A stretch of 64,000 nt of DNA from Owenia fusiformis. Taxonomy: Eukaryota > Annelida > Polychaeta > Sabellida > Oweniidae. How positions within the stretch are numbered: the stretch's first letter is position 1; each line of letters begins with the position of its first letter. The notes below the pieces were generated by a model. The model was not told the DNA's origin and searched no databases. It saw only the letters and a list, made by a program, of their open reading frames with translations. The stretch spans positions 35,506,528-35,570,527 of the forward strand of contig CAIIXF020000012.1 of the NCBI GenBank assembly GCA_903813345.2, read 5' to 3'. Made by a program: the position numbers and the translations under genes. Positions 1 to 64,000 of the stretch are shown here, in pieces.

Positions 1-905
1 GAGGTTGAGGTCATTAAGTTCAGCAAGGGTATATTGACTTCACATTGGATGTGTTCTATTAACTTAACATGTGGATACCATCAGATTCCGATGGAGGCCA
101 TTGGTTTCTATTGATTTTCCCAAATACACCTAAAATACAATATGACCTGAATCGATTGCAAATTAAATAATTTCACAATATGACACAAATGGTATATCAC
201 ATCAGATGTGCAAAAATAAAGTTTGCAATCGATTAAGGTCAAACTTCAAATTAAAAGATAATACATTTTTCATCATTTTTTCCAACAAAATGGCTATAGA
301 AAAATGCTTCAAAAGCAACTTTTACACTTATGAAATCCCATACAACTTTGTAAATACAAAGATTATACTGTTATGTTTCATTAATTAATAACATATTTGG
401 ATAAGATGTAGGGATGTGTAGGATGAAAATGGATTTTGACAGACACAAAAAGACTCCATGGTTTGGCATCTCTACCCCTGTACACTTAATGATTGAAAAT
501 TGGCCCTAATAAATGGCCCACTCATCAATACAGTGCTGAATATAGGTCAACAAGATACTAGTGTACATATAAATGTAATAATAAAAGCAGTATATTTCTT
601 TTGAAAAATCAGATGAATTTATTTTTGTTCATTGGGAGATCATAATGGAGGGCGCACTAGATCCTTTCTTGCCCTGGTTGTCATTTCATTTCGTTTAGTA
701 TACATATTGTACTAAGCCCCGGGCATCAAATTGGTCTTGCCAATTTATATTGTACGGAATAAACAAACGATCACATTTGAAGTCGTCATTTACCCATTAA
801 AATGTATTCTTATTTCCAATTAAGGATTGGGGTTTACCAATATAACAAGCAAAATTTTCTGTATCAAATATGGGCTCCAGGGCCATCCTAGAACATAGCT
901 AAAAT
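1..905. other. No gene recognised
   Basis: AT-rich sequence with scattered stops in all frames. Only a 60-codon open frame at 206-388, lysine/asparagine/phenylalanine rich and without a recognisable motif. Nothing supportable as a gene or repeat was found. Confidence 0.6.
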
Positions 906-942
906 CAATCAAGTAATGAGCGACGTGTAATCACTCATCTAC

Positions 943-1190
943 TCGTAAAAACCTGTAACTTTCACGCTTACCTGTAGAAAGTAGACTAATCTGACGTCAT
1001 TTTCCTGCGTGCGCATAGAAGTACACGTTCATGCTTTGTTGAATACGCGTCTGTAAATTGCACGAATATGATAATCTCATGTAAAAACCTGTAAACTTCA
1101 CGCTGGCCACAGGAAATAAACAAATCTGACGTCATTTATCTGCGCGCGCATTTAGGTTCACGTTCAAGTTTTGTTAAATACGTGTAGCTT
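943..1190. promoter_or_regulatory. Tandemly duplicated module with CRE palindromes
   Basis: Two diverged direct copies (about 943-1055 and 1078-1186) share the order: GTAAAAACCTGTAA, CTTCACGCT, the CRE palindrome TGACGTCA (992-999 and 1127-1134), an alternating GC-type motif (TGCGTGCGCA in copy 1, TGCGCGCGCA in copy 2), then a CACGTTCA block. The spaced motif order is kept while the sequence between has drifted. CREB/ATF binding to TGACGTCA is established; activity here is inference, as no transcript start is visible next to it. It could also be the end of an unidentified transposon. Confidence 0.35.
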
Positions 1191-1216
1191 AACCTCTCTG
1201 ATTGTACCTAGATTAT

Positions 1217-1745
1217 TAAGGTGCCGTAGTACTTAACAGGAAGTGACAAAACAGGAAGTAGCAAAACATTAAACATCATTCATTTTTGGACATTTTTTAA
1301 AAAAATAAAGAGTTCTGTTTTGACCTCAAGTCCGTTTACCCTACTATCACACCAAACTAGTTCTCACTACGTTCTCGAAAACTGGCTTAAACTGAGCACG
1401 AACGGATTTGACGAACCCACTAAGAACCGTTTGGGATCTGTTTACGAACTTCATGAAACTACCACAGTCAAATCATTAATGTTTGGGAGTACTTTGAATT
1501 TAAAAAATAAGCAATCAAATGACCAAATTGAATGTAAAAATAGAAACATCTATATTTATCCTAACTAGATAAGGATCAGGCGTTGTGCATAAATGGAACT
1601 TTTATGCAATTTTCAGCATGAAATAAGTGATGTCAGCCATTTTGAAAATCCTTAGAATGAAAGCAGAACTCTGTTATCTTGGTTCAAAAAATGTTTGAAA
1701 TCAAGCATGGTATTGTCACTTCCTGTTTTGTCATTTCCTGTTAAG
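1217..1745. repeat. Inverted-repeat element flanking a fold-back (family 1, partial)
   Basis: The left end, from about 1217, reads TTAAGGTGCCGTAGTACTTA then AACAGGAAGTGACAAAACAG. The right end (about 1712-1745) is the reverse complement of the same block. These are the same termini as in the neighbouring 1743-2510 palindrome, so this is a second, diverged member abutting it. The 82-codon frame at 1320-1568 inside it shows no known domain and is left uncalled. Confidence 0.55.
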
Positions 1746-2510
1746 GTGCTATGGAAGTTAACAGGAAATGACAAAACAGGAAGTGACAATTTTTTTTGCA
1801 TTTTTAGATATTTTTGGAATAAAGATAACAGAGTTCTGGTTTGACCTCCAGTCAATTTAACTATTTCCACATATCATTTACATGACCAGGATCACAATGT
1901 GCATGGTCAGAATGACCCTAAACATGATGAAATAACCTTTTTAGCCCTTTGAAAGTGTGACTGAAAAAAAGCTAAAAGTAGGAGCGTAGGGATAGTCACT
2001 GAACAGAATCTTTTGAATTTTTCAGAAAATGTGCCCAATATAATGCTCTAACTAGTACAATCTTCGAAATTTTAGAAAATTGTCTCAAACAAAAATGGCG
2101 GTCATAAAAAGGAAAATAGATCGCTTTTCAAATCAGTTTTTTCATTTTTTTTTCTTTTTCTATGAATGATATCAAATTTTCAAAGATTGTATCATTTAGA
2201 GCAATATATTGGGCACATTTTCTGAAAAATTCAAAAGATTCTGTTCAGTGACCTTCCCTACGCTCCTACTTTTAGCTTTTTTTCAGTCACACTTTCAAAG
2301 GGCTAAAAAGGTTATTTCATCATGTTTAGGGTCATTCTGACCATGCACATTGTGATCCTGGTCATGTAAATGATATGTGGAAATAGTTAAATTAACTGGA
2401 GGTCAAACCAGAACTTTTTTATCTTTATTCAAAAAATATCTAAAAATGCAAAAAAAATTGTCACTTCCTGTTTTGTCATTTCCTGTTAACTTCCATAGCA
2501 CCTTAAGTAC
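1743..2510. mobile_element. Fold-back (long palindrome) element, arms about 370 bp
   Basis: From 1743 to about 2100 and from about 2130 to 2508 the sequence is an almost perfect inverted repeat. Ends read AAGGTGCTATGGAAGTTAAC and its complement; arms share AGGAAGTGAC, a GACCAGGATCACAATG block, CCTAAACATGATGAAATAAC and the inner AAAATGTGCCCAATATA. A short unpaired spacer lies at about 2100-2130. No coding potential. It is a non-autonomous fold-back/MITE-like element; the superfamily is not assignable because no clean target duplication was seen. Confidence 0.75.
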
Positions 2511-2519
2511 CATTGCACC

Positions 2520-3152
2520 TTAAGGACAGGGTGCATGTTGGGAAATTTTCAGCATTACTCAATTGAGTCACATGTTATTTTTCAAACAAGAATAACTCCT
2601 TCCCCACATTGTCTACATCTTCCAGGTTTGCACAAAGAGTGCACTTATGTGCCTAGAAAAGCCTTGTGAGAAGATTTGTTTTGTAAAATGCATAAAAAAC
2701 GAGAAAATTCAGTGAAAAGAATTTCTGAATTTTTTCACTGAATTTTCTTGTTTTTTATACACTTTATCAAAACATTCTTCTCACAAGTCTTTTCTAGGCA
2801 CATAAGATCTCTATTTGTGCAAACCTGGAAGATATAGATTCTCTTGGGAAGGAGTGATTCTTGTTTGAAAAATAACATGTGACTTAATTGAGAAATGCAG
2901 AAAATTTCCCATCATGCACCCTGACCTTAAAAAAAATCAGAAAATTTTCAGAATTTTTTTTCACTGAATTTTCCTGTTTTTTATACATTTTACAATACAA
3001 ATCTTCTCGCCAGTCTTTTCTAGGCACATATAGTGCACTCTTTGTGCAAAACTAAGTTGTAGACAATGTGGGGAAGGAGTGATTCAAATTTGAAAAATAA
3101 CATGCGACTCAATTGAGGAATGACGAAAATTTCCCGACATGCACCCTGACCT
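2520..3152. mobile_element. Fold-back element family 2, plus an extra half copy
   Basis: The arm starting near 2523 (AGGGTGCATGTTGGGAAATT) recurs inverted ending near 2930, with a centre near 2726 (AAAATTCAGTGAAAAGAA against its complement). A third arm, 2937-3152, repeats the right half in direct orientation. Common blocks include TCTAGGCACATA, GTGCAAA and CATGTTATTTTTCAAA. No ORF. Likely a non-autonomous palindromic element followed by an unequal duplication of its right half. Confidence 0.7.
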
Positions 3153-3155
3153 AAA

Positions 3156-4072
3156 AGTGCATGCCTGTGCTGTATTTTCAATAAAGTATGAAAACATGGG
3201 TGTACGACGACCTCTAGTGTACGACGACCTCTAGTCTGAAATTTTTTTGAAATTTGGAATGAAAATATTCAGACTGAATTCTCAGGAAATTCAGTCTATT
3301 GGATATAGACTAGGTGTACTTGCTTTTTTCTGGAAAGCATCCTTGATGCATCTTTGTGTAACTGAATAAGAAATTCTCTTTGATATTACGGCATCGTGCT
3401 TTGCCCTATTTGTGTACTTACCCGATCTACAGTCTATCAAAGGCCTGCTACGTGTTATACACTGTCGAAATATCTTTATATGGCAGTGAGTATTCCCCGA
3501 GAATTTGTTCGCGGTTCACTGAAGGCGTGTCTAAAATGTCCCAATTAGGGGCCGATCCATTGGACTAAGTATAAGAGAAGAAAGTAATTCGTATATCCAG
3601 TACACTAGCTAGAATTTTGGGCTTTTAAGAGAAAAAACATGCTGAAATCCAGTTTGCCAATAATCTATGACTTGAGAGTTAAACCCATACTGGACTGTGT
3701 TATTGAGATTTTTTGGTATACCTTTTTTGGGGGTTTGGCTCACCCTGTGTTAAACCGGGGTTACCCACGATATCACATGTATCGTCCCTATTATAATCGC
3801 CTGCCATGTCACGCAGAGTTTGTAGAACCAATATTTCTGGCATATCGTCAATTCATTGTATCGCATGGCCTGCCTATTCACCCTTCACAAGATTACTGAG
3901 TTCAGAAAATAATTGAAATACCCTTGGAATGAGTTTGTTTAACATGTAAATGCGTAGTGTGCTCCGATCTTCAACCCGGCGCCCAACCGGTTGAGTATTT
4001 TCTTCACATCTGAATATACAATATTGAACAAAATATTCAATCGGCCGGACGCCGGCCGATGGATCGGAGAAA
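3156..4072. other. No recognised gene; two unassigned open frames
   Basis: Holds a short direct repeat GTGTACGACGACCTCTAGT (about 3200-3235) and open frames of 62 codons (3380-3568) and 86 codons (3639-3899). The 86-codon frame is rich in Tyr, Pro and His and contains no domain I know; splice sites framing it are not convincing. Left as unassigned. Confidence 0.4.
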
Positions 4073-4321
4073 ATGTGACCCAGGCAATACTGAGTGTCTT
4101 TTACTATAGATTACTTACTGTATCAAAATAAGACTGATTTTTTTTATTAAATAATGCAAGAACTGAACAAAGTTCAATTCATGCAAGCAAATCGTTAATG
4201 TAAGTTTCGCATCATAATCCCGAGGGCTTTAGATATATCAGCATTATTATATTATTTATATGATGTTCATAAACATTATTACCAATATGCCGATGTATGC
4301 CTGGATCACATTTGCTCCGAT
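4073..4321. repeat. Small inverted-repeat element
   Basis: ATCGGAGAAAATGTGACC, followed by CAGGC, near 4073-4097 matches the reverse complement of the block at 4299-4321 (GCCTGGATCACATTTGCTCC). The 200 bp between are AT-rich with no ORF. Upstream, GCCGGACGCCGGCC (about 4045-4060) is a separate GC-rich palindrome. Probably a MITE or one end pair of a larger element. Confidence 0.45.
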
Positions 4322-4815
4322 TCATCGGGTGTTAATTTTTCAGATTTTTAACAAGTTTAAGAAATGTAAGATGTTACCAGTAACTGACATTGTCCAGTTA
4401 TTTCTCAATTTATTGCCAATTATAAAATTGTAACAATTGTTACAGATGGTGAAATCAAACAATGTGTCACAATTTCTTTATAGTAACATAGCTGTCACAT
4501 AATGGACGGAGGAAACCATATTTGTTTTACTCTAGAAAATATATATTCAACAATAAATGCAAGAATATTTCCTATAAAGAAGAAAAAGTAAAAAATATTT
4601 AAGATTTTTTTCAGAAGATCGTCCTTGTTTACAATACAACGTATTGGTAATACACCCTATTACAATACACCCTATTGGCTGCCGTTTGCATGGGACCTGG
4701 ATTCCTTGGGAACTTCAAGAGAATGGGACGTGTGTATGGCGATGTAAGACTACCTGGAAAACTTATTAGCATATTATGGATATACGTATGATAGATTCGT
4801 TATTATTTGCTTTAT
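4322..4815. other. No gene recognised
   Basis: AT-rich sequence without coding potential. A small direct repeat around ATACACCCTATT (about 4650-4680) is the only structure seen. Confidence 0.5.
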
Positions 4816-6036
4816 AGACACAGGGTGTCAAAAAACAACGGCATCCCCCTCTACAGCGAAAAGGATAATACAGTGACGTAGGAACAATAGAGAGGTTTCG
4901 CAAAACGAATAAGCTATAACGTATCCGCATCCGTATCTCGTTACGTTTACGGATACGTATTTCGATAATTTTCGTTTCGCAGTTCGTTTTTTGAATTACG
5001 TAATTATAAACGCATCTCAATCCGTGTTTAATAGTCCTGAAAACTAGGGTCAAATAAAAGGCTTCATCTGCACTAATTTCAAAACACCATTGGGAGTGTC
5101 AGCTTTCAGAATCACAACTCCAAAAGTATTTTTGGTGAGTGCAAAAATACATATTAACCCTTTCATTCCTAAGGTGTCATTTATTAATTTCATGACATCA
5201 ATTTCAAAATGATTAATATCCCTTAGGCCAGAAAAGATTATTTCTCGGTTTACGATAACCAATTCAGTGTCAAATTATACCTTTGGGAATATTTAAGGGT
5301 TTGAAAACAGATAGGCTGAATAGTGGTCATTAAGTGACGTGCAGTGACTGCATTATGCCACAAAATGCGTAAACATTTCTAAAATCATTTGCCATACTGC
5401 ACATGGACCTTTAATTTCATGTTTTTGCAGCTGTATATTTTGGTCATAATTCAAGATCAAAAAAAATAGCGACTTGGGCAAGGCCAAGGCATTCGGAAAC
5501 CATACGTTTTCACATAAGCCACCCCCCTTTCCTCATACATGGGCTTTAGTTGAAAACCCATGCCTCATATAAACTAAGGAGGGGAACAAAGTAACATATT
5601 TGATCATAGAAAGCGACACAAATATATCAGTTATGCAATAAAAGTATGTTTTGTATGAGAAATCAACAAAAAATATATTATGTAAAAAGATAAATTAGCA
5701 TTGTTTTTCTTGAATTCATTGAACAACAGGGGACCAACTCATCAGAGAACGACGCGAAGCTAACGCCTACCATGCCAGTTGAATATCTCACCATCATAAT
5801 ACCCTATATCCCCTTTGGGGTCTACATAGAATCAACTGATAAACCAACAACATAATACCCTAAACCGGCCATTTGTTTCTTATCCCAATAAACACCACAA
5901 CCTGATCGGACACAGCCCACAACTCGACATATATAACCTATTACAACCAAACACAACCTAGATCACCAATCATGCAACAGTACAATAGAACATAACCAAG
6001 TGTCAAAATACTCAGAACGCAATATAGCATAACCCA

Positions 6037-6907
6037 CAGTGGCGTAGCTACGTGTACGCCAAGTACGCCCAGGCGTACTCTCAAATTTTAAGGAAAAATA
6101 AAATTTACCTGATTAATTGATAAAAAATAAATATTTTACCAAGAGATAGAATCGATAGGAGACTAATCAACAGACCCCCCAGCCTCTTTACCCCGATGTC
6201 TACACGTGTTTGGTCCAGCTGCTAACATTGCCAGTATCCACTTGCGTGGCTGAACGAAGCTTTAGCAGTTTGAAACGCATTAAGTCATACTTGCGTTCCA
6301 CAATGAACGAGGAAAGACCTTCTTCCTTGGCCATGATACATATCCATAGGGAACAGGATATAAACATTGATACTGTTATTGACATGTTCGCAAATGCAAA
6401 AACCAGAAAGATAGAATTTATTCTATAGAATCACGTACAGATTGTTAAGATCCGAAATGGAGTTGAGACGGTCGTGTAACTGTTCTTTTATTGTTAATCA
6501 TCTTGTGAGCTAGATAAAAACAAACACAGAAAAATAATAAAATTTCATGGAGAATGACCACAAAAGCTTAAAACAATGAGCCTCGTACATACAGTTTTAG
6601 GTAGCCTAAAAAGTAAAATCGCCTTGATAGACGGCTTCGATCGCCGATGGCATGATTATATAGAATCTGTCTATTTTGTTTCCCGAATATTATCTGTTAA
6701 TACAGTTAATTCAATCCCTTTAAAAAGCTATGTCAAAATGATCAAACAATACATATTTCCTTCATTGAATTAAGAGTGTTTAGTGTGTCCCCTATCTTCT
6801 GAACACCCGGGATCTTCCTATTTTATGGAACCATCGTTTTGTTAATTTTGATAAAACCGGGAAATCATACGGGCGTACACTCGCAAAATGGGCTAGCTAC
6901 GCCTCTG
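6037..6907 (+). mobile_element. hAT-superfamily transposon remnant
   Basis: Ends CAGTGGCGTAGCTAC (6037) and, on the minus strand, CAGAGGCGTAGCTAG (6907) form short terminal inverted repeats of the hAT type. Inside, 6210-6428 encodes a hAT C-terminal dimerisation remnant. Flanks share only ACCCA, so the expected 8-bp target duplication is eroded. It sits inside the AC-rich tract, so it inserted later. Confidence 0.7.
6210..6428 (+). pseudogene. hAT transposase C-terminal dimerisation domain fragment
   Basis: A 72-residue open frame carrying LPVSTCVAERSFSSLKRIK followed by SYLRSTM and LAMIHIHRE. The combination of AERSFS, LKRIK, LRSTM and L-A-x-I-H is characteristic of the hATC dimerisation region in ZMYM/hAT-type transposases. 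The catalytic core upstream is missing, so this is a fossil, not a functional gene. Identification is by motif recognition. Confidence 0.75.
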
Positions 6908-9592
6908 ACCCAGCACCAAAGCCAGCATGGCGCAACCTGACTTACCACCACCAAAACACAACCAACTGTCAGATTAACACAATATGTCACAACCCAATAA
7001 TAAGACAACAAAGACAAACACAACCAATTGTTGAATTAACTCAACACAATTGTGCACAATCCAACACTAAACAATAGAAACACAATCAGGCACAACCAAT
7101 AAAACACAACTAAACTAACAACCATGAAAACACATCGAACTGTGAAATTATCAACACACAATTTGGCACAACCCAATGTTAAACCAACAAAAGCAAACAC
7201 AGCCCATTGTTCAAGTAACACAACAATTTTTCAAAACCCAAAACCAAACAATCAAAACAAAATCAGGCACAGGCAAAAAAACACATTATAATTGTAATAC
7301 CGAGATACACAACTAACTTAACCCAATTGGAGACAACGCCAATTCTACAACACAATCAGACAAAACAAGATACCTCACCCGACTAGCCACAACCAGTTAG
7401 CCAACCAACAGAACATATTCACAAGAGAAAACAACCCATTATGAGACTAACATAACACAATGGGACACAACCCGATACTAAATCACCAGACTAACAACCA
7501 TCAAAAGAGAACCTAGTCTCAAACGTACACAACACATTTCGGCAAAACCTATACCTACTTGACACTAACCCACCATTACACAACCAGGCTTAGTCAAATA
7601 CTCAATCGATTTACTCAACCCATCAAAACACAATCAGGCACAACCAATAAACCACAACGAAACGTTGATAACGATTTACTCAACTAAGTTATTCCAACTG
7701 GAGACAATCGCACAAAACAATCGGGGACAACCCCATATCTACTGAATATGTACTTGAATTACACCCCCCCCCCTTCCCTATCATCACAAGGCTGCTAATG
7801 AAGAACACATCATGGACCACTACCCAAGAGTTAGGAACATCTGGGGCCCCTACCGTGACTCATATGTAAGAGAGAAGATCCGTTACAGGATCTGGATGTC
7901 AGGCCTGTCTTTACAAAAATGAAAATAGGAAATGATACGCCAATATCATCATCCTGGGATCAAAGAAATATACTCTACCTGTTACATAATCACTGACGGT
8001 GGTTCGGGGAAGCTTGGGCACTAAACTTTAGGGCACTAGTCTCCCTGGACCCCCAAACGAGGCCGCTTACTATTTGACATAGATCGCATGACTTGATGCG
8101 TGTTCAAGTCAACGGGAAGAAGCTACCTGGCTAGAATTTTTTTCAAAATCATTCAGTTTTTCATCATACTGAGCACTTCTCGGGAGTTTTAAGCCAAAAA
8201 TGCACCCCCCTTGCCACAAGCTGGATACGGGCAAGAGTGATCCGGGGCGCCATCTTTAGACCCAATATCACATTCATTGTCGAGGTCAGGAACAAGCTAC
8301 TATATTCAAACTAAGCCCAAGACCCTGCTCTATATGAATTCGGGGCGTGACTTAAGGCACAAAATATATATTCAGGTGGCCTAGCTGCTAACCATTGGTT
8401 TGATGTCCCTAAGTAATTGACTACGGTATTACTATTGGCCCCAGAAACGATAGACCTTACATCTGCCTATTAGCAAATGTGACTAAAGCTTTATTTGTAA
8501 AAATTGCAGGCACATCGCTTATAATCAAATATATCGGCAGATAAGGCTATTATTTCATCAAAATTAGCACGACACACATGATAACATATGTGTGTTACTA
8601 AAATTATACATTTAGGGAAAAATTTATCAAGATTTGAAGGACAAAATAGATACGGAGACAACTACGCACAGAAAGTGTTAGTTTACGTACTTTCGGTATT
8701 GCTGTTGGTATCACAAACGTATTGAGTACACTTTTACTCAATCGATGCGATACGGATTTTGATACGGGTAGCTAAAACGTTGTGCGAAACATGTACATTG
8801 TAATTATTGCAATACCATTCCATACAGTGTAAAATGAATTGAACATACCATTTGAAAAACTCGATTTATTTCAAACAATAAACAAATTCATTCACCAAAT
8901 TTTAGTCAAATTATACACAGCACACTGTGCTTGTTCATATAGTGATACCTTTAGAGCTAAAAACAATATAATCGAAGGGTAAAATCGGATACGTAAATGA
9001 CCAACGTACAAAAGCCTCATTTTTCGTGTTTTCCGTATCATTTCACGTATAAACTGAACTGACTACGCATAATTCTGATAAATACGTTACGGATACGGAT
9101 CCGTGGAGCTAAAAAACGTTTTGCGAAACCTCTCTAATATACACCAATACGCGTAATGATTAAAAGTGAGAGTAACAAGACACAGTGATAAATATCGCAT
9201 TTTGAAGAGCAAAATAGTCACCGTGTAATTTACCCAGCATGCCCAAATCCTAATCAGATCTTAGCACTAGTCTGTTCTTGCATCTGTAAACATTTCAACT
9301 TGAACAGATCAGCGGTTTTCTGAAATTTTGATGACAATAATTCATTTGTAATCTCGAATTTTGAGAAACTTATATTAGATAAAATCGTTTTTGACATAAT
9401 TTGATAACCTTGACCTTCAACCTTGAAAATTTTTCTTTACTTTTTTTCTTTACTTCAGTAGGTCTTTTGACATTAATTGAAAATTTGAGTAACATCCCGG
9501 TACGGAATAATATCTTTCAAATGAGATATTACACAGTGGTTTTGCTGTAGAGAGGGTGCTATTGTTTTTGACACCCTGTTCTTGAGAAAGAC

Positions 9593-9902
9593 ATACAAAT
9601 CATTTCAAATTAATTCAACATTTTCAGAACAAAACGACTGTCTTCAAAAAGCACGGATGTAAATTAAAGTAACGTTTCACGGGCTTCATCTCGATTGCAT
9701 AGGGTAAGATCTTACGGGTCTTAAAATAAATGAAACTAAATATGGGAAGTTAACCAAAACATTTAATTTATTTATTTTAGCCTCAACGTATTAAAATTTA
9801 CTACCTAAAGATAATACTACTTCTGTATACTAGTAAAATTGAACAATGTAAACATGTTTGACTCAATTCACTTCAAATTTAATAAAAAAAAACTGGTAAA
9901 CC
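9593..9902. other. No gene recognised
   Basis: AT-rich, no open frame of note and no repeat structure seen. Confidence 0.5.
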
Positions 9903-10104
9903 GATACACTCCTCACCAAAACGTTGGCAACTGTAAGTACCCGTTTTTGACCAGGTCTTTTGAACACCTGATTACGTTTGGCAATCTTTAAAAAATACAT
10001 TTACTATTTTCCAACCTTTTGTACTTGAAGAACACAATTAGTATTCAAGCATGAATGTTACGTTTTTGGACTTTCAGTTTCCAGACTTATGGAGGGAGTG
10101 TAGA
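9903..10104. mobile_element. Short MITE with TA-flanked CACTCC ends
   Basis: Begins TACACTCCTCACC and ends, read on the minus strand, TACACTCCCTCC, so both sides read TA then CACTCC. About 200 bp, no ORF. TA duplication and size fit a Tc1/mariner-type MITE. A diverged left end of a similar element occurs at about 10738 (TACACTCCCCTC) without a visible partner. Confidence 0.5.
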
Positions 10105-10897
10105 CAATGTCACATCATCAATTTGATGAATATTGCATTCAACAATTAATGTTCAATTGGACCCAGGACTCGTAGAGATGGCAGTTAACTACTAGGTTTG
10201 TGTGTTAACTACCCATTGGTTTGTGTGTAAATATTGCTGTTTTAAAACTTCAAATTCACTACACATATCAAACAAATATCATATTTTCCTTCATTATTAT
10301 TTACAAACATGTTTTAAGATTCAAAACAAAAGGTTTTGGATATTTTCAATCACATTTATATTGGGAGATTTTTGGAGCAATTTTTACATGTTAAAGTATG
10401 GTATTAAACCCACTGAATTTTTCGCCATCTATAAACAGTCCTGAAGGCCATCAAAACAAACATGACACAAGTTTACATATTGAGCAGATACTTATATTGC
10501 AATTTGAGGACAAGGCATTAACATGAATAATCTCATCACATGCTATTTGTTACAACAAACACCGAGTGCCAAATGCCAAACACCAACCACCATCCACAAA
10601 AATTTGAATACCATAACAATATGTGACAGCTTATAGGTGGTGACATTGAAATTAAAAACTACATGTATATAGGCCTATGTACTATTGTATATATTAAATG
10701 GCATAAATTGTATATCAATTATATAATTTATTATATACACTCCCCTCAATAAAATTGGCAACCTGAATTCCCATTTTTGGATATTGTGTATGTTTATGTT
10801 AAATTCCCCAAATGGGGAGTTCTGATTGGAGGAAAGTGAATATCATTGCATAGCAGATCAGTATTGCATTTGTCCTTTTTATAATACATAATATATA
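10105..10897. other. No gene recognised
   Basis: AT-rich, with an unassigned 80-codon frame at 10202-10444 (Phe/Tyr/Lys rich, low-complexity composition) and a stretch near 10550-10600 of CCAAATGCCAAACACC-type short repeats. Nothing supportable as coding. Confidence 0.45.
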
Positions 10898-11770
10898 CCT
10901 GGTGTTCAGGAAATAAAGATAATAATGTCTTTAATAATAACTTTTTTATTTATTGATGGATTTCAATATTTGCAGGGATTATAGTTTTGACATATTTGAA
11001 CTTACCTTTGGAGTTTTAGCTTCTAGCAATTTGATTTGTCATTTCTTCTATTGTTTTGTTTTATGATATTAAAGTCAAAGAAATGCTTTTTAATGATATT
11101 CAATGGGATTTTCATTACTTAATGCAGGCATTACATAGAAAGCGACCCGGGATGCAATTTCTCTTCCACTTGGACAATTCCCCATCCCATGCTGCTGCCA
11201 TAATCATTAAAAAATTGAGCAGCTGAGAATAGAGCAACTCAAGCATCCACCTTATTCACCCAACCTAGCGCCAAATGATTTATACTTCTTCGCTGAATCA
11301 AAACGGGACTTAAGAGGACATGCATTTGAGAATACTCATGCCATACGTTCACATGTGTTAAACAGACTTCAGGAAATGAGTCAAGAATAATTCTGTGAAG
11401 TGTTTGAAGAAGGTTCAAGAGGCAAAGAGTTTGTGTCTAAAATGGAGGAAATTATGTAGAATAAATTGATAAATTGGCATCGAATTTCAGGCTTATAATT
11501 ATAACTATCTTTAAGCATCCATTTTAAGTCATAAACATGATAGAATCTCTTTTTAAAACATTTAAAACATGCAAATATACTGCAGTTATTCCACCTGCCC
11601 CGCCTTAGCGCTACTTGTGTTGCTATGACAACAACAGAATCAACTAATCAAATCACCTGAAGCTGAAACCCCAATAATAAGTTAAAATATGTTAAAACTG
11701 TAATCTCTGCAATGCAATCCATGGACAAATAATGTTATGACATTATTATCTTTATTTCCTGAACACCCTG
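10898..11770 (+). mobile_element. Mariner-family transposon, internally deleted
   Basis: Terminal inverted repeats of about 30 bp: the left end from 10898 contains GGTGTTCAGGAAATAAAGAT, and the right end ending at 11770 is its reverse complement. Both ends are flanked by TA (10896-10897 and 11771-11772), the standard mariner target duplication. At 873 bp it is shorter than a typical 1.3 kb mariner, and only the C-terminal third of the transposase frame is left. Confidence 0.85.
11130..11460 (+). pseudogene. Mariner transposase fragment
   Basis: Conceptual translation in broken frames gives FLFHLDNSPSHAA followed by HPPYSPNLAPND, then LRGHAF and a C-terminal tail ending in SKMEEIM. The LDN/SHA and HPPYSPxLAPxD motifs are diagnostic of mariner transposases and include two of the catalytic acidic positions. 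In-frame stops occur after the SHA block and near MSQE, so it is dead. Confidence 0.85.
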
Positions 11771-11829
11771 TACATGTATACAGGGTATCAATAAAGTGTC
11801 TTTACAATTTTAATACAAAGTCTGTGTAA

Positions 11830-12510
11830 AAAACCTTTATGGACACTGTCTGTCCATAACTACAATCATGTTTTGTATTGCTACGTATGGTGGTAACAAT
11901 ATTACATATGGGTTAGCAACATACAAATTGTTAACAATACGTATCAATGACTCAATGTACATACTAGTAGTGATTTTACTACACATGATAATAGCATCAA
12001 TATTCATAGTGGTAACATTACATGATGCTGTGACAGTATACATAGTGGTAACAACAAAACATGATAGAAGCACAATACAATGTGCATAAGAAAACTTTCA
12101 AAGTGGTAACATGCTATACCAGGGGTTTCATTAGCAGCAGGCAACAGGTGATTTTCACCGGTTGTTCTCACAAAATCGCCTGTAGTTTTTAGGGGCTTTA
12201 ACTTTTCATGTTAAATTCATGATATCATTAACTTTGCCTTATGTTTTCATTTATTTAGCCTGTTGTGAGAAATTCTAGTGCAACCCCTGCTATACATATC
12301 AATATTATAGTGGTACCACTACAGATTGTGGTAACAATATATATGGTGGTAACCCTGTACATGATGGTAACAGCTTACAGTATGGTAACAGCATACAGTA
12401 TGGTAACATTATACAGTATGGTAACATCATACAGTATGGTAACAGCATACAGTATGGTAACATCATACAGTATGGTAACAGCATACAGTATGGTAACACA
12501 GTTGGCTATC
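11830..12510. repeat. GGTAACA-type simple and 18-bp tandem repeats
   Basis: Interspersed GTGGTAACA motifs grow at 12361-12496 into about eight head-to-tail units of 18 bp (CAGTATGGTAACAGCATA with variants CATCATA/CATTATA). Because 18 is a multiple of three, open frames appear on both strands; these are artefacts. Confidence 0.8.
12117..12297. mobile_element. Small hAT-like MITE inside the GGTAACA repeats
   Basis: GCTATACCAGGGGTTTCA at the left is mirrored by CAACCCCTGCTATAC at the right, giving a GTATAGCAGGGGT-type terminus pair about 180 bp apart. The CAGGGGT terminus and size fit a hAT MITE. It interrupts the repeat tract, so the tract is older. Confidence 0.45.
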
Positions 12511-12840
12511 CTATAACACTGCATAATTATATCAGTTAAGATGAAAACTAAACATTTTGATAAAACTTTATATACTGTACATGGCAAAATAATAATACAT
12601 TTATGGCAACCTAATACACCACATTAACATGCAAAATGTCACCACCTACCAATTGTTACAGATGCCAAACAACTGCTGAACACGAACTGCCCAATGTGGA
12701 ACACTGTCCAAAAACAGTTGAATACTATAAAAATATGTCATAACTTCTGGTGGTAACATAATAACATAAACAATAAACATTGTGGTATTTGTATAATACA
12801 ATATTAACATGGTGAACATTCATACTGTATTGCGAACATA
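12511..12840. other. No gene; carries a minus-strand copy of a dispersed 45-bp motif
   Basis: At 12618-12664, read on the minus strand, lies CATCTGTAACAATTGGTAGG followed by TGGTGACATTTTGCATG, the motif also found at about 28870, 31132 and 47128. Otherwise AT-rich with no coding potential. Confidence 0.5.
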
Positions 12841-13710
12841 TCACAGTAAAACCTTTGTTAGTGAAGAACACCTTTCACGAGTGAACACCTCCCTTGAGTG
12901 AACATTTTTGCTTTGCAAAATGGTTTTCTCTTTTTTGACTTCTTGACATCTGTGTGATTTTTTTTGCTGTATACTGTAAGCACCTTTTTTCAACATAATA
13001 TATTGTCTAATGTTTATTGCCACTTTAACAATATTCATTGCTTTTGTCTTTATTGGCACTTTAATAATATTCATTGCTTTGGTCTTTATTGCCATTTTAA
13101 TAATATTCATTGCTTTTGTCTTTATTGCCACTTTAATAATATTCATTGCTTTTGTCTTTATTGCCACTTTAATAATATTCATTGCTTTTGTCTTATTTGC
13201 CACTTTAATAATATTCATTGCTTTTGTCTTTATTGCCACTTTAATAATATTCATTGCTTTTGTCTTTATTGTCACTTTAATAATATTCATTGCTTTTGTC
13301 TTATTTGCCACTTTAATAATATTCATTGCTTTTGTCTTATTTGCCACTTTAATAATATTCATTGCTTTTGTCTTTATTGCCACTTTAATAATATTCATTG
13401 CTTTTGTCTTTATTGCCACTTTAATAATATTCATTGCTTTTGTCTTTATTGACACTTTAATAATATTCATTGCTTTTGTCTTTATTGGCACTTTAATAAT
13501 ATTCATTGCTTTTGTCTTTATTGCCACTTTTATAATATCCTTTTGAGGTATGAGCATTATTAAATGTAAATATTTTATTCTTAATAAGCTTTTAGTTTAG
13601 AGGGTTAACCTAACCTCTTATTAAAATGAAGTGAACATTTTTCCTCACAAAAATACGTTTATTAATAATATAATGTGTTTTACTGTTCATTTCATTTTTA
13701 CTTCAATCAC
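12841..13710. repeat. 36-bp minisatellite (about 15 units) with transposon-like flanks
   Basis: Units of TTATTGCCACTTTAATAATA plus TTCATTGCTTTTGTCT run from about 13003 to 13540. The 36-bp period keeps three frames open, giving long spurious frames on both strands. The left flank (12845) reads CAGTAAAACCTTTGTTAGTG then repeated GAACACCT-like blocks, a terminus type seen again at 15481 and 16250; TTTTACTG at the right flank near 13680 may be the other end. Confidence 0.8.
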
Positions 13711-14189
13711 AGTGTTAAGGGGGCACAAGAAATGGACTGGCTGAGTATAGTACAGTATTTACAGGAAATGGAGTTTAGAACAAGTCAGTATTAGACAAGT
13801 TATGCCACATTATTTATGAAACCCATTTCATTGATCCCTTAGGAATTTTACTCAACTCTAGGTATAGCCCTACTTTTATGTTACCAATTTTAACAAAGCA
13901 ACAATGTCTAGAACTCATCGTCGAAAAACACAATTTTTTATGATTTTCCAAATTCTTGACTAATATCAATAAAGTCCAAGCCTACCTTTGATATCCTCGA
14001 TTGATTTGATTTTTAAATGAGAATGGTAGCCTCGTCTAATCTTCTGAGCTAAATTAACACACATTGTATATGTTCAGTCACAAATGTTAAAATTCTAAAC
14101 TGAATTTAAAGGTAGCACCATGTCCAAAGAATACTGAGAAAATCGCTGGCATTCTCTACTACAATTTTCATAATTTTATTTAAAACCTT
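13711..14189. other. Region 3' of the sorting nexin gene
   Basis: No ORF of note. On the minus strand an AATAAA polyadenylation signal lies at 14180-14175, just beyond the 65-bp minisatellite, and is the best candidate 3' end for the sorting nexin transcript. Confidence 0.45.
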
Positions 14190-14751
14190 TCAGTTCTTTC
14201 AGAAGCCATATCAACCCCAACTTTCTGCAACTCTAGTTAAATTTACATAATTCCATGCCAAACATCCTTCAGTTCTGAAACCAAATCAACTTCAACTTTA
14301 GTTCAACTTAAATAATTTCATTACAGCATCTTTCAGTTCTGAAACCCTATCAACTTTAACTCTAGTTCATTTTAAATAATTTCATTACAACATCTTTCAG
14401 TTCTGAAACCCTATCAACTTCAACTCTTAGTTAAATTTACATAATTCCATAACAACACCTTTCAGTTCTGAAACCCTATCAACTTCAACTCTTAGTTCAA
14501 TTTACATAATTCCATAACAACACCTTTCAGTTCTGAAACCCTATCAACTTCAACTCTTAGTTCAATTTACATAATTCCATAACAACATCTTTCTGTTCTG
14601 AAACCCTATCAACTTCAACTCTTAGTTCAATTTACATAATTCCATAACAACACCTTTCAGTTCTGAAACCCTATCAACTTCAACTCTTAGTTAAGTTTAC
14701 ATAATTCCATAACAACACCTTTCAGTTCTGAAACCCTATCAACTTCAACTC
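14190..14751 (-). repeat. 65-bp minisatellite in the sorting nexin 3' UTR, derived from its last exon
   Basis: About nine units of 62-65 bp. Read on the minus strand each unit contains CAGAACTGAAAG, TGTTGTTATGGAATTATG and AAATTGAACTAAGAGTTG. The adjoining coding end (14811-14752) has the same order with GAACTGAAAG, TGTTGTTATGAAATTATG and AAATTGAACTAA, where TAA is the stop codon. The array is thus a tandem amplification of the terminal 20 codons plus stop, placed downstream where it no longer reads in frame. Confidence 0.85.
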
Positions 14752-15426
14752 TTAGTTCAATTTACATAATTTCATAACAACATCTTTCAGTTCTAAAGCC
14801 CTTTCAACCTCAATTCCCTTGGCCCTTAGGCGCCCAAGTCTCTCTTCCAAGTCTGACTTCTCCATTCCCAGACTCCAGCACAATCTGATACTTATATTTA
14901 ATAAGGGCACCAATAGAGGGCTCTCATCTTTCTCACCGAGACTACGAAGGGCTAAATCAGCGTATTCCTGAGCACTTGTAAATTGTTCAGTTTTGTGGTA
15001 ACATACGACTAAGGCACATAAACTCAATGTGACGCTTGGGTTATTTAATCCTTGTAATCGTTCTTGTAACTGTTCTGCATGTATTAACCATGGTAACGCA
15101 TCACCATAGCGTTCATCACGCAGGTAGTTATACGCACTCTTAAGATCTGATTCATAGAAAAAACTGGCAAGTTGAAGCGATTCCCGAATTTCTGATATAC
15201 GATAAATGTGTCCTAGATATTGCTCGAAACCTCGACTTCTCTCAGCAATGGTTTCAGTCTTAAAATTTCCAGTAAGCATTTTCTTTGGAAATGCTACATC
15301 TTTCATAAGATGTGGAAATTGCTTGATGAGGGTCTTGTTCAGCTTCGCAAAGTCTGAATAACGACGTTCAACACTGGCTTCAACAGTGTCAATCCCTGGA
15401 GAGCGTACAACTAACACAGTATAAAG
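14752..15426 (-). CDS. Sorting nexin SNX20/SNX21-like, exon 3 (PX core and C-terminal helical domain)
   Basis: Last coding exon of a three-exon gene (exons 20995-20815, 17440-17328, 15426-14752; 322 residues when joined, close to vertebrate SNX20 at 316 and SNX21 at 373). The exon starts after a TTTATTTTCAG acceptor in phase 0 with LYTVLVVRSPG. RRYSDF is the PX-domain phosphoinositide-pocket motif; FPKKML and ETIAERSRGFEQYL complete the PX fold. The remainder (about 140 residues, from ESDLKSAYNYL) is the TPR-like PXB helical domain typical of SNX20/21. The family binds phosphoinositides on endosomal membranes; SNX20 is known to bind the adhesion protein PSGL-1 in mammals. The last 20 codons seeded the adjacent minisatellite. 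I cannot tell SNX20 from SNX21; one invertebrate co-orthologue is likely. Gene identity is strong, the exon structure is inferred from splice sites. Confidence 0.88.
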   Translation of the reverse strand, partial: LYTVLVVRSPGIDTVEASVERRYSDFAKLNKTLIKQFPHLMKDVAFPKKMLTGNFKTETIAERSRGFEQYLGHIYRISEIRESLQLASFFYESDLKSAYNYLRDERYGDALPWLIHAEQLQERLQGLNNPSVTLSLCALVVCYHKTEQFTSAQEYADLALRSLGEKDESPLLVPLLNISIRLCWSLGMEKSDLEERLGRLRAKGIEVERALELKDVVMKLCKLN

Positions 15427-15479
15427 CTGAAAATAAAAGAGAATAAGTACTGTATATGTCCCAGTATACATACAAGTTC

Positions 15480-16010
15480 AGTAAAACCTGTGTAAGAGGA
15501 ACACCTTTCGTAGTACCTCATAAAAGTTTTCCATTTGGGAGGTGTTTTAGTTACAGAGATTTGGTAGTACTTCGTGAAAGTTTTCCATTTGGGAGGTGTT
15601 TTAGTTACAGAGATTTGGTAGTACTTCATGAAAGTTTTCCATTTGGGAGGTGTTTTAGTTACAGAGATTTGGTAGTACCTCATAAAAGTTTTCCATTTGG
15701 GAGGTGTTTTAGTTACAGAGATTTGGTAGTACTTCATGAAAGTTTTCCATTTGGGAGGTGTTCTAGTTACAGAGATTTGGTAGTAGTTCATGAAAGTTTT
15801 CCATTTGGGAGGTGTTTTAGTCACAGAGATTTGGTAGAACCTCATAAAAGTTTTCCATTTGGGAGGTGCTTTAGTTACAGAGATTTGGTAGTACTTCATG
15901 AAAGTTTTCCATTTGGGAGGTGTTCTAGTTACAGAGATTTGGTAGTAGTTCATGAAAGTTTTCCATTTGGGAGGTGCTTTAGTTACAGAGGTTCATTTAA
16001 CATGAAGTTA
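15480..16010. repeat. 54-bp minisatellite in sorting nexin intron 2
   Basis: About ten units of TTTTCCATTTGGGAGGTGTT, TTAGTTACAGAGATTTGGTA and GTACTTCATGAAAG. The first part (15481 on: GTAAAACCTGTGTAAGAGGA then ACACC) resembles the transposon-like terminus at 12845 and 16250, so the array probably grew from a transposon end. The 54-bp period gives open frames on both strands (180 and 227 codons) that are not genes. Confidence 0.8.
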
Positions 16011-16249
16011 ATAGGTAACAGGACGAGGTCCATTTATGGAGGTGTTCTAATTACAAAGGTGTCCATTTTAAATATTTCTACTGTACCAGTAATTAAATTT
16101 CACTATCATACATTTGTAAATCCAAGGGAGAGATATTGAAACCCAGAGATACCATACCCTCTGAAAATTAGATTACTCGCTATGTCGCTAGGCACTTGTA
16201 ATATTCGATTTTAATCTGATAAGACTTAGCCTAAATTACATCAAAAATA

Positions 16250-16846
16250 CAGTGAAACCTGTCTTATCAACTGGGACCAGCAAAATTGTCCAGGTTAGCA
16301 GGTGTACACATTTCAAGGTTTCTTAATATGGGAGTCAATGAGGGATGACAACGCAAATGCGAGTAGTAATTACCAGTTTCACCACCAGGTGGCTCGCTCG
16401 GGTCAGATAGCATGGCGGGTATAGTTGAAAGTTTCATTTTACTTAAATTACATCTGTTTTAGTGGTTCAATTTTCATTATAGCCCTTATGTACCAAATAG
16501 TTATGCAAATTAAAGTATGTCCAGTCAAATAAAATGTTATATGTCCAATACAAGAAAAGATATTTCACTTTTTGTGATTTTGTAATATGGGGTCTATGGT
16601 GAATCAACCCGAACTAGAAGTCACATTTTCAAAGAAGATTAAATTTTCAAAGTTGATAAACAATTTTCGAAACCATATTTTTGCATGTATTTTTACATGT
16701 AGATTTCAAATATGACATCACTTTGACTGAATTTTGAATATTTAATGACGTAAATCAAGATCATTTCTACTCGCATCTAGTCTATTCGGGACCAAGAAAT
16801 GTAGCGTTCAGATTGAGAGGTGTTCAGATAAGAGAGGTTTCTATGG
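16250..16846. mobile_element. Non-autonomous element with CAGTGAAACCT-type ends, hosting a second MITE
   Basis: Left end CAGTGAAACCTGTCTTATC (16250), right end on the minus strand CCATAGAAACCTCTCTTATC (16846); they match over the AAACCTnTCTTATC core. A MITE (16356-16777) fills most of the interior. No ORF. The terminus type recalls pogo/Tigger-like elements, which is inference. Confidence 0.5.
16356..16777. mobile_element. MITE with ATGCGAGTAG ends, copy 1
   Basis: Starts ATGCGAGTAG (16357) and ends CTACTCGCAT (16777), a clean 10-bp inverted repeat. A second copy lies at 50710-51128. Shared interior blocks: TACCAGTTTC, CACCAGGTGGCT, GGTCTATGG, AGAAGTCACATTTTCAAAGA and TTAATGACGTAAATCAAG. No coding potential. 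Confidence 0.8.
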
Positions 16847-16865
16847 TTTTATATTAGAATCTAAC

Positions 16866-17050
16866 ATGAAAATGGATGTGTTGCATTTCAAGTCCTGTCA
16901 ATACAGATTGGCAGTTGCACTTCAAGTTCTGTCAATACAGATTGGCAGTTGCACTTCAAGTCCTGTCAATACAGATTGGCAGTTGCACTTCAAGTCCTGT
17001 CAATACAGATTGGCAGTTGCACTTCAAGTCCTGTCAATACAGATTGGCAG
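16866..17050. repeat. 34-bp minisatellite
   Basis: About five near-identical units of ACTTCAAGTCCTGTCAATAC plus AGATTGGCAGTTGC. The next element (17051) inserted into the last unit. Confidence 0.85.
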
Positions 17051-17251
17051 TGATCTCCCAAGGATACCTTCTCAAGTGGGTGCAAAATTCTCATTTTCAC
17101 AATTCAGACCAAAATTGGTCAAACTATGCCAATTTTTCATTATTTTCCTCATTTTCAAGTGGGTGCAAATGGATTTTCACATGATTGCAAGCCTATTTTC
17201 AAAATCTCAGGTGGGTGCTGTGCCCACTTGCTTTTAATGCTGGGGAGATCA
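17050..17251. mobile_element. MITE with CAGTGATCTCC ends, copy 1
   Basis: CAGTGATCTCC at the left and GGAGATCACTG at the right form inverted ends, flanked on both sides by ATTGG, a 5-bp target duplication created inside the 34-bp minisatellite. Internal blocks AAGTGGGTGCAAA and TTTTCACAATTCA recur in the second copy at 27772-27949. No ORF. Confidence 0.75.
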
Positions 17252-17327
17252 CTGATTGGATAGTTGATTTTGAACTTTGCATTCTGATAAGTCTCCAATA
17301 GTCTTCAAACAAAAGAGTTGTACTTAC

Positions 17328-17440
17328 AACAAACTTTGCAGGCCCTTCTTTCACTGTATTAGCTGCAACAATTTCAAATGTAACTTGTGCTTGACGTCCA
17401 GCATTCCGGTAAGAGGGAGGCATCACAGGGGGAGGGGTTT
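17328..17440 (-). CDS. Sorting nexin SNX20/SNX21-like, exon 2
   Basis: Begins after TTTTCATTGAAG (acceptor) with two bases completing a codon, and ends KEGPAKFV at a strong GTAAGT donor in phase 0. Joined to exon 3 it reads AKFV-LYTVLVV, the first strands of the PX domain (VTFEIVAANTV precedes). Exon 1 ends in phase 1 and this exon starts with two bases, so the frame is continuous. The exact acceptor is inferred; an upstream alternative cannot be excluded. Confidence 0.75.
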
Positions 17441-17443
17441 CTT

Positions 17444-19770
17444 CAATGAAAAGTATTTAACATTTAATTAACATTTCTTCCATGAAAAGTGCTTAACATT
17501 TAATTAGCATTAAAAGTATTTAATTAGTGTTTATTAAATGAAAAGTGTTTAACATTTAATTAGCATTAAAAGTATTTAATAAGCGTTTGTTAAATGAAAA
17601 GTGTTTGACATTTATTTAACATTTCTTAAATGAAAAGTGTTTAACATTTAATTAGCGTTAAACGTATTTAAGTAGCGTTTCTTCAATGGAAATTGTTTAA
17701 CATTTAATTAGCATTTCTTCCATGAAAAGTGTTTAACATTTAATTAGCATTTCTTAAATGAAAAGTGTTTAACATTTAATTAACATTTCTTAAATGAAAA
17801 GTGTTTAACATTTAATTAGCATTTCTTAAATGAAAAGTTTTAACATTTAATTAGCATTTCTTAAATGAAAAGTCTTTAACATTTAATTACCCTTAAGAAA
17901 AAAGCCATGGTAACCATGGTTTTCCATGGTGCGTCCATGGTAATCCATGGTTTTCCATGGAAATTCATGGTTTTCCATGTTAATTTCCATGGAAATTCAT
18001 GGACGCCCATGGTAATCTTCCATGGATATTTACCATGATTTTCCGTGGTAATTGGTGGTTTGATAATTGTTTTTTAATGGATGTGTCATGGCTTTTACCA
18101 TGACACATGGAGATGTAAAATCAACAATTTTGGTAGGAAAAGGGTGGACATTTCATTTTTAGGTTTAGCAAGAACGTTCATTGAATGTTAAACTCAGCTT
18201 CCAAATATGTGAAAATTATATAATTTTTTATATAGAAATATGATAGTGCAGTTAATGCAGCACAGAGTAGGCCACAAGATTTCAAAAACAATTGTGCAAA
18301 GGGCTTTTGTGAAGATCAAGACTAGATAGAAATTGCTTATTTTTTAGGCCAAACACTTCTTTCCTTTGAAAAAAAATAAGTCAAACTAGCCCAAGCTCTG
18401 TTTTATTTCAATACTTTCTTTAATTTTCAGTTTTAAAAATCAATATGAAATAATTTAATAAATAAATTTTCTTAAATTACATTTTGTACATTTGAGAATA
18501 CAATCAAAAACCATGGTTTCTTTCTTTGAAGTTGAGGAAACTGCAATCAAAAGCCATGGAAGTCGGTTGATTGCAATCGAAAGCCATGCTTTTCCATGGT
18601 TATTTCTTTGATGTTTCGGAAAGTGCAATCAAAAGCCATGGTTTTCCATGATTATTCTTTTGATCTTTTGAAAGTCCATGGTTTTCCATGGGCTATTTGT
18701 TTGGTCTTTTGGATGCAGAAAAAAGAATAAAACATTATGTTTCTAAATGAACTTCTCCAAAATAAGTCCCATTCAACCTTTATAAGAATATTATCTCTCA
18801 AATTAATGTTAAAAAATTAGTCTCTTTGCAACAGATTATAATAGTTCATTTGCATAATTCTTAAATATTCTGATCTTAATTGTTATTATATATGATAATC
18901 TTACTCTTTCTAATGCTCCCTCTTCAGTAATTATTATTGTCAGTGAGTGTAGACAGTGCAAGTCAAAAACTCATTGTTGATCAAATAAAACCAAATAGGA
19001 TTTACTCCAAGTAAAAATGTTTAATTCAGTCTGCAATGAGGGCATCCAGTGAGCTGATTTTATCACTTATTTTGTCTTTTAACATCAGTGCCAAAGTTAA
19101 ATGATAGCAAATCCCACCAAACAAATTATTACTTGTAATTGTGGGGTCAAATCATCAATTAAAAAAATATTAAGTAAAAAGTTCTTTGTCATATGACACT
19201 ATGTACAGAATGTACTAAACATATATTCAGATTGTAAAAACATGGTTGTATTTCAGGCCTGAAACCAGCTTTTGTCATGAAGGTTGACTTTCTCAAAAAT
19301 TTGAGGGGGAGGGGCCTCATATTCTTCTCTCTATGATTAGTCTCAATCCAGCTTGCATTCATTCGTTAAAGTATTGATTCAATTTTGAAGATTTTGGTAA
19401 AAACAAAGCATGCCAAAATTGTTGATTTTACAACTCAAGCGTCATGGTAAAAACATGGCATGTCCATGAAAAAACAATAACCAAACCACTAATTACCACG
19501 GAAAATCATGGTAAATATCCATGGAAGATTACCATGGGTATCCATGAATTTCCATGGAAAATACCATGAAAAACCATGAATTTCCATGGAAAACCATGGA
19601 TTACCATGGATGCACCATGGAATACCATGGTTACCATGGCTTTTTTCTTAAGGGTAGCATTTCTTAAATGAAAAGTGTTTAACATTTAATTAGCATTTCT
19701 TAATGAAAAGTGTTTAAAATTTAATTAGCATTTCTTAAATGAAAAGTGTTTAACATTTAATTAGCGCTTT
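17444..19770. repeat. 36-bp minisatellite in sorting nexin intron 1, interrupted by an insertion
   Basis: Units of GTGTTTAACATTTAATTAGC plus ATTTCTTAAATGAAAA run from 17444 to 17889 and resume at 19655-19770. The interruption is exactly the 1765-bp element at 17890-19654. Early units vary (AAGTATTTAATTAGTGTTTA). The array starts immediately next to the exon 2 acceptor. Confidence 0.85.
17890..19654. mobile_element. 1.77 kb fold-back element with CCATGG-rich long terminal inverted repeats
   Basis: Starts CCCTTAAGAAAAAAGCCATG and ends with its reverse complement; the inverted repeats run about 250 bp and are packed with CCATGG motifs. Flanked by TA (17888-17889 and 19655-19656). Because it landed in a 36-bp repeat, the empty site is known from neighbouring units (TTTAATTAGCATTT). 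The interior lacks a transposase; CAATCAAAAGCCATGG-type repeats occur at 18500-18670. A non-autonomous element with TA target duplication. Confidence 0.85.
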
Positions 19771-20814
19771 TTTAATATTCCATAAACTGGTAATGTTTGG
19801 TAGTAGATCCTGGTGGTGATGATAATGTAACAGAAGATGCCTGGGTTTTCTGTGTACTACTGTATTGCTATCTAGCTGGTTAGATACTGAGATATATATT
19901 ATGTGTATGAGTCACCTGAATATTAAGGGTGGTCATGTGTGACGTATTTACATGAATGGTTTGATAACATCAGATTATTATAGTTTTTTCATTGAAAACT
20001 GTTTAACATTTAAGGCAGCTTACACTTTTGTACATAAAGACCTTGAATTTTCACAGTACATTGTATTGTTACAATATCTCAGCACCTCTATGAATGCTCA
20101 TGGATCCATTTATTAAGAGGGAAAGACAAATTTTAGATGAAAAGATCATAATAAGATTGACATTTGTTTTGAAGGAAATTGAGTGACCTCCCAGTACTGA
20201 GTCGGTGCTTGCTAATATTCAGTTGAAAATAAGAAAAGCATGTGAAGTCATGAAATTGTACCATTCTCTAGGATAACATGGTATAAAGGAGCCATTAATG
20301 ATTTGCAGATTGCCTGTTATAAAGTAGAGATGAATTACAACACAGGAAGATATGCCGATTACTCAATTAGTTATACTGAGAGTTCTCAGAGTACTAACAT
20401 ACTGTAGTAATGGTATGTTAAATTCAGAGTACTTATTTAGTGCGCATAAATCAATGGGACGAGTACTATTTCATCACTCATAAGTACCAATTTAGTACTT
20501 CAATGAATCGGTAGTCAAAGTATGAGTGCTCATTTAGTACTGGTATTTACTGAGATGAGTACTCAATTGGCACTAAAATGCCATGAGTACTAATTGAGAT
20601 TCAGGAGGAAACATCACCAAAATTTCCCAGAGCAGAATGTACGATGCAGGCAGATCTTAAAAATATGTGATGTTTTGAACATAACAAATTCAGAGAAATA
20701 GGAATTTTCATTTGTCCGAAAGTTGTTAAAGGACAGAGTCCCCAACAGATGACAGCACGAGACTGCATAAGCTCAACGTGTTAGCTAAAGAATTACTTAT
20801 TCAATAAGACATAC
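19771..20814. other. Remainder of sorting nexin intron 1
   Basis: No coding potential. At 20370-20605 many AGTACT/GAGTAC palindromes occur, bordered by ACTCAATTAG and its complement, perhaps a decayed palindromic element. Confidence 0.45.
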
Positions 20815-20995
20815 TTGGTTCACTAGCTCTTGAAGAATCCTCATTGGATTCCTCTGAAAATTTAAGTTTGACACAGCTGCTGTCATTCATCCATAACGTG
20901 TCGGAATCATCAACCAGGCTTCTCTCACTGACGTCAGACGCCCAAGTGTCACTTGAGGACACTGTGCTCCCTGATGATCTCCCTCGATGCATCAT
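20815..20995 (-). CDS. Sorting nexin SNX20/SNX21-like, exon 1 (acidic/Ser-rich N-terminus)
   Basis: Sixty codons plus one base, starting MMHRGRSSGS and ending SRASEP at an A|GTATGT donor (phase 1, matching exon 2). The start resembles the MHRG start of vertebrate SNX21, and the Ser/Asp/Glu-rich composition suits the disordered N-terminal region before the PX domain. A perfect ETS site lies about 110 bp upstream. Either of the two leading Met codons could be used. Confidence 0.75.
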
Positions 20996-21103
20996 ACCCG
21001 TCTTGTCATTGCAGTTGCTCTATATTGACTACGTATTATCCTACATAACAATGAAAAAGAGAAATAAAATTACATCCTCCTCCAAAATGTCAAATTTATG
21101 TTT

Positions 21104-21112
21104 ACTTCCGGT
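21104..21112 (-). promoter_or_regulatory. ETS-type site upstream of the sorting nexin
   Basis: ACTTCCGGT, the reverse complement of the consensus ACCGGAAGT, about 110 bp upstream of the sorting nexin start codon. Such sites are common in TATA-less animal promoters; the role here is inferred from position. Confidence 0.45.
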
Positions 21113-21558
21113 TTTGGGGACTGGTCATCTTGCAACTCAATAAAATCAATATGTTTGTTCATTTAAGAGCTTCTTAGCTAGTAAGGTATATAATTGGTGT
21201 GTTAATAGATAAATATTAAATATAATCTAAATAATAATTCCAATACCCACAATTCATTTGAAAACTGGTAAACTTGGTCTCTTAAACTGATCTGATAATG
21301 ATTTAGTGACCGTCGTTGTGGTGCGTCATGGATAGAATCTGTTTCCGGTGGAAAAAGCGTGAATTTTGAAACTACCTCCTTTATTTTGAGTCTAATCTCA
21401 TAAATAGTAAATTATGCCATTTTAAAGAACACTCCACTTCGACTTCACACCTAGGCCTATCAACAGAAATAGAGACGGTAAGCTAGAAAGTATTACCACC
21501 ATAAACGAGCACAAAATATTCAGCACAACATTGTTGTTTCAATGAAATTTTTGAAAAG
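21113..21558. other. Sorting nexin upstream region
   Basis: No ORF. Contains further TTTCCGG and TGCGTCATGG motifs (21320-21350), slightly richer in CpG than the surroundings, consistent with a promoter-proximal region of the minus-strand gene. Confidence 0.4.
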
Positions 21559-22280
21559 GGTTTGTGTAAAAAACCGGGTGACCGGGTAACCTAGACTATA
21601 TCTTACTCTACCGTGCTGACAGAAGTCAGCTCTGGGAAGTTCCGTTGGCATTGCAATGAAGAGAAGTTTATGAGCGCATGCGCAAAAAATTAAAAGATGG
21701 TGCGAGCGGGAACAGAAATTTCTCTAATTTAACTGCAAATTACACAACAAATAGGACTTGTTGACACCACGCGTCAAAAAAAGGGCAAGTAATATTCAAT
21801 TATCTTCCTAAATACCGTTACCATGGGCATTCAATAGAAGGGTATGCAACTCTGTGTTATTACATGAGAACTTCAAAGTGAGCGGTGCCATGCTTCCCCT
21901 TTTTGGTCATATTTCAAAAAGATATAGATTAAAGTATATGTTTTTAGCATTATCTTGAAGAAAAATCAATTTTGAATATGATTAAAACGTGAAACATGAT
22001 TAATCTCATGTAAAAGTTAACAAAAAAGACCAATAAGGAAAAGAGGTATCAAAATATTCCATCTGAGTGTTGCATTGTGGGTATTTATTCAAGAACACAT
22101 TCCAATAATAATATAATTTGTGGAGAAATGTTTAGTTTCATTATTGCCATAATTATGATGAATTCCATTTTCTATTATATTATCAACATGTATGCAGATA
22201 ATCATGTTTTTTATTTTTGGGTTGTTTCTTAAAAAATACATGAATAGCACAAAACAAGATTTTCCTTGGAATGTGCACAG

Positions 22281-23527
22281 CAGAGGTGGCGTTAACGCAA
22301 TTTTTTACGTTTTTTACTCACATTTTTGCAACTCTGACGCAAATATTCATTGTCTACCGAGTCTTTCTGACGCACGTTTGTTTCACATGCAAAATCCCCG
22401 CTTGGTACTTGGTTAAATTGATCCCTATACGTGAAAATACGTGATTGATCAATTGATTGATACCTTCCTACCGATCATTTTCTCATTTCGGTATTTCATA
22501 TAATTTTTAAAGCCCTGTGATTCAGATTCAATGATAAACTTGAAAACATTGATCGATCCCTCGATTTGTTTATCTCGTGAAGCACGTTGCTAGGGGGCGT
22601 ATCAAAAATGCAATAAAACGAACATAACATTGAACAATAATTTATTAAGTTCATACTCCCTTCTAAGGATTTTAGTGATCGTATATTTATCTAAATTACT
22701 GCATAAAATCTTCCCTTGAATGTTCACACGCTAGATTTACGAACCTTTAGTTTCCTTCGCAAGTTCGCAAAATTCCTTCGCTAAGTTAGCAAGTTTCCTT
22801 GAGCCGTCCCCTTCATCAGCATGCGCAGATGTAATGCGCAGTAGGTTTATCAATGGTGCTCACAGTGACCGATCTATCGTAAGTTTTCACCAAGTATTTT
22901 CAATTAACTCCCTCAAGTTAAGATCTTCGATTCACTTAGATCTGAAGCTGATCCTATGAAGATAGATAATGGGCACATGACAATCCAGTCGATCGCACAT
23001 TAAGGGGGGTAATGATGATAAATTAGGTATGAAAACAAATCTACTTTCGGTTTCATTTGATCAGCTATAATTACAAGATTCTACCGTATTCAATTTAAAT
23101 GATGCCCAGTATTGTGGTCGGACTTATATTGCCGTTTTAGACTTTGGAATGATTGCAAAAATGTTTAATTTCAACATGAAACGCTTTGACCCCAATTTGT
23201 GTAACTCCACACAGGGAGAAACTCCTCTCCCACTCAATTCACACCCATGACTCGCTGGACCAGATAATCAGATGATTAATAGTGACATTTTTCTTGCAAT
23301 TGCCTAATTAATTAATTGTTAGTTGTTAATGTGCTATAAGAGTACAATAAAAGGTATGCACAAAATCAAAAAATAGATTTTGTATGTGGTTTCTACATTT
23401 TGTATGCATTTTTACTCAAGAAAAACACTTTTATAGCTTTGACTCAACTTTTTTTCTTGTGACTCACTTTTTTGAAACTACCTGAGTCATGATGACTCAC
23501 AAAAATATATGCCTACCGCCACCGCTG
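22281..23527. mobile_element. hAT-like element with 6-bp flanking duplication
   Basis: Ends CAGAGGTGGCG (22281) and, on the minus strand, CAGCGGTGGCG (23527), flanked on both sides by GCACAG (22275-22280, 23528-23533). About 1.25 kb, no intact transposase. Subterminal GTGACTCA motifs are repeated at the right end. The termini fit hAT, though a 6-bp duplication is shorter than the usual 8. Confidence 0.65.
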
Positions 23528-24138
23528 GCACAGGAAGCATTTCTTCTCCAATTTTGAAAACCCAAGACAATGCTTATGTATGAAATATGGGAAGTTGCCT
23601 ACCCTTCTATTGAAAGCCCATGCCGTTACTTATGCCAGCGCACCAGCTGGAAGTTGGGGAAAAACGCTTCACAAGCCGATATATTCTAACGGTGTGTCAG
23701 CTGGCTTTTGAGCCAGCTGTGTTCAGTAAACTATATCCTATTTAGTCTGAATTATATTCAGACTATAAGGCAACTATGTTAATGTTTGGTAATTTTCAAT
23801 ATTTGTTTACATAGGAAGTGCTATTCAAAATGGCCGATTGGGTAAAATTAATTTGCACATTTGTTACTTCAACTAGCTTTATTTCCACTTGACAACACAG
23901 TCAGAGAGAATGTTTCTGGCGAAAGGAGATTGTCTGGGATGGTATTGATATAATTCCAGGGCAGTTCGAAGAATGTATTAGATGTCCGTGCTTGACAATA
24001 TACTTTTTATTGCATTTATTGTACCTTACTACTTAATTGAAATTTTGTAATGTTTATTTTATTGAAGAAATGGTTCCTCTAATTGATAATTTTGTGCAAA
24101 AAATTTCACTGCAATTTCCACAGGAAAGTAGTAGATCA

Positions 24139-24671
24139 TAACTACCCCCATAAATGTGGGGTTATTTTGAGGATTTTTGATATTTAGGACATTTGTTACT
24201 CAAAATAACCCCACAAAGTTAAGGCTTCAAGTTTGGCCGCTGTACCGTCTACGGCCTTTGTTTTCCTGAACTTCGGCATAAGCAATAATTAATGTTATTA
24301 ATTTAACAGGTGATTTCGTTTGGCACTGTTAAGTTTCCCATCTACCACATAATTCCTCCCAAAATGCAACGCGCGAAAATGGCCAACATTTGAATAGATT
24401 TCGAGAGTCAAATATTACAGCAAATTGTTCCAGTTATAAAGCATTGTTTCGACTGATCGATCGCTCATTAAATTGGAAAAAGAATCTTCTTCACAGAAGA
24501 GAAGAAAAAAGGTAAGGAAACTGCAGATATTGTCAGAACTTGAATCTTCAAATCATGTAAAAAAAACGCAAAGAATCAAAGCCTTAACTTTGTGGGGTTA
24601 TTTTGAGAAACAAATGTCCTAAATATCAAAAAAACTCAAAATAACCCCACATTTATGGAGGTTATCATAAC
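24139..24671. mobile_element. Fold-back MITE, arms about 95 bp
   Basis: ATAAATGTGGGGTTATTTTG near the left end is mirrored at the right, as are GATATTTAGGACATTTGTT and CCCCACAAAGTTAAGGC. The 350 bp between arms have no ORF. The arms are nearly identical, suggesting recent activity or maintenance. Confidence 0.75.
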
Positions 24672-24693
24672 AGACTGACTTCTAGTGTTGGTC

Positions 24694-25582
24694 GACCGGG
24701 TACCTAACGTTCCTAGCAGGGTTACCAACTTTCAAAGTTCCACATTTCCCCCAATATATAGTAGCTTATTGACTTGACAGACTTAGCCTACTGAGTGCAC
24801 TGCTGTTCGATATTTTTACCCTATATGAGACAGAGCACTTTTTAAAATTATCGATCCAGCAAACAGTGACGTCCATGTCACGTTGCTCAGAAATAGCATA
24901 TAAGTTCCTAGAAGACGTTGCACACTTTCGTTCTTTACACATCGAGGCAACGTAAAAATGAGACATCTATTGATGGTATAAAAAGAACGTTGTTGTAACA
25001 TGTCCGTAAAGTTCGTTAGTGTGGAAAACATAATGATTTTTTACTACATAGGTCCATATTTGACGTAACTCGAATGTTAAAATTCAACGTTGTCAAAACA
25101 GGCTTTAATATCAAACTATTTGTTGGTGGGAAAAAAACATGACAAAAACTTTGTGTTCTCACTAAGTCAGTTCATTTCCGGCGTAGTGTTAACGTTAAAA
25201 TTTAACATTGTCGAAATGTTTTTTTCGATTTGAAATAACCTCAAAACGTGATGTCAATAATGACGTTCATGGACCATATTGATCTTACGTTATTTAAATA
25301 TTCAGCAAAACGTCGATGGATCGTTGAATTTCAACATTGTGGAAATGGCTTCAAAATGTTTGTGAGTTAAGGAAACATTACAAAGACGTCAATATGTTCT
25401 CGCCAAATCGGTTCATTACCGACGTTATTTTAAAGTTAAAAGTTAACGTTGTCAAATCGTTCTTACGATGTGAAATAACCTCAAAACGTGACATTGAAAA
25501 TGACGTACATGTATCGTCCAGATCCAACGTTATAAATAAGAAAAATTCCTAACCCTGCTAGGAACGTTAAGCACCCGGTCAC
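24694..25582. mobile_element. 0.9 kb inverted-repeat element
   Basis: ACCTAACGTTCCTAGCAGGG near 24701 matches inverted CCCTGCTAGGAACGTTAAG near 25555. It overlaps the right end of the 4 kb block, so one was inserted into or built upon the other. The interior is rich in AACGTT/ACGTTG motifs, no ORF. Confidence 0.6.
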
Positions 25583-25605
25583 CCGGTTTTTTACACAAAC
25601 CCCAA

Positions 25606-26471
25606 TGAAAAGTTCATAGGCCTACTCCTTGTTACAGTGTTAAAAAGGCAAGAACTTAACTTCGACATATGTGTTACCTGATGAATCGGACCCTCACATG
25701 CCTTCCAAATGTTACTACATCAGCTCATCTTTCCGTCCGATCAACAATAAGTAGCAATAGGTCTATGGTAAATTCTTAAATGTAGTTATTGTCCTTTACA
25801 AATGATTATTGAATATGGCCTACTTTTCTATGAACGGGAGCATCGACCTTGGGGAAGATGCCTCCTAAGTGGAGAAGTGTTTCATGATTTCAGTGAACAT
25901 TTTAAAATGAGTTGTAAACCATAGATCTATTTTTTAAATGCTAAGGTTCAAATTGTATTTTATTCAAATTATATCACTGTTAAACTATATATCTGCTTTA
26001 AATAGCCTTTTGCGGATTATTGATGTAGATGTAGAAGTACAGTTATACAAGAAATGTAAACGATCTGAAAAATTCCCCAAAATTTTCCGACCGGCTTGTC
26101 ATTTCCGGAAGTTATGATATGTTATATTACCGAACATGTGTGAAAATGGAATGTTTGTTCATTCATTTCCCGAGAGCTAAATAAAATGTGAACATCTGAG
26201 GCTTTTAAGTGGGTGGAGCAATCCACCCACTAGACTTAAGTGACTAGTTGCTGAGAAATCTGAAGAATATGTAAAAAATTGATTCAATGCCAAATCTCTT
26301 TGTTTGTTTGTATCCTATTGTGCGCTATGATGCTGCTAAATGGTCTTGTGGTGCTTGAATCTCAAAACAAAATTCGACAAACGTATTACCTCTAGAGTCT
26401 ATTTCTTCCTTAGACACATCCACTGTTAAAACTTGGTATTTCACTTGTATTTCCAGGTCTAGCATTCCAGC
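25606..26471 (+). other. EED upstream region
   Basis: No ORF. Contains an ETS site at 26105-26112, a GTGGGTGGAGCAATCCACCC hairpin at about 26210-26231, and a TTGTATTTCCAG acceptor-like motif ending about 15 bp before the EED start codon. This allows a short untranslated first exon near 26.1 kb spliced to the coding exon, which is inference. Confidence 0.45.
26105..26112 (+). promoter_or_regulatory. ETS-type site upstream of EED
   Basis: CCGGAAGT about 360 bp before the EED start codon; a typical housekeeping-promoter element, role inferred from position. Confidence 0.4.
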
Positions 26472-27719
26472 ATGGAAGTAATTGACCCAGCATCTAAAGA
26501 GGATTCCTCCATCGAAGATGATGATGAAATATCCAGTTTTTGCAGCACTTTTGTTGATGACACGTCAAGAAGTGGAACACCGACTCAATATGGTCCAAGA
26601 AAAGGTCGCGGTCGAGGAAAATACAAAAACCCGAAAAAAAATTACAAGTTAAGCCAGTTTCTTAAAGAAGACCATGGACAACCAATATTCAGTGTGCAGT
26701 TCAACTGGAATATCAATAACAAAGACCGGGAGATTTTTGCGACAGTTGGCGGAAATCGGGTGACAATTTATGAATGTTCAATAGATGGCAGTGTTAAGCT
26801 CCTCCAGGCATATTGCGACGCCGATTCTGAAGAGAGTTTCTATACCTGTGCCTGGACCAGCGAGGATGTGACGGGACAGCCTTTATTAGCTGTAGCTGGT
26901 GCAAGAGGCATTATACGTCTTATAAGCCCTTCTACATCTCAGTGTATAAAAAATTTTGGTGGTCACGGAAATGCTGTAAATGAATTGAAGTTCCATCCCC
27001 GTGAACCAAACATTTTACTTTCAGTAAGTAAAGACCACGCTCTGAGGTTGTGGAACGTGAAAACAGATATCTGTATAGCTGTGTTAGGTGGAGTCGATGG
27101 GCACCGAGACGAAGTACTAAGTGCTGATTTCAACCTCGAAGGCAATAAAATTGTATCTTGCGGCATGGATCATTCACTTAAGATATGGTGCATCGATAAA
27201 GATTACATCACAGAAGTGATTAAGAAATCATATACATACAATGATGAGAAATCTGATAAGCCGTTTCCTATCGTTGCTCACCATTATCCCGATTTCTCAA
27301 CGAGGGATATTCACCGAAATTATGTCGATTGCTGTAAGTGGTACGGAGATTTCATTTTGTCAAAATCGTGCGAGAACTGCATCATATGCTGGAAACCAGG
27401 TGAACTGAATGATGATAAATTCTCTGCATCCAACTCGAAAGTAACCATCTTGCACAAATTTGACTATAAGGAGTGCGATATTTGGTACATGCGGTTCTCC
27501 ATGGACTTTTTCCAACGCTGCCTGGCCCTCGGGAACCAATATGGCAAGGTATTCGTGTGGGATTTAGACGTCGATGATCCCTCGCTGGTGAGATGCACAT
27601 CACTCACTCACGGAAAATGTACAATGCCTGTTCGCCAGACACATTTTAATAAAGATGGGAGCACTCTGTTGTGTGTTTGTGACGATGCAACAATATGGAA
27701 GTGGGACAGGATTCGATAG
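26472..27719 (+). CDS. EED: Polycomb protein EED, single-exon coding sequence
   Basis: A 415-residue WD40 protein matching the whole of EED (human isoform 441): acidic N-terminus, basic [13 protein letters not shown] stretch, then the seven-bladed propeller. EED is the PRC2 subunit that binds trimethylated H3K27 and stimulates EZH2. The aromatic cage is intact: F73 (PIFSVQF), Y124 (FYTCAW), W338 and Y339 (CDIWYMRF). Other family signatures: [73 protein letters not shown], and the C-terminal WKWDRIR. There is no frameshift or stop, so the copy looks functional. Unusually it has no intron, whereas vertebrate EED has about a dozen coding exons. No poly(A) remnant or target duplication was evident at its ends, so retrocopy origin is possible but not shown. 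Confidence 0.95.
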
Positions 27720-27771
27720 TGACAAGATGTAAACATTGGTCTGAAAGTCTGGAAAAATATTTTATCCAACT

Positions 27772-27949
27772 CAGTGATCTACCCTAGCATTAAAGCAAGT
27801 GGGCGCATGACCCACTTGAGATTTTGAAAAAAGTCTTGCACCCACTTGAAAATGAGAAAAATCATGAAAAATGTCATATTATGACCAATTTTGGTATGAA
27901 TTGTGAAAATGAGAATTTTGCACCCACAAATCCTCTGGAGATCACTGCG
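27772..27949. mobile_element. MITE with CAGTGATCT ends, copy 2
   Basis: Inverted relative to the copy at 17050-17251: ends CAGTGATCT and GGAGATCACTG, flanked by CAACT and CGACT (4 of 5 matching). Shares CAAGTGGGCGCA, CACCCACTTGAAAATGAG and GAATTGTGAAAATGAGAATT blocks with copy 1. It lies just 3' of EED, probably in its 3' UTR. Confidence 0.7.
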
Positions 27950-29240
27950 ACTGCATTGGGAAAGTAAATTACTCTTGCAATTAAAATGAGCCAAACAAGA
28001 GAATAATCAGGATCATAAAATAGCAAGATAAGACAAATGAAAGAGATCAGGCAAGAGAAATTTTTGTTTTTTTTTACGAATATTGGACATCATTTTCAAA
28101 GTTTGTCGGCTAAAAATGTTTAAAGATATTTTTTGAAAATTGTAATTGTAATTGAAAGCCAGATGATATTTTGAAACCAGAATGGTAGAAACAACTCTAA
28201 GGTTGAGCAAAGCTTTTGATAGTTAGATGTCATCACTAGATATAGGCTAGTATTGTAGCTAATTGATAGCTTCATTGGTGCATGTTACACAGCAAGGTAA
28301 AATTGCATCATTAAGAAGTATTTAGAAAAAAAGGCTTCATAATGGAGGATTTTTCGCCTGTTTAACTCCTCAAATATCCCTTGTTTCAAAGGTTTTTTAT
28401 CAGAATGCTTCGTAATGAATTAAACATGCTGTGTAACTCTAACCATTGTTTTGTTGTATATTTGTACTTTAATAAAATCGAACTATAGGACTTTTACAAT
28501 ATTACATATCTTTAGTATTATTTCTGCAGAAATAGAGTTGATGTATATGCCGATATGGCGCAACCCTTGCTTTATTGTACATGGTTACCAAAGAGATCAA
28601 AGATTCCATCATTATTAAGAACATTTTTTCATTTTATGTCACTTTGATTTTGTCACTTTGATAACTGTTTGATTCTTCCTCTCTTTATAGAGCCCCATGG
28701 GCCTAATTTTGAACATTCAAGGGCAACTCGGCATTTCTCAAACATAGTATAGATTTATAAATTATTATAATTTTGCAGTTTATAAAAAATTATGTCACAA
28801 CCACAGTGTTGACATATTGTTATACTCTCCAACTTTTTTTGGTGACAGCCTGCAGTTGGGGTTTTGTGTCTGTAACAAATGGAAGGTGGTGACATTTTGC
28901 ATGTTAATGCCTTTGATGAACTATGTTGCATGCAAAGGTCTTTATTGTGAAGTTTGTCTATTATTCAAATGTGCTTCCCAAAATTGTAAAAGTAATCAGT
29001 TTTAGATTATTTTACATTACATTTGTCAGTTGACCATCATGAATTATAAATACCACATTTAGTACATCCCTCCTAAAAGCTTGGAAAGTGGAAGTCCCAT
29101 TTTGAAGCATGTGCTAAGCCAGTTAAATTCCTGACCTAACACTTTCCAATAGGCTCTCCCATTTGCCAACTTATCGAGGGGGTGTAAATCATTGAAATAG
29201 CAAGTGTATTTAGCATGGAAGGAAGTGTTAGTTTGCTGCT
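27950..29240 (+). other. EED 3' flank, no further gene
   Basis: AT-rich. Open frames here are short and show no domain. A copy of the dispersed 45-bp motif (TCTGTAACAAATGGAAGGTG then GTGACATTTTGCATG) lies at about 28870-28915. Confidence 0.5.
28471..28476 (+). terminator. Candidate EED polyadenylation signal
   Basis: AATAAA about 750 bp after the EED stop codon; the first well-placed plus-strand signal downstream. Role inferred from position. Confidence 0.35.
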
Positions 29241-29248
29241 ATTTAAGT

Positions 29249-30050
29249 GGATGAGTGGATTCATGAAATGGTACCATGAGTGGATTCCTGAAATGGTACC
29301 ATGAGTGGATTCATGAAATGGTACCATGAGTGGATTCCTGAAATGGTACCATGAGCGGATTCATGAAGTGGTACCATGAGTGGATTCATGAAGTGGTACC
29401 ATGCGGGGATTCATGAAATGGTACCATGAGTGGATTCATGAAATGGTACCATGAGTGGATTCATAAAATGGTACCATGAGTGGATTCATGAAATGGTACC
29501 ATGAGTGGATTCCTGAAATGGTACCATGAGTGGATTCATGAAATGGTACCATGAGCGGATTCATGAAGTGGTACCATGAGTGGATTCATGAAGTGGTACC
29601 ATGAACAGATTCTTGAAGTGGTAACATGATTTGATTCATGAAATGGTACCATGTGCGGATTCATGAAGTGGTACCATGAGTGTATTCATGAAGTGGTACC
29701 ATGAGCGGATTCTTGAAAAGGTACCATGAGTGGATTCATGATGTGGTACCATGGCGGATTCTTGAAGTGGTAACATGATTGGATTCTTGAAATGGTACCA
29801 TGGGTGGATTCATGATGTGGTACCATGAGTGGATTCATGAAGTGGTACCATGAGCGGATTCTTGAAATGGTAGGAGTCATTTCATGAAAAGGTACCATGA
29901 GTGGATTCATGATGTGGTACCATGAGCGGATTCATGAAGTGGTAACATGATCGGATTCTTGAAATGGTACCATGGGTGGATTGATGATGTGGTACCATGA
30001 GCAGATTCATGATGTGGTACCATGAGTGGATTCATGAAATGGTACAATCA
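29249..30050. repeat. 25-bp minisatellite with a KpnI-type palindrome in each unit
   Basis: About 32 units of GGATTCATGAAATGGTACCA plus TGAGT, with variants (CCTGAAATGG, GCGGATTC, TTGAAGTGG). Most units contain the palindrome GGTACC and an ATG. Degenerate outliers continue to about 30300. The short minus-strand frames rich in PLMVPFHEST come from this repeat. Confidence 0.9.
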
Positions 30051-31139
30051 TACAAGTACTCATTTAATGCAAAAATGCAATTACTATTTTAGGACTCAGC
30101 ATATCTCCCTATGCACCATAAGGGGATTCATTAAATGGTACCATGATATACTCAAAAATGTGCCCAGTGGATCCATGAATGTGAATGTAATCATGAATGA
30201 GTGGATAAGAATGGTACCATGAATAGATCCAGTAATGGTACTATCCAGCATTCATAGCACCATGAGTAGATTCATAAATGGTTCCATGGATCACAATGTA
30301 GCTTAGAAAGGAATGATAAGCTGATCTTGCAAAATTGTACTGTACGTGTGTGCTGCAATTATACGATTGAGTAGATCCAACTATTGCATTATTTATGTAT
30401 CCAGCAATGATACCTTGAATACCTTTAGGTTGACTATTGTCTGCCTTGAACCTGCAATTGGAATTCTGAATATGAACTCAATTCTATTTGATTTCGAATT
30501 CCTGGATCTCATATGACCATGATATATGTATAATTAGAACAAATATGTCAATATTTCAATACACTGAGGAATATATAAGTTTGGCAACTTGAAATATTAT
30601 TTTGGCCAGGTCTCTCACTTTAAGCATGAATCTTCGGAAAAATGGCATACTCTTAAATTGCAAGAAGACATGTCTCAAATCCAAGGAGATTTTTAAAAGA
30701 CCGAGTTGGCCTTTTTCAACTTTCAATGTTGGAACAACTAACATCTTGTAACTAATTGGTTCAACTAATTTTTAAGGCCCCTTTAAACTGTTTGTAAGGG
30801 CACTTGGAACAATTATTTGTAAGGGTACATTAAATGGACAATTTTATAAGAGCCTCTAGGCAAGTAATTTGTAAGGGCATTTGCACTGGAAATTCAATTT
30901 GTAATGGCCTTATTGCAGCCAATATAAAACCAATTTTGACAGGAAATTATTGGAATGTAAATTCCAAACTGTTTTGATGGATAAGTAATTTGTAAATAAA
31001 TATAAGTTGAGCGTATCAGTCAAATGGGACTTTCTCTTACAGAAAGTTGGGGAAGGGTCATTTAATAGCAGAAGAAACCTAAATGTGGATGGTTGTTGGT
31101 GTTCGGTGGTCAGCGTTTGGCAGTCAGCATCTGTAACAA
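30051..31139. other. No gene recognised
   Basis: AT-rich; TTTGTAAGGGCA-type short repeats at 30790-30910. The 62-codon minus-strand frame at 30556-30744 has no recognised motif. Confidence 0.5.
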
Positions 31140-31782
31140 ATGGCAGGTGGTGACATTTTGCATGTTAATACCTTGTATTTTATCTCATTTTAATTTAAAT
31201 CCTTCGCAGCTACAGCCAAATTGAAGAACTTGATGTCCAGTGTTTGGATCTAGCCGAAAATGAAACCTGGATGGTTAGGGATTTTGAAGATTAGATGCTT
31301 TGATAGCTGTTTTTCTCTTACCATGGCCCAATAAGGCCTATTTACATGTACATGGCCATGGCCATAAAAGTAAGTTTTAAGCCTTTTTTGTTGTTTTACT
31401 TTGTATTAAAGGCCCATGGGCCTTATTTTGAAAATCCTTTTTATAAAAAGTCAACTGAGCTTTAATTTGAGATTAAATTTGAATATTTTAGAGAATAATT
31501 GAAATTGAATTTTGGGAAGGAAATATAGAGATTGATGTTCTATCGGGGGATATTTAAGCACTTAAGGCCAGCCAATTTTAAGGAAAAATCAATATAAGCG
31601 CACAGTATTTGTTCTACTGTGCTATAATCAAGATATTCTTGGGGAATTTGGTTATAAATACGATGTCAGCTTTCTTTGCATTGGTAGTGTACTCCCAGGG
31701 GATATTCTGTTAAATGATAAAATAATGTGTGTGAAAGGATAGATTCAGTGCACAATTTACACTCTTACCTTAATATTTTCAG

Positions 31783-32123
31783 AGTATGGAATGAATGAAC
31801 AAGATAACAATAGTCTTCTATAGCATGCATGCTGTTGGGGTTATTTAGCAAACCAAGGTAATATATGCTTGAGACCAGTTTTTTAATTGCTTTATTATAT
31901 ATCTATCAGACTGAAAATTCAATTAGATATGTAGAATAAGATCATTTTGTCTTATTCTAAGTACAATGTTTTATCCCCTTTCTGACTTAATTGCACATTT
32001 TCTTACAGATTTGGTAGCCCCAGTTTGGATAGATTGACCAACCATAGTCCTGCATCGATGCCATTCATTTGACTGAGAGGCTAGTTTGATACAAAGCTCG
32101 CTAACAAAGATCAAAATTGTAGT
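31783..32123 (+). ncRNA. Candidate noncoding exons, copy A
   Basis: Two exon-like blocks with good splice signals: 31783-31857 (acceptor CTTAATATTTTCAG, donor CCAAG|GTAATA) and 32009-32123 (acceptor TTTTCTTACAG, donor GTAGT|GTAAGT). All frames of the first are closed, so any transcript is noncoding or UTR. The third exon present in copy B has lost its acceptor here (CTTTCGGG instead of CTTTCAGG). Splice sites are predicted by eye only. Confidence 0.3.
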
Positions 32124-32399
32124 GTAAGTGTAGACTAATATGTGATAAAAGGTTGCTTAATTTCATATCATGCTTTCTTTTTGTATGCCACTGTTGTCTC
32201 ATAATGCTCTATTTATATATTCCTTGAATTTAGATCGCATTTCTCAGGATTAGGTTGTCCCCTTTCAAGCTCATTCAACATGTTCAATTGGAATTGGCAA
32301 TAAGTCACTTGACTCCTGTTAGTTCAAATATTTATGCATTCATTCTCTTTCGGGACTTATGAAAACTGTTGTTTCCACGGTTCTCAACCCACTCTGAGA

Positions 32400-33140
32400 T
32401 TAAATGAAGTGTATTGGGGCAAGATGTCTAATGGATAAGGGTCAAGGAAACAGTAATATGATAATAATTACAAGGTGAGACAATATGTACAATATTAAAT
32501 GAAGTGTATTGGGGCAAGATGTCTAATAGATAAGGGTCAAGGAAACAGTAATATGATAATTACAAGGTGAGACAATATGTACAATATTAAATGAAGTGTA
32601 TTGGGGCAGGATGTCTAATGAATAAGGGTCAAGGAAACAGTAATACGATAATTACAAGGTGAGACAATATGTACAATATTAAATGAAGTGTATTGGGGCA
32701 AGATGTCTAATAGATAAGGGTCAAGGAAACAGTAATATGATAATTACAAGGTGAGACAATATGTACAATATTAAATGAAGTGTATTGGGGCAGGATGTCT
32801 AATGGATAAGGGTCAAGGAAACAGTAATATGATAATTACAAGGTGAGACAATATGTACAATATTAAATGAAGTGTATTGGGGCAGGATGTCTAATAGATA
32901 AGGGTCAAGGAAACAGTAATATGATAATTACAAGGTGAGACAATATGTACAATATTAAATGAAGTGTATTGGGGCAGGATGTCTAATGAATAAGGGTCAA
33001 GGAAACAGTAATACGATAATTACAAGGTGAGACAATATGTACAATATTAAATGAAGTGTATTGGGGCAGGATGTCTAATGGATAAGGGTCAAGGAAACAG
33101 TAATATGATAATAATTACAAGGTGAGACAACATGTACAAT
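32400..33140 (+). repeat. 92-bp minisatellite, 8 units (copy A)
   Basis: Units begin ATTAAATGAAGTGTATTGGG and end near GACAATATGTACAAT. Each contains TTACAAGGTGAGAC, which fits a 5' splice site (AAG|GTGAGA). Copy B has three units at 51307-51583, so the array length changed after the duplication. Confidence 0.9.
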
Positions 33141-33889
33141 TTTTCCCTTTATTAAATCTTAAAGAGTTTTCTTCTATTCCTCAACTCCTTATAAATATGT
33201 GATAAAATGTTGAATGAGGATGAAACAGGTTCTTTTAAACCTTTCCTCACGTGAATATTAGAGGAAAATGTTGACCTGCTGATGGATAAGTAAGAGTGTT
33301 TTTTAGGTAAAAACTGGAAATGACGGATCTTTAAATTTTATCACTAAAATACAATTCTTAATAAGCAGTATCACATGTCAACAACTTGTTAAATTGTGGT
33401 GTAAAAATACTGAATAGAACTGGAGATATTGTCATTTCATTGATGTATGTAAATAAAAATAATCAGGCCAAAAGGATCCTATTGTCCTGAAAGGTATAAC
33501 GTAATAGGGCTCCATATGGAGCCTATCATCTTGAAAGGGTAAAATGGGTCATTTGGCTTATGTGAATGGGAGCTGATTTATATGCAATGCCCCCATATCT
33601 CACCAATAATTGAGGTCTGATATAAAAAACACAAAATAACAACCAGTTAAGGTTATATAAAGTATATTTATTATTTGTCTGATATCCTTTTACTTCGATA
33701 TAGACCTTAAAAAGATATTATGTAATTTGCCATTACATACTAAATTTTAATTTAATTAAGGACACTTGAGTGACAGCTTATAGCAAATATAGAAATGGAT
33801 GCATTTCTATAATTACAATTTGCACACACACACTTTATATTTTATTACTCTAGAAATGGTTTATTTTACTGAACCTTGCATCACTTGAC

Positions 33890-36330
33890 TGCATTAAACG
33901 TATCAGTCATTTGGCCACATTCACCAAAAATGCAATGAATGCATTTCTTCAGTTATAATTTTCACACAAGTACTTTATAAAAACTGTTTATTTTAATCAC
34001 ATTGACTGCATAAGCTCATCAGTCATTCGGTTACACCAAACATGCAATGAATGCATTTTCACAATTACAGTTTTACAATTTTCCCACAAGGTACATTATG
34101 CTTATTTTATTCAAAACAGTTCATTTTACTAGTACATTATTTGACTGCATTAGCTCATCGGTCATTTGACCACATTCACCAAAATGTAATGAATGCATTT
34201 CTACAATTACAGTTTTACAATTTTCCCACAAGGTACATTATGCTTATTTTATTCAAAACAGTTCATTTTACTAGTACATTATTTGACTGCATAAGCTCAT
34301 CAGTCATTTGGCCACATTCACCAAAAATGAATTGAATGCATTTCCACTATAACAGTGTTACAATTTTCACACAAGGTACATTATACTTATTTTATACAAA
34401 ACAAATCATTTTACAAGTACATTATTTGACTGCAAAAGCTCATCAGTCATTTGGCCACACTCACCAAAATGCAATGAATGCATTTCCACTATAACAGTGT
34501 TACAATTTTCACACAAGGTACATTATACTTATTTTATTCAAAACAGTTCATTTTACTAGTACATTATTTGACTGCATAAGCTCATCAGTCATTTGGCCAC
34601 ATTCACCAAAATGCAATGAATGCATTTCCACAATTACAGTTTTACAATTTTCCCACAAGGTACATTATGCTTATTTTTATTCAAAACAGTTCATTTTACT
34701 AGTACATAATTTGACTGCATAAGCTCATCAGTCATTTGGCCACATTCACCAAAATGCAATGGATGCATTTCTACAATTACAGTGTTACAATTTTCACACA
34801 AGGTACATTATGCTTATTTTATACAAAACAGTTTAATTTACTAGTACATCATTTGACTGCATCAGCTCATCAGTCATTTGGCCACATTCACCAACATGTA
34901 ATGAATGCATTTCTACAATTACAGTGTAACAATTTTCACACAAGGTACATTATACTTATTTTATACAAAACAAATCATTTTACAAGTACATTATTTGACT
35001 GCATATGCTCATCAGTCATTTGGCCACATTCACCAAAAATGAATTAAATGCATTTTTACAATTACAGTGTTACAAATTTCACACGTGGTTAATTATACTT
35101 ATTTTATACAAAACAAATCATTTTACAAGTACATTATTTGACTGCATATGCTCATCAGTCATTTGGCCACATTCACCAAAAATGAATTGAATGCATTATT
35201 ACAATTACAGTGTTACAAATTTCACATGTGGTAAATTATACTTATTTTATACAAAACAGTTCATATTACTAGTACATTGTTTGACTGCATAAGCTCATCA
35301 GTCATTTGGCCACATTCACCAAAATGCAATGGATGCATTACTACAATTACGATGTTACAATTTTCACACAAGGTACATTATACTTATTTTATACAAAACA
35401 GTTCATTTTACTAGTACATTATTTAACTGCATAAGCTCATCAGTCATTTGTCCACATTCACCAAAAATGAATTGAATGCATTTTACAATTACAGTGTTAC
35501 AATTTTCATACAAGGTACATTATACTTATTTTATACAAAACAGTTCATTTTACTAGTACATTATTTGACTGCATTAAGCTCATCAGTCATTTGGCCACAT
35601 TCATAAAAATGCAATGAATGCATCTCTACAATTAGTATAACAATTTTCACACAAATTACATTATATTTACTTCATTTAAACTGTTTATTTTACTAAATAC
35701 GGGGTTCTCACTAGGATTTTAGACTCCAGAGATTCTGTGGAGTCTTCTAATGTCTTAAAACCCTCTTGCTCCAGAGTGTAATAGCTTTTCCGGAGTCTAA
35801 AGTCTAATTTTACATTTTTGTCACATTCTTTGCTGTAAAACTCTCGAGAAAATACATAAAACTGGATACAAACAAGGAATAGGAAGTCAGACACCTTTTA
35901 GAAATAAATATTGGGATAAGAATAGCATGATAATCTTAAGAAGTATGTTTAAAAGTATACTAATAGGATATCTTTGATCTCACATGGGGAGAAGTAGTCG
36001 CGATACCCCTAAAAAAGTAGTCACAATACTGCTAAAAATTTACAGTCTAAAAATTTCCTGGTGAGAACCCTCAAATAGCACATCGTTTATTGGCATTAAG
36101 CATATCAGTCAATTGGCCACATTTACCAAAATGCAATGGATGAATCTCTACAATTAGTGCTACAATTTTCATTCAAATTACATTATATTTACTGTATCTA
36201 TAGAAACTGTTTATTTACTAAAAAGCACATCATTTGGCTGCTTAAGCTTATCAGTCATTTTACTAAAATTTACTGAAATGCAATAAACGCATTGCTAAAA
36301 TTAGTGTAACAATTTTCACACAATTCAGAA
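33890..36330. repeat. 142-bp satellite array (copy A)
   Basis: About 14 units with a period near 142 bp, each with TTTGACTGCATAAGCTCATC, AGTCATTTGGCCACATTCAC, ATGCAATGAATGCATTT, TTTCACACAAGGTACATTAT and ACTAGTACATTA. Interrupted at 35700-36072 by a MITE. Frames such as 34051-34335 are read-throughs of the repeat, not genes. Confidence 0.9.
35700..36072. mobile_element. hAT-like MITE with GGGTTCTCAC ends (copy A)
   Basis: Left end GGGTTCTCACTAGGATTTTA, right end on the minus strand GGGTTCTCACCAGGAAATTT; both sides abut AAATA. Present at the same place in copy B (54828-55190), so it inserted before the duplication. No transposase. Confidence 0.7.
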
Positions 36331-37345
36331 TGCTCCTTCACATGGAACAATATTACAATTTTGAAGGCTAAGACATAACTTCAAATAGCTTTTTAATGTT
36401 TGAGTAATAACAAATAAGGTCAAAATGTATTCTAGTTGTGCTATACTATTACTCATGTGTGGTGTTATATGTACAGTATATGATGCCACAGTTAAGTTTC
36501 CATATAATTGTCAACTGAGGGTGAAGCCTTTCAACTTGATGCCAGTACCCTCTTGCCATTGTCCCCCTCCCAATCAACTCATTTGTTTGCAATGTATACT
36601 TTATATCTACTGTACTGATGTCAGTGTGCGTGTTTTGTAAGTTGATACTTTTGATTGCCAATTGTCAAAATACTTGTTATGTGTAATACTGAGAGTTCAT
36701 AATGTCATATATGAATTTCCAGAAAATGCAGTATGCCTAATCTGTGAAGAAAACTGAGTCCAGCAGAAGATTTAACAACTCTTTCAAGATGGTTGCCAAG
36801 ATTCTTTCGTCTTCAATAAACCTTCGATTTCAGCTAAGCTAAGCTGAATCTTGATTCCAAAAGTTTCGCCATGTGATTTTAATAAAACTACGATTATATT
36901 CAGCCACAAATGAATGCCCAAACACCTGTGATATAAAGAGTATTTTAAAGAAAACAGCATCACTTAGAATTACTCTAACTGCAGTTGATAATCTTTGTCA
37001 TCATAATGTCATCATCAACTTCAGTTGAAGTCATTCTAGGTGAAGCCATTTTCTTAAAAATTCTCCAATATCGCGGTTGTTTCAGCATTTATTTGTGGTT
37101 ATTACCATCGTAGCTTTATTTATTTGCATGGCGAAACATTTGGAATCCAGATTCAACTTAGTTTAGCTGAAATCGGAGGTTAATCGAAAACGAAGGAATT
37201 TGGGCAACCATCTTGAATGAAGCTAACTGCAGTTAGGGTCATCCAGCTGTGGAACAGTGAACACAAAGTTCATTTACAGGTCCATTCCATGAAGATCAGT
37301 CCAGGTAAGATATTTACTGAATATGATTAAGTTGATTTAAATAAT
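36331..37345. other. No gene recognised (copy A)
   Basis: AT-rich; the open frame at 36425-36640 has no known domain and its copy B equivalent is broken by an insertion at 55690, which argues against coding. AACTTCAGTTGAAGT-type and GCTAAGCTAAGC-type small palindromes occur between 36800 and 37200. Confidence 0.5.
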
Positions 37346-37350
37346 CACTA

Positions 37351-37882
37351 GGGCAGATCATTTGTACTGAAAGGAGTGTTTTCAGTACAAATATGTACTG
37401 AAAAATGTACTAGTTTTGTTTCAGTACAAATTTAAGTATATTTTTGTACTGAAAAATGCACTGAATTTTTTTCAGTATATTTTTCAGTACAAATTCATGT
37501 ACTGAAAAATAAACTGAATTTTAAGTACAAATTTAAGTATAAATATGTACTGAAAAATGTACTGAATTTTAAGGACAAATTTAAGTGCAAAAATATACTG
37601 AAAAATGCACTGAAAATTTAAGGATAAATTTAAGTACAAATATATACTGAAAAATGTACTGAAATGCAAATACTTAAGTGCAAAAGTCAGTATAAAAATG
37701 TACTGAAAAATATACTGAAATTTAAGGATAATTTTAAGTATAGATATATGCAATGAGAAATATTTGTGCCCAATAATGGAAATAAGAGAAAACGTAAATG
37801 TAAGGCATACTTTATGAACTCTAAATCACTCAAAAAGTTCTTAGAATGGTGAAAAAGTGCATGATTTTAAAAGAATTTTTGG

Positions 37883-37937
<55 letters not shown>

Positions 37938-39339
37938 CGCTTGGACCCCTGAACCCCCCCCCCCCCCCCTATTACATTATGAAATTATTTTGGATGCTTC
38001 CTTTACAGCAGCCTTTAACCAAACTTAAAAGAGTCTCTCTGTAATCAGGTTTGTTTTGCCTTGTCAAAACATTTTGTTTTGTTAGTGGATTAATAAAGTT
38101 TCTTTAGACATATCCTTTAAAGCAGACTCTAATCAAACTGGAGAGGCTAGGTTTACTGTAATCAAGTGATTTCCTTTTTAGAAGTTATGTTTATGGATTT
38201 ATTAAAAACGGCCTAAATCACTCAAAAAGTTCTTAGAATGGTGAAAAAGTGCATGATTTTAAAAGAATTTTTGGCAGCAGGGGGGATCGCTTGGACCCCT
38301 GAACCCCCCCCCCCCCCAGGAATGCTATTACATTATGAAATTATTTTGGATGCTTCCTTTACAGCAGACTTAAACCAAACTTAAAAGAGTCTCTCTGTAA
38401 TCAGGTTTGTTTTGCCTTGTCAAAATATTTTGTTTTGTTAATGGATTAATAAAGTTTCTTTAGACACATCCTTTAAAGCAGACTCTAATCAAACTGGAGA
38501 GGCTAGGTTTACTGTAATCAAGTGTTTTCCTTTTAATAAGTTATGTTTTTGGATTTAATTATTTAAGACGCATCCTGTAATAATATCTGATTGCATTTTC
38601 TCCATCAATAAATTTCTTTTTAGCCCGATCAAACCTATCAAATATAATGCATATATAAGGGTTATGTACTGGGAGGTTTTGGATACCCATATTTCCTGAG
38701 GGATAAACCCTTTATTTAAAACTGATCGTACATAACATGTGTATTCCATACCTTTTGAGGTTTCTAGATACATTCTACCTTATTAAGTTCTAAAATTCAA
38801 GGTACACATTTTCTCAGTCTTAAAAATAAGTTTTTCATGAGATTTTCACTCATATTGCTTGAGCAAATTAATTAATTGATATCAAAATTAAAATATATAA
38901 CATGAACATAGAACCTCATTTGTTCGAGTATAGCAAAATCCATGGTATAGATGTCAAAGTCAAGAAGATGTCATAATTCAAAATCTAAGTATATTTTTCA
39001 GTATAAATTTACACTTAGATATGCCCTTAAATTTCAGTATATTTTTCAGTACATATTTGCACTTAAAATCACACTTAAATTTCAGTATATTTTTTAGTAC
39101 ATATTTGCACTTAAAATCACACTTAAAATTCAGTATATTTTTCAGTATAAATATATACTGAAAAATGTACTTAAAATTTCAGTACATTTTTCAGTACATA
39201 TTTGTACTGAAATTTGCACTGAAATTTTAAGTATATTTTTCAGTACATATTTATACTGAAAAATATACTTAAAAATTTAGTACATTTTTCAGTACATATT
39301 TGTACTGAAAACGCTCCTTTCAGTACAAATACTCTGCCC
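37351..39339. mobile_element. 2 kb AGTACA-rich fold-back element (copy A)
   Basis: Ends GGGCAGA and TCTGCCC flanked by TA on both sides; the subterminal regions (37370-37740 and 39000-39330) are inverted arrays of AGTACAAATATGTACTGAAA-type units. The interior has a 375-bp tandem duplication (37835 and 38215) with long G and C homopolymers, and no transposase. Also present in copy B at 56581-58526. Confidence 0.7.
37885..37935 (+). repeat. 51-nt G homopolymer
   Basis: An uninterrupted run of 51 G followed 20 bases later by a C run. The matching place in copy B has 14 G. Likely to form G-quadruplex or hairpin structures and prone to slippage or sequencing error; the frame 37846-38028 spanning it is an artefact. 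Confidence 0.9.
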
Positions 39340-39698
39340 TAGTGAACACTTGTAGTTTTATAAGGAATAGAATGACAAGTTGTATTGATCCATTCAGTCA
39401 ATGGTTAAGTTCACATAAAGAAGAGAGGTCAAATAAAAAGATGAAGGACTTGCTAAGTATCTGCCTAGACAAGTTTTTGACAAAATAAAGGATAAATATC
39501 ACAAGATGTCATTGAAAAGGATTGGCAGTCAAGTAGCTAACTTGTAGAAAATACCTTTTTTCATGCTCCAAATCACTGCAACACTATCAGAGTAGGTCCA
39601 GTTAAAGTTCCTAGTGAGCGAGGTAAAAATATATGAAGCTAACAAAGTAAGTATACATTAATGAAATGATGCATTTTCAGGCATGTAGTAAGGCTTTA

Positions 39699-39936
39699 TT
39701 AACTCATTGCTGGCCAAAGCTATTTTTGAGGTTTTATGCCATTGTGAAGTCAATGACAATATATCTCAATTGCACCAACCATGGTCCCCTAGTGACACTT
39801 ACAATATTTTGTAAGATTATTGGTATAGATGGTGTGCCATACATGATTGAACAGCACCCTGAGATATCTACGGTTGGTTAGATGCAATTATGACGTCATA
39901 GATGAAATATTTCGAGGTTTGTCAGCAATGAGTTAA
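39699..39936. mobile_element. MITE with TTAA target duplication (copy A)
   Basis: TTAA then CTCATTGCTGGC at the left; GTCAGCAATGAG then TTAA at the right. The TTAA duplication fits piggyBac or Kolobok-type elements. The 71-codon frame across it, the same in both copies, lies inside the MITE. Confidence 0.75.
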
Positions 39937-40350
39937 CCAAATGATTTCTTGTTTAATTGACAAGTGACACCATGCAGTATGTTAGCATTGACGATATCCA
40001 ATAATGCTCACCTTTTTTACATTAATGTTTAAGGGAATATACTGTGAAAAATGTACATCGGTATACTGTGACAGTGAAGTACTTTAAATACATAGAAATG
40101 AAGGAATATAATTATATGATGTATAAACCACTGTCGAAGCTAATATACAGTTGCCAGGTTGCGTGATTTACAGAGTATGTCCAAAATTTAGAAAGGGGGT
40201 CTGAGTTTGGGTGGATATGGGGGAAAATAGGACAAAGAGACAATAAAATATCCTTATGCCAAACTAGGCAGACTGCAAGAGAATTCATACATGTGTGTTA
40301 TAAATTGTTTAAGGTAGATTCTTTCTATGTCACTTTTTTCTTTTAGTTCC

Positions 40351-43300
40351 TCATATATTTCTCTTCTCCTCTGTCAGTCTGATCCAATGGTCTAAATTCT
40401 GAATATCAGGATGATCATTATTTGAATGTACCTGCTTGAATATGACAAGGCTCTTATTGTAGTAGTTCATTGCTACTTTATATTCCCCCATAGCATAATA
40501 TACAATACCAATATTGGCCAATGAGTTAGCAGTGCTAGTGTGAGGATGATCACCATGAATCAGTTTCTTCATGGTCAGACTCTCTTCATGGTATTTTATA
40601 GACTTGTTATAGTCTCCTTTAGATTGATATGCAGTACCAATATTATTTAATGAATTTGCTATATCAGTGTGAGGGTGATCACCATGAATCAGCTTCCTCA
40701 TGTTCAGACTCTCTTCATGGTATTTTATAGACTTGTTATAGTCTCCCTTAAATTGATATGCAGTACCAATATTATTTAATGACTTTGCTATATCAGTGTG
40801 AGGATGATCACCATGAATCAGCTTCCTCATGGTCAGACTCTCTTCATGGTATTTTATAGACTTGTTATAGTCTCCCTTAAATTGATATGCAGTACCAATA
40901 TTATTTAATGAGTCTGCTATGTCAGTGTGAGGGTGATCACCATGAATCAGCTTCTTCATGCTCAGACTCTCTTCATGGTATTTTATAGACTTGTTATAGT
41001 CTCCTTTATCTTGATATGCATTACCAATATTATTTAATGAGGCTGTTATGTCAGTGTGAGGATGATCACCATGAATTAGCTTCATCATGGTCAGACTCTC
41101 TTCATGGTATTTTATAGACTTGTTATAGTCTCCTTTAGATTGATATGCATTACCAATATTATTTAATGAATTTGCTATATCAGTGTGAGGATGATCACAA
41201 TGAATCAGCTTCTTCATGGTCAGACTCTCTTTATGGTATTTTATAGACTTGTTATAGTCTCCTTTAGATTGATATGCATTACCAATATTATTTAATGAAT
41301 TCGCTATATCAGTGTGAGGATGATCACCATGAATTAGCTTCTTCATGGTCAGACTCTCTTCATGGTATTTTATAGACTTGTTATGGTCTCCTTTAGATTG
41401 ATATGCAGAGCCAATATTATTTAATGATTTTGCTATATCAGTGTGAGGATGATCACCATGAATTAGCTTCTTCATGGTCAGACTCTCCTCATGGTATTTT
41501 ATAGACTTGTTAGTGTCTCCTTTAGATTGATATGCATTACCAATATTATTTAATGACTTTGCTATATCAGTGTGAGGATGGTCACCATAAATCAGCTTCA
41601 TCATGGTCAGACTCTCTTTATGGTTTTGTATAGATCTGTTGTAGTCACCTTTAGAGTCATATGCAGTGCCGTTGAGGGATAATGAGTTTGCTAACCTTAT
41701 GTTGTGATGGTCCCCATACAATTGCTTCAACAGTATCATACTTTCATTGATGTATTTTATTGCTATATTATACTTTCCTTGTGATAGATACACACTGGCT
41801 ATGTTGTATTTCACATCACTTAGCTCGATTTCATGACCTTTTGTTGTGAGTGATAAGATTCTTCCCTCTTCTTGTTTAAATATTTCAATTGCACTGTTAC
41901 AGAAATTCATGTTTTCATACAGCTCAGCTTTTGTTCTGTAACTTGTATCTATACCTTTGTTTATATTCAAGAGTTCTATCTATTTTTAGATGTTGCAGAA
42001 ATTCTGACCAAGGTATAAATGTAGTGAAGAATCTGAATATTGCTGTGTAATCCCGAACAGAAATCATGTTTGAATAATCAACTACGTTCCCTTTTGTTTC
42101 AATGTTTGATCTTATAATGAATGATATGAGATCCTGTTGTTCATCATACCTGCCATAGACAAGATGGCGCATGTTAGTAACTATACAAGTCATTACTTGT
42201 AAATCTTTCATTGCTCGCTCAGTGAGGATTTTCCTTTGATGTAATTCCTCAAGTATATCAAGTGGGGAAAATGACTGACAGTTATGCAAAAGCTTTAATA
42301 TGTTAATTGAGATTGTTGCAAATCTGTATATAGTGTGTTTTGTGTGTATTTGTTTACTAAGTGACTCTGGCGCAAGAGGATTTTTAATGTAGTTCTCTAA
42401 ATCCTCTGCTAGTGTTTCCAGCCCACGTTCCCTGCCTATTGATATATTTGGGTTATTGGCAGAAGGTGATGCTAGTATTGTGTGAACCTTGTTATTGTAT
42501 TGTTCCCAGAGAGCGTGGTCTCCTTTTATAAGGGTGGATGTGAGAAGGACATCACTGAGATGGTACCCTTCCTTGATGGACACATCTTCTTGCTGACACT
42601 GAGCCATCTCTTCAACAGTCATTATCAGTTCTAGACCTGTACATTTGTTAGGATTTTGTGTTGATTGCCTACCAAATGGTGTCTTGCTTGCTTTTGGTTG
42701 GGTACCATCAAAGCTCAGACCTCTCTTTGTGATTGTGTCATAAAAGTCATTGTTTTTCAAATGTTTAGGGAGTTTGTCATTAAAATCATTAAGAACTGGG
42801 ATGTCAAGATTGTTTATCAATGTCTCCCCAAGATTTATTATCTTCATGTGGAAATAATGCACAAGAGTTCTGAATTCTTGCTTTATTTCTTTGATTTCAT
42901 TCTCTGTTTTGTCACCTGGGTCATACAGAATGGCTGACTCAAGATCTGACCAGGCCGTTGCCTCTTTTCGAGCCAGCGATCCTAGACCCAAAATCGCATA
43001 CTTGCACTTTGGTGCCCCAAGGACTGATATGCAATCATCAAGCATTGTGTTATAAAGAGATATAATGAACTCTACCAGTTTATCATGATAAGCTTTGCTA
43101 TGAGCAATTGTTTCATCTTCATTTTCATTAGTCATTTCAGATGTGACACTATCAATTTTCATATCATTAATATGAATAGCATTAACAGTCTCATTGGAAT
43201 ATTTCCTTAATTTCTCAATTTCATCTTTGTATTTCTTTGTACAGCTCAACACAGATTCAGTGTTTTCTTTACATACAGTTTTCAGAAAGTCGGTCTCTAT

Positions 43301-43557
43301 TTGTTGCAGTTGTTGGTTTATATAGTCAACATTACAATGACTATCTGAGTTTGTTATCTGATCCTTTGCAATCCGTTGTTTCGCAGAATTAAAGAGTGCT
43401 GCAGCCCAATTAAAGTGCCAACCATCTGATGTTTCTTTCCCTAGTTCTGCATATTCATTTCCAAGCTTACACATCAGTTCAGCTTGCTTAGTCAGCTCTC
43501 CATCCTTATTGCATGCTACAATCTGATGGCCCAACTCATGCATGGCATCTGTAGCCT
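40351..43557 (-). CDS. NTase-TPR protein, copy A, exon 2 (frameshifted)
   Basis: Long exon starting at an acceptor (CATTTTAG|AGGCTAC) in phase 1/2. Domains in order: helical region with LGHQIVACNKDGEL; a nucleotidyltransferase fold with GLGSLARKEATAWSDLES, where GS and D-x-E are the expected NTase positions; a helical domain with LTSTLIKGD resembling the DUF294/GlnD-type accessory region; then 11 TPRs of 42 residues of the kinesin-light-chain/nephrocystin type (SLNNIGNAYQSKGDYNKSIK). Relative to copy B two bases are missing near 41951-41954 (CTATACC against CTATATACC), which shifts frame exactly between the NTase part and the TPRs. The frames 43576-41924 and 41970-40351 are the two pieces. 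Either a recent pseudogene, two separate products, or a sequencing error. Ligand and substrate unknown; the family's role is inferred. Confidence 0.85.
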
Positions 43558-43577
43558 CTAAAATGAACAGATACAAG

Positions 43578-44400
43578 TTTATAATTTGTTTCTGTTACCT
43601 CTAAAATAACAAATACAAGTACTTCAATGGCATCTGTGACCTCTAAAATAACCAAATACAAGTACTTCAATGGCATCTATAACCTCCAAAATAACGAAAT
43701 AGAAGTACTTCAATGGCATCTATAACCTCTAAAATAACGAAATACAAGTACTTCAATGGCATCTGTAACCTCTAAAATAACCAAATACAAGTATACTTAT
43801 GGCATCTTTGACCTCTGAAAGAACCAAATACAAGTATACTTATGGCATCTGTGACCTCTGAAATAACCAAATACAAGTACACTTATTGCATCTGTAACCT
43901 CTAAAATAACCAAATACAAGTATACTTATGGCATCTTTGACCTCTGAAAGAACCAAATACAAGTATACTTATGGCATCTGTGACCTCTGAAATAACCAAA
44001 TACAAGTACACTTATTGCATCTGTAACCTCTAAAATAACCAAATACAAGTATACTTATGGCATCTATAACCTCTAAAATAACCAAATACAAGTATACTTA
44101 TGGCATCTGTGACCTCTAAAATAACCAAATACAAGTATACTTATATCATCTGTTACCTCTAAAATAACCAAATACAAGTATACTTATGGCATCTTTGACC
44201 TCTAAAATAACCAAATACAAGTATACTTATGGCATTTGTGATACAAGTATACTTATGGCATCTTTGACCTCCAAAATAACCAAATACAAGTATACTTATG
44301 GCATTTGTGATACAAATATACTTATGGCATCTATGACCTCTAAAATAACCAAATACAAGTATACTTATGGCATCTGTGACCTCTAAAATAATTCAATTCA
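43578..44400 (-). repeat. 43-bp minisatellite built from the NTase-TPR splice acceptor (copy A)
   Basis: About 19 units in the intron between exons 1 and 2. On the minus strand each reads GGTTATTTTAG then AGGTCACAGATGCCATAAG; the true junction reads TTCATTTTAG then AGGCTACAGATGCCATG. The unit therefore contains the end of the intron and the first 15 or so bases of exon 2. Frames such as 44186-44386 are artefacts. Confidence 0.9.
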
Positions 44401-44455
44401 AGTATGTCACTTCATATGTGGACTCAACACTGTAATAAATCAATTGTATCTAGAG

Positions 44456-44650
44456 GCTCTCTAAAACAGTAAAGTTCAAACAAATCAATCATATATGTGT
44501 TTTCTTGAACAATCAAATTCAAACAAATCAATGGTATATGTGTCTTCTTGAACAATCAAATTCAAACAAATCAATCGTATATGTGTCTTCTTGAACAATC
44601 AAATTCAAACAAATCAATGGTTTATGTGTCTTCTTGAAAAATCAAATACA
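44456..44650. repeat. 43-bp minisatellite next to exon 1
   Basis: About four units of CTTGAACAATCAAATTCAAA plus CAAATCAATGGTATATGTGTCTT, unrelated in sequence to the neighbouring array but of the same length. It lies in the same intron, directly downstream of the exon 1 donor. Confidence 0.8.
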
Positions 44651-44673
44651 AGTTTATCAGTAAATCTCTTTAC

Positions 44674-44845
44674 CTAGTGGGTTTGGCCCTGGGTTGGTTT
44701 CAATCCCAGCTCTCATCAAAAGTTGTTGTATCAATCGTAAGGAGACAGGGCTGTTTCTGTATGCTGAGGGGTCTCTGTTTTCCGAGTGTCCTCGATGGAT
44801 AAACATCCCTATGGCTCCGCGCCACTGTTGTGTCGAAATACCCAT
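44674..44845 (-). CDS. NTase-TPR gene copy A, exon 1 with 2A-like motif
   Basis: Fifty-seven codons plus one base, from an ATG that follows an in-frame TGA by one codon. It encodes QWRGAIGMFIHRG, then SLRLIQQLLMRAGIETNPGP and NPL, ending at a CTAG|GTAAAG donor in phase 1. Exon 2 begins AG|GCT, so the join gives an intact Glu codon and reads NPL-EATDAM. The IETNPGP end matches the 2A consensus D(V/I)ExNPGP except that D is replaced by G. 2A sequences make ribosomes skip the Gly-Pro bond; related motifs are known from CR1-type retrotransposons and from NLR genes of sea urchin. Here it would release a leader of about 53 residues or, if not used, leave a fused N-terminus. The splice join is inferred, not observed. 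Confidence 0.7.
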
Positions 44846-45295
44846 GATTCAGAGTCTCCTCTCCAAATAGAATATGTCAGCTTGGCATTATAATCATATG
44901 GTTGAAAGTCCCTTTATGGTTCTGGGCTGAGTCACTGTTTTGACAATTGTTGTGATGTATTACCCATGCTTCAGTTGAATTGCCTCAACTACAAGTAGAA
45001 TGTGTTAATATGAGAATTATTTTAGTTTTGTAGTCAAATCATGCCCTCATAGCAATTCAGATAATAAAGTTACATTTTGACTTGATATTCAATCGAGTTT
45101 ACTTTTAAAGTTTCGTTTTGCCTTGTCACTCCGGATACCATACAAAATACTAATCTAAGTAGTCTCAAACCCTGGGCAAACTAGTCTTATAGTACACTAG
45201 TGTTATTCAATTTCATACTGCTATATAGCTGAATAAATGGTGCCATATATCCTGACAATAAATGAAAGTCTATAGGCCTAGAATAGTCTACACTG
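44846..45295. other. Upstream region of NTase-TPR copy A
   Basis: No ORF. 5' flank of the minus-strand gene; no TATA box convincing enough to call. Confidence 0.4.
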
Positions 45296-45563
45296 TTGCT
45301 CATAAATATGGAATATTTTCCAATTCACCATTGATTTCAACGTATTCTATGCCCCTCCAAATTAAGTGAATGGGATTTTCAAATATTATTTCATAGACCA
45401 CAGTCAGGAACTCATTTGTAATAACAATATATTTCATTTCTCAGGAATTAATCTACCAGAATCCGTTGAAATCTTGGGGAATATTTTTGGTAAAAAGAGT
45501 GTATTCTCGGCATATATTTTAGTAATTTTTGTGATATGCCTAATATTCCATATTTATGAGCAA
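45296..45563. mobile_element. MITE with 22-bp perfect terminal inverted repeats
   Basis: TTGCTCATAAATATGGAATA (45296 on) is matched exactly inverted at the right end (to 45563), extending to 22 bp. About 268 bp, no transposase; the frame at 45366-45575 is incidental. It sits in the upstream region of the NTase-TPR gene. Confidence 0.75.
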
Positions 45564-45578
45564 TGGTGTTGTTAAAAT

Positions 45579-45589
45579 GGGGATTCCCC
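45579..45589. promoter_or_regulatory. kappa-B palindrome, site 1
   Basis: GGGGATTCCCC, a perfect match to the Rel/NF-kB consensus GGGRNWYYCC, about 0.73 kb upstream of the NTase-TPR start codon. A second identical site lies at 46198-46208. Function is inferred. Confidence 0.35.
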
Positions 45590-46740
45590 TTAAATATTTG
45601 CAGCAGTAATTTCCAGTTGTCACTTTTTATATTATTTTTTTATGTTATTAATGTAATATTTATTTACTTATGCCACTTATTTTGGCCAATTGGCAGTAGA
45701 GTGCTTAATGAGTTGACTGATAGAATTTACCTACTAACTATAAAGTATACCGTGAACTAAAGCTAACGATTGTGAAAATTATAAACTGCTAACATTATGT
45801 CTCAAAGGAAATAATAGGCACAAAGGGTTACTCCATAAAAACACACAAAGTCCATGTAATTCAAAAGCCCATGGAAAAACAACCTATTGATATAACTAAA
45901 TTATGAATGTATTTCCCACATAATATTTCACTGCGGTCCTTTAATTGCTTATTTTCTAGATAATTCTAAACCAGTTTTGTTTTTTACTTGATTGTTCATT
46001 AGTTTTGGAATTAGGGTTCAACCATTATACAGAAAAGACTGTAAAAATACAAACATCACACCTTGTTCATTCTATGATTAAATGTTTTGATAGAATGAAC
46101 AAGAGTCTTGAAGATGCTTGATATTCTAGCTGATTGAATAGAAATGTCCCTGCGTTATGTTTTCTTGATCATTGCCATTTTGGATTCTTCCTTAAATGGG
46201 GATTCCCCTTAAAATACAAATCTGTAATTCCCAGGTCTCATATTAGCTTGTGGTGCCATCTTTATGTTTGCTTGAAATTTGTATTCATGTGTACTTCATT
46301 TGTATTTCATTATTGTTGCAAAGTATATTACTCAGTGGTGTAGCGTTGGAATTTTGTGAGTGTAAGCCACATGTGAGCAAAGTTTTAAAATACAAAATTT
46401 CGACTTATATGGCTAAGAAAATGGGAATTATTGGCCAATTTTATCCATTTTTAAAGTATGTGGCAATTCGATCTCAAAAATCAACTTTTCTCATTTTGAG
46501 AGTATGTCATGACGTTTTATGTGTACATGACGAATAGTTACTGATTAATATTGGAGATGGGGAGTGTTTAAGTAGATGGTGCTAGTGAACATTATTGGGT
46601 GCTCATATAGATAACAATTGATAAAAATGTAGTTATGTCAGGAAAATTCAAGCACATTGCTTTTTTTATAATTATATATTTTCACGTTGTTCATACCACC
46701 ATTTGGGTGACTTGCATTTTGCATCAGTGTTCAGCAATTA
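45590..46740. other. Upstream intergenic region, no gene recognised
   Basis: The stretch around the kappa-B site is partly repeated: AATGGGGATTCCCCTTAAA at 45577 and 46196, each followed by a similar AATTTCCAG or AATTCCCAG block, so the two sites are part of a diverged direct repeat about 620 bp apart. Open frames here show no domain. Confidence 0.45.
46198..46208. promoter_or_regulatory. kappa-B palindrome, site 2
   Basis: GGGGATTCCCC, identical to site 1 at 45579, about 1.35 kb upstream of the NTase-TPR start codon. Confidence 0.35.
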
Positions 46741-46756
46741 GCATTTGGTGTTTGAC

Positions 46757-47110
46757 ATCTGTAACAAGTTGTTACTCTTTTTGTAATTTGCAAGTAGCGT
46801 GAATTCCTGCATGTTGCAATAATTGTATCTAAATTGGTTCAAAATAATACACAGTGGCTTTAAATGATCCACCTGCATCTTGCAATAATTGTATCCAAAT
46901 TGGTTCAAAATAATACACAGGGCCTTTATATGATCCAGAATGATACACAGGGCCTTTAAATGATCCGCCTGCATGTTGCAATAATTGTATCCAAATTGGT
47001 TCAAAATAATACACAGCGGCTTTAAATGATCCACCTTCATGTTGCAATTATTGTATCCAAATTGGTTCAAGATAATACACAGGGCCTTTAAATGATCCAC
47101 CTGCATGTTG
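46757..47110. repeat. 66-bp minisatellite
   Basis: About five units of CATGTTGCAATAATTGTATC, CAAATTGGTTCAAAATAATA and CACAGGGCCTTTAAATGATC. It expanded inside the dispersed 45-bp motif, splitting TCTGTAACAA (46757) from TGGTGACATTTTGCATG (47135). The frames on the minus strand are artefacts. Confidence 0.85.
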
Positions 47111-47295
47111 CAATAATTGTATCATATGGCAAGTGGTGACATTTTGCATGTTAATGCCTTGTCTTTTATCTTATTTTATTTTACCTCCTTTGCAACTACA
47201 GCCGAATTGATGAACTTGATGTCCAGTGTTTGGATCTATCCGAAAATGAAACCTTGATGGTTAGGTATTTTGAAGCTTTGATGCTTTGATAGCTG

Positions 47296-47639
47296 TTTGG
47301 CTCACACAGTGAGCCTATGGGATCGACCAGGTGTCCGTCTGTCAGTTGGTCCGTCCGTGTGGACCCTGAAGAAAGTACTAACATCACAATTAAATCAAGA
47401 CAAATGAATGAAGACACTAATGCAGCAACGACAAATGACGTCCGTTGGTTCGTCTGTCCATCCATCAGCATTGGCCGCACAAATTAAAACTGCTATCCCA
47501 ATTGATTCATATCCACATTCATTTTATGCATATCCATAATCCATGCTACCCACCTAGTTACACAGACATATCGTCAGTGTATCATGGCGGAACTATTTCC
47601 GGGACTAGGTTTCGGTAAGATTTACACCTACTTATAAGT
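47296..47639. other. No gene recognised
   Basis: Between the duplicated motif and the LINE. Contains short CCGTCCGT/GTCCGTCTGTC repeats (47320-47460) and no ORF of significance. Confidence 0.45.
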
Positions 47640-47689
47640 CACGTTGTGGATAATAATTTAAATAAAATTCAATTTTAAGCGAAAAGTTA

Positions 47690-48751
47690 ATGGATGAGTT
47701 GATCTCTAATGTTGCAGAGGTTGAATCAGATGACACATATACTTTATTGATGGGTGATTTTAATGGGAAGGCAACCAAATTTTGTAAAGGGCAAAGCAGC
47801 CAAAATGGTAAACTTATCGATCTTTTCAGTGATGTCACAGGCATGCACATGTGAAACACTATTAACTGTCAGGGTGAGATAACATGGTCAAGGGGAACTC
47901 AACATTCATCCATTGACTATTGCTTCGGTAACCATAATTTTATGAAGGTGTACCAAAATATGATTATTGATGAAACCCACGAAGAGGCAAGTTTAGGTAG
48001 TGACCACTCTTTTATGATTATAAATGCTATACTGCCCTCTCAGTCAGGTAACCTTAAGACCAATGTTCCTCCTGATAATAAAGATAATGATACTGTAATT
48101 TGGAACATCAATGATAACACAGATTGGGATTGCTTCAGAAACGCCATTAATACTGAATTTAGTTCCTGGGACATTTCCAAGTGCAGTAACATTGAAGATG
48201 CATGGTCCTCATTCAAAGAGAATATAATGAAGGATGCTCATATAGGGGTTGGGATTAAGAGGGTACCAACGAACCATCGTTCATTTTGGGATAAATAAAT
48301 TAAATTATTGATAAATAATCGTAAAGAAGCATCACGCTTCTACCGATATTGGAGTCGTTCAAAGTCAGCTGACCCTGACATACTTCGAGAAATTTGGAAC
48401 TTATACCTCGAACGTAAAAAACAAGTTCAGTTGAAAATAGTTGAATCACATGTAAAGAATCACATCAAAGTTTTAACTAGTAATGCTAGGTCACTTTCTA
48501 AATGTTCAAGATCCTACTGGAAAAAATTGAAAATGTTCAATGTAAATAATGGATATCCCATTCATTTAGGTATTGGAACTGACCTCAAAAGAAGAAAGTG
48601 TGATGATGGTTTTTGCAAACTTTGTTCCCTTCATCCAATTGATGATTTAACACACAGATTTTTACATGTAGTCACAACCAACGTGAAAGAATTGATTTTT
48701 ACAACAGAATTAAAACCTCATGCTCTCCTGATGTATTTAATATGTTCTTAA
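47690..48751 (+). pseudogene. LINE ORF2 remnant: endonuclease end, linker and C-terminal Cys motif
   Basis: Conceptual reading is broken by a TGA after TGMHM (about 47850), a TAA at 48296 and a stop at 48749. MGDFNG and SDH are APE-type endonuclease motifs. No YxDD reverse transcriptase motif is present. The late CxLC...H segment is the usual C-terminus of such ORFs. Confidence 0.75.
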
Positions 48752-48917
48752 CGCTTCCTTTAAATGAAAAATTAAAGTGGTGCCTAGGAGATGTTGTTTT
48801 TAGTATTTGGGGCAAAGACCAAGGATTCTTGTTTGACAAGTTTGTCAAACAATTTTTAGTGACTATTAATAACGATATTTTAAACTCATAACATATGTAC
48901 AATTTAACATATTTATT

Positions 48918-49210
<293 letters not shown>

Positions 49211-49654
49211 ATCTGTATTGTATTGTATTTTATGAATATGTATTTGTTTTATGTACTGCCGCACTGGAATTTTCCATTGTGCCACTGATTAAAAAGTGTT
49301 TGGCAAATAAATAAATAAATAAATAAAATATTTTGTTAAATGTTAAAATAATGCGTGTGAACAGGATAGATTCAGTGCACAATTTACACTCTTACCTTAA
49401 TATTTTCAGGGTATGGAATGAATGAACAAGATAACAATAGTCTTCTATAGCATGCATGCTGTTGGGGTTATTTAGCAAACCAAGGTAATATATGCTTGAG
49501 ACCAGTTTTTTAATTGCTTTATCATATATCTATCAGACTGAAAATTCAATTAGATCTGAAGAATAAGATCATTTTGTCTTATTCTAAGTACAATGTTTTC
49601 CCCCTTTCTGACTTAATTGAACATTTTCTTACAGATTTGGTAGTCCCAGTTTGG

Positions 49655-50550
49655 AAAGATTGACCAACTGTAGTCCTGCATCATGCCATTCATTTTGACC
49701 AACTGTAGTCCTGCATCATGCCATTCATTTTAACCAACTGTAGTCCTGCATCGATGCCATTCATTTTGACCAACTGTAGTCCTGCATCAATGCCATTCAT
49801 TTTGACCAACTGTAGTCCTGCATCATGCCATTCATTTTGACCAACTGTAGTCCTGCATCGATGCCATTCATTTTGACCAACTGTAGTCCTGCATCAATGC
49901 CATTCATTTTGACCAACTGTAGTCCTGCATCATGCCATTCATTTTGACCAACTGTAGTCCTGCATCATGCCATTCATTTTGACCAACTGTAGTCCTGCAT
50001 CATGCCATTCATTTTAACCAACTGTAGTCCTGCATCGATGCCATTCATTTTGACCAGCTGTAGTCCTGCATCAATGCCATTCATTTTGACCAACTGTAGT
50101 CCTGCATCAATGCCATTCATTTTGACCAACTGTAGTCCTGTATCATGCCATTCATTTTGACCAACTGTAGTCCTGCATCAATGCCATTCATTTTGACCAA
50201 CTGTAGTCCTGCATCATGCCATTCATTTTGACCAACTGTAGTCCTGCATCATGCCATTCATTTTGACTAACTGTAGTCCTGCATCATGCCATTCATTTCA
50301 ACCAACTGTAGTCCTGCATCATGCCATTCATTTTGACCAACTCTAGTCCTGCATCATGCCATTCATTTTAACCAACTGTAGTCCTGCATCGATGCCATTC
50401 ATTTTGACCAACTGTAGTCCTGCATCAATGCCATTCATTTTGACCAACTGTAGTCCTGCATCATGCCATTCATTTTGACCAATTGTAGTCCTGCATCGTG
50501 CCATTCATTTTGACCAATTGTAGTCCTGCATCGTGCCATTCATTTGACTG
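49655..50550. repeat. 35-bp minisatellite, about 25 units (copy B only)
   Basis: Units of GACCAACTGTAGTCCTGCAT plus CATGCCATTCATTTT (also CGATGCC and CAATGCC variants). Copy A has a single unit at 32035-32070, so the expansion came after the duplication, or contracted in A. Confidence 0.95.
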
Positions 50551-50709
50551 AGAGGCTAGTTGGATACAAAGCTCGCTAACAAAGATCAAGATTGTAGCGT
50601 AAGTGTAGACTTATGTGATAAAAGGTTGCTTGATTTCATATCATGCTTTCATTTTGTATACCACTGTTGTCTCATAATACTCTATCTATATATTCCTTGA
50701 ATAACTCAG

Positions 50710-51128
50710 GATGCGAGTAGGTAGTTACCAGTTTCGCCACCAGGTGGCTGATTCGGTGGAAATAATATGGCAGGGTATTACAAAAATCCCTTAAACTTGA
50801 AAATTCATCAGTTTTAGTGGTTAACTTTTCATGTTACCATTATGTATGTGATAGTTATACAAATTAAAGTATGTTCACTAAATGAAAATATTATCTGCCC
50901 AACACAAGAAAAGATATTTCACTTTTTGTAGTTTAATAACATGGGGTCTATGGGGAATATCCCCGACCTAGAAGTCACATTTTCAAAGAAAATTAATTTT
51001 CAAAATTTATAAAATCTTTCAAAACCACATTTTTAGATGTAATTTTATATGTATATTCCAATTATGACACCAGTTTGACTGAATTGTGAATTTTTAATGA
51101 CGTAAATCAAGTTATTTCTTTTCGCATC
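50710..51128. mobile_element. MITE with ATGCGAGTAG ends, copy 2
   Basis: Same family as 16356-16777. In copy A the matching place (about 32225-32245, CCTTGAATTTAGATCGCAT) has no insertion, so this one entered copy B after the duplication. The right terminus is degraded (TTTTCGCATC). Confidence 0.75.
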
Positions 51129-51306
51129 TAGGATATTCAGATTGCATATCTCAGGATTAGGTTGTCCCAGCTCATTCAACATGTTCAGTCGGGATTGGCA
51201 ATAAGTCAGTTGACTCTTGTTAGTTCAAATATCTATTATATTCATTCTTTCTTTCAGGAAATGACTAATGAAACTGTTGTTTCCACGGTTCTCAACCCAC
51301 TCTGAG

Positions 51307-51583
51307 ATTAAATGAAGTGTATTGGGGCAAGATGTCTAATGAATAAGGGTCAAGGAAACAGTAATATGATAATTACAAGGTGAGACAATATGTACAATAT
51401 TAAATGAAGTGTATTGGGGCAAGATGTCTAATGAATAAGGGTCAAGGAAACAGTAATATGATAATTACAAGGTGAGACAATATGTACAATATTAAATGAA
51501 GTGTATTGGGGCAGGATGTCTAATGGATAAGGGTCAAGGAAACAGTATTATGATAATAATTACAAGGTGAGACAACATGTACA
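51307..51583 (+). repeat. 92-bp minisatellite, 3 units (copy B)
   Basis: Same unit as at 32400-33140, each with the TTACAAGGTGAGAC donor-like motif; donors fall at 51380, 51472 and 51567. Confidence 0.9.
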
Positions 51584-51828
51584 ACTTTTCCCTTTATTAA
51601 ATCTCTAAGAGATTTGCTTCTATTCCTTAACTCCTTATAAATCTGTGATAAATTTTGAATGAGGATGAACCAGGTTCTTTTAACCCTTTCCTGAGACGTG
51701 AATATAAGAGGAAAATGTTGACCTGCTGATGGATAAGTAAGAGTGTTTCTTAGGTTAAACTGGAAATGACGCAAATCCCAGGACCTATACTTTAAATTTT
51801 ATCACTAAAATACAATTTTTAGAAGCAG

Positions 51829-52427
51829 GGGTCATTAACAGAACTTTCGCAAAGTTATGAATTCGTAATTCGTAACTTTATGAAATTTGTACATATTTGA
51901 AGTTACGAATGACTTACGAATTCGTAAAGTTACGAATTTGCCATTAACAGAACACTTTCGTAAGTCATTCATAAGTTTTACCGTTCGTAAACGAATTTCA
52001 AATTGTGACGTCATCTTATATCCTGATTTAGCACAAATAGAAATATGATGTCATTTGATATCATTGCGCGCTGTGATTAAACTTGTCTCCACAATTTCAA
52101 AGATTCCCAGCTCAGGAACATATTTGCTTATCATGTAAGAATAGGTGGATATTTTAGCTTGAAACTTAGCATGCATATAAAGAACAATTTCTTTTTGCCA
52201 ACCTGTATACATTACATAAGAACTGGATGAGAAATATGCCATTCACAAAGTAATGAAAGGGTCTGAGGTGCTATTAAAGTTACGAACTAAAGCATACGTG
52301 ACATCATTTTTTCGTAACTTTGCGAATTGTTCGTAACTTTACGAAAGTTCTGTTAATGCACCGAATTCGTAAAATTAACAATTGACTTGCGAATTCGTAA
52401 CTTTGTGAAAGTTCTGTTAATGAACCC
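51829..52427. mobile_element. 599-bp element with CAG target duplication (copy B only)
   Basis: Starts GGGTCATTAACAGAACTTTC and ends with the inverse, flanked by CAG on both sides (51826-51828, 52428-52430). Copy A has the empty site with a single CAG (33366-33368). Internal repeats of TTACGAATTCGTAA type make further palindromes. No ORF. GGG ends with a 3-bp duplication are compatible with PIF/Harbinger, which is inference. Confidence 0.85.
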
Positions 52428-52959
52428 CAGTATCACATGTCAACAACTTGTCAAATTTTGGTGTAAAAATACTGAATAGAACTGGAGATATTGTCATTTC
52501 ATTGATGTATGTAAATAAAAAAATCAGGCCAAAAGGAGCCAATCGTCCTGGAAGGTATTACGTAATAGGGCTCCATATGGAGCCTATCATCTTGAAAGGG
52601 TAAATTGGGTAATTTGGCTTATGTGAATGGGAGCTGATTTATATGTAATGCCCCCATATCTCACCAATAATTGAGGTCTGATATAAAAAACACAAAATAA
52701 CAACCAGTTAAGGTTATATAAAGTATATTTATTATTTGTCTGATATCCTTTTACTTCGATATAGACCTTAAAAAGATATTATGTTATTTGCCATTCCGTA
52801 CTAAATTTTAATTTAATTAAGGACACTTGAGTGACAGCTTATAGCAAATATAGAAATGGATGCATTTCTATAATTACAATTTGCACACACACACTTTATA
52901 TTTTATTACTCTAGAAATGGTTTATTTTACTGAACCTTGCATCACTTGACTGCATTAAA

Positions 52960-55440
52960 CGTATCAGTCATTTGGCCTCATTCACCAAAAATGCAATGAA
53001 TGCATTTCTTCAGTTACAATTTTCACACAAGTACTTTATAAAAACTGTTTATTTTAATCACATTGACTGCAAAAGCTCATCAGTCATTTGGTTACACCAA
53101 AAATGCAATGAATGCATTTTCACAATTACAGTTTTACAATTTTTCCACAAGGTACATTATGCTTATTTTATTCAAAACAGTTCATTTTACTAGTACATTA
53201 TTTGACTGCATAAGCTCATCAGTCATTTGGCCACATTCACCAAAATGTAATGAATGCATTTCCACAATTACAATGTTACAATTTTCACACAAGGTACATT
53301 ATACTTATTTTATACAAAACAAATCATTTTACAAGTACATTATTTGACTGCATAAGCTCATCAGTCATTTGACCACATTCACCAAAATCCAATGAATGCA
53401 TTTCTACAATTATAGTGTTACAATTTTCACACAAGGTACATTATACTTATTGTATACAAAACAGCTTATTTTACGAGTACATTGTTTGACTAGCTCATCA
53501 GTCATTTGGCCACATTCACCAAAATGCAATGGATGCATTTCCACAATTACAATGTTACAATTTTCACACAAGGTACATTATACTTATTGTATACAAAACA
53601 GCTTATTTTACGAGTACATTGTTTGACTAGCTCATCAGTCATTTGGCCACATCACCGAAATGTAATGAATGCATTTCTACAATTACAGTGTTACAATTTT
53701 CACACAATGTACATTATACTTACTTCTTACAAACTATTCATTCTATTAATCTAACAATGTAACTATTTATATGGAATCCGATTTGAAATCGGGAATAAAA
53801 TATACATACATACATACTAGTACATTATTTGACTGCATAAGCTCATCAGTCATTTGGCCACATTCACCAAAATGCAATGAATGCATTTCCACTATAACAG
53901 TGTTACAATTTTCACACAAGGTACATTATACTTATTTTATTCAAAACAGTTCATTTTACTAGTACATCATTTGACTGCATAGACTCATCAGTCATTTGGC
54001 CACATTCACCAAAATGCAATGGATGCATTTCTACAATTACAGTGTTACAATTTTCACACAAGGTACATTATGCTTATTTTATACAAAACAGTTTAATTTA
54101 CTAGTACATTGTTTGACTGCATAAGCTCATCAGTCATTTGGCCACATACACCATCATGTAATGAATGCATTTCTACAATTACAGTGTAACAATTTTCACA
54201 CAAGGTACATTATACTTATTTTATACAAAACAAATCATTTTACAAGTACATTATTTGACTGCATATGCTCATCTGTCATTTGGCCACATTCACCAAAAAT
54301 GAATTAAATGCATTTTTACAATTACAGTGTTACAAATTTCACACGTGGTAAATTATACTTATTTTATACAAAACAGTTCATATTACTATTATATTGTTTG
54401 ACTGCATAAGCTCATCAGTCATTTGGCCACATTCACCAAAATGCAATTGATGCATTACTACAATTACGGTGTTACAATTTTCACACAAGGTACATTATAC
54501 TTATTTTATACAAAACAGTTCATTTTACTAGTACATTATTTAACTGCATAAGCTCATCAGTCATTTGTCCACATTCACCAAAAATGAATTGAATGCATTT
54601 TTACAATTACAGTGTTACAATTTTCATACAAAGTACATTATACTTATTTTATACAAAACAGTTCATTTTACTAGTACATTATTTGACTGCATTAAGCTCA
54701 TCAGTCATTTGGCCACATTCATAAAAATGCAATGAATGCATCTCTACAATTAGTATAACAATTTTCACACAAATTACATTATATTTACTTCATTTAAACT
54801 GTTTATTTTACTAAATACAGGGTTCTCACTAGGATTTTAGACTCCAGAGATTCTGTGGAGTCTTCTTATGTCTTAAAACCCTCTTGCTCCAGAGTGTAAT
54901 AGCTTTTCTGGAGTCTAAAGTCTAATTTTACATTTTTGTCACATTCTTTGCTGTAAAACTCTCGAGAAAATACATAAAACTGGATACAAACAAGGAATAG
55001 GAAGTCAGACACCTTTTAGAAATAAATATTGGGATAAGAATAGCATGATAATCTTAAGAAGTATGTTTAAAAGTATACTAATAGGATATCTTTGATCTCA
55101 CATGGGGAGAAGTAGTCGCGATACCCCTAAAAAAGTAGTCACAATACTGCTAAAAATTTACGGTCTAAAAATTTCCTGGTGAGAACCCTCAAATAGCACA
55201 TCGTTTATTGGCATTAAGCATATCAGTCAATTGGCCACATTCACCAAAATGCAATGGATGAATCTCTACAATTAGTGCTACAATTTTCATTCAAATTACA
55301 TTATATTTACTGTATCTATAGAAACTGTTTATTTTACTAAAAAGCACATCATTTGGCTGCTTAAGCTTATCAGTCATTTTACTAAAATTTACTGAAATGC
55401 AATAAACGCATTGCTAAAATTAGTATAACAATTTTCACAC
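52960..55440. repeat. 142-bp satellite array (copy B)
   Basis: Same unit as the array at 33890-36330, interrupted by the same hAT-like MITE at 54828-55190. A short unrelated patch with ATACATACATAC lies at about 53760-53820. Open frames within are artefacts. Confidence 0.9.
54828..55190. mobile_element. hAT-like MITE (copy B)
   Basis: Copy B counterpart of 35700-36072 with a less eroded left end (CAGGGTTCTCACTAGGATTT). Confidence 0.7.
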
Positions 55441-56580
55441 AATTCAGAATGCTCCTTCACATGGAACAATATTACAATTTTGAAGGCTAAGACATAACTT
55501 CAAATAGCTTTTTAATGTTTGAGTAATAACAAATAAGGTCAAAATGTATTCTAGTTGTGCTATACTAATACTCATGTGTGGTGTTATATGTACAGTATAT
55601 GATGCCACAGTTAAGTTTCCATATAATTGTCAACTGAGGGTGAAGCCTTTCAACTTGATGCCAGTACCCTCTTGCCATTGTCCCCCCCCCTCTTCCTGAC
55701 TTTTCTCATTTGTAGGTTTTGTATGTTCATGATGAACCCAAACCAATGAACTTTGTTCAAATAAACCGGTTGGTCATCCACTTTATCTCCCAATCAACTC
55801 ATTTGTTTGCAATGTATACTTTATATCTACTGTACTGATGTCAGTGTGCGTGTTTTATAAGTTGATATTTTTGATTGCCAATTGTCAATATACTTGTTAT
55901 GTGTTATACTGAGTGTTCATAATGTCATATATGAATTTCCAGAAAATGCAGTATGCCTAATCTGGGAAGAAAACTGAGTCCAGCAGAAGATTTAACAACT
56001 CTTTCAAGATGGTTGCCAAGATTCTTTCGTCTTCAATAAACCTTCGATTTCAGCTAAGCTAAGCCGAATCTTGATTCCAAAAGTTTCGCCATGTGATTTT
56101 AATAAAACTACGATTATATTCAGCCACAAATGAATGCCCAAACACCTGTGATATAAAGAGTATTTTAAAGAAAACAGCATCACTTAGAATTACTCTAACT
56201 GCAGTTGATAATCTTTGTCATCATAATGTCATCATCAACTTCAGTTGAAGTCATTCTAGGTGAAGCCATTTTCTTAAAAATTCTCCAATATCGCGGTTGT
56301 TTCAGCATTTATTTGTGGTTATTACCATCGTAGCTTTATTTATTTGCATGGCGAAACATTTGGAATCCAGATTCAACTTAGTTTAGCTGAAATCGGAGGT
56401 TAATCGAAAACGAAGGAATTTGGGCAACCATCTTGAATGAAGCTAACTGCAGTTAGGGTCATCCAGCTGTGGAACAGTGAACACAAAGTTCATTAAGAGG
56501 TCCATTCCATGAAGATCAGTCCAGGTAAGATATTTACTGAATATGATTAAGTTGATTTAAATAATCACTAGGGCAGATCA
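55441..56580. other. No gene recognised (copy B)
   Basis: Counterpart of 36331-37345, with a C run and about 100 extra bp at 55690-55795 relative to copy A. Confidence 0.5.
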
Positions 56581-58526
56581 TTTGTACTGAAAGGAGTGTT
56601 TTCAGTACAAATATGTACTGAAAAATGTACTAGTTTTGTTTCAGTACAAATTTAAGTATATTTTTGTACTGAAAAATGCACTGAATTTTTTTCAGTATAT
56701 TTTTCAGTACAAATTCATGTACTGAAAAATAAACTGAATTTTAAGTACAAATTTAAGTATAAATATGTACTGAAAAATGTACTGAATTTTAAGGACAAAT
56801 TTAAGTGCAAGAATATACTGAAAAATGCACTGAAAATTTAAGGATAAATTTAAGTACAAATATATACTGAAAAATGTACTGAAATGCAAATACTTAAGTG
56901 CAAAAGTCAGTATAAAAATGTACTGAAAAATATACTGAAATTTAAGGATAATTTTAAGTATAAATATATGCAATGAGAAATATTTGTGCCCAATAATGGA
57001 AATAAGAGAAAACGTAAATGTAAGGCATACTTTATGAACTCTAAATCACTCAAAAAGTTCTTAGAATGGTGAAAAAGTGCATGATTTTAAAAGAATTTTT
57101 GGCCGGGGGGGGGGGGGGTTCGCTTGGACCCCTGAAACCCCCCCCCCCCCCCAACAGGAATGCTATTACATTATGAAATTATTTTGGATGCTTCCTTTAC
57201 AGCAGCCTTTAACCAAACTTAAAAGAGTCTCTCTGTAATCAGGTTTGTTTTGCCTTGTCAAAACATTTTGTTTTGTTAGTGGATTAATAAAGTTTCTTTA
57301 GACATATCCTTTAAAGCAGACTCTAATCAAACTGGAGAGGCTAGGTTTACTGTAATCAAGTGATTTCCTTTTTAGAAGTTATGTTTATGGATTTATTAAA
57401 AACGGCCTAAATCACTCAAAAAGTTCTTAGAATGGTGAAAAAGTGCATGATTTTAAAAGAATTTTTGGCAGCAGGGGGGATCGCTTGGACCCCTGAACCC
57501 CCCCCCCCCCAGGAATGCTATTACATTATGAAATTATTTTGGATGCTTCCTTTACAGCAGACTTTAACCAAACTTAAAAGAGTCTCTCTGTAATCAGGTT
57601 TGTTTTGCCTTGTCAAAATATTTTGTTTTGTTAATGGATTAATAAAGTTTCTTTAGACACATCCTTTAAAGCAGACTCTAATCAAACTGGAGAGGCTAGG
57701 TTTACTGTAATCAAGTGTTTTCCTTTTAATAAGTTATGTTTTTGGATTTAATTATTTAAGACGCATCCTGTAATAATATCTGATTGCATTTTCTCCATCA
57801 ATAAATTTCTTTTTAGCCCGATCAAACCTATCAAATATAATGCATATATAAGGGTTATGTTCTGGGAGGTTTTGGATACCCATATTTCCTGAGGGATAAA
57901 CCCTTTATTTAAAACTGATCGTACATAACATGTGTATTCCATACCTTTTGAGGTTTCTGGATACATTCTACCTTATTAAGTTCTAAAATTCAAGGTACAC
58001 ATTTTCTCAGTCTTAAAAATAAGTTTTTCATGAGATTTTCACTCATATTGCTTGAGCAAATTAATTAATTGATATCAAAATTAAAATATATAACATGAAC
58101 ATAGAACCTCATTTGTTCGAGTATAGCAAAATCCATGGTATAGATGTCAAAGTCAGGAAGATGTCATAATTCAAAATCTAAGTATATTTTTCAGTATAAA
58201 TTTACACTTAGATATGCCCTTAAATTTCAGTATATTTTTCAGTACATATTTGCACTTAAAATCACACTTAAATTTCAGTATACTTTTAAGTACATATTTG
58301 CACTTAAAATCACACTTCAGTATATTTTTCAGTATAAATATATACTAAAAAATGTACTTAAAATTTCAGTACATTTTTCAGTACATATTTGTACTGAAAT
58401 TTGCACTGAAATTTTAAGTATATTTTTCAGTACATATTTATACTGAAAAATATACTTAAAAATTTAGTACATTTTTCAGTACATATTTGTACTGAAAACG
58501 CTCCTTTCAGTACAAATGCTCTGCCC
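56581..58526. mobile_element. 2 kb AGTACA-rich fold-back element (copy B)
   Basis: Counterpart of 37351-39339 with the same GGGCAGA/TCTGCCC ends and flanking TA. The internal G run is only 14 long and the C runs differ in length. Confidence 0.7.
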
Positions 58527-58885
58527 TAGTGAACACTTGTAGTTTTATAAGGAATAGAATGACAAGTTGTATTGATCCATTCAGTCAATGGTTAAGTTCA
58601 CATAAAGAAGAGAGGTCAAATAAAAAGATGAAGGACTTGCTAAGTATCTGCCTAGACAAGTTTTTGACAAAATAAAGGATAAATATCACAAGATGTCATT
58701 GAAAAGGATTGGCAGTCAAGTAGCTAACTTGTAGAAAATACCTTTTTTCATGCTCCAAAGCACTGCAACACTATCAGAGTAGGTCCAGTTAAAGTTCCTA
58801 GTGAGCGAGGTTAAAATATATGAAGCTAACAAAGTAAGTATACATTAATGAAATGATGCATTTTCAGGCATGTAGTAAGGCTTTA

Positions 58886-59123
58886 TTAACTCATTGCTGG
58901 CCAAAGCTATTTTTGAGGTTTTATGCCATTGTGAAGTCAATGACAATATATCTCAATTGCACCAACCATGGTCCCCTAGTGACACTTACAATATTTTGTA
59001 AGATTATTGGTATAGATGGTGTGCCATACATGATTGAACAGCACCCTGAGATATCTACGGTTGGTTAGATGCAATTATGACGTCATAGATGAAATATTTC
59101 CAGGTTTGTCAGCAATGAGTTAA
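58886..59123. mobile_element. MITE with TTAA target duplication (copy B)
   Basis: Counterpart of 39699-39936 with the same ends and TTAA on both sides; present in both copies, so it predates the duplication. Confidence 0.75.
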
Positions 59124-59537
59124 CCAAATGATTTCTTGTTTAATTGACAAGTGACACCATGTAGTATGTTAGCATTGACGATATCCAATAATGCTCACCT
59201 TTTTTACATTAATGTTTAAGGGAATATACTGTGAAAAATGTACATCGGTATACTGTGACAGTGAAGTACTTTAAATCCATAGAAATGAAGGAATATAATT
59301 ATATGATGTATAAACCACTGTCGAAGCTAATATACAGTTGGCAGGTTGCGTGATTTACAGAGTATGTCCAAAATTTAGAAAGGGGGTCTGAGTTTGGGTG
59401 GATATGGGGGAAAATAGGACAAAGAGACAATAAAATATCCTTATGCCAAACTAGGCAGACTGCAAGAGAATTCATACATGTGTGTTATAAATTGTTTAAG
59501 GTAGATTCTTTCTATGTCACTTTTTTCTTTTGGTTCC

Positions 59538-62500
59538 TCATATATTTCTCTTCTCCTCTGTCAGTCTGATCAAATGGTCTAATTTCTGAATATCAGGATG
59601 ATCTTTATTGGAATGTGCCTGCTTGAATATGACAAGGCTCTTATTGTAGTAGTCCATTGCTACTTTATATTCCCCCTTAGCGTAATTTGTAATACCAATA
59701 TTGGCCAATGAGTTAGCAGTGCTAGTGTGAGGATGATCACCATGAATCAGTTTCTTCATGGTCAGACTCTCTTCATGGTATTTTATAGACTTGTTATAGT
59801 CGCCTTTAGATCGATAAGCAATACCAATATTATTTAATGAGGCTGCTATATAAGTGTGAGGATGATCACCATGAATCAGCTTCGTCATGGTCAGACTCTC
59901 CCCATGGTATTTTATAGACTTGTTATAGTTTCCTTTAGATTGATATGCAGTACCAATATTATTCAATGAATTTGCTATATCAGTGTGAGGATGATCACCA
60001 TGAATCAGCTTCCTCATGTTCAGACTCTCTTCATGGTATTTTATAGACTTGTTATATTCTCCTTTAGATTGATATGCAATACCAATATTATTTAATGAGT
60101 CTGCTATGTCAGTGTGAGGGTGATCACCATGAATCAGCTTCTTCATGCTCAGACTCTCTTCATGGTATTTTATAGACTTGTTATAGTCTCCTTTATCTTC
60201 ATATGCATTACCAATATTATTTAATGAGGCTGCTTTGTCAGTGTGAGGATGATCACCATGAATCAGCCTCCTCATGGTCAGACTCTCCTCATGGTATTTT
60301 ATAGACTTGTTATAGTCTCCTTTAGATTGATAAGCAATACCAATGTTATTTAATGAGTCTGCTATGTCAGTGTGAGGATGATCACTATGAATCAGCTTCC
60401 TCATGGTCAGACTCTCCTCACGGTATTTTATAGACTTGTAATAGTGTCCTTTAGATTGATATGCAATACCAATATTATTTAATGAGTCTGCTATATCAGT
60501 GTGAGGATGATCACCATGAATCAGCTTCTTCATGGTCAGACTTTCCTCATGGTATTTTATAGACTTGTTGTAGTCTCCTTTAGATTGATATGCAGAACCA
60601 ATATTATTTAATGAATATGCTATATCACTGTGAGGATGATCACCATGAATCAGCTTGCTCATGTTCAGACTCTCCTCATGGTATTTTATAGACTTGTTAT
60701 AGTCTCCTTTAGATTGATATGCAGTACCAATATTATTTAATGAGTCTGCTATATCAGTGTGAGGATGGTCATCATGAATCAGCTTCATCATGGTCAGACT
60801 CTCCTCATGGTATTTTATAGACTTGATATAGTCTCCTTTAGATTGATATGCAATGCCGATGAGGGGTAATGAGATTGCTAATCTTATGTAATGATGGTCC
60901 CCGTGCAATTGTTTCAACAATATTATGCTCTCGATGATGTATTTCATTGCTATATTATACTCTCCTTGTGATAGATGCACTCTGGCTATGTTGTGTTTCA
61001 CCTCACTTAGCTCAATTTCATGACCTTTTGTTGTGAGTGATAAGATTCTTCCCTCTTCTTGTTTAAATGTTTCAATTGCATTGTTACAGAAATTCATGTT
61101 TTCATACAGCTCGGCTTTTATTCTGTAACTTGTATCTATATACCTTTGTTTATATTCAAGAGTTCTATCTATTTTTAAATGTTGCAGAAATTCTGACCAA
61201 GGTATAAATGTCATGAAGAATCTGAATATTGCTGTGTAATCCCGAACAGAAATCATGTTTGAATAATCAACTACGTTCCCTTTTGTTTCAACGTTTGATC
61301 TTATTATGAATGATATAGGATCCTGTTGTTCATCATATCTGCCATAGACAAGATGACGCATATTAGTTACTATACAGGTCATTATTTGTAAATCTTTCAT
61401 TGCTCTCTCACTGAGGATTTTCCTTTGATGTAATTCCTCAAGTATATCAAGTGGGGAAAATGAATGACAGTTATGTAAAAGCTTCAATATGTTAATTGAG
61501 ATTGTGGCAAATCTATATATAGTGTGTTTTGTGTGTATTTTTTTACTAAATGACTCTGGCGCAAGAGGATTTTTAATGTAGTTCTCTAAATCCTCTGCCA
61601 GTGTTTCCAGCCCACGTTCCCTGCCCAGTGATATATTTGGGTTATTGGCGGAAGGTGATGCTAGTATTATGTGAACCTTGTTATTATATTTTTCCCAAAG
61701 TGCAAGGTCTCCTTTTATAAGGGTGGATGTGAGAAGAACATCACTGAGATGATACCCTTCCTTAATGGACACATCTTCTTGCTGACACTGAGCCATCTCT
61801 TCAACAGTCATTATCAGTTCTAGACCTGTACATTTGTTAGGATTTCTTGTTGATTGCCTACCAAATGGTGTCTTGCTTGCTTTTGGCTGGGTACCATCAA
61901 AGCTCAGACCTCTCTTTGTGATTATGTCATAAAAGTCATTGTTTTTCAAATGATCTGGGAGCTTATCATTGAAGTCATTAAGAACTGGAATGTCAAGATT
62001 GTTAATCAATGTCTCCCCAAGATTTATTATCTTCATATGAAAATAATGCACAAGAGTTCTGAATTCTTGCTTTATTTCTTTGATTTCATTCTCTGTTTTG
62101 TCACCTGGGTCATACAGAATGGCTGACTCAAGATCTGACCAGGCTGTCGCCTCTTTTTGAGCCAGCGATCCTAGACCCAAAATCGCATACTTGCACTTCG
62201 GTGCTCCAAGGACTGATATGCAATCATCAAGCATTGAGTTATATAGTGATATGATGAACTCTATCAGTTTATCATAATAAGCTTTGCTATGAACAATTGT
62301 TTTATCTTCATTTTCATTAGTCATTTCAGATGTGACACTGTCAGTTTTCATATCATTAATATGAATAGCATTAACAGTCTCATTGGAATATTCCCTTAAT
62401 TTCTCAATTTCATCTTTGTATTTCTTTGTACAACTCAATGTTGGTTCAGTGTTTTCTTTACATACAGTTTTCAGAAAGTCGGTCTCTATTTGTTGCAGTT

Positions 62501-62746
62501 GTTGGTTTATATAGTCAACATTACAATGACTATCTGAGTTTGTTACCTGATCCTTTTCAATCCGTTGTTTCGCAGAATTAAAGAGTGCTGCAGCCCAATT
62601 AAAGTGCCAACCATCTGATGTTTCCTTCCCTAGTTCTGCATATTCATTTCCAAGCTTACACATCAGTTCAGCTTGCTTGGTCAGCTCTCCATCCTTATTG
62701 CATGCTACAATCTGATGGCCCAACTCATACATGGCATCTGTAGCCT
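59538..62746 (-). CDS. NTase-TPR protein, copy B, exon 2 (intact)
   Basis: Open for 1068 residues from the acceptor CATTTTAG|AGGCTAC; with a copy-A-like exon 1 (outside the window) the protein would be about 1126 residues. Domains: N-terminal helical part (YELGHQIVACNKDGEL, GNEYAELGKE); nucleotidyltransferase fold at about residues 240-270 with GLGSLAQKEATAWSDLES, keeping GS and both acidic positions (D-x-E near 62135-62127); a helical accessory region (LNDFNDKLP, LTSTLIKGDLALWEKY) as in DUF294/GlnD-type enzymes; a linker ending EYKQRY; then 11 TPRs of 42 residues and a tail ending LTEEKRNI. Metal-dependent nucleotidyl transfer is possible because the acidic residues remain, but substrate is unknown. 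TPRs suggest a protein-binding platform. NTase-like plus repeat architecture with family expansion recalls innate immune receptors; that is inference. About 95% identical to copy A in the NTase part. Confidence 0.88.
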
Positions 62747-62769
62747 CTAAAATGAACAGAGACAAGTTT

Positions 62770-64000
62770 ATACATTTTTTCTGTTCCCCAACGAAATACA
62801 AGTACACCAATGGCATCTATAACTTCTGAAATAACCAAATACAAGTATACTTATGGCATATGTGACCTCTAAAATAACCAAATACAGGTATACTTATGGC
62901 ATATGCGACCTCTAAAATAATCAAATACAAGTATACTTATGGCATCTGTGACCTCTCAAATAACCAAATACAAGTATACTTATGACATCTGTGACCTCTA
63001 AAATAACCGAATACAAGTATACTTATGGCATATGTGACCTCTAAAATAACCAAATACAAGTATATTTATGGCATCTATGACCTCTAAAATAACCAAATAC
63101 AAGTATACTTATGGCATATGTGACCTCTCAAATAACCAAATACAAGTATACTTATGGCATATGTGACCTCTAAAATAACCAAATACAAGTATACTTATGA
63201 CATCTGTGACCTCTAAAATAACCGAATACAAGTATACTTATGGCATATGTGACCTCTAAAATAACCAAATACAAGTATATTTATGGCATCTATGACCTCT
63301 AAAATAACCAAATACAAGTATACTTATGGCATATGTGACCTCTAAAATAACCAAATACAAGTATACTTATGGCATATGTGACCTCTAAAATAACCAAATA
63401 CAAGTATATTTATGGCATATGTGACCTCTAAAATAACCAAATACAAGTATACTTATGGCATATGTGACCTCTAAACTCTAAAATAACCAAATACAAGTAT
63501 ACTTATGGCATATGTGACCTCTAAAATAATCAAATACAAGTATACTTATGGATCTATAACCTCTAAAATAACCAAATATAAGTATACTTATGGCATCTGT
63601 GACCTCTAAAATAACCAAATACAAGTATACTTATGGCATATGTGACCTCTAAAATAACCAAATACAAGTATATTTATGGCATATGTGACCTCTAAAATAA
63701 CCAAATACAAGTATACTTATGGCATATGTGACCTCTAAACTCTAAAATAACCAAATACAAGTATATTTATGGCATATGTGACCTCTAAAATAACCAAATA
63801 CAAGTATACTTATGGCATATGTGACCTCTAAAATAACCAAATATAAGTATACTTATGGCATATGTGACCTCTAAAATAACCAAATACAAGTATACTTATG
63901 GCATATGTGACCTCTAAAATAACCAAATACAAGTATACTTATGGCATATGTGACCTCTAAAATAACCAAATACAAGTATACCTATGGCATCTATGACCTC
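62770..64000 (-). repeat. 43-bp splice-acceptor minisatellite (copy B, continues past the window)
   Basis: About 28 units or more of the same unit as 43578-44400, each with TTATTTTAG|AGGTCACAGATGCC on the minus strand. Several longer units carry an extra AAACTCT duplication (63476, 63735). Exon 1 of copy B must lie beyond 64000. Confidence 0.92.

Follow-up and report, generated by a model that had tools for sequence, protein, structure and literature searches.

The first coding exon of the NTase-TPR gene family of the annelid Owenia fusiformis is probably a removable leader ending in a 2A (StopGo) sequence, which would have been derived once from a retroelement, inherited and kept by selection. 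Most ribosomes would release the leader at NPG and then continue, so that a free leader peptide and an NTase-TPR protein with proline as its first residue are made, and the remaining ribosomes would make a leader-NTase-TPR fusion. The exon that led to this reading lies in a stretch of 64,000 nucleotides of contig C12 (the window), the relevant features of which are the following.

44674..44845, minus strand: leader exon of the first NTase-TPR copy, 57 codons and 1 base, phase 1
44801..44845, minus strand: N-terminal block MGISTQQWRGAIGMF, resembling the start of retroelement ORFs (family alignment, dN/dS 0.09)
44684..44707, minus strand: octapeptide GIETNPGP, the 2A/StopGo core, in which the skip is predicted to fall between the final G and P
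43558..44673, minus strand: intron 1 of copy 1 (GT...AG)
44898..44974, minus strand: candidate for a second, decayed leader further upstream (MGNTSQQ... followed by a stop), weak, from local alignment
40351..43557, minus strand: exon 2 of copy 1, with NTase followed by TPR and a frame break near 41954
59538..62746, minus strand: exon 2 of copy 2, intact NTase-TPR, 1,068 full codons open
62747..64000, minus strand: part of intron 1 of copy 2, with 43-bp repeats of the same kind as in the copy 1 intron

Read on the minus strand from 44845 to 44674, the leader exon translates as MGISTQQWRGAIGMFIHRGHSENRDPSAYRNSPVSLRLIQQLLMRAGIETNPGPNPL and ends in a phase-1 donor (CCACTAG followed by GTAAAG). The acceptor at 43557 (TTCATTTTAG before the junction, AGGCTACAG after it) is in the complementary phase and forms a split GAG codon (E), so that the donor and acceptor of the original prediction do fit each other. 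The 2A-like motif proposed in the same place, GIETNPGP, is a legal 2A/StopGo core, as it fits the definition (D/G/C/N)(V/I)ExNPGP (PMC12846837), and it is the single match to [DG][VI]ExNPG in all six frames of the window, where one bare NPGP is found elsewhere. By eye, QLLMRAG / QLLMRAGIETNPGP appears to fit the L-rich motif 5 of PMC12846837. Intron 1 is mostly filled by a 43-bp array (43542-44405) whose units copy the 3' splice site along with the opening bases of exon 2, and its acceptor is therefore present many times over; another 43-bp array lies at 44475-44651. The candidate decayed leader upstream reaches a local alignment score of 41 versus a maximum of 39 in 300 shuffles, which is marginal. 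On the other strand, some 3 kb upstream of the leader, lies a fragment that by eye is endonuclease-like and of non-LTR type (47666-48295, plus), and 48873-49311 is occupied by a long microsatellite of tetranucleotide units in which several frames are open (LSIY repeats). Two further ORFs of the window presumably resemble the Polycomb protein EED (26463-27716, plus) and a PX-domain sorting nexin (14755-15477, minus).

Exon 2 of copy 1 had been described as an open exon of 1000 residues encoding a complete large NTase-TPR product, and in this respect the gene falls short: its frame stops after 544 exon-2 codons, so that leader and exon 2 together would encode 601 aa, and the TPR half sits in another frame because of a two-base length difference from copy 2 near 41954. 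The exons 2 of the two copies are 94% identical, and the leader exon of copy 2, just past the window end (C12:35571243-35571413), is 98% identical to that of copy 1. Both copies are carried by a tandem segmental duplication (36567-44656 versus 55787-63894, 93.7% identical), although the pair may instead represent uncollapsed haplotypes. Overall, the C12 locus comprises four copies, two of which have stops in exon 2, and none of the four was recognised among the 26 matches of the protein search. In copy 1, 129-bp tandem repeats (40537-41667, 8.8 copies at 93%) encode the TPR array, and repeats of this period are also found in the TPR part of L047, L049 and L061.

The exon is not peculiar to this locus: sought in other family members, the leader recurs across the NTase-TPR family. 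When used as a genome query, the window leader gave 35 matches (E up to 10) and a second leader 49, two of them in a mobile coiled-coil ORF. The 2A motif itself is far more frequent genome-wide than expected by chance, with 53 sites for a loose G-type pattern, roughly G(V/I/M)(E/D)xNPGP, and 99 for a loose D-type pattern, versus 1 site for the reversed pattern in each case. Up to 5 kb upstream of an NTase-TPR exon and on the same strand lie 23 of the 35 leader matches and 25 of the 53 G-type sites; the other orientations within 5 kb hold none of either set (0/35 and 0/53). Within 25 kb, 31 of the 53 G-type sites are upstream on the same strand versus 8 in the other orientations, the latter because NTase-TPR genes are clustered. 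A genome search for NTase-TPR sequences, in which 43 of 214 candidates were scored, gave 82 matches that group into at least 43 genes. A leader match or G-type site is found up to 25 kb upstream on the same strand in 34 of the 43 grouped genes, namely 32 and two added by the second leader query (C10:36079350, at 280 bp and with DPGP in its leader, and C3:29718572, at 12.4 kb). Among 16 further G-type sites (L069-L084), 13 have a leader-like L-rich 2A end, L081 and L083 resemble retroelements, and L080 resembles neither a leader nor a retroelement. This last site (C11:27982660-27982930) contains two NPGP motifs 14 residues apart (SGIEKNPGPRVIETDGIEKNPGP).

The protein search returned 26 matches, 23 of them from O. 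fusiformis, and the leader is present in 13 of these 23 deposited proteins. Ten carry the canonical core (P0003, P0005, P0010, P0011, P0013, P0016, P0018, P0019, P0020 and P0023; the P0011 model begins at an internal Met and is without the QWR block), and three have variant cores, namely GVHLNPGP (P0006), GVQLNPGP (P0007) and GIEMDPGP (P0012); the 2A is, therefore, not kept in every member, since P0012 has DPGP. P0010, P0011, P0012, P0013 and P0016 show a leader-NTase junction equivalent to that of the window, with the same E, and these five models, along with recurrence in the family, support the proposed splicing of the 2A leader exon to the NTase-TPR exon. The Owenia annotation merged RNA-seq assemblies, splice junctions and ab initio models (PMC9977687). 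The other 10 Owenia proteins, two of which are partial records, show neither NPGP nor a leader within residues 1-75, and the same holds for the Branchiostoma protein P0025 (74% of the query, 32% identity). The leader alone found no homologue in a phage collection or, by a short-word search, in a protein database; with residues 1-70 of P0010 as query only P0010 itself was returned, and this search is insensitive, because other leader-bearing Owenia proteins exist yet went unreturned.

An alignment of 30 leaders (28 unique), found by similarity to one another, reveals conservation at both ends, with MGxSxxQWRxAIGxF at the front and an L-rich stretch closed by (A/G)G(V/I)ExNPGP at the back, separated by a linker variable in sequence and length; the leader measures 54-63 residues in its short form and 54-211 aa overall. 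From 89 leader pairs of 60-98.5% identity, which share ancestry and are not independent counts, dN/dS is low in the N block (0.09), the C block (0.15) and the octapeptide (0.08) and reaches 0.58 in the linker. In all 30 leaders the GTA or GTG that comes first after NPGP is in phase 1 (late and weak in L021). All 27 loci examined have a phase-compatible AG, by itself weak evidence, no more than 30 bases ahead of their exon-2 match, and in 25 of them a pyrimidine tract precedes it at the homologous place, as judged by eye; these are 27 of 30 NTase loci, L055, L062 and L068 being left out because their match start is not near the exon start. On C8, the front half of the leader forms 163-bp tandem arrays (L047 108-1069, L049 4850-5307 and L061 273-1202), in which an acceptor-like TTTTAG stands before MG and the last unit only has kept the 2A. 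The invariant G2 raises the possibility of N-myristoylation of the leader, but this seems unlikely, as the Q or E usually found at residue 6 disagrees with the NMT consensus.

Leaderless products are possible, because 10 of the 23 Owenia proteins lack the leader and some models (P0004, P0015 and P0017) begin with the conserved Met of MYELG/MYDLG, which lies a few residues inside exon 2 and is invariant in a 12-protein alignment. The leader could, then, be one of several alternative first exons, with the main protein starting at the exon-2 Met from another promoter and the leader form being minor, as the tandem partial leader exons on C8 might also suggest; strong selection at both leader ends and the deposited models that carry the full leader make this unlikely.

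For a leader that is part of the genes, its descent can be compared with that of the NTase. Leader and NTase distances correlate (Mantel r 0.88, 0 of 2000 permutations) across 29 entries, which are 17 loci and 12 deposited proteins, some possibly the same gene; after dereplication to 15 entries r is 0.64, again with 0 of 2000 permutations. The correlation points to one early gain and vertical inheritance, so that the leader was probably gained once and then inherited. It had been suggested that the leader is an exonised retrotransposon 5' end. This gains from the presence of a second shared block besides the 2A, but a recent exonisation in the window gene probably did not take place, as leader divergence tracks family divergence. 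Indeed, a similar N block and 2A start the ORFs of several non-LTR retroelement families and of the mobile coiled-coil ORF, which we take to be a LINE ORF1. An HMM of the leader N block matches 3 of 8 retroelement loci (L001-L008) and the coiled-coil ORF; L007 and L008 have no QWR block. All eight loci are retroelement-like by eye, L004 through its likeness to L001 only, and an endonuclease is found in both element loci that were scanned, whereas the endonuclease-RT domain is absent from the gene proteins scanned (copy 2 and six deposited). A 169-aa retroelement N-terminal query gave 99 genome matches, 41 at E 0.001 or better, with no gene leader among the 99; it covers 25 of the 99 D-type sites, so that not all of these are shown to be retroelements.

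The leader is, thus, likely of retroelement origin, the direction of transfer being what we infer from these sequence comparisons: it would have been taken once from a non-LTR retroelement before the family expanded, and then kept by selection. The opposite course, in which mobile elements acquired the leader from the host gene and the gene leader is the ancestor, is doubtful. In its favour, the data are compatible with either direction, and the full-length match of the leader, the coiled-coil ORF, exists as just three near-identical copies and a fragment (among the 25 of 53 Pfam rows listed for it, all are below curated cut-offs). Nevertheless, the module stands at the front of ORFs in several distinct retroelement families and one element query alone yields the 99 matches, while in genes it is seen in one family only; moreover, 2A in non-LTR elements has been reported (PMC11512398).

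As for the working of the leader, skipping and the ratio of its products are what we infer from the core. With H at p14 the StopGo core is over 95% active in vitro (PMC12846837), and with Q it retains 26-56% activity according to earlier work cited there, so that P0006 (H) and P0007 (Q) may still skip; such core variants (DPGP; H or Q for E) would shift the ratio of free to fused product. It could also be argued that the leader is an N-terminal tag or membrane signal, made of the QWR block and a hydrophobic stretch, with an inactive or incidental 2A-like end: the QWR block is as conserved as the 2A core, many leaders have strongly hydrophobic stretches, and one deposited member has DPGP. This seems quite unlikely, however, as NPGP is spelled in 15 codon combinations among the 28 unique leaders with no amino-acid change, the core fits the definition of active StopGo sequences and the natural H-for-E variant is active in vitro (PMC12846837). 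Finally, that the leaders are upstream retroelement debris outside the genes is extremely improbable even if elements with a similar module are common in the genome, given the splice phases, deposited fusions and selection, and the finding that 0 of the 99 D-type sites lie up to 25 kb upstream of NTase-TPR genes, chance adjacency or repeated insertion being rejected on the orientation and distance counts and on leader-NTase co-inheritance.

Where the removable leader is strongly hydrophobic and L-rich, it may direct the fused form to membranes, as in sea-urchin NLR leaders. The best 15-residue mean hydropathy is 2.28-3.27 in 12 of 30 leader loci and in 11 of 13 deposited leaders, for which dual targeting is plausible by analogy, and 0.78-1.89 in the remaining leaders (lowest, 0.78, in L026). 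The original prediction had also placed the two forms of the window protein in possibly different locations; its leader is weakly hydrophobic (0.99; 0.93-0.99 in the four C12 copies), so that dual targeting of the window's own copies is unlikely.

According to Pfam, the cargo of copy 2 and of six deposited proteins carries TPR and a DUF294 NTase (DUF294 being absent from the list of P0013 alone), with neither NACHT nor LRR in the Pfam lists of these seven; an OTU domain is found in P0003, P0005, P0006, P0007 and P0023, barely above the cut-off in P0005. For the copy-2 protein P0002, residues 1-560 were modelled (mean pLDDT 81.7, 23 sequences); the NTase fold of this model finds matches in DrrA (6yx5) and E. 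coli GlnE (3k7d, 1v4a), with E between 3e-7 and 6e-6 but TM-scores on the query of just 0.35-0.39 and 11-14% identity; S192, S202, D203 and E205 are invariant in the 23 sequences. Our best guess from the model is a putative AMPylating enzyme on a TPR scaffold, like GlnE/DrrA-type adenylyltransferases in its predicted fold but unlike them in the long TPR arrays, and in some members the OTU domain, that accompany the NTase. Tentatively, a retroelement 2A module may have been captured once as a spliced leader and retained while the family diversified into several dozen annelid genes for putative AMPylating NTase-TPR (OTU) proteins, both halves being under selection, with the 2A setting the free/fused ratio and the released QWR leader acting as a functional microprotein.

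Among known systems, one close likeness is with SpNLR2A of sea urchins (PMC4981915), where an N-terminal L-rich 2A-like sequence is likewise found on a large cellular multigene family, and where skipped and fused products from one mRNA have been shown, as is predicted for Owenia. The SpNLR2A leader is 26 aa long, with 12 of 14 predicted to be signal sequences (PMC4981915); that of Owenia, at 54-211 aa, has mostly G at p12 and a QWR block in addition, is attached through splicing and is followed by OTU/NTase/TPR rather than NACHT-LRR, besides being weakly hydrophobic in the window. It also resembles StopGo motif class 5 (PMC12846837) in having an L-rich upstream stretch ending in (A/G/S)G and G at p12, although this class, compared by eye, comes from a definition made with viral sequences and favours P at p15, where Owenia has T, Q, S, M and others. 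Like APE-type non-LTR elements, the Owenia genes have an N-terminal module ending in 2A, and several Owenia elements share the QWR block; after the module come an endonuclease-type sequence or a coiled coil in elements and OTU/NTase/TPR in the genes. The 2A sequences of APE-type non-LTR retrotransposons, with such a module, are reportedly the subject of the 2013 work of Odon. Among the papers listed by literature searches, none dealt with 2A leaders in Owenia or with NTase-TPR genes; a 2025 survey of eukaryotic 2A sequences, said to be by Rao (Cell Rep), may include Owenia proteins. Cellular use of 2A is described as very rare, sea-urchin NOD-like receptors being the only examples named in the available parts of PMC12846837 and PMC11512398, and a 2A leader in Owenia would be a conserved feature of a gene family in another phylum. 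In 2016 the sea-urchin paper considered it fruitless to speculate on the relation between cellular and retrotransposon 2A, the sequences being too short (PMC4981915); the extra QWR block makes this relation testable, and the core variants that occur naturally in this one family (DPGP, H, Q) could serve as a series to test for tuning of the efficiency of skipping.
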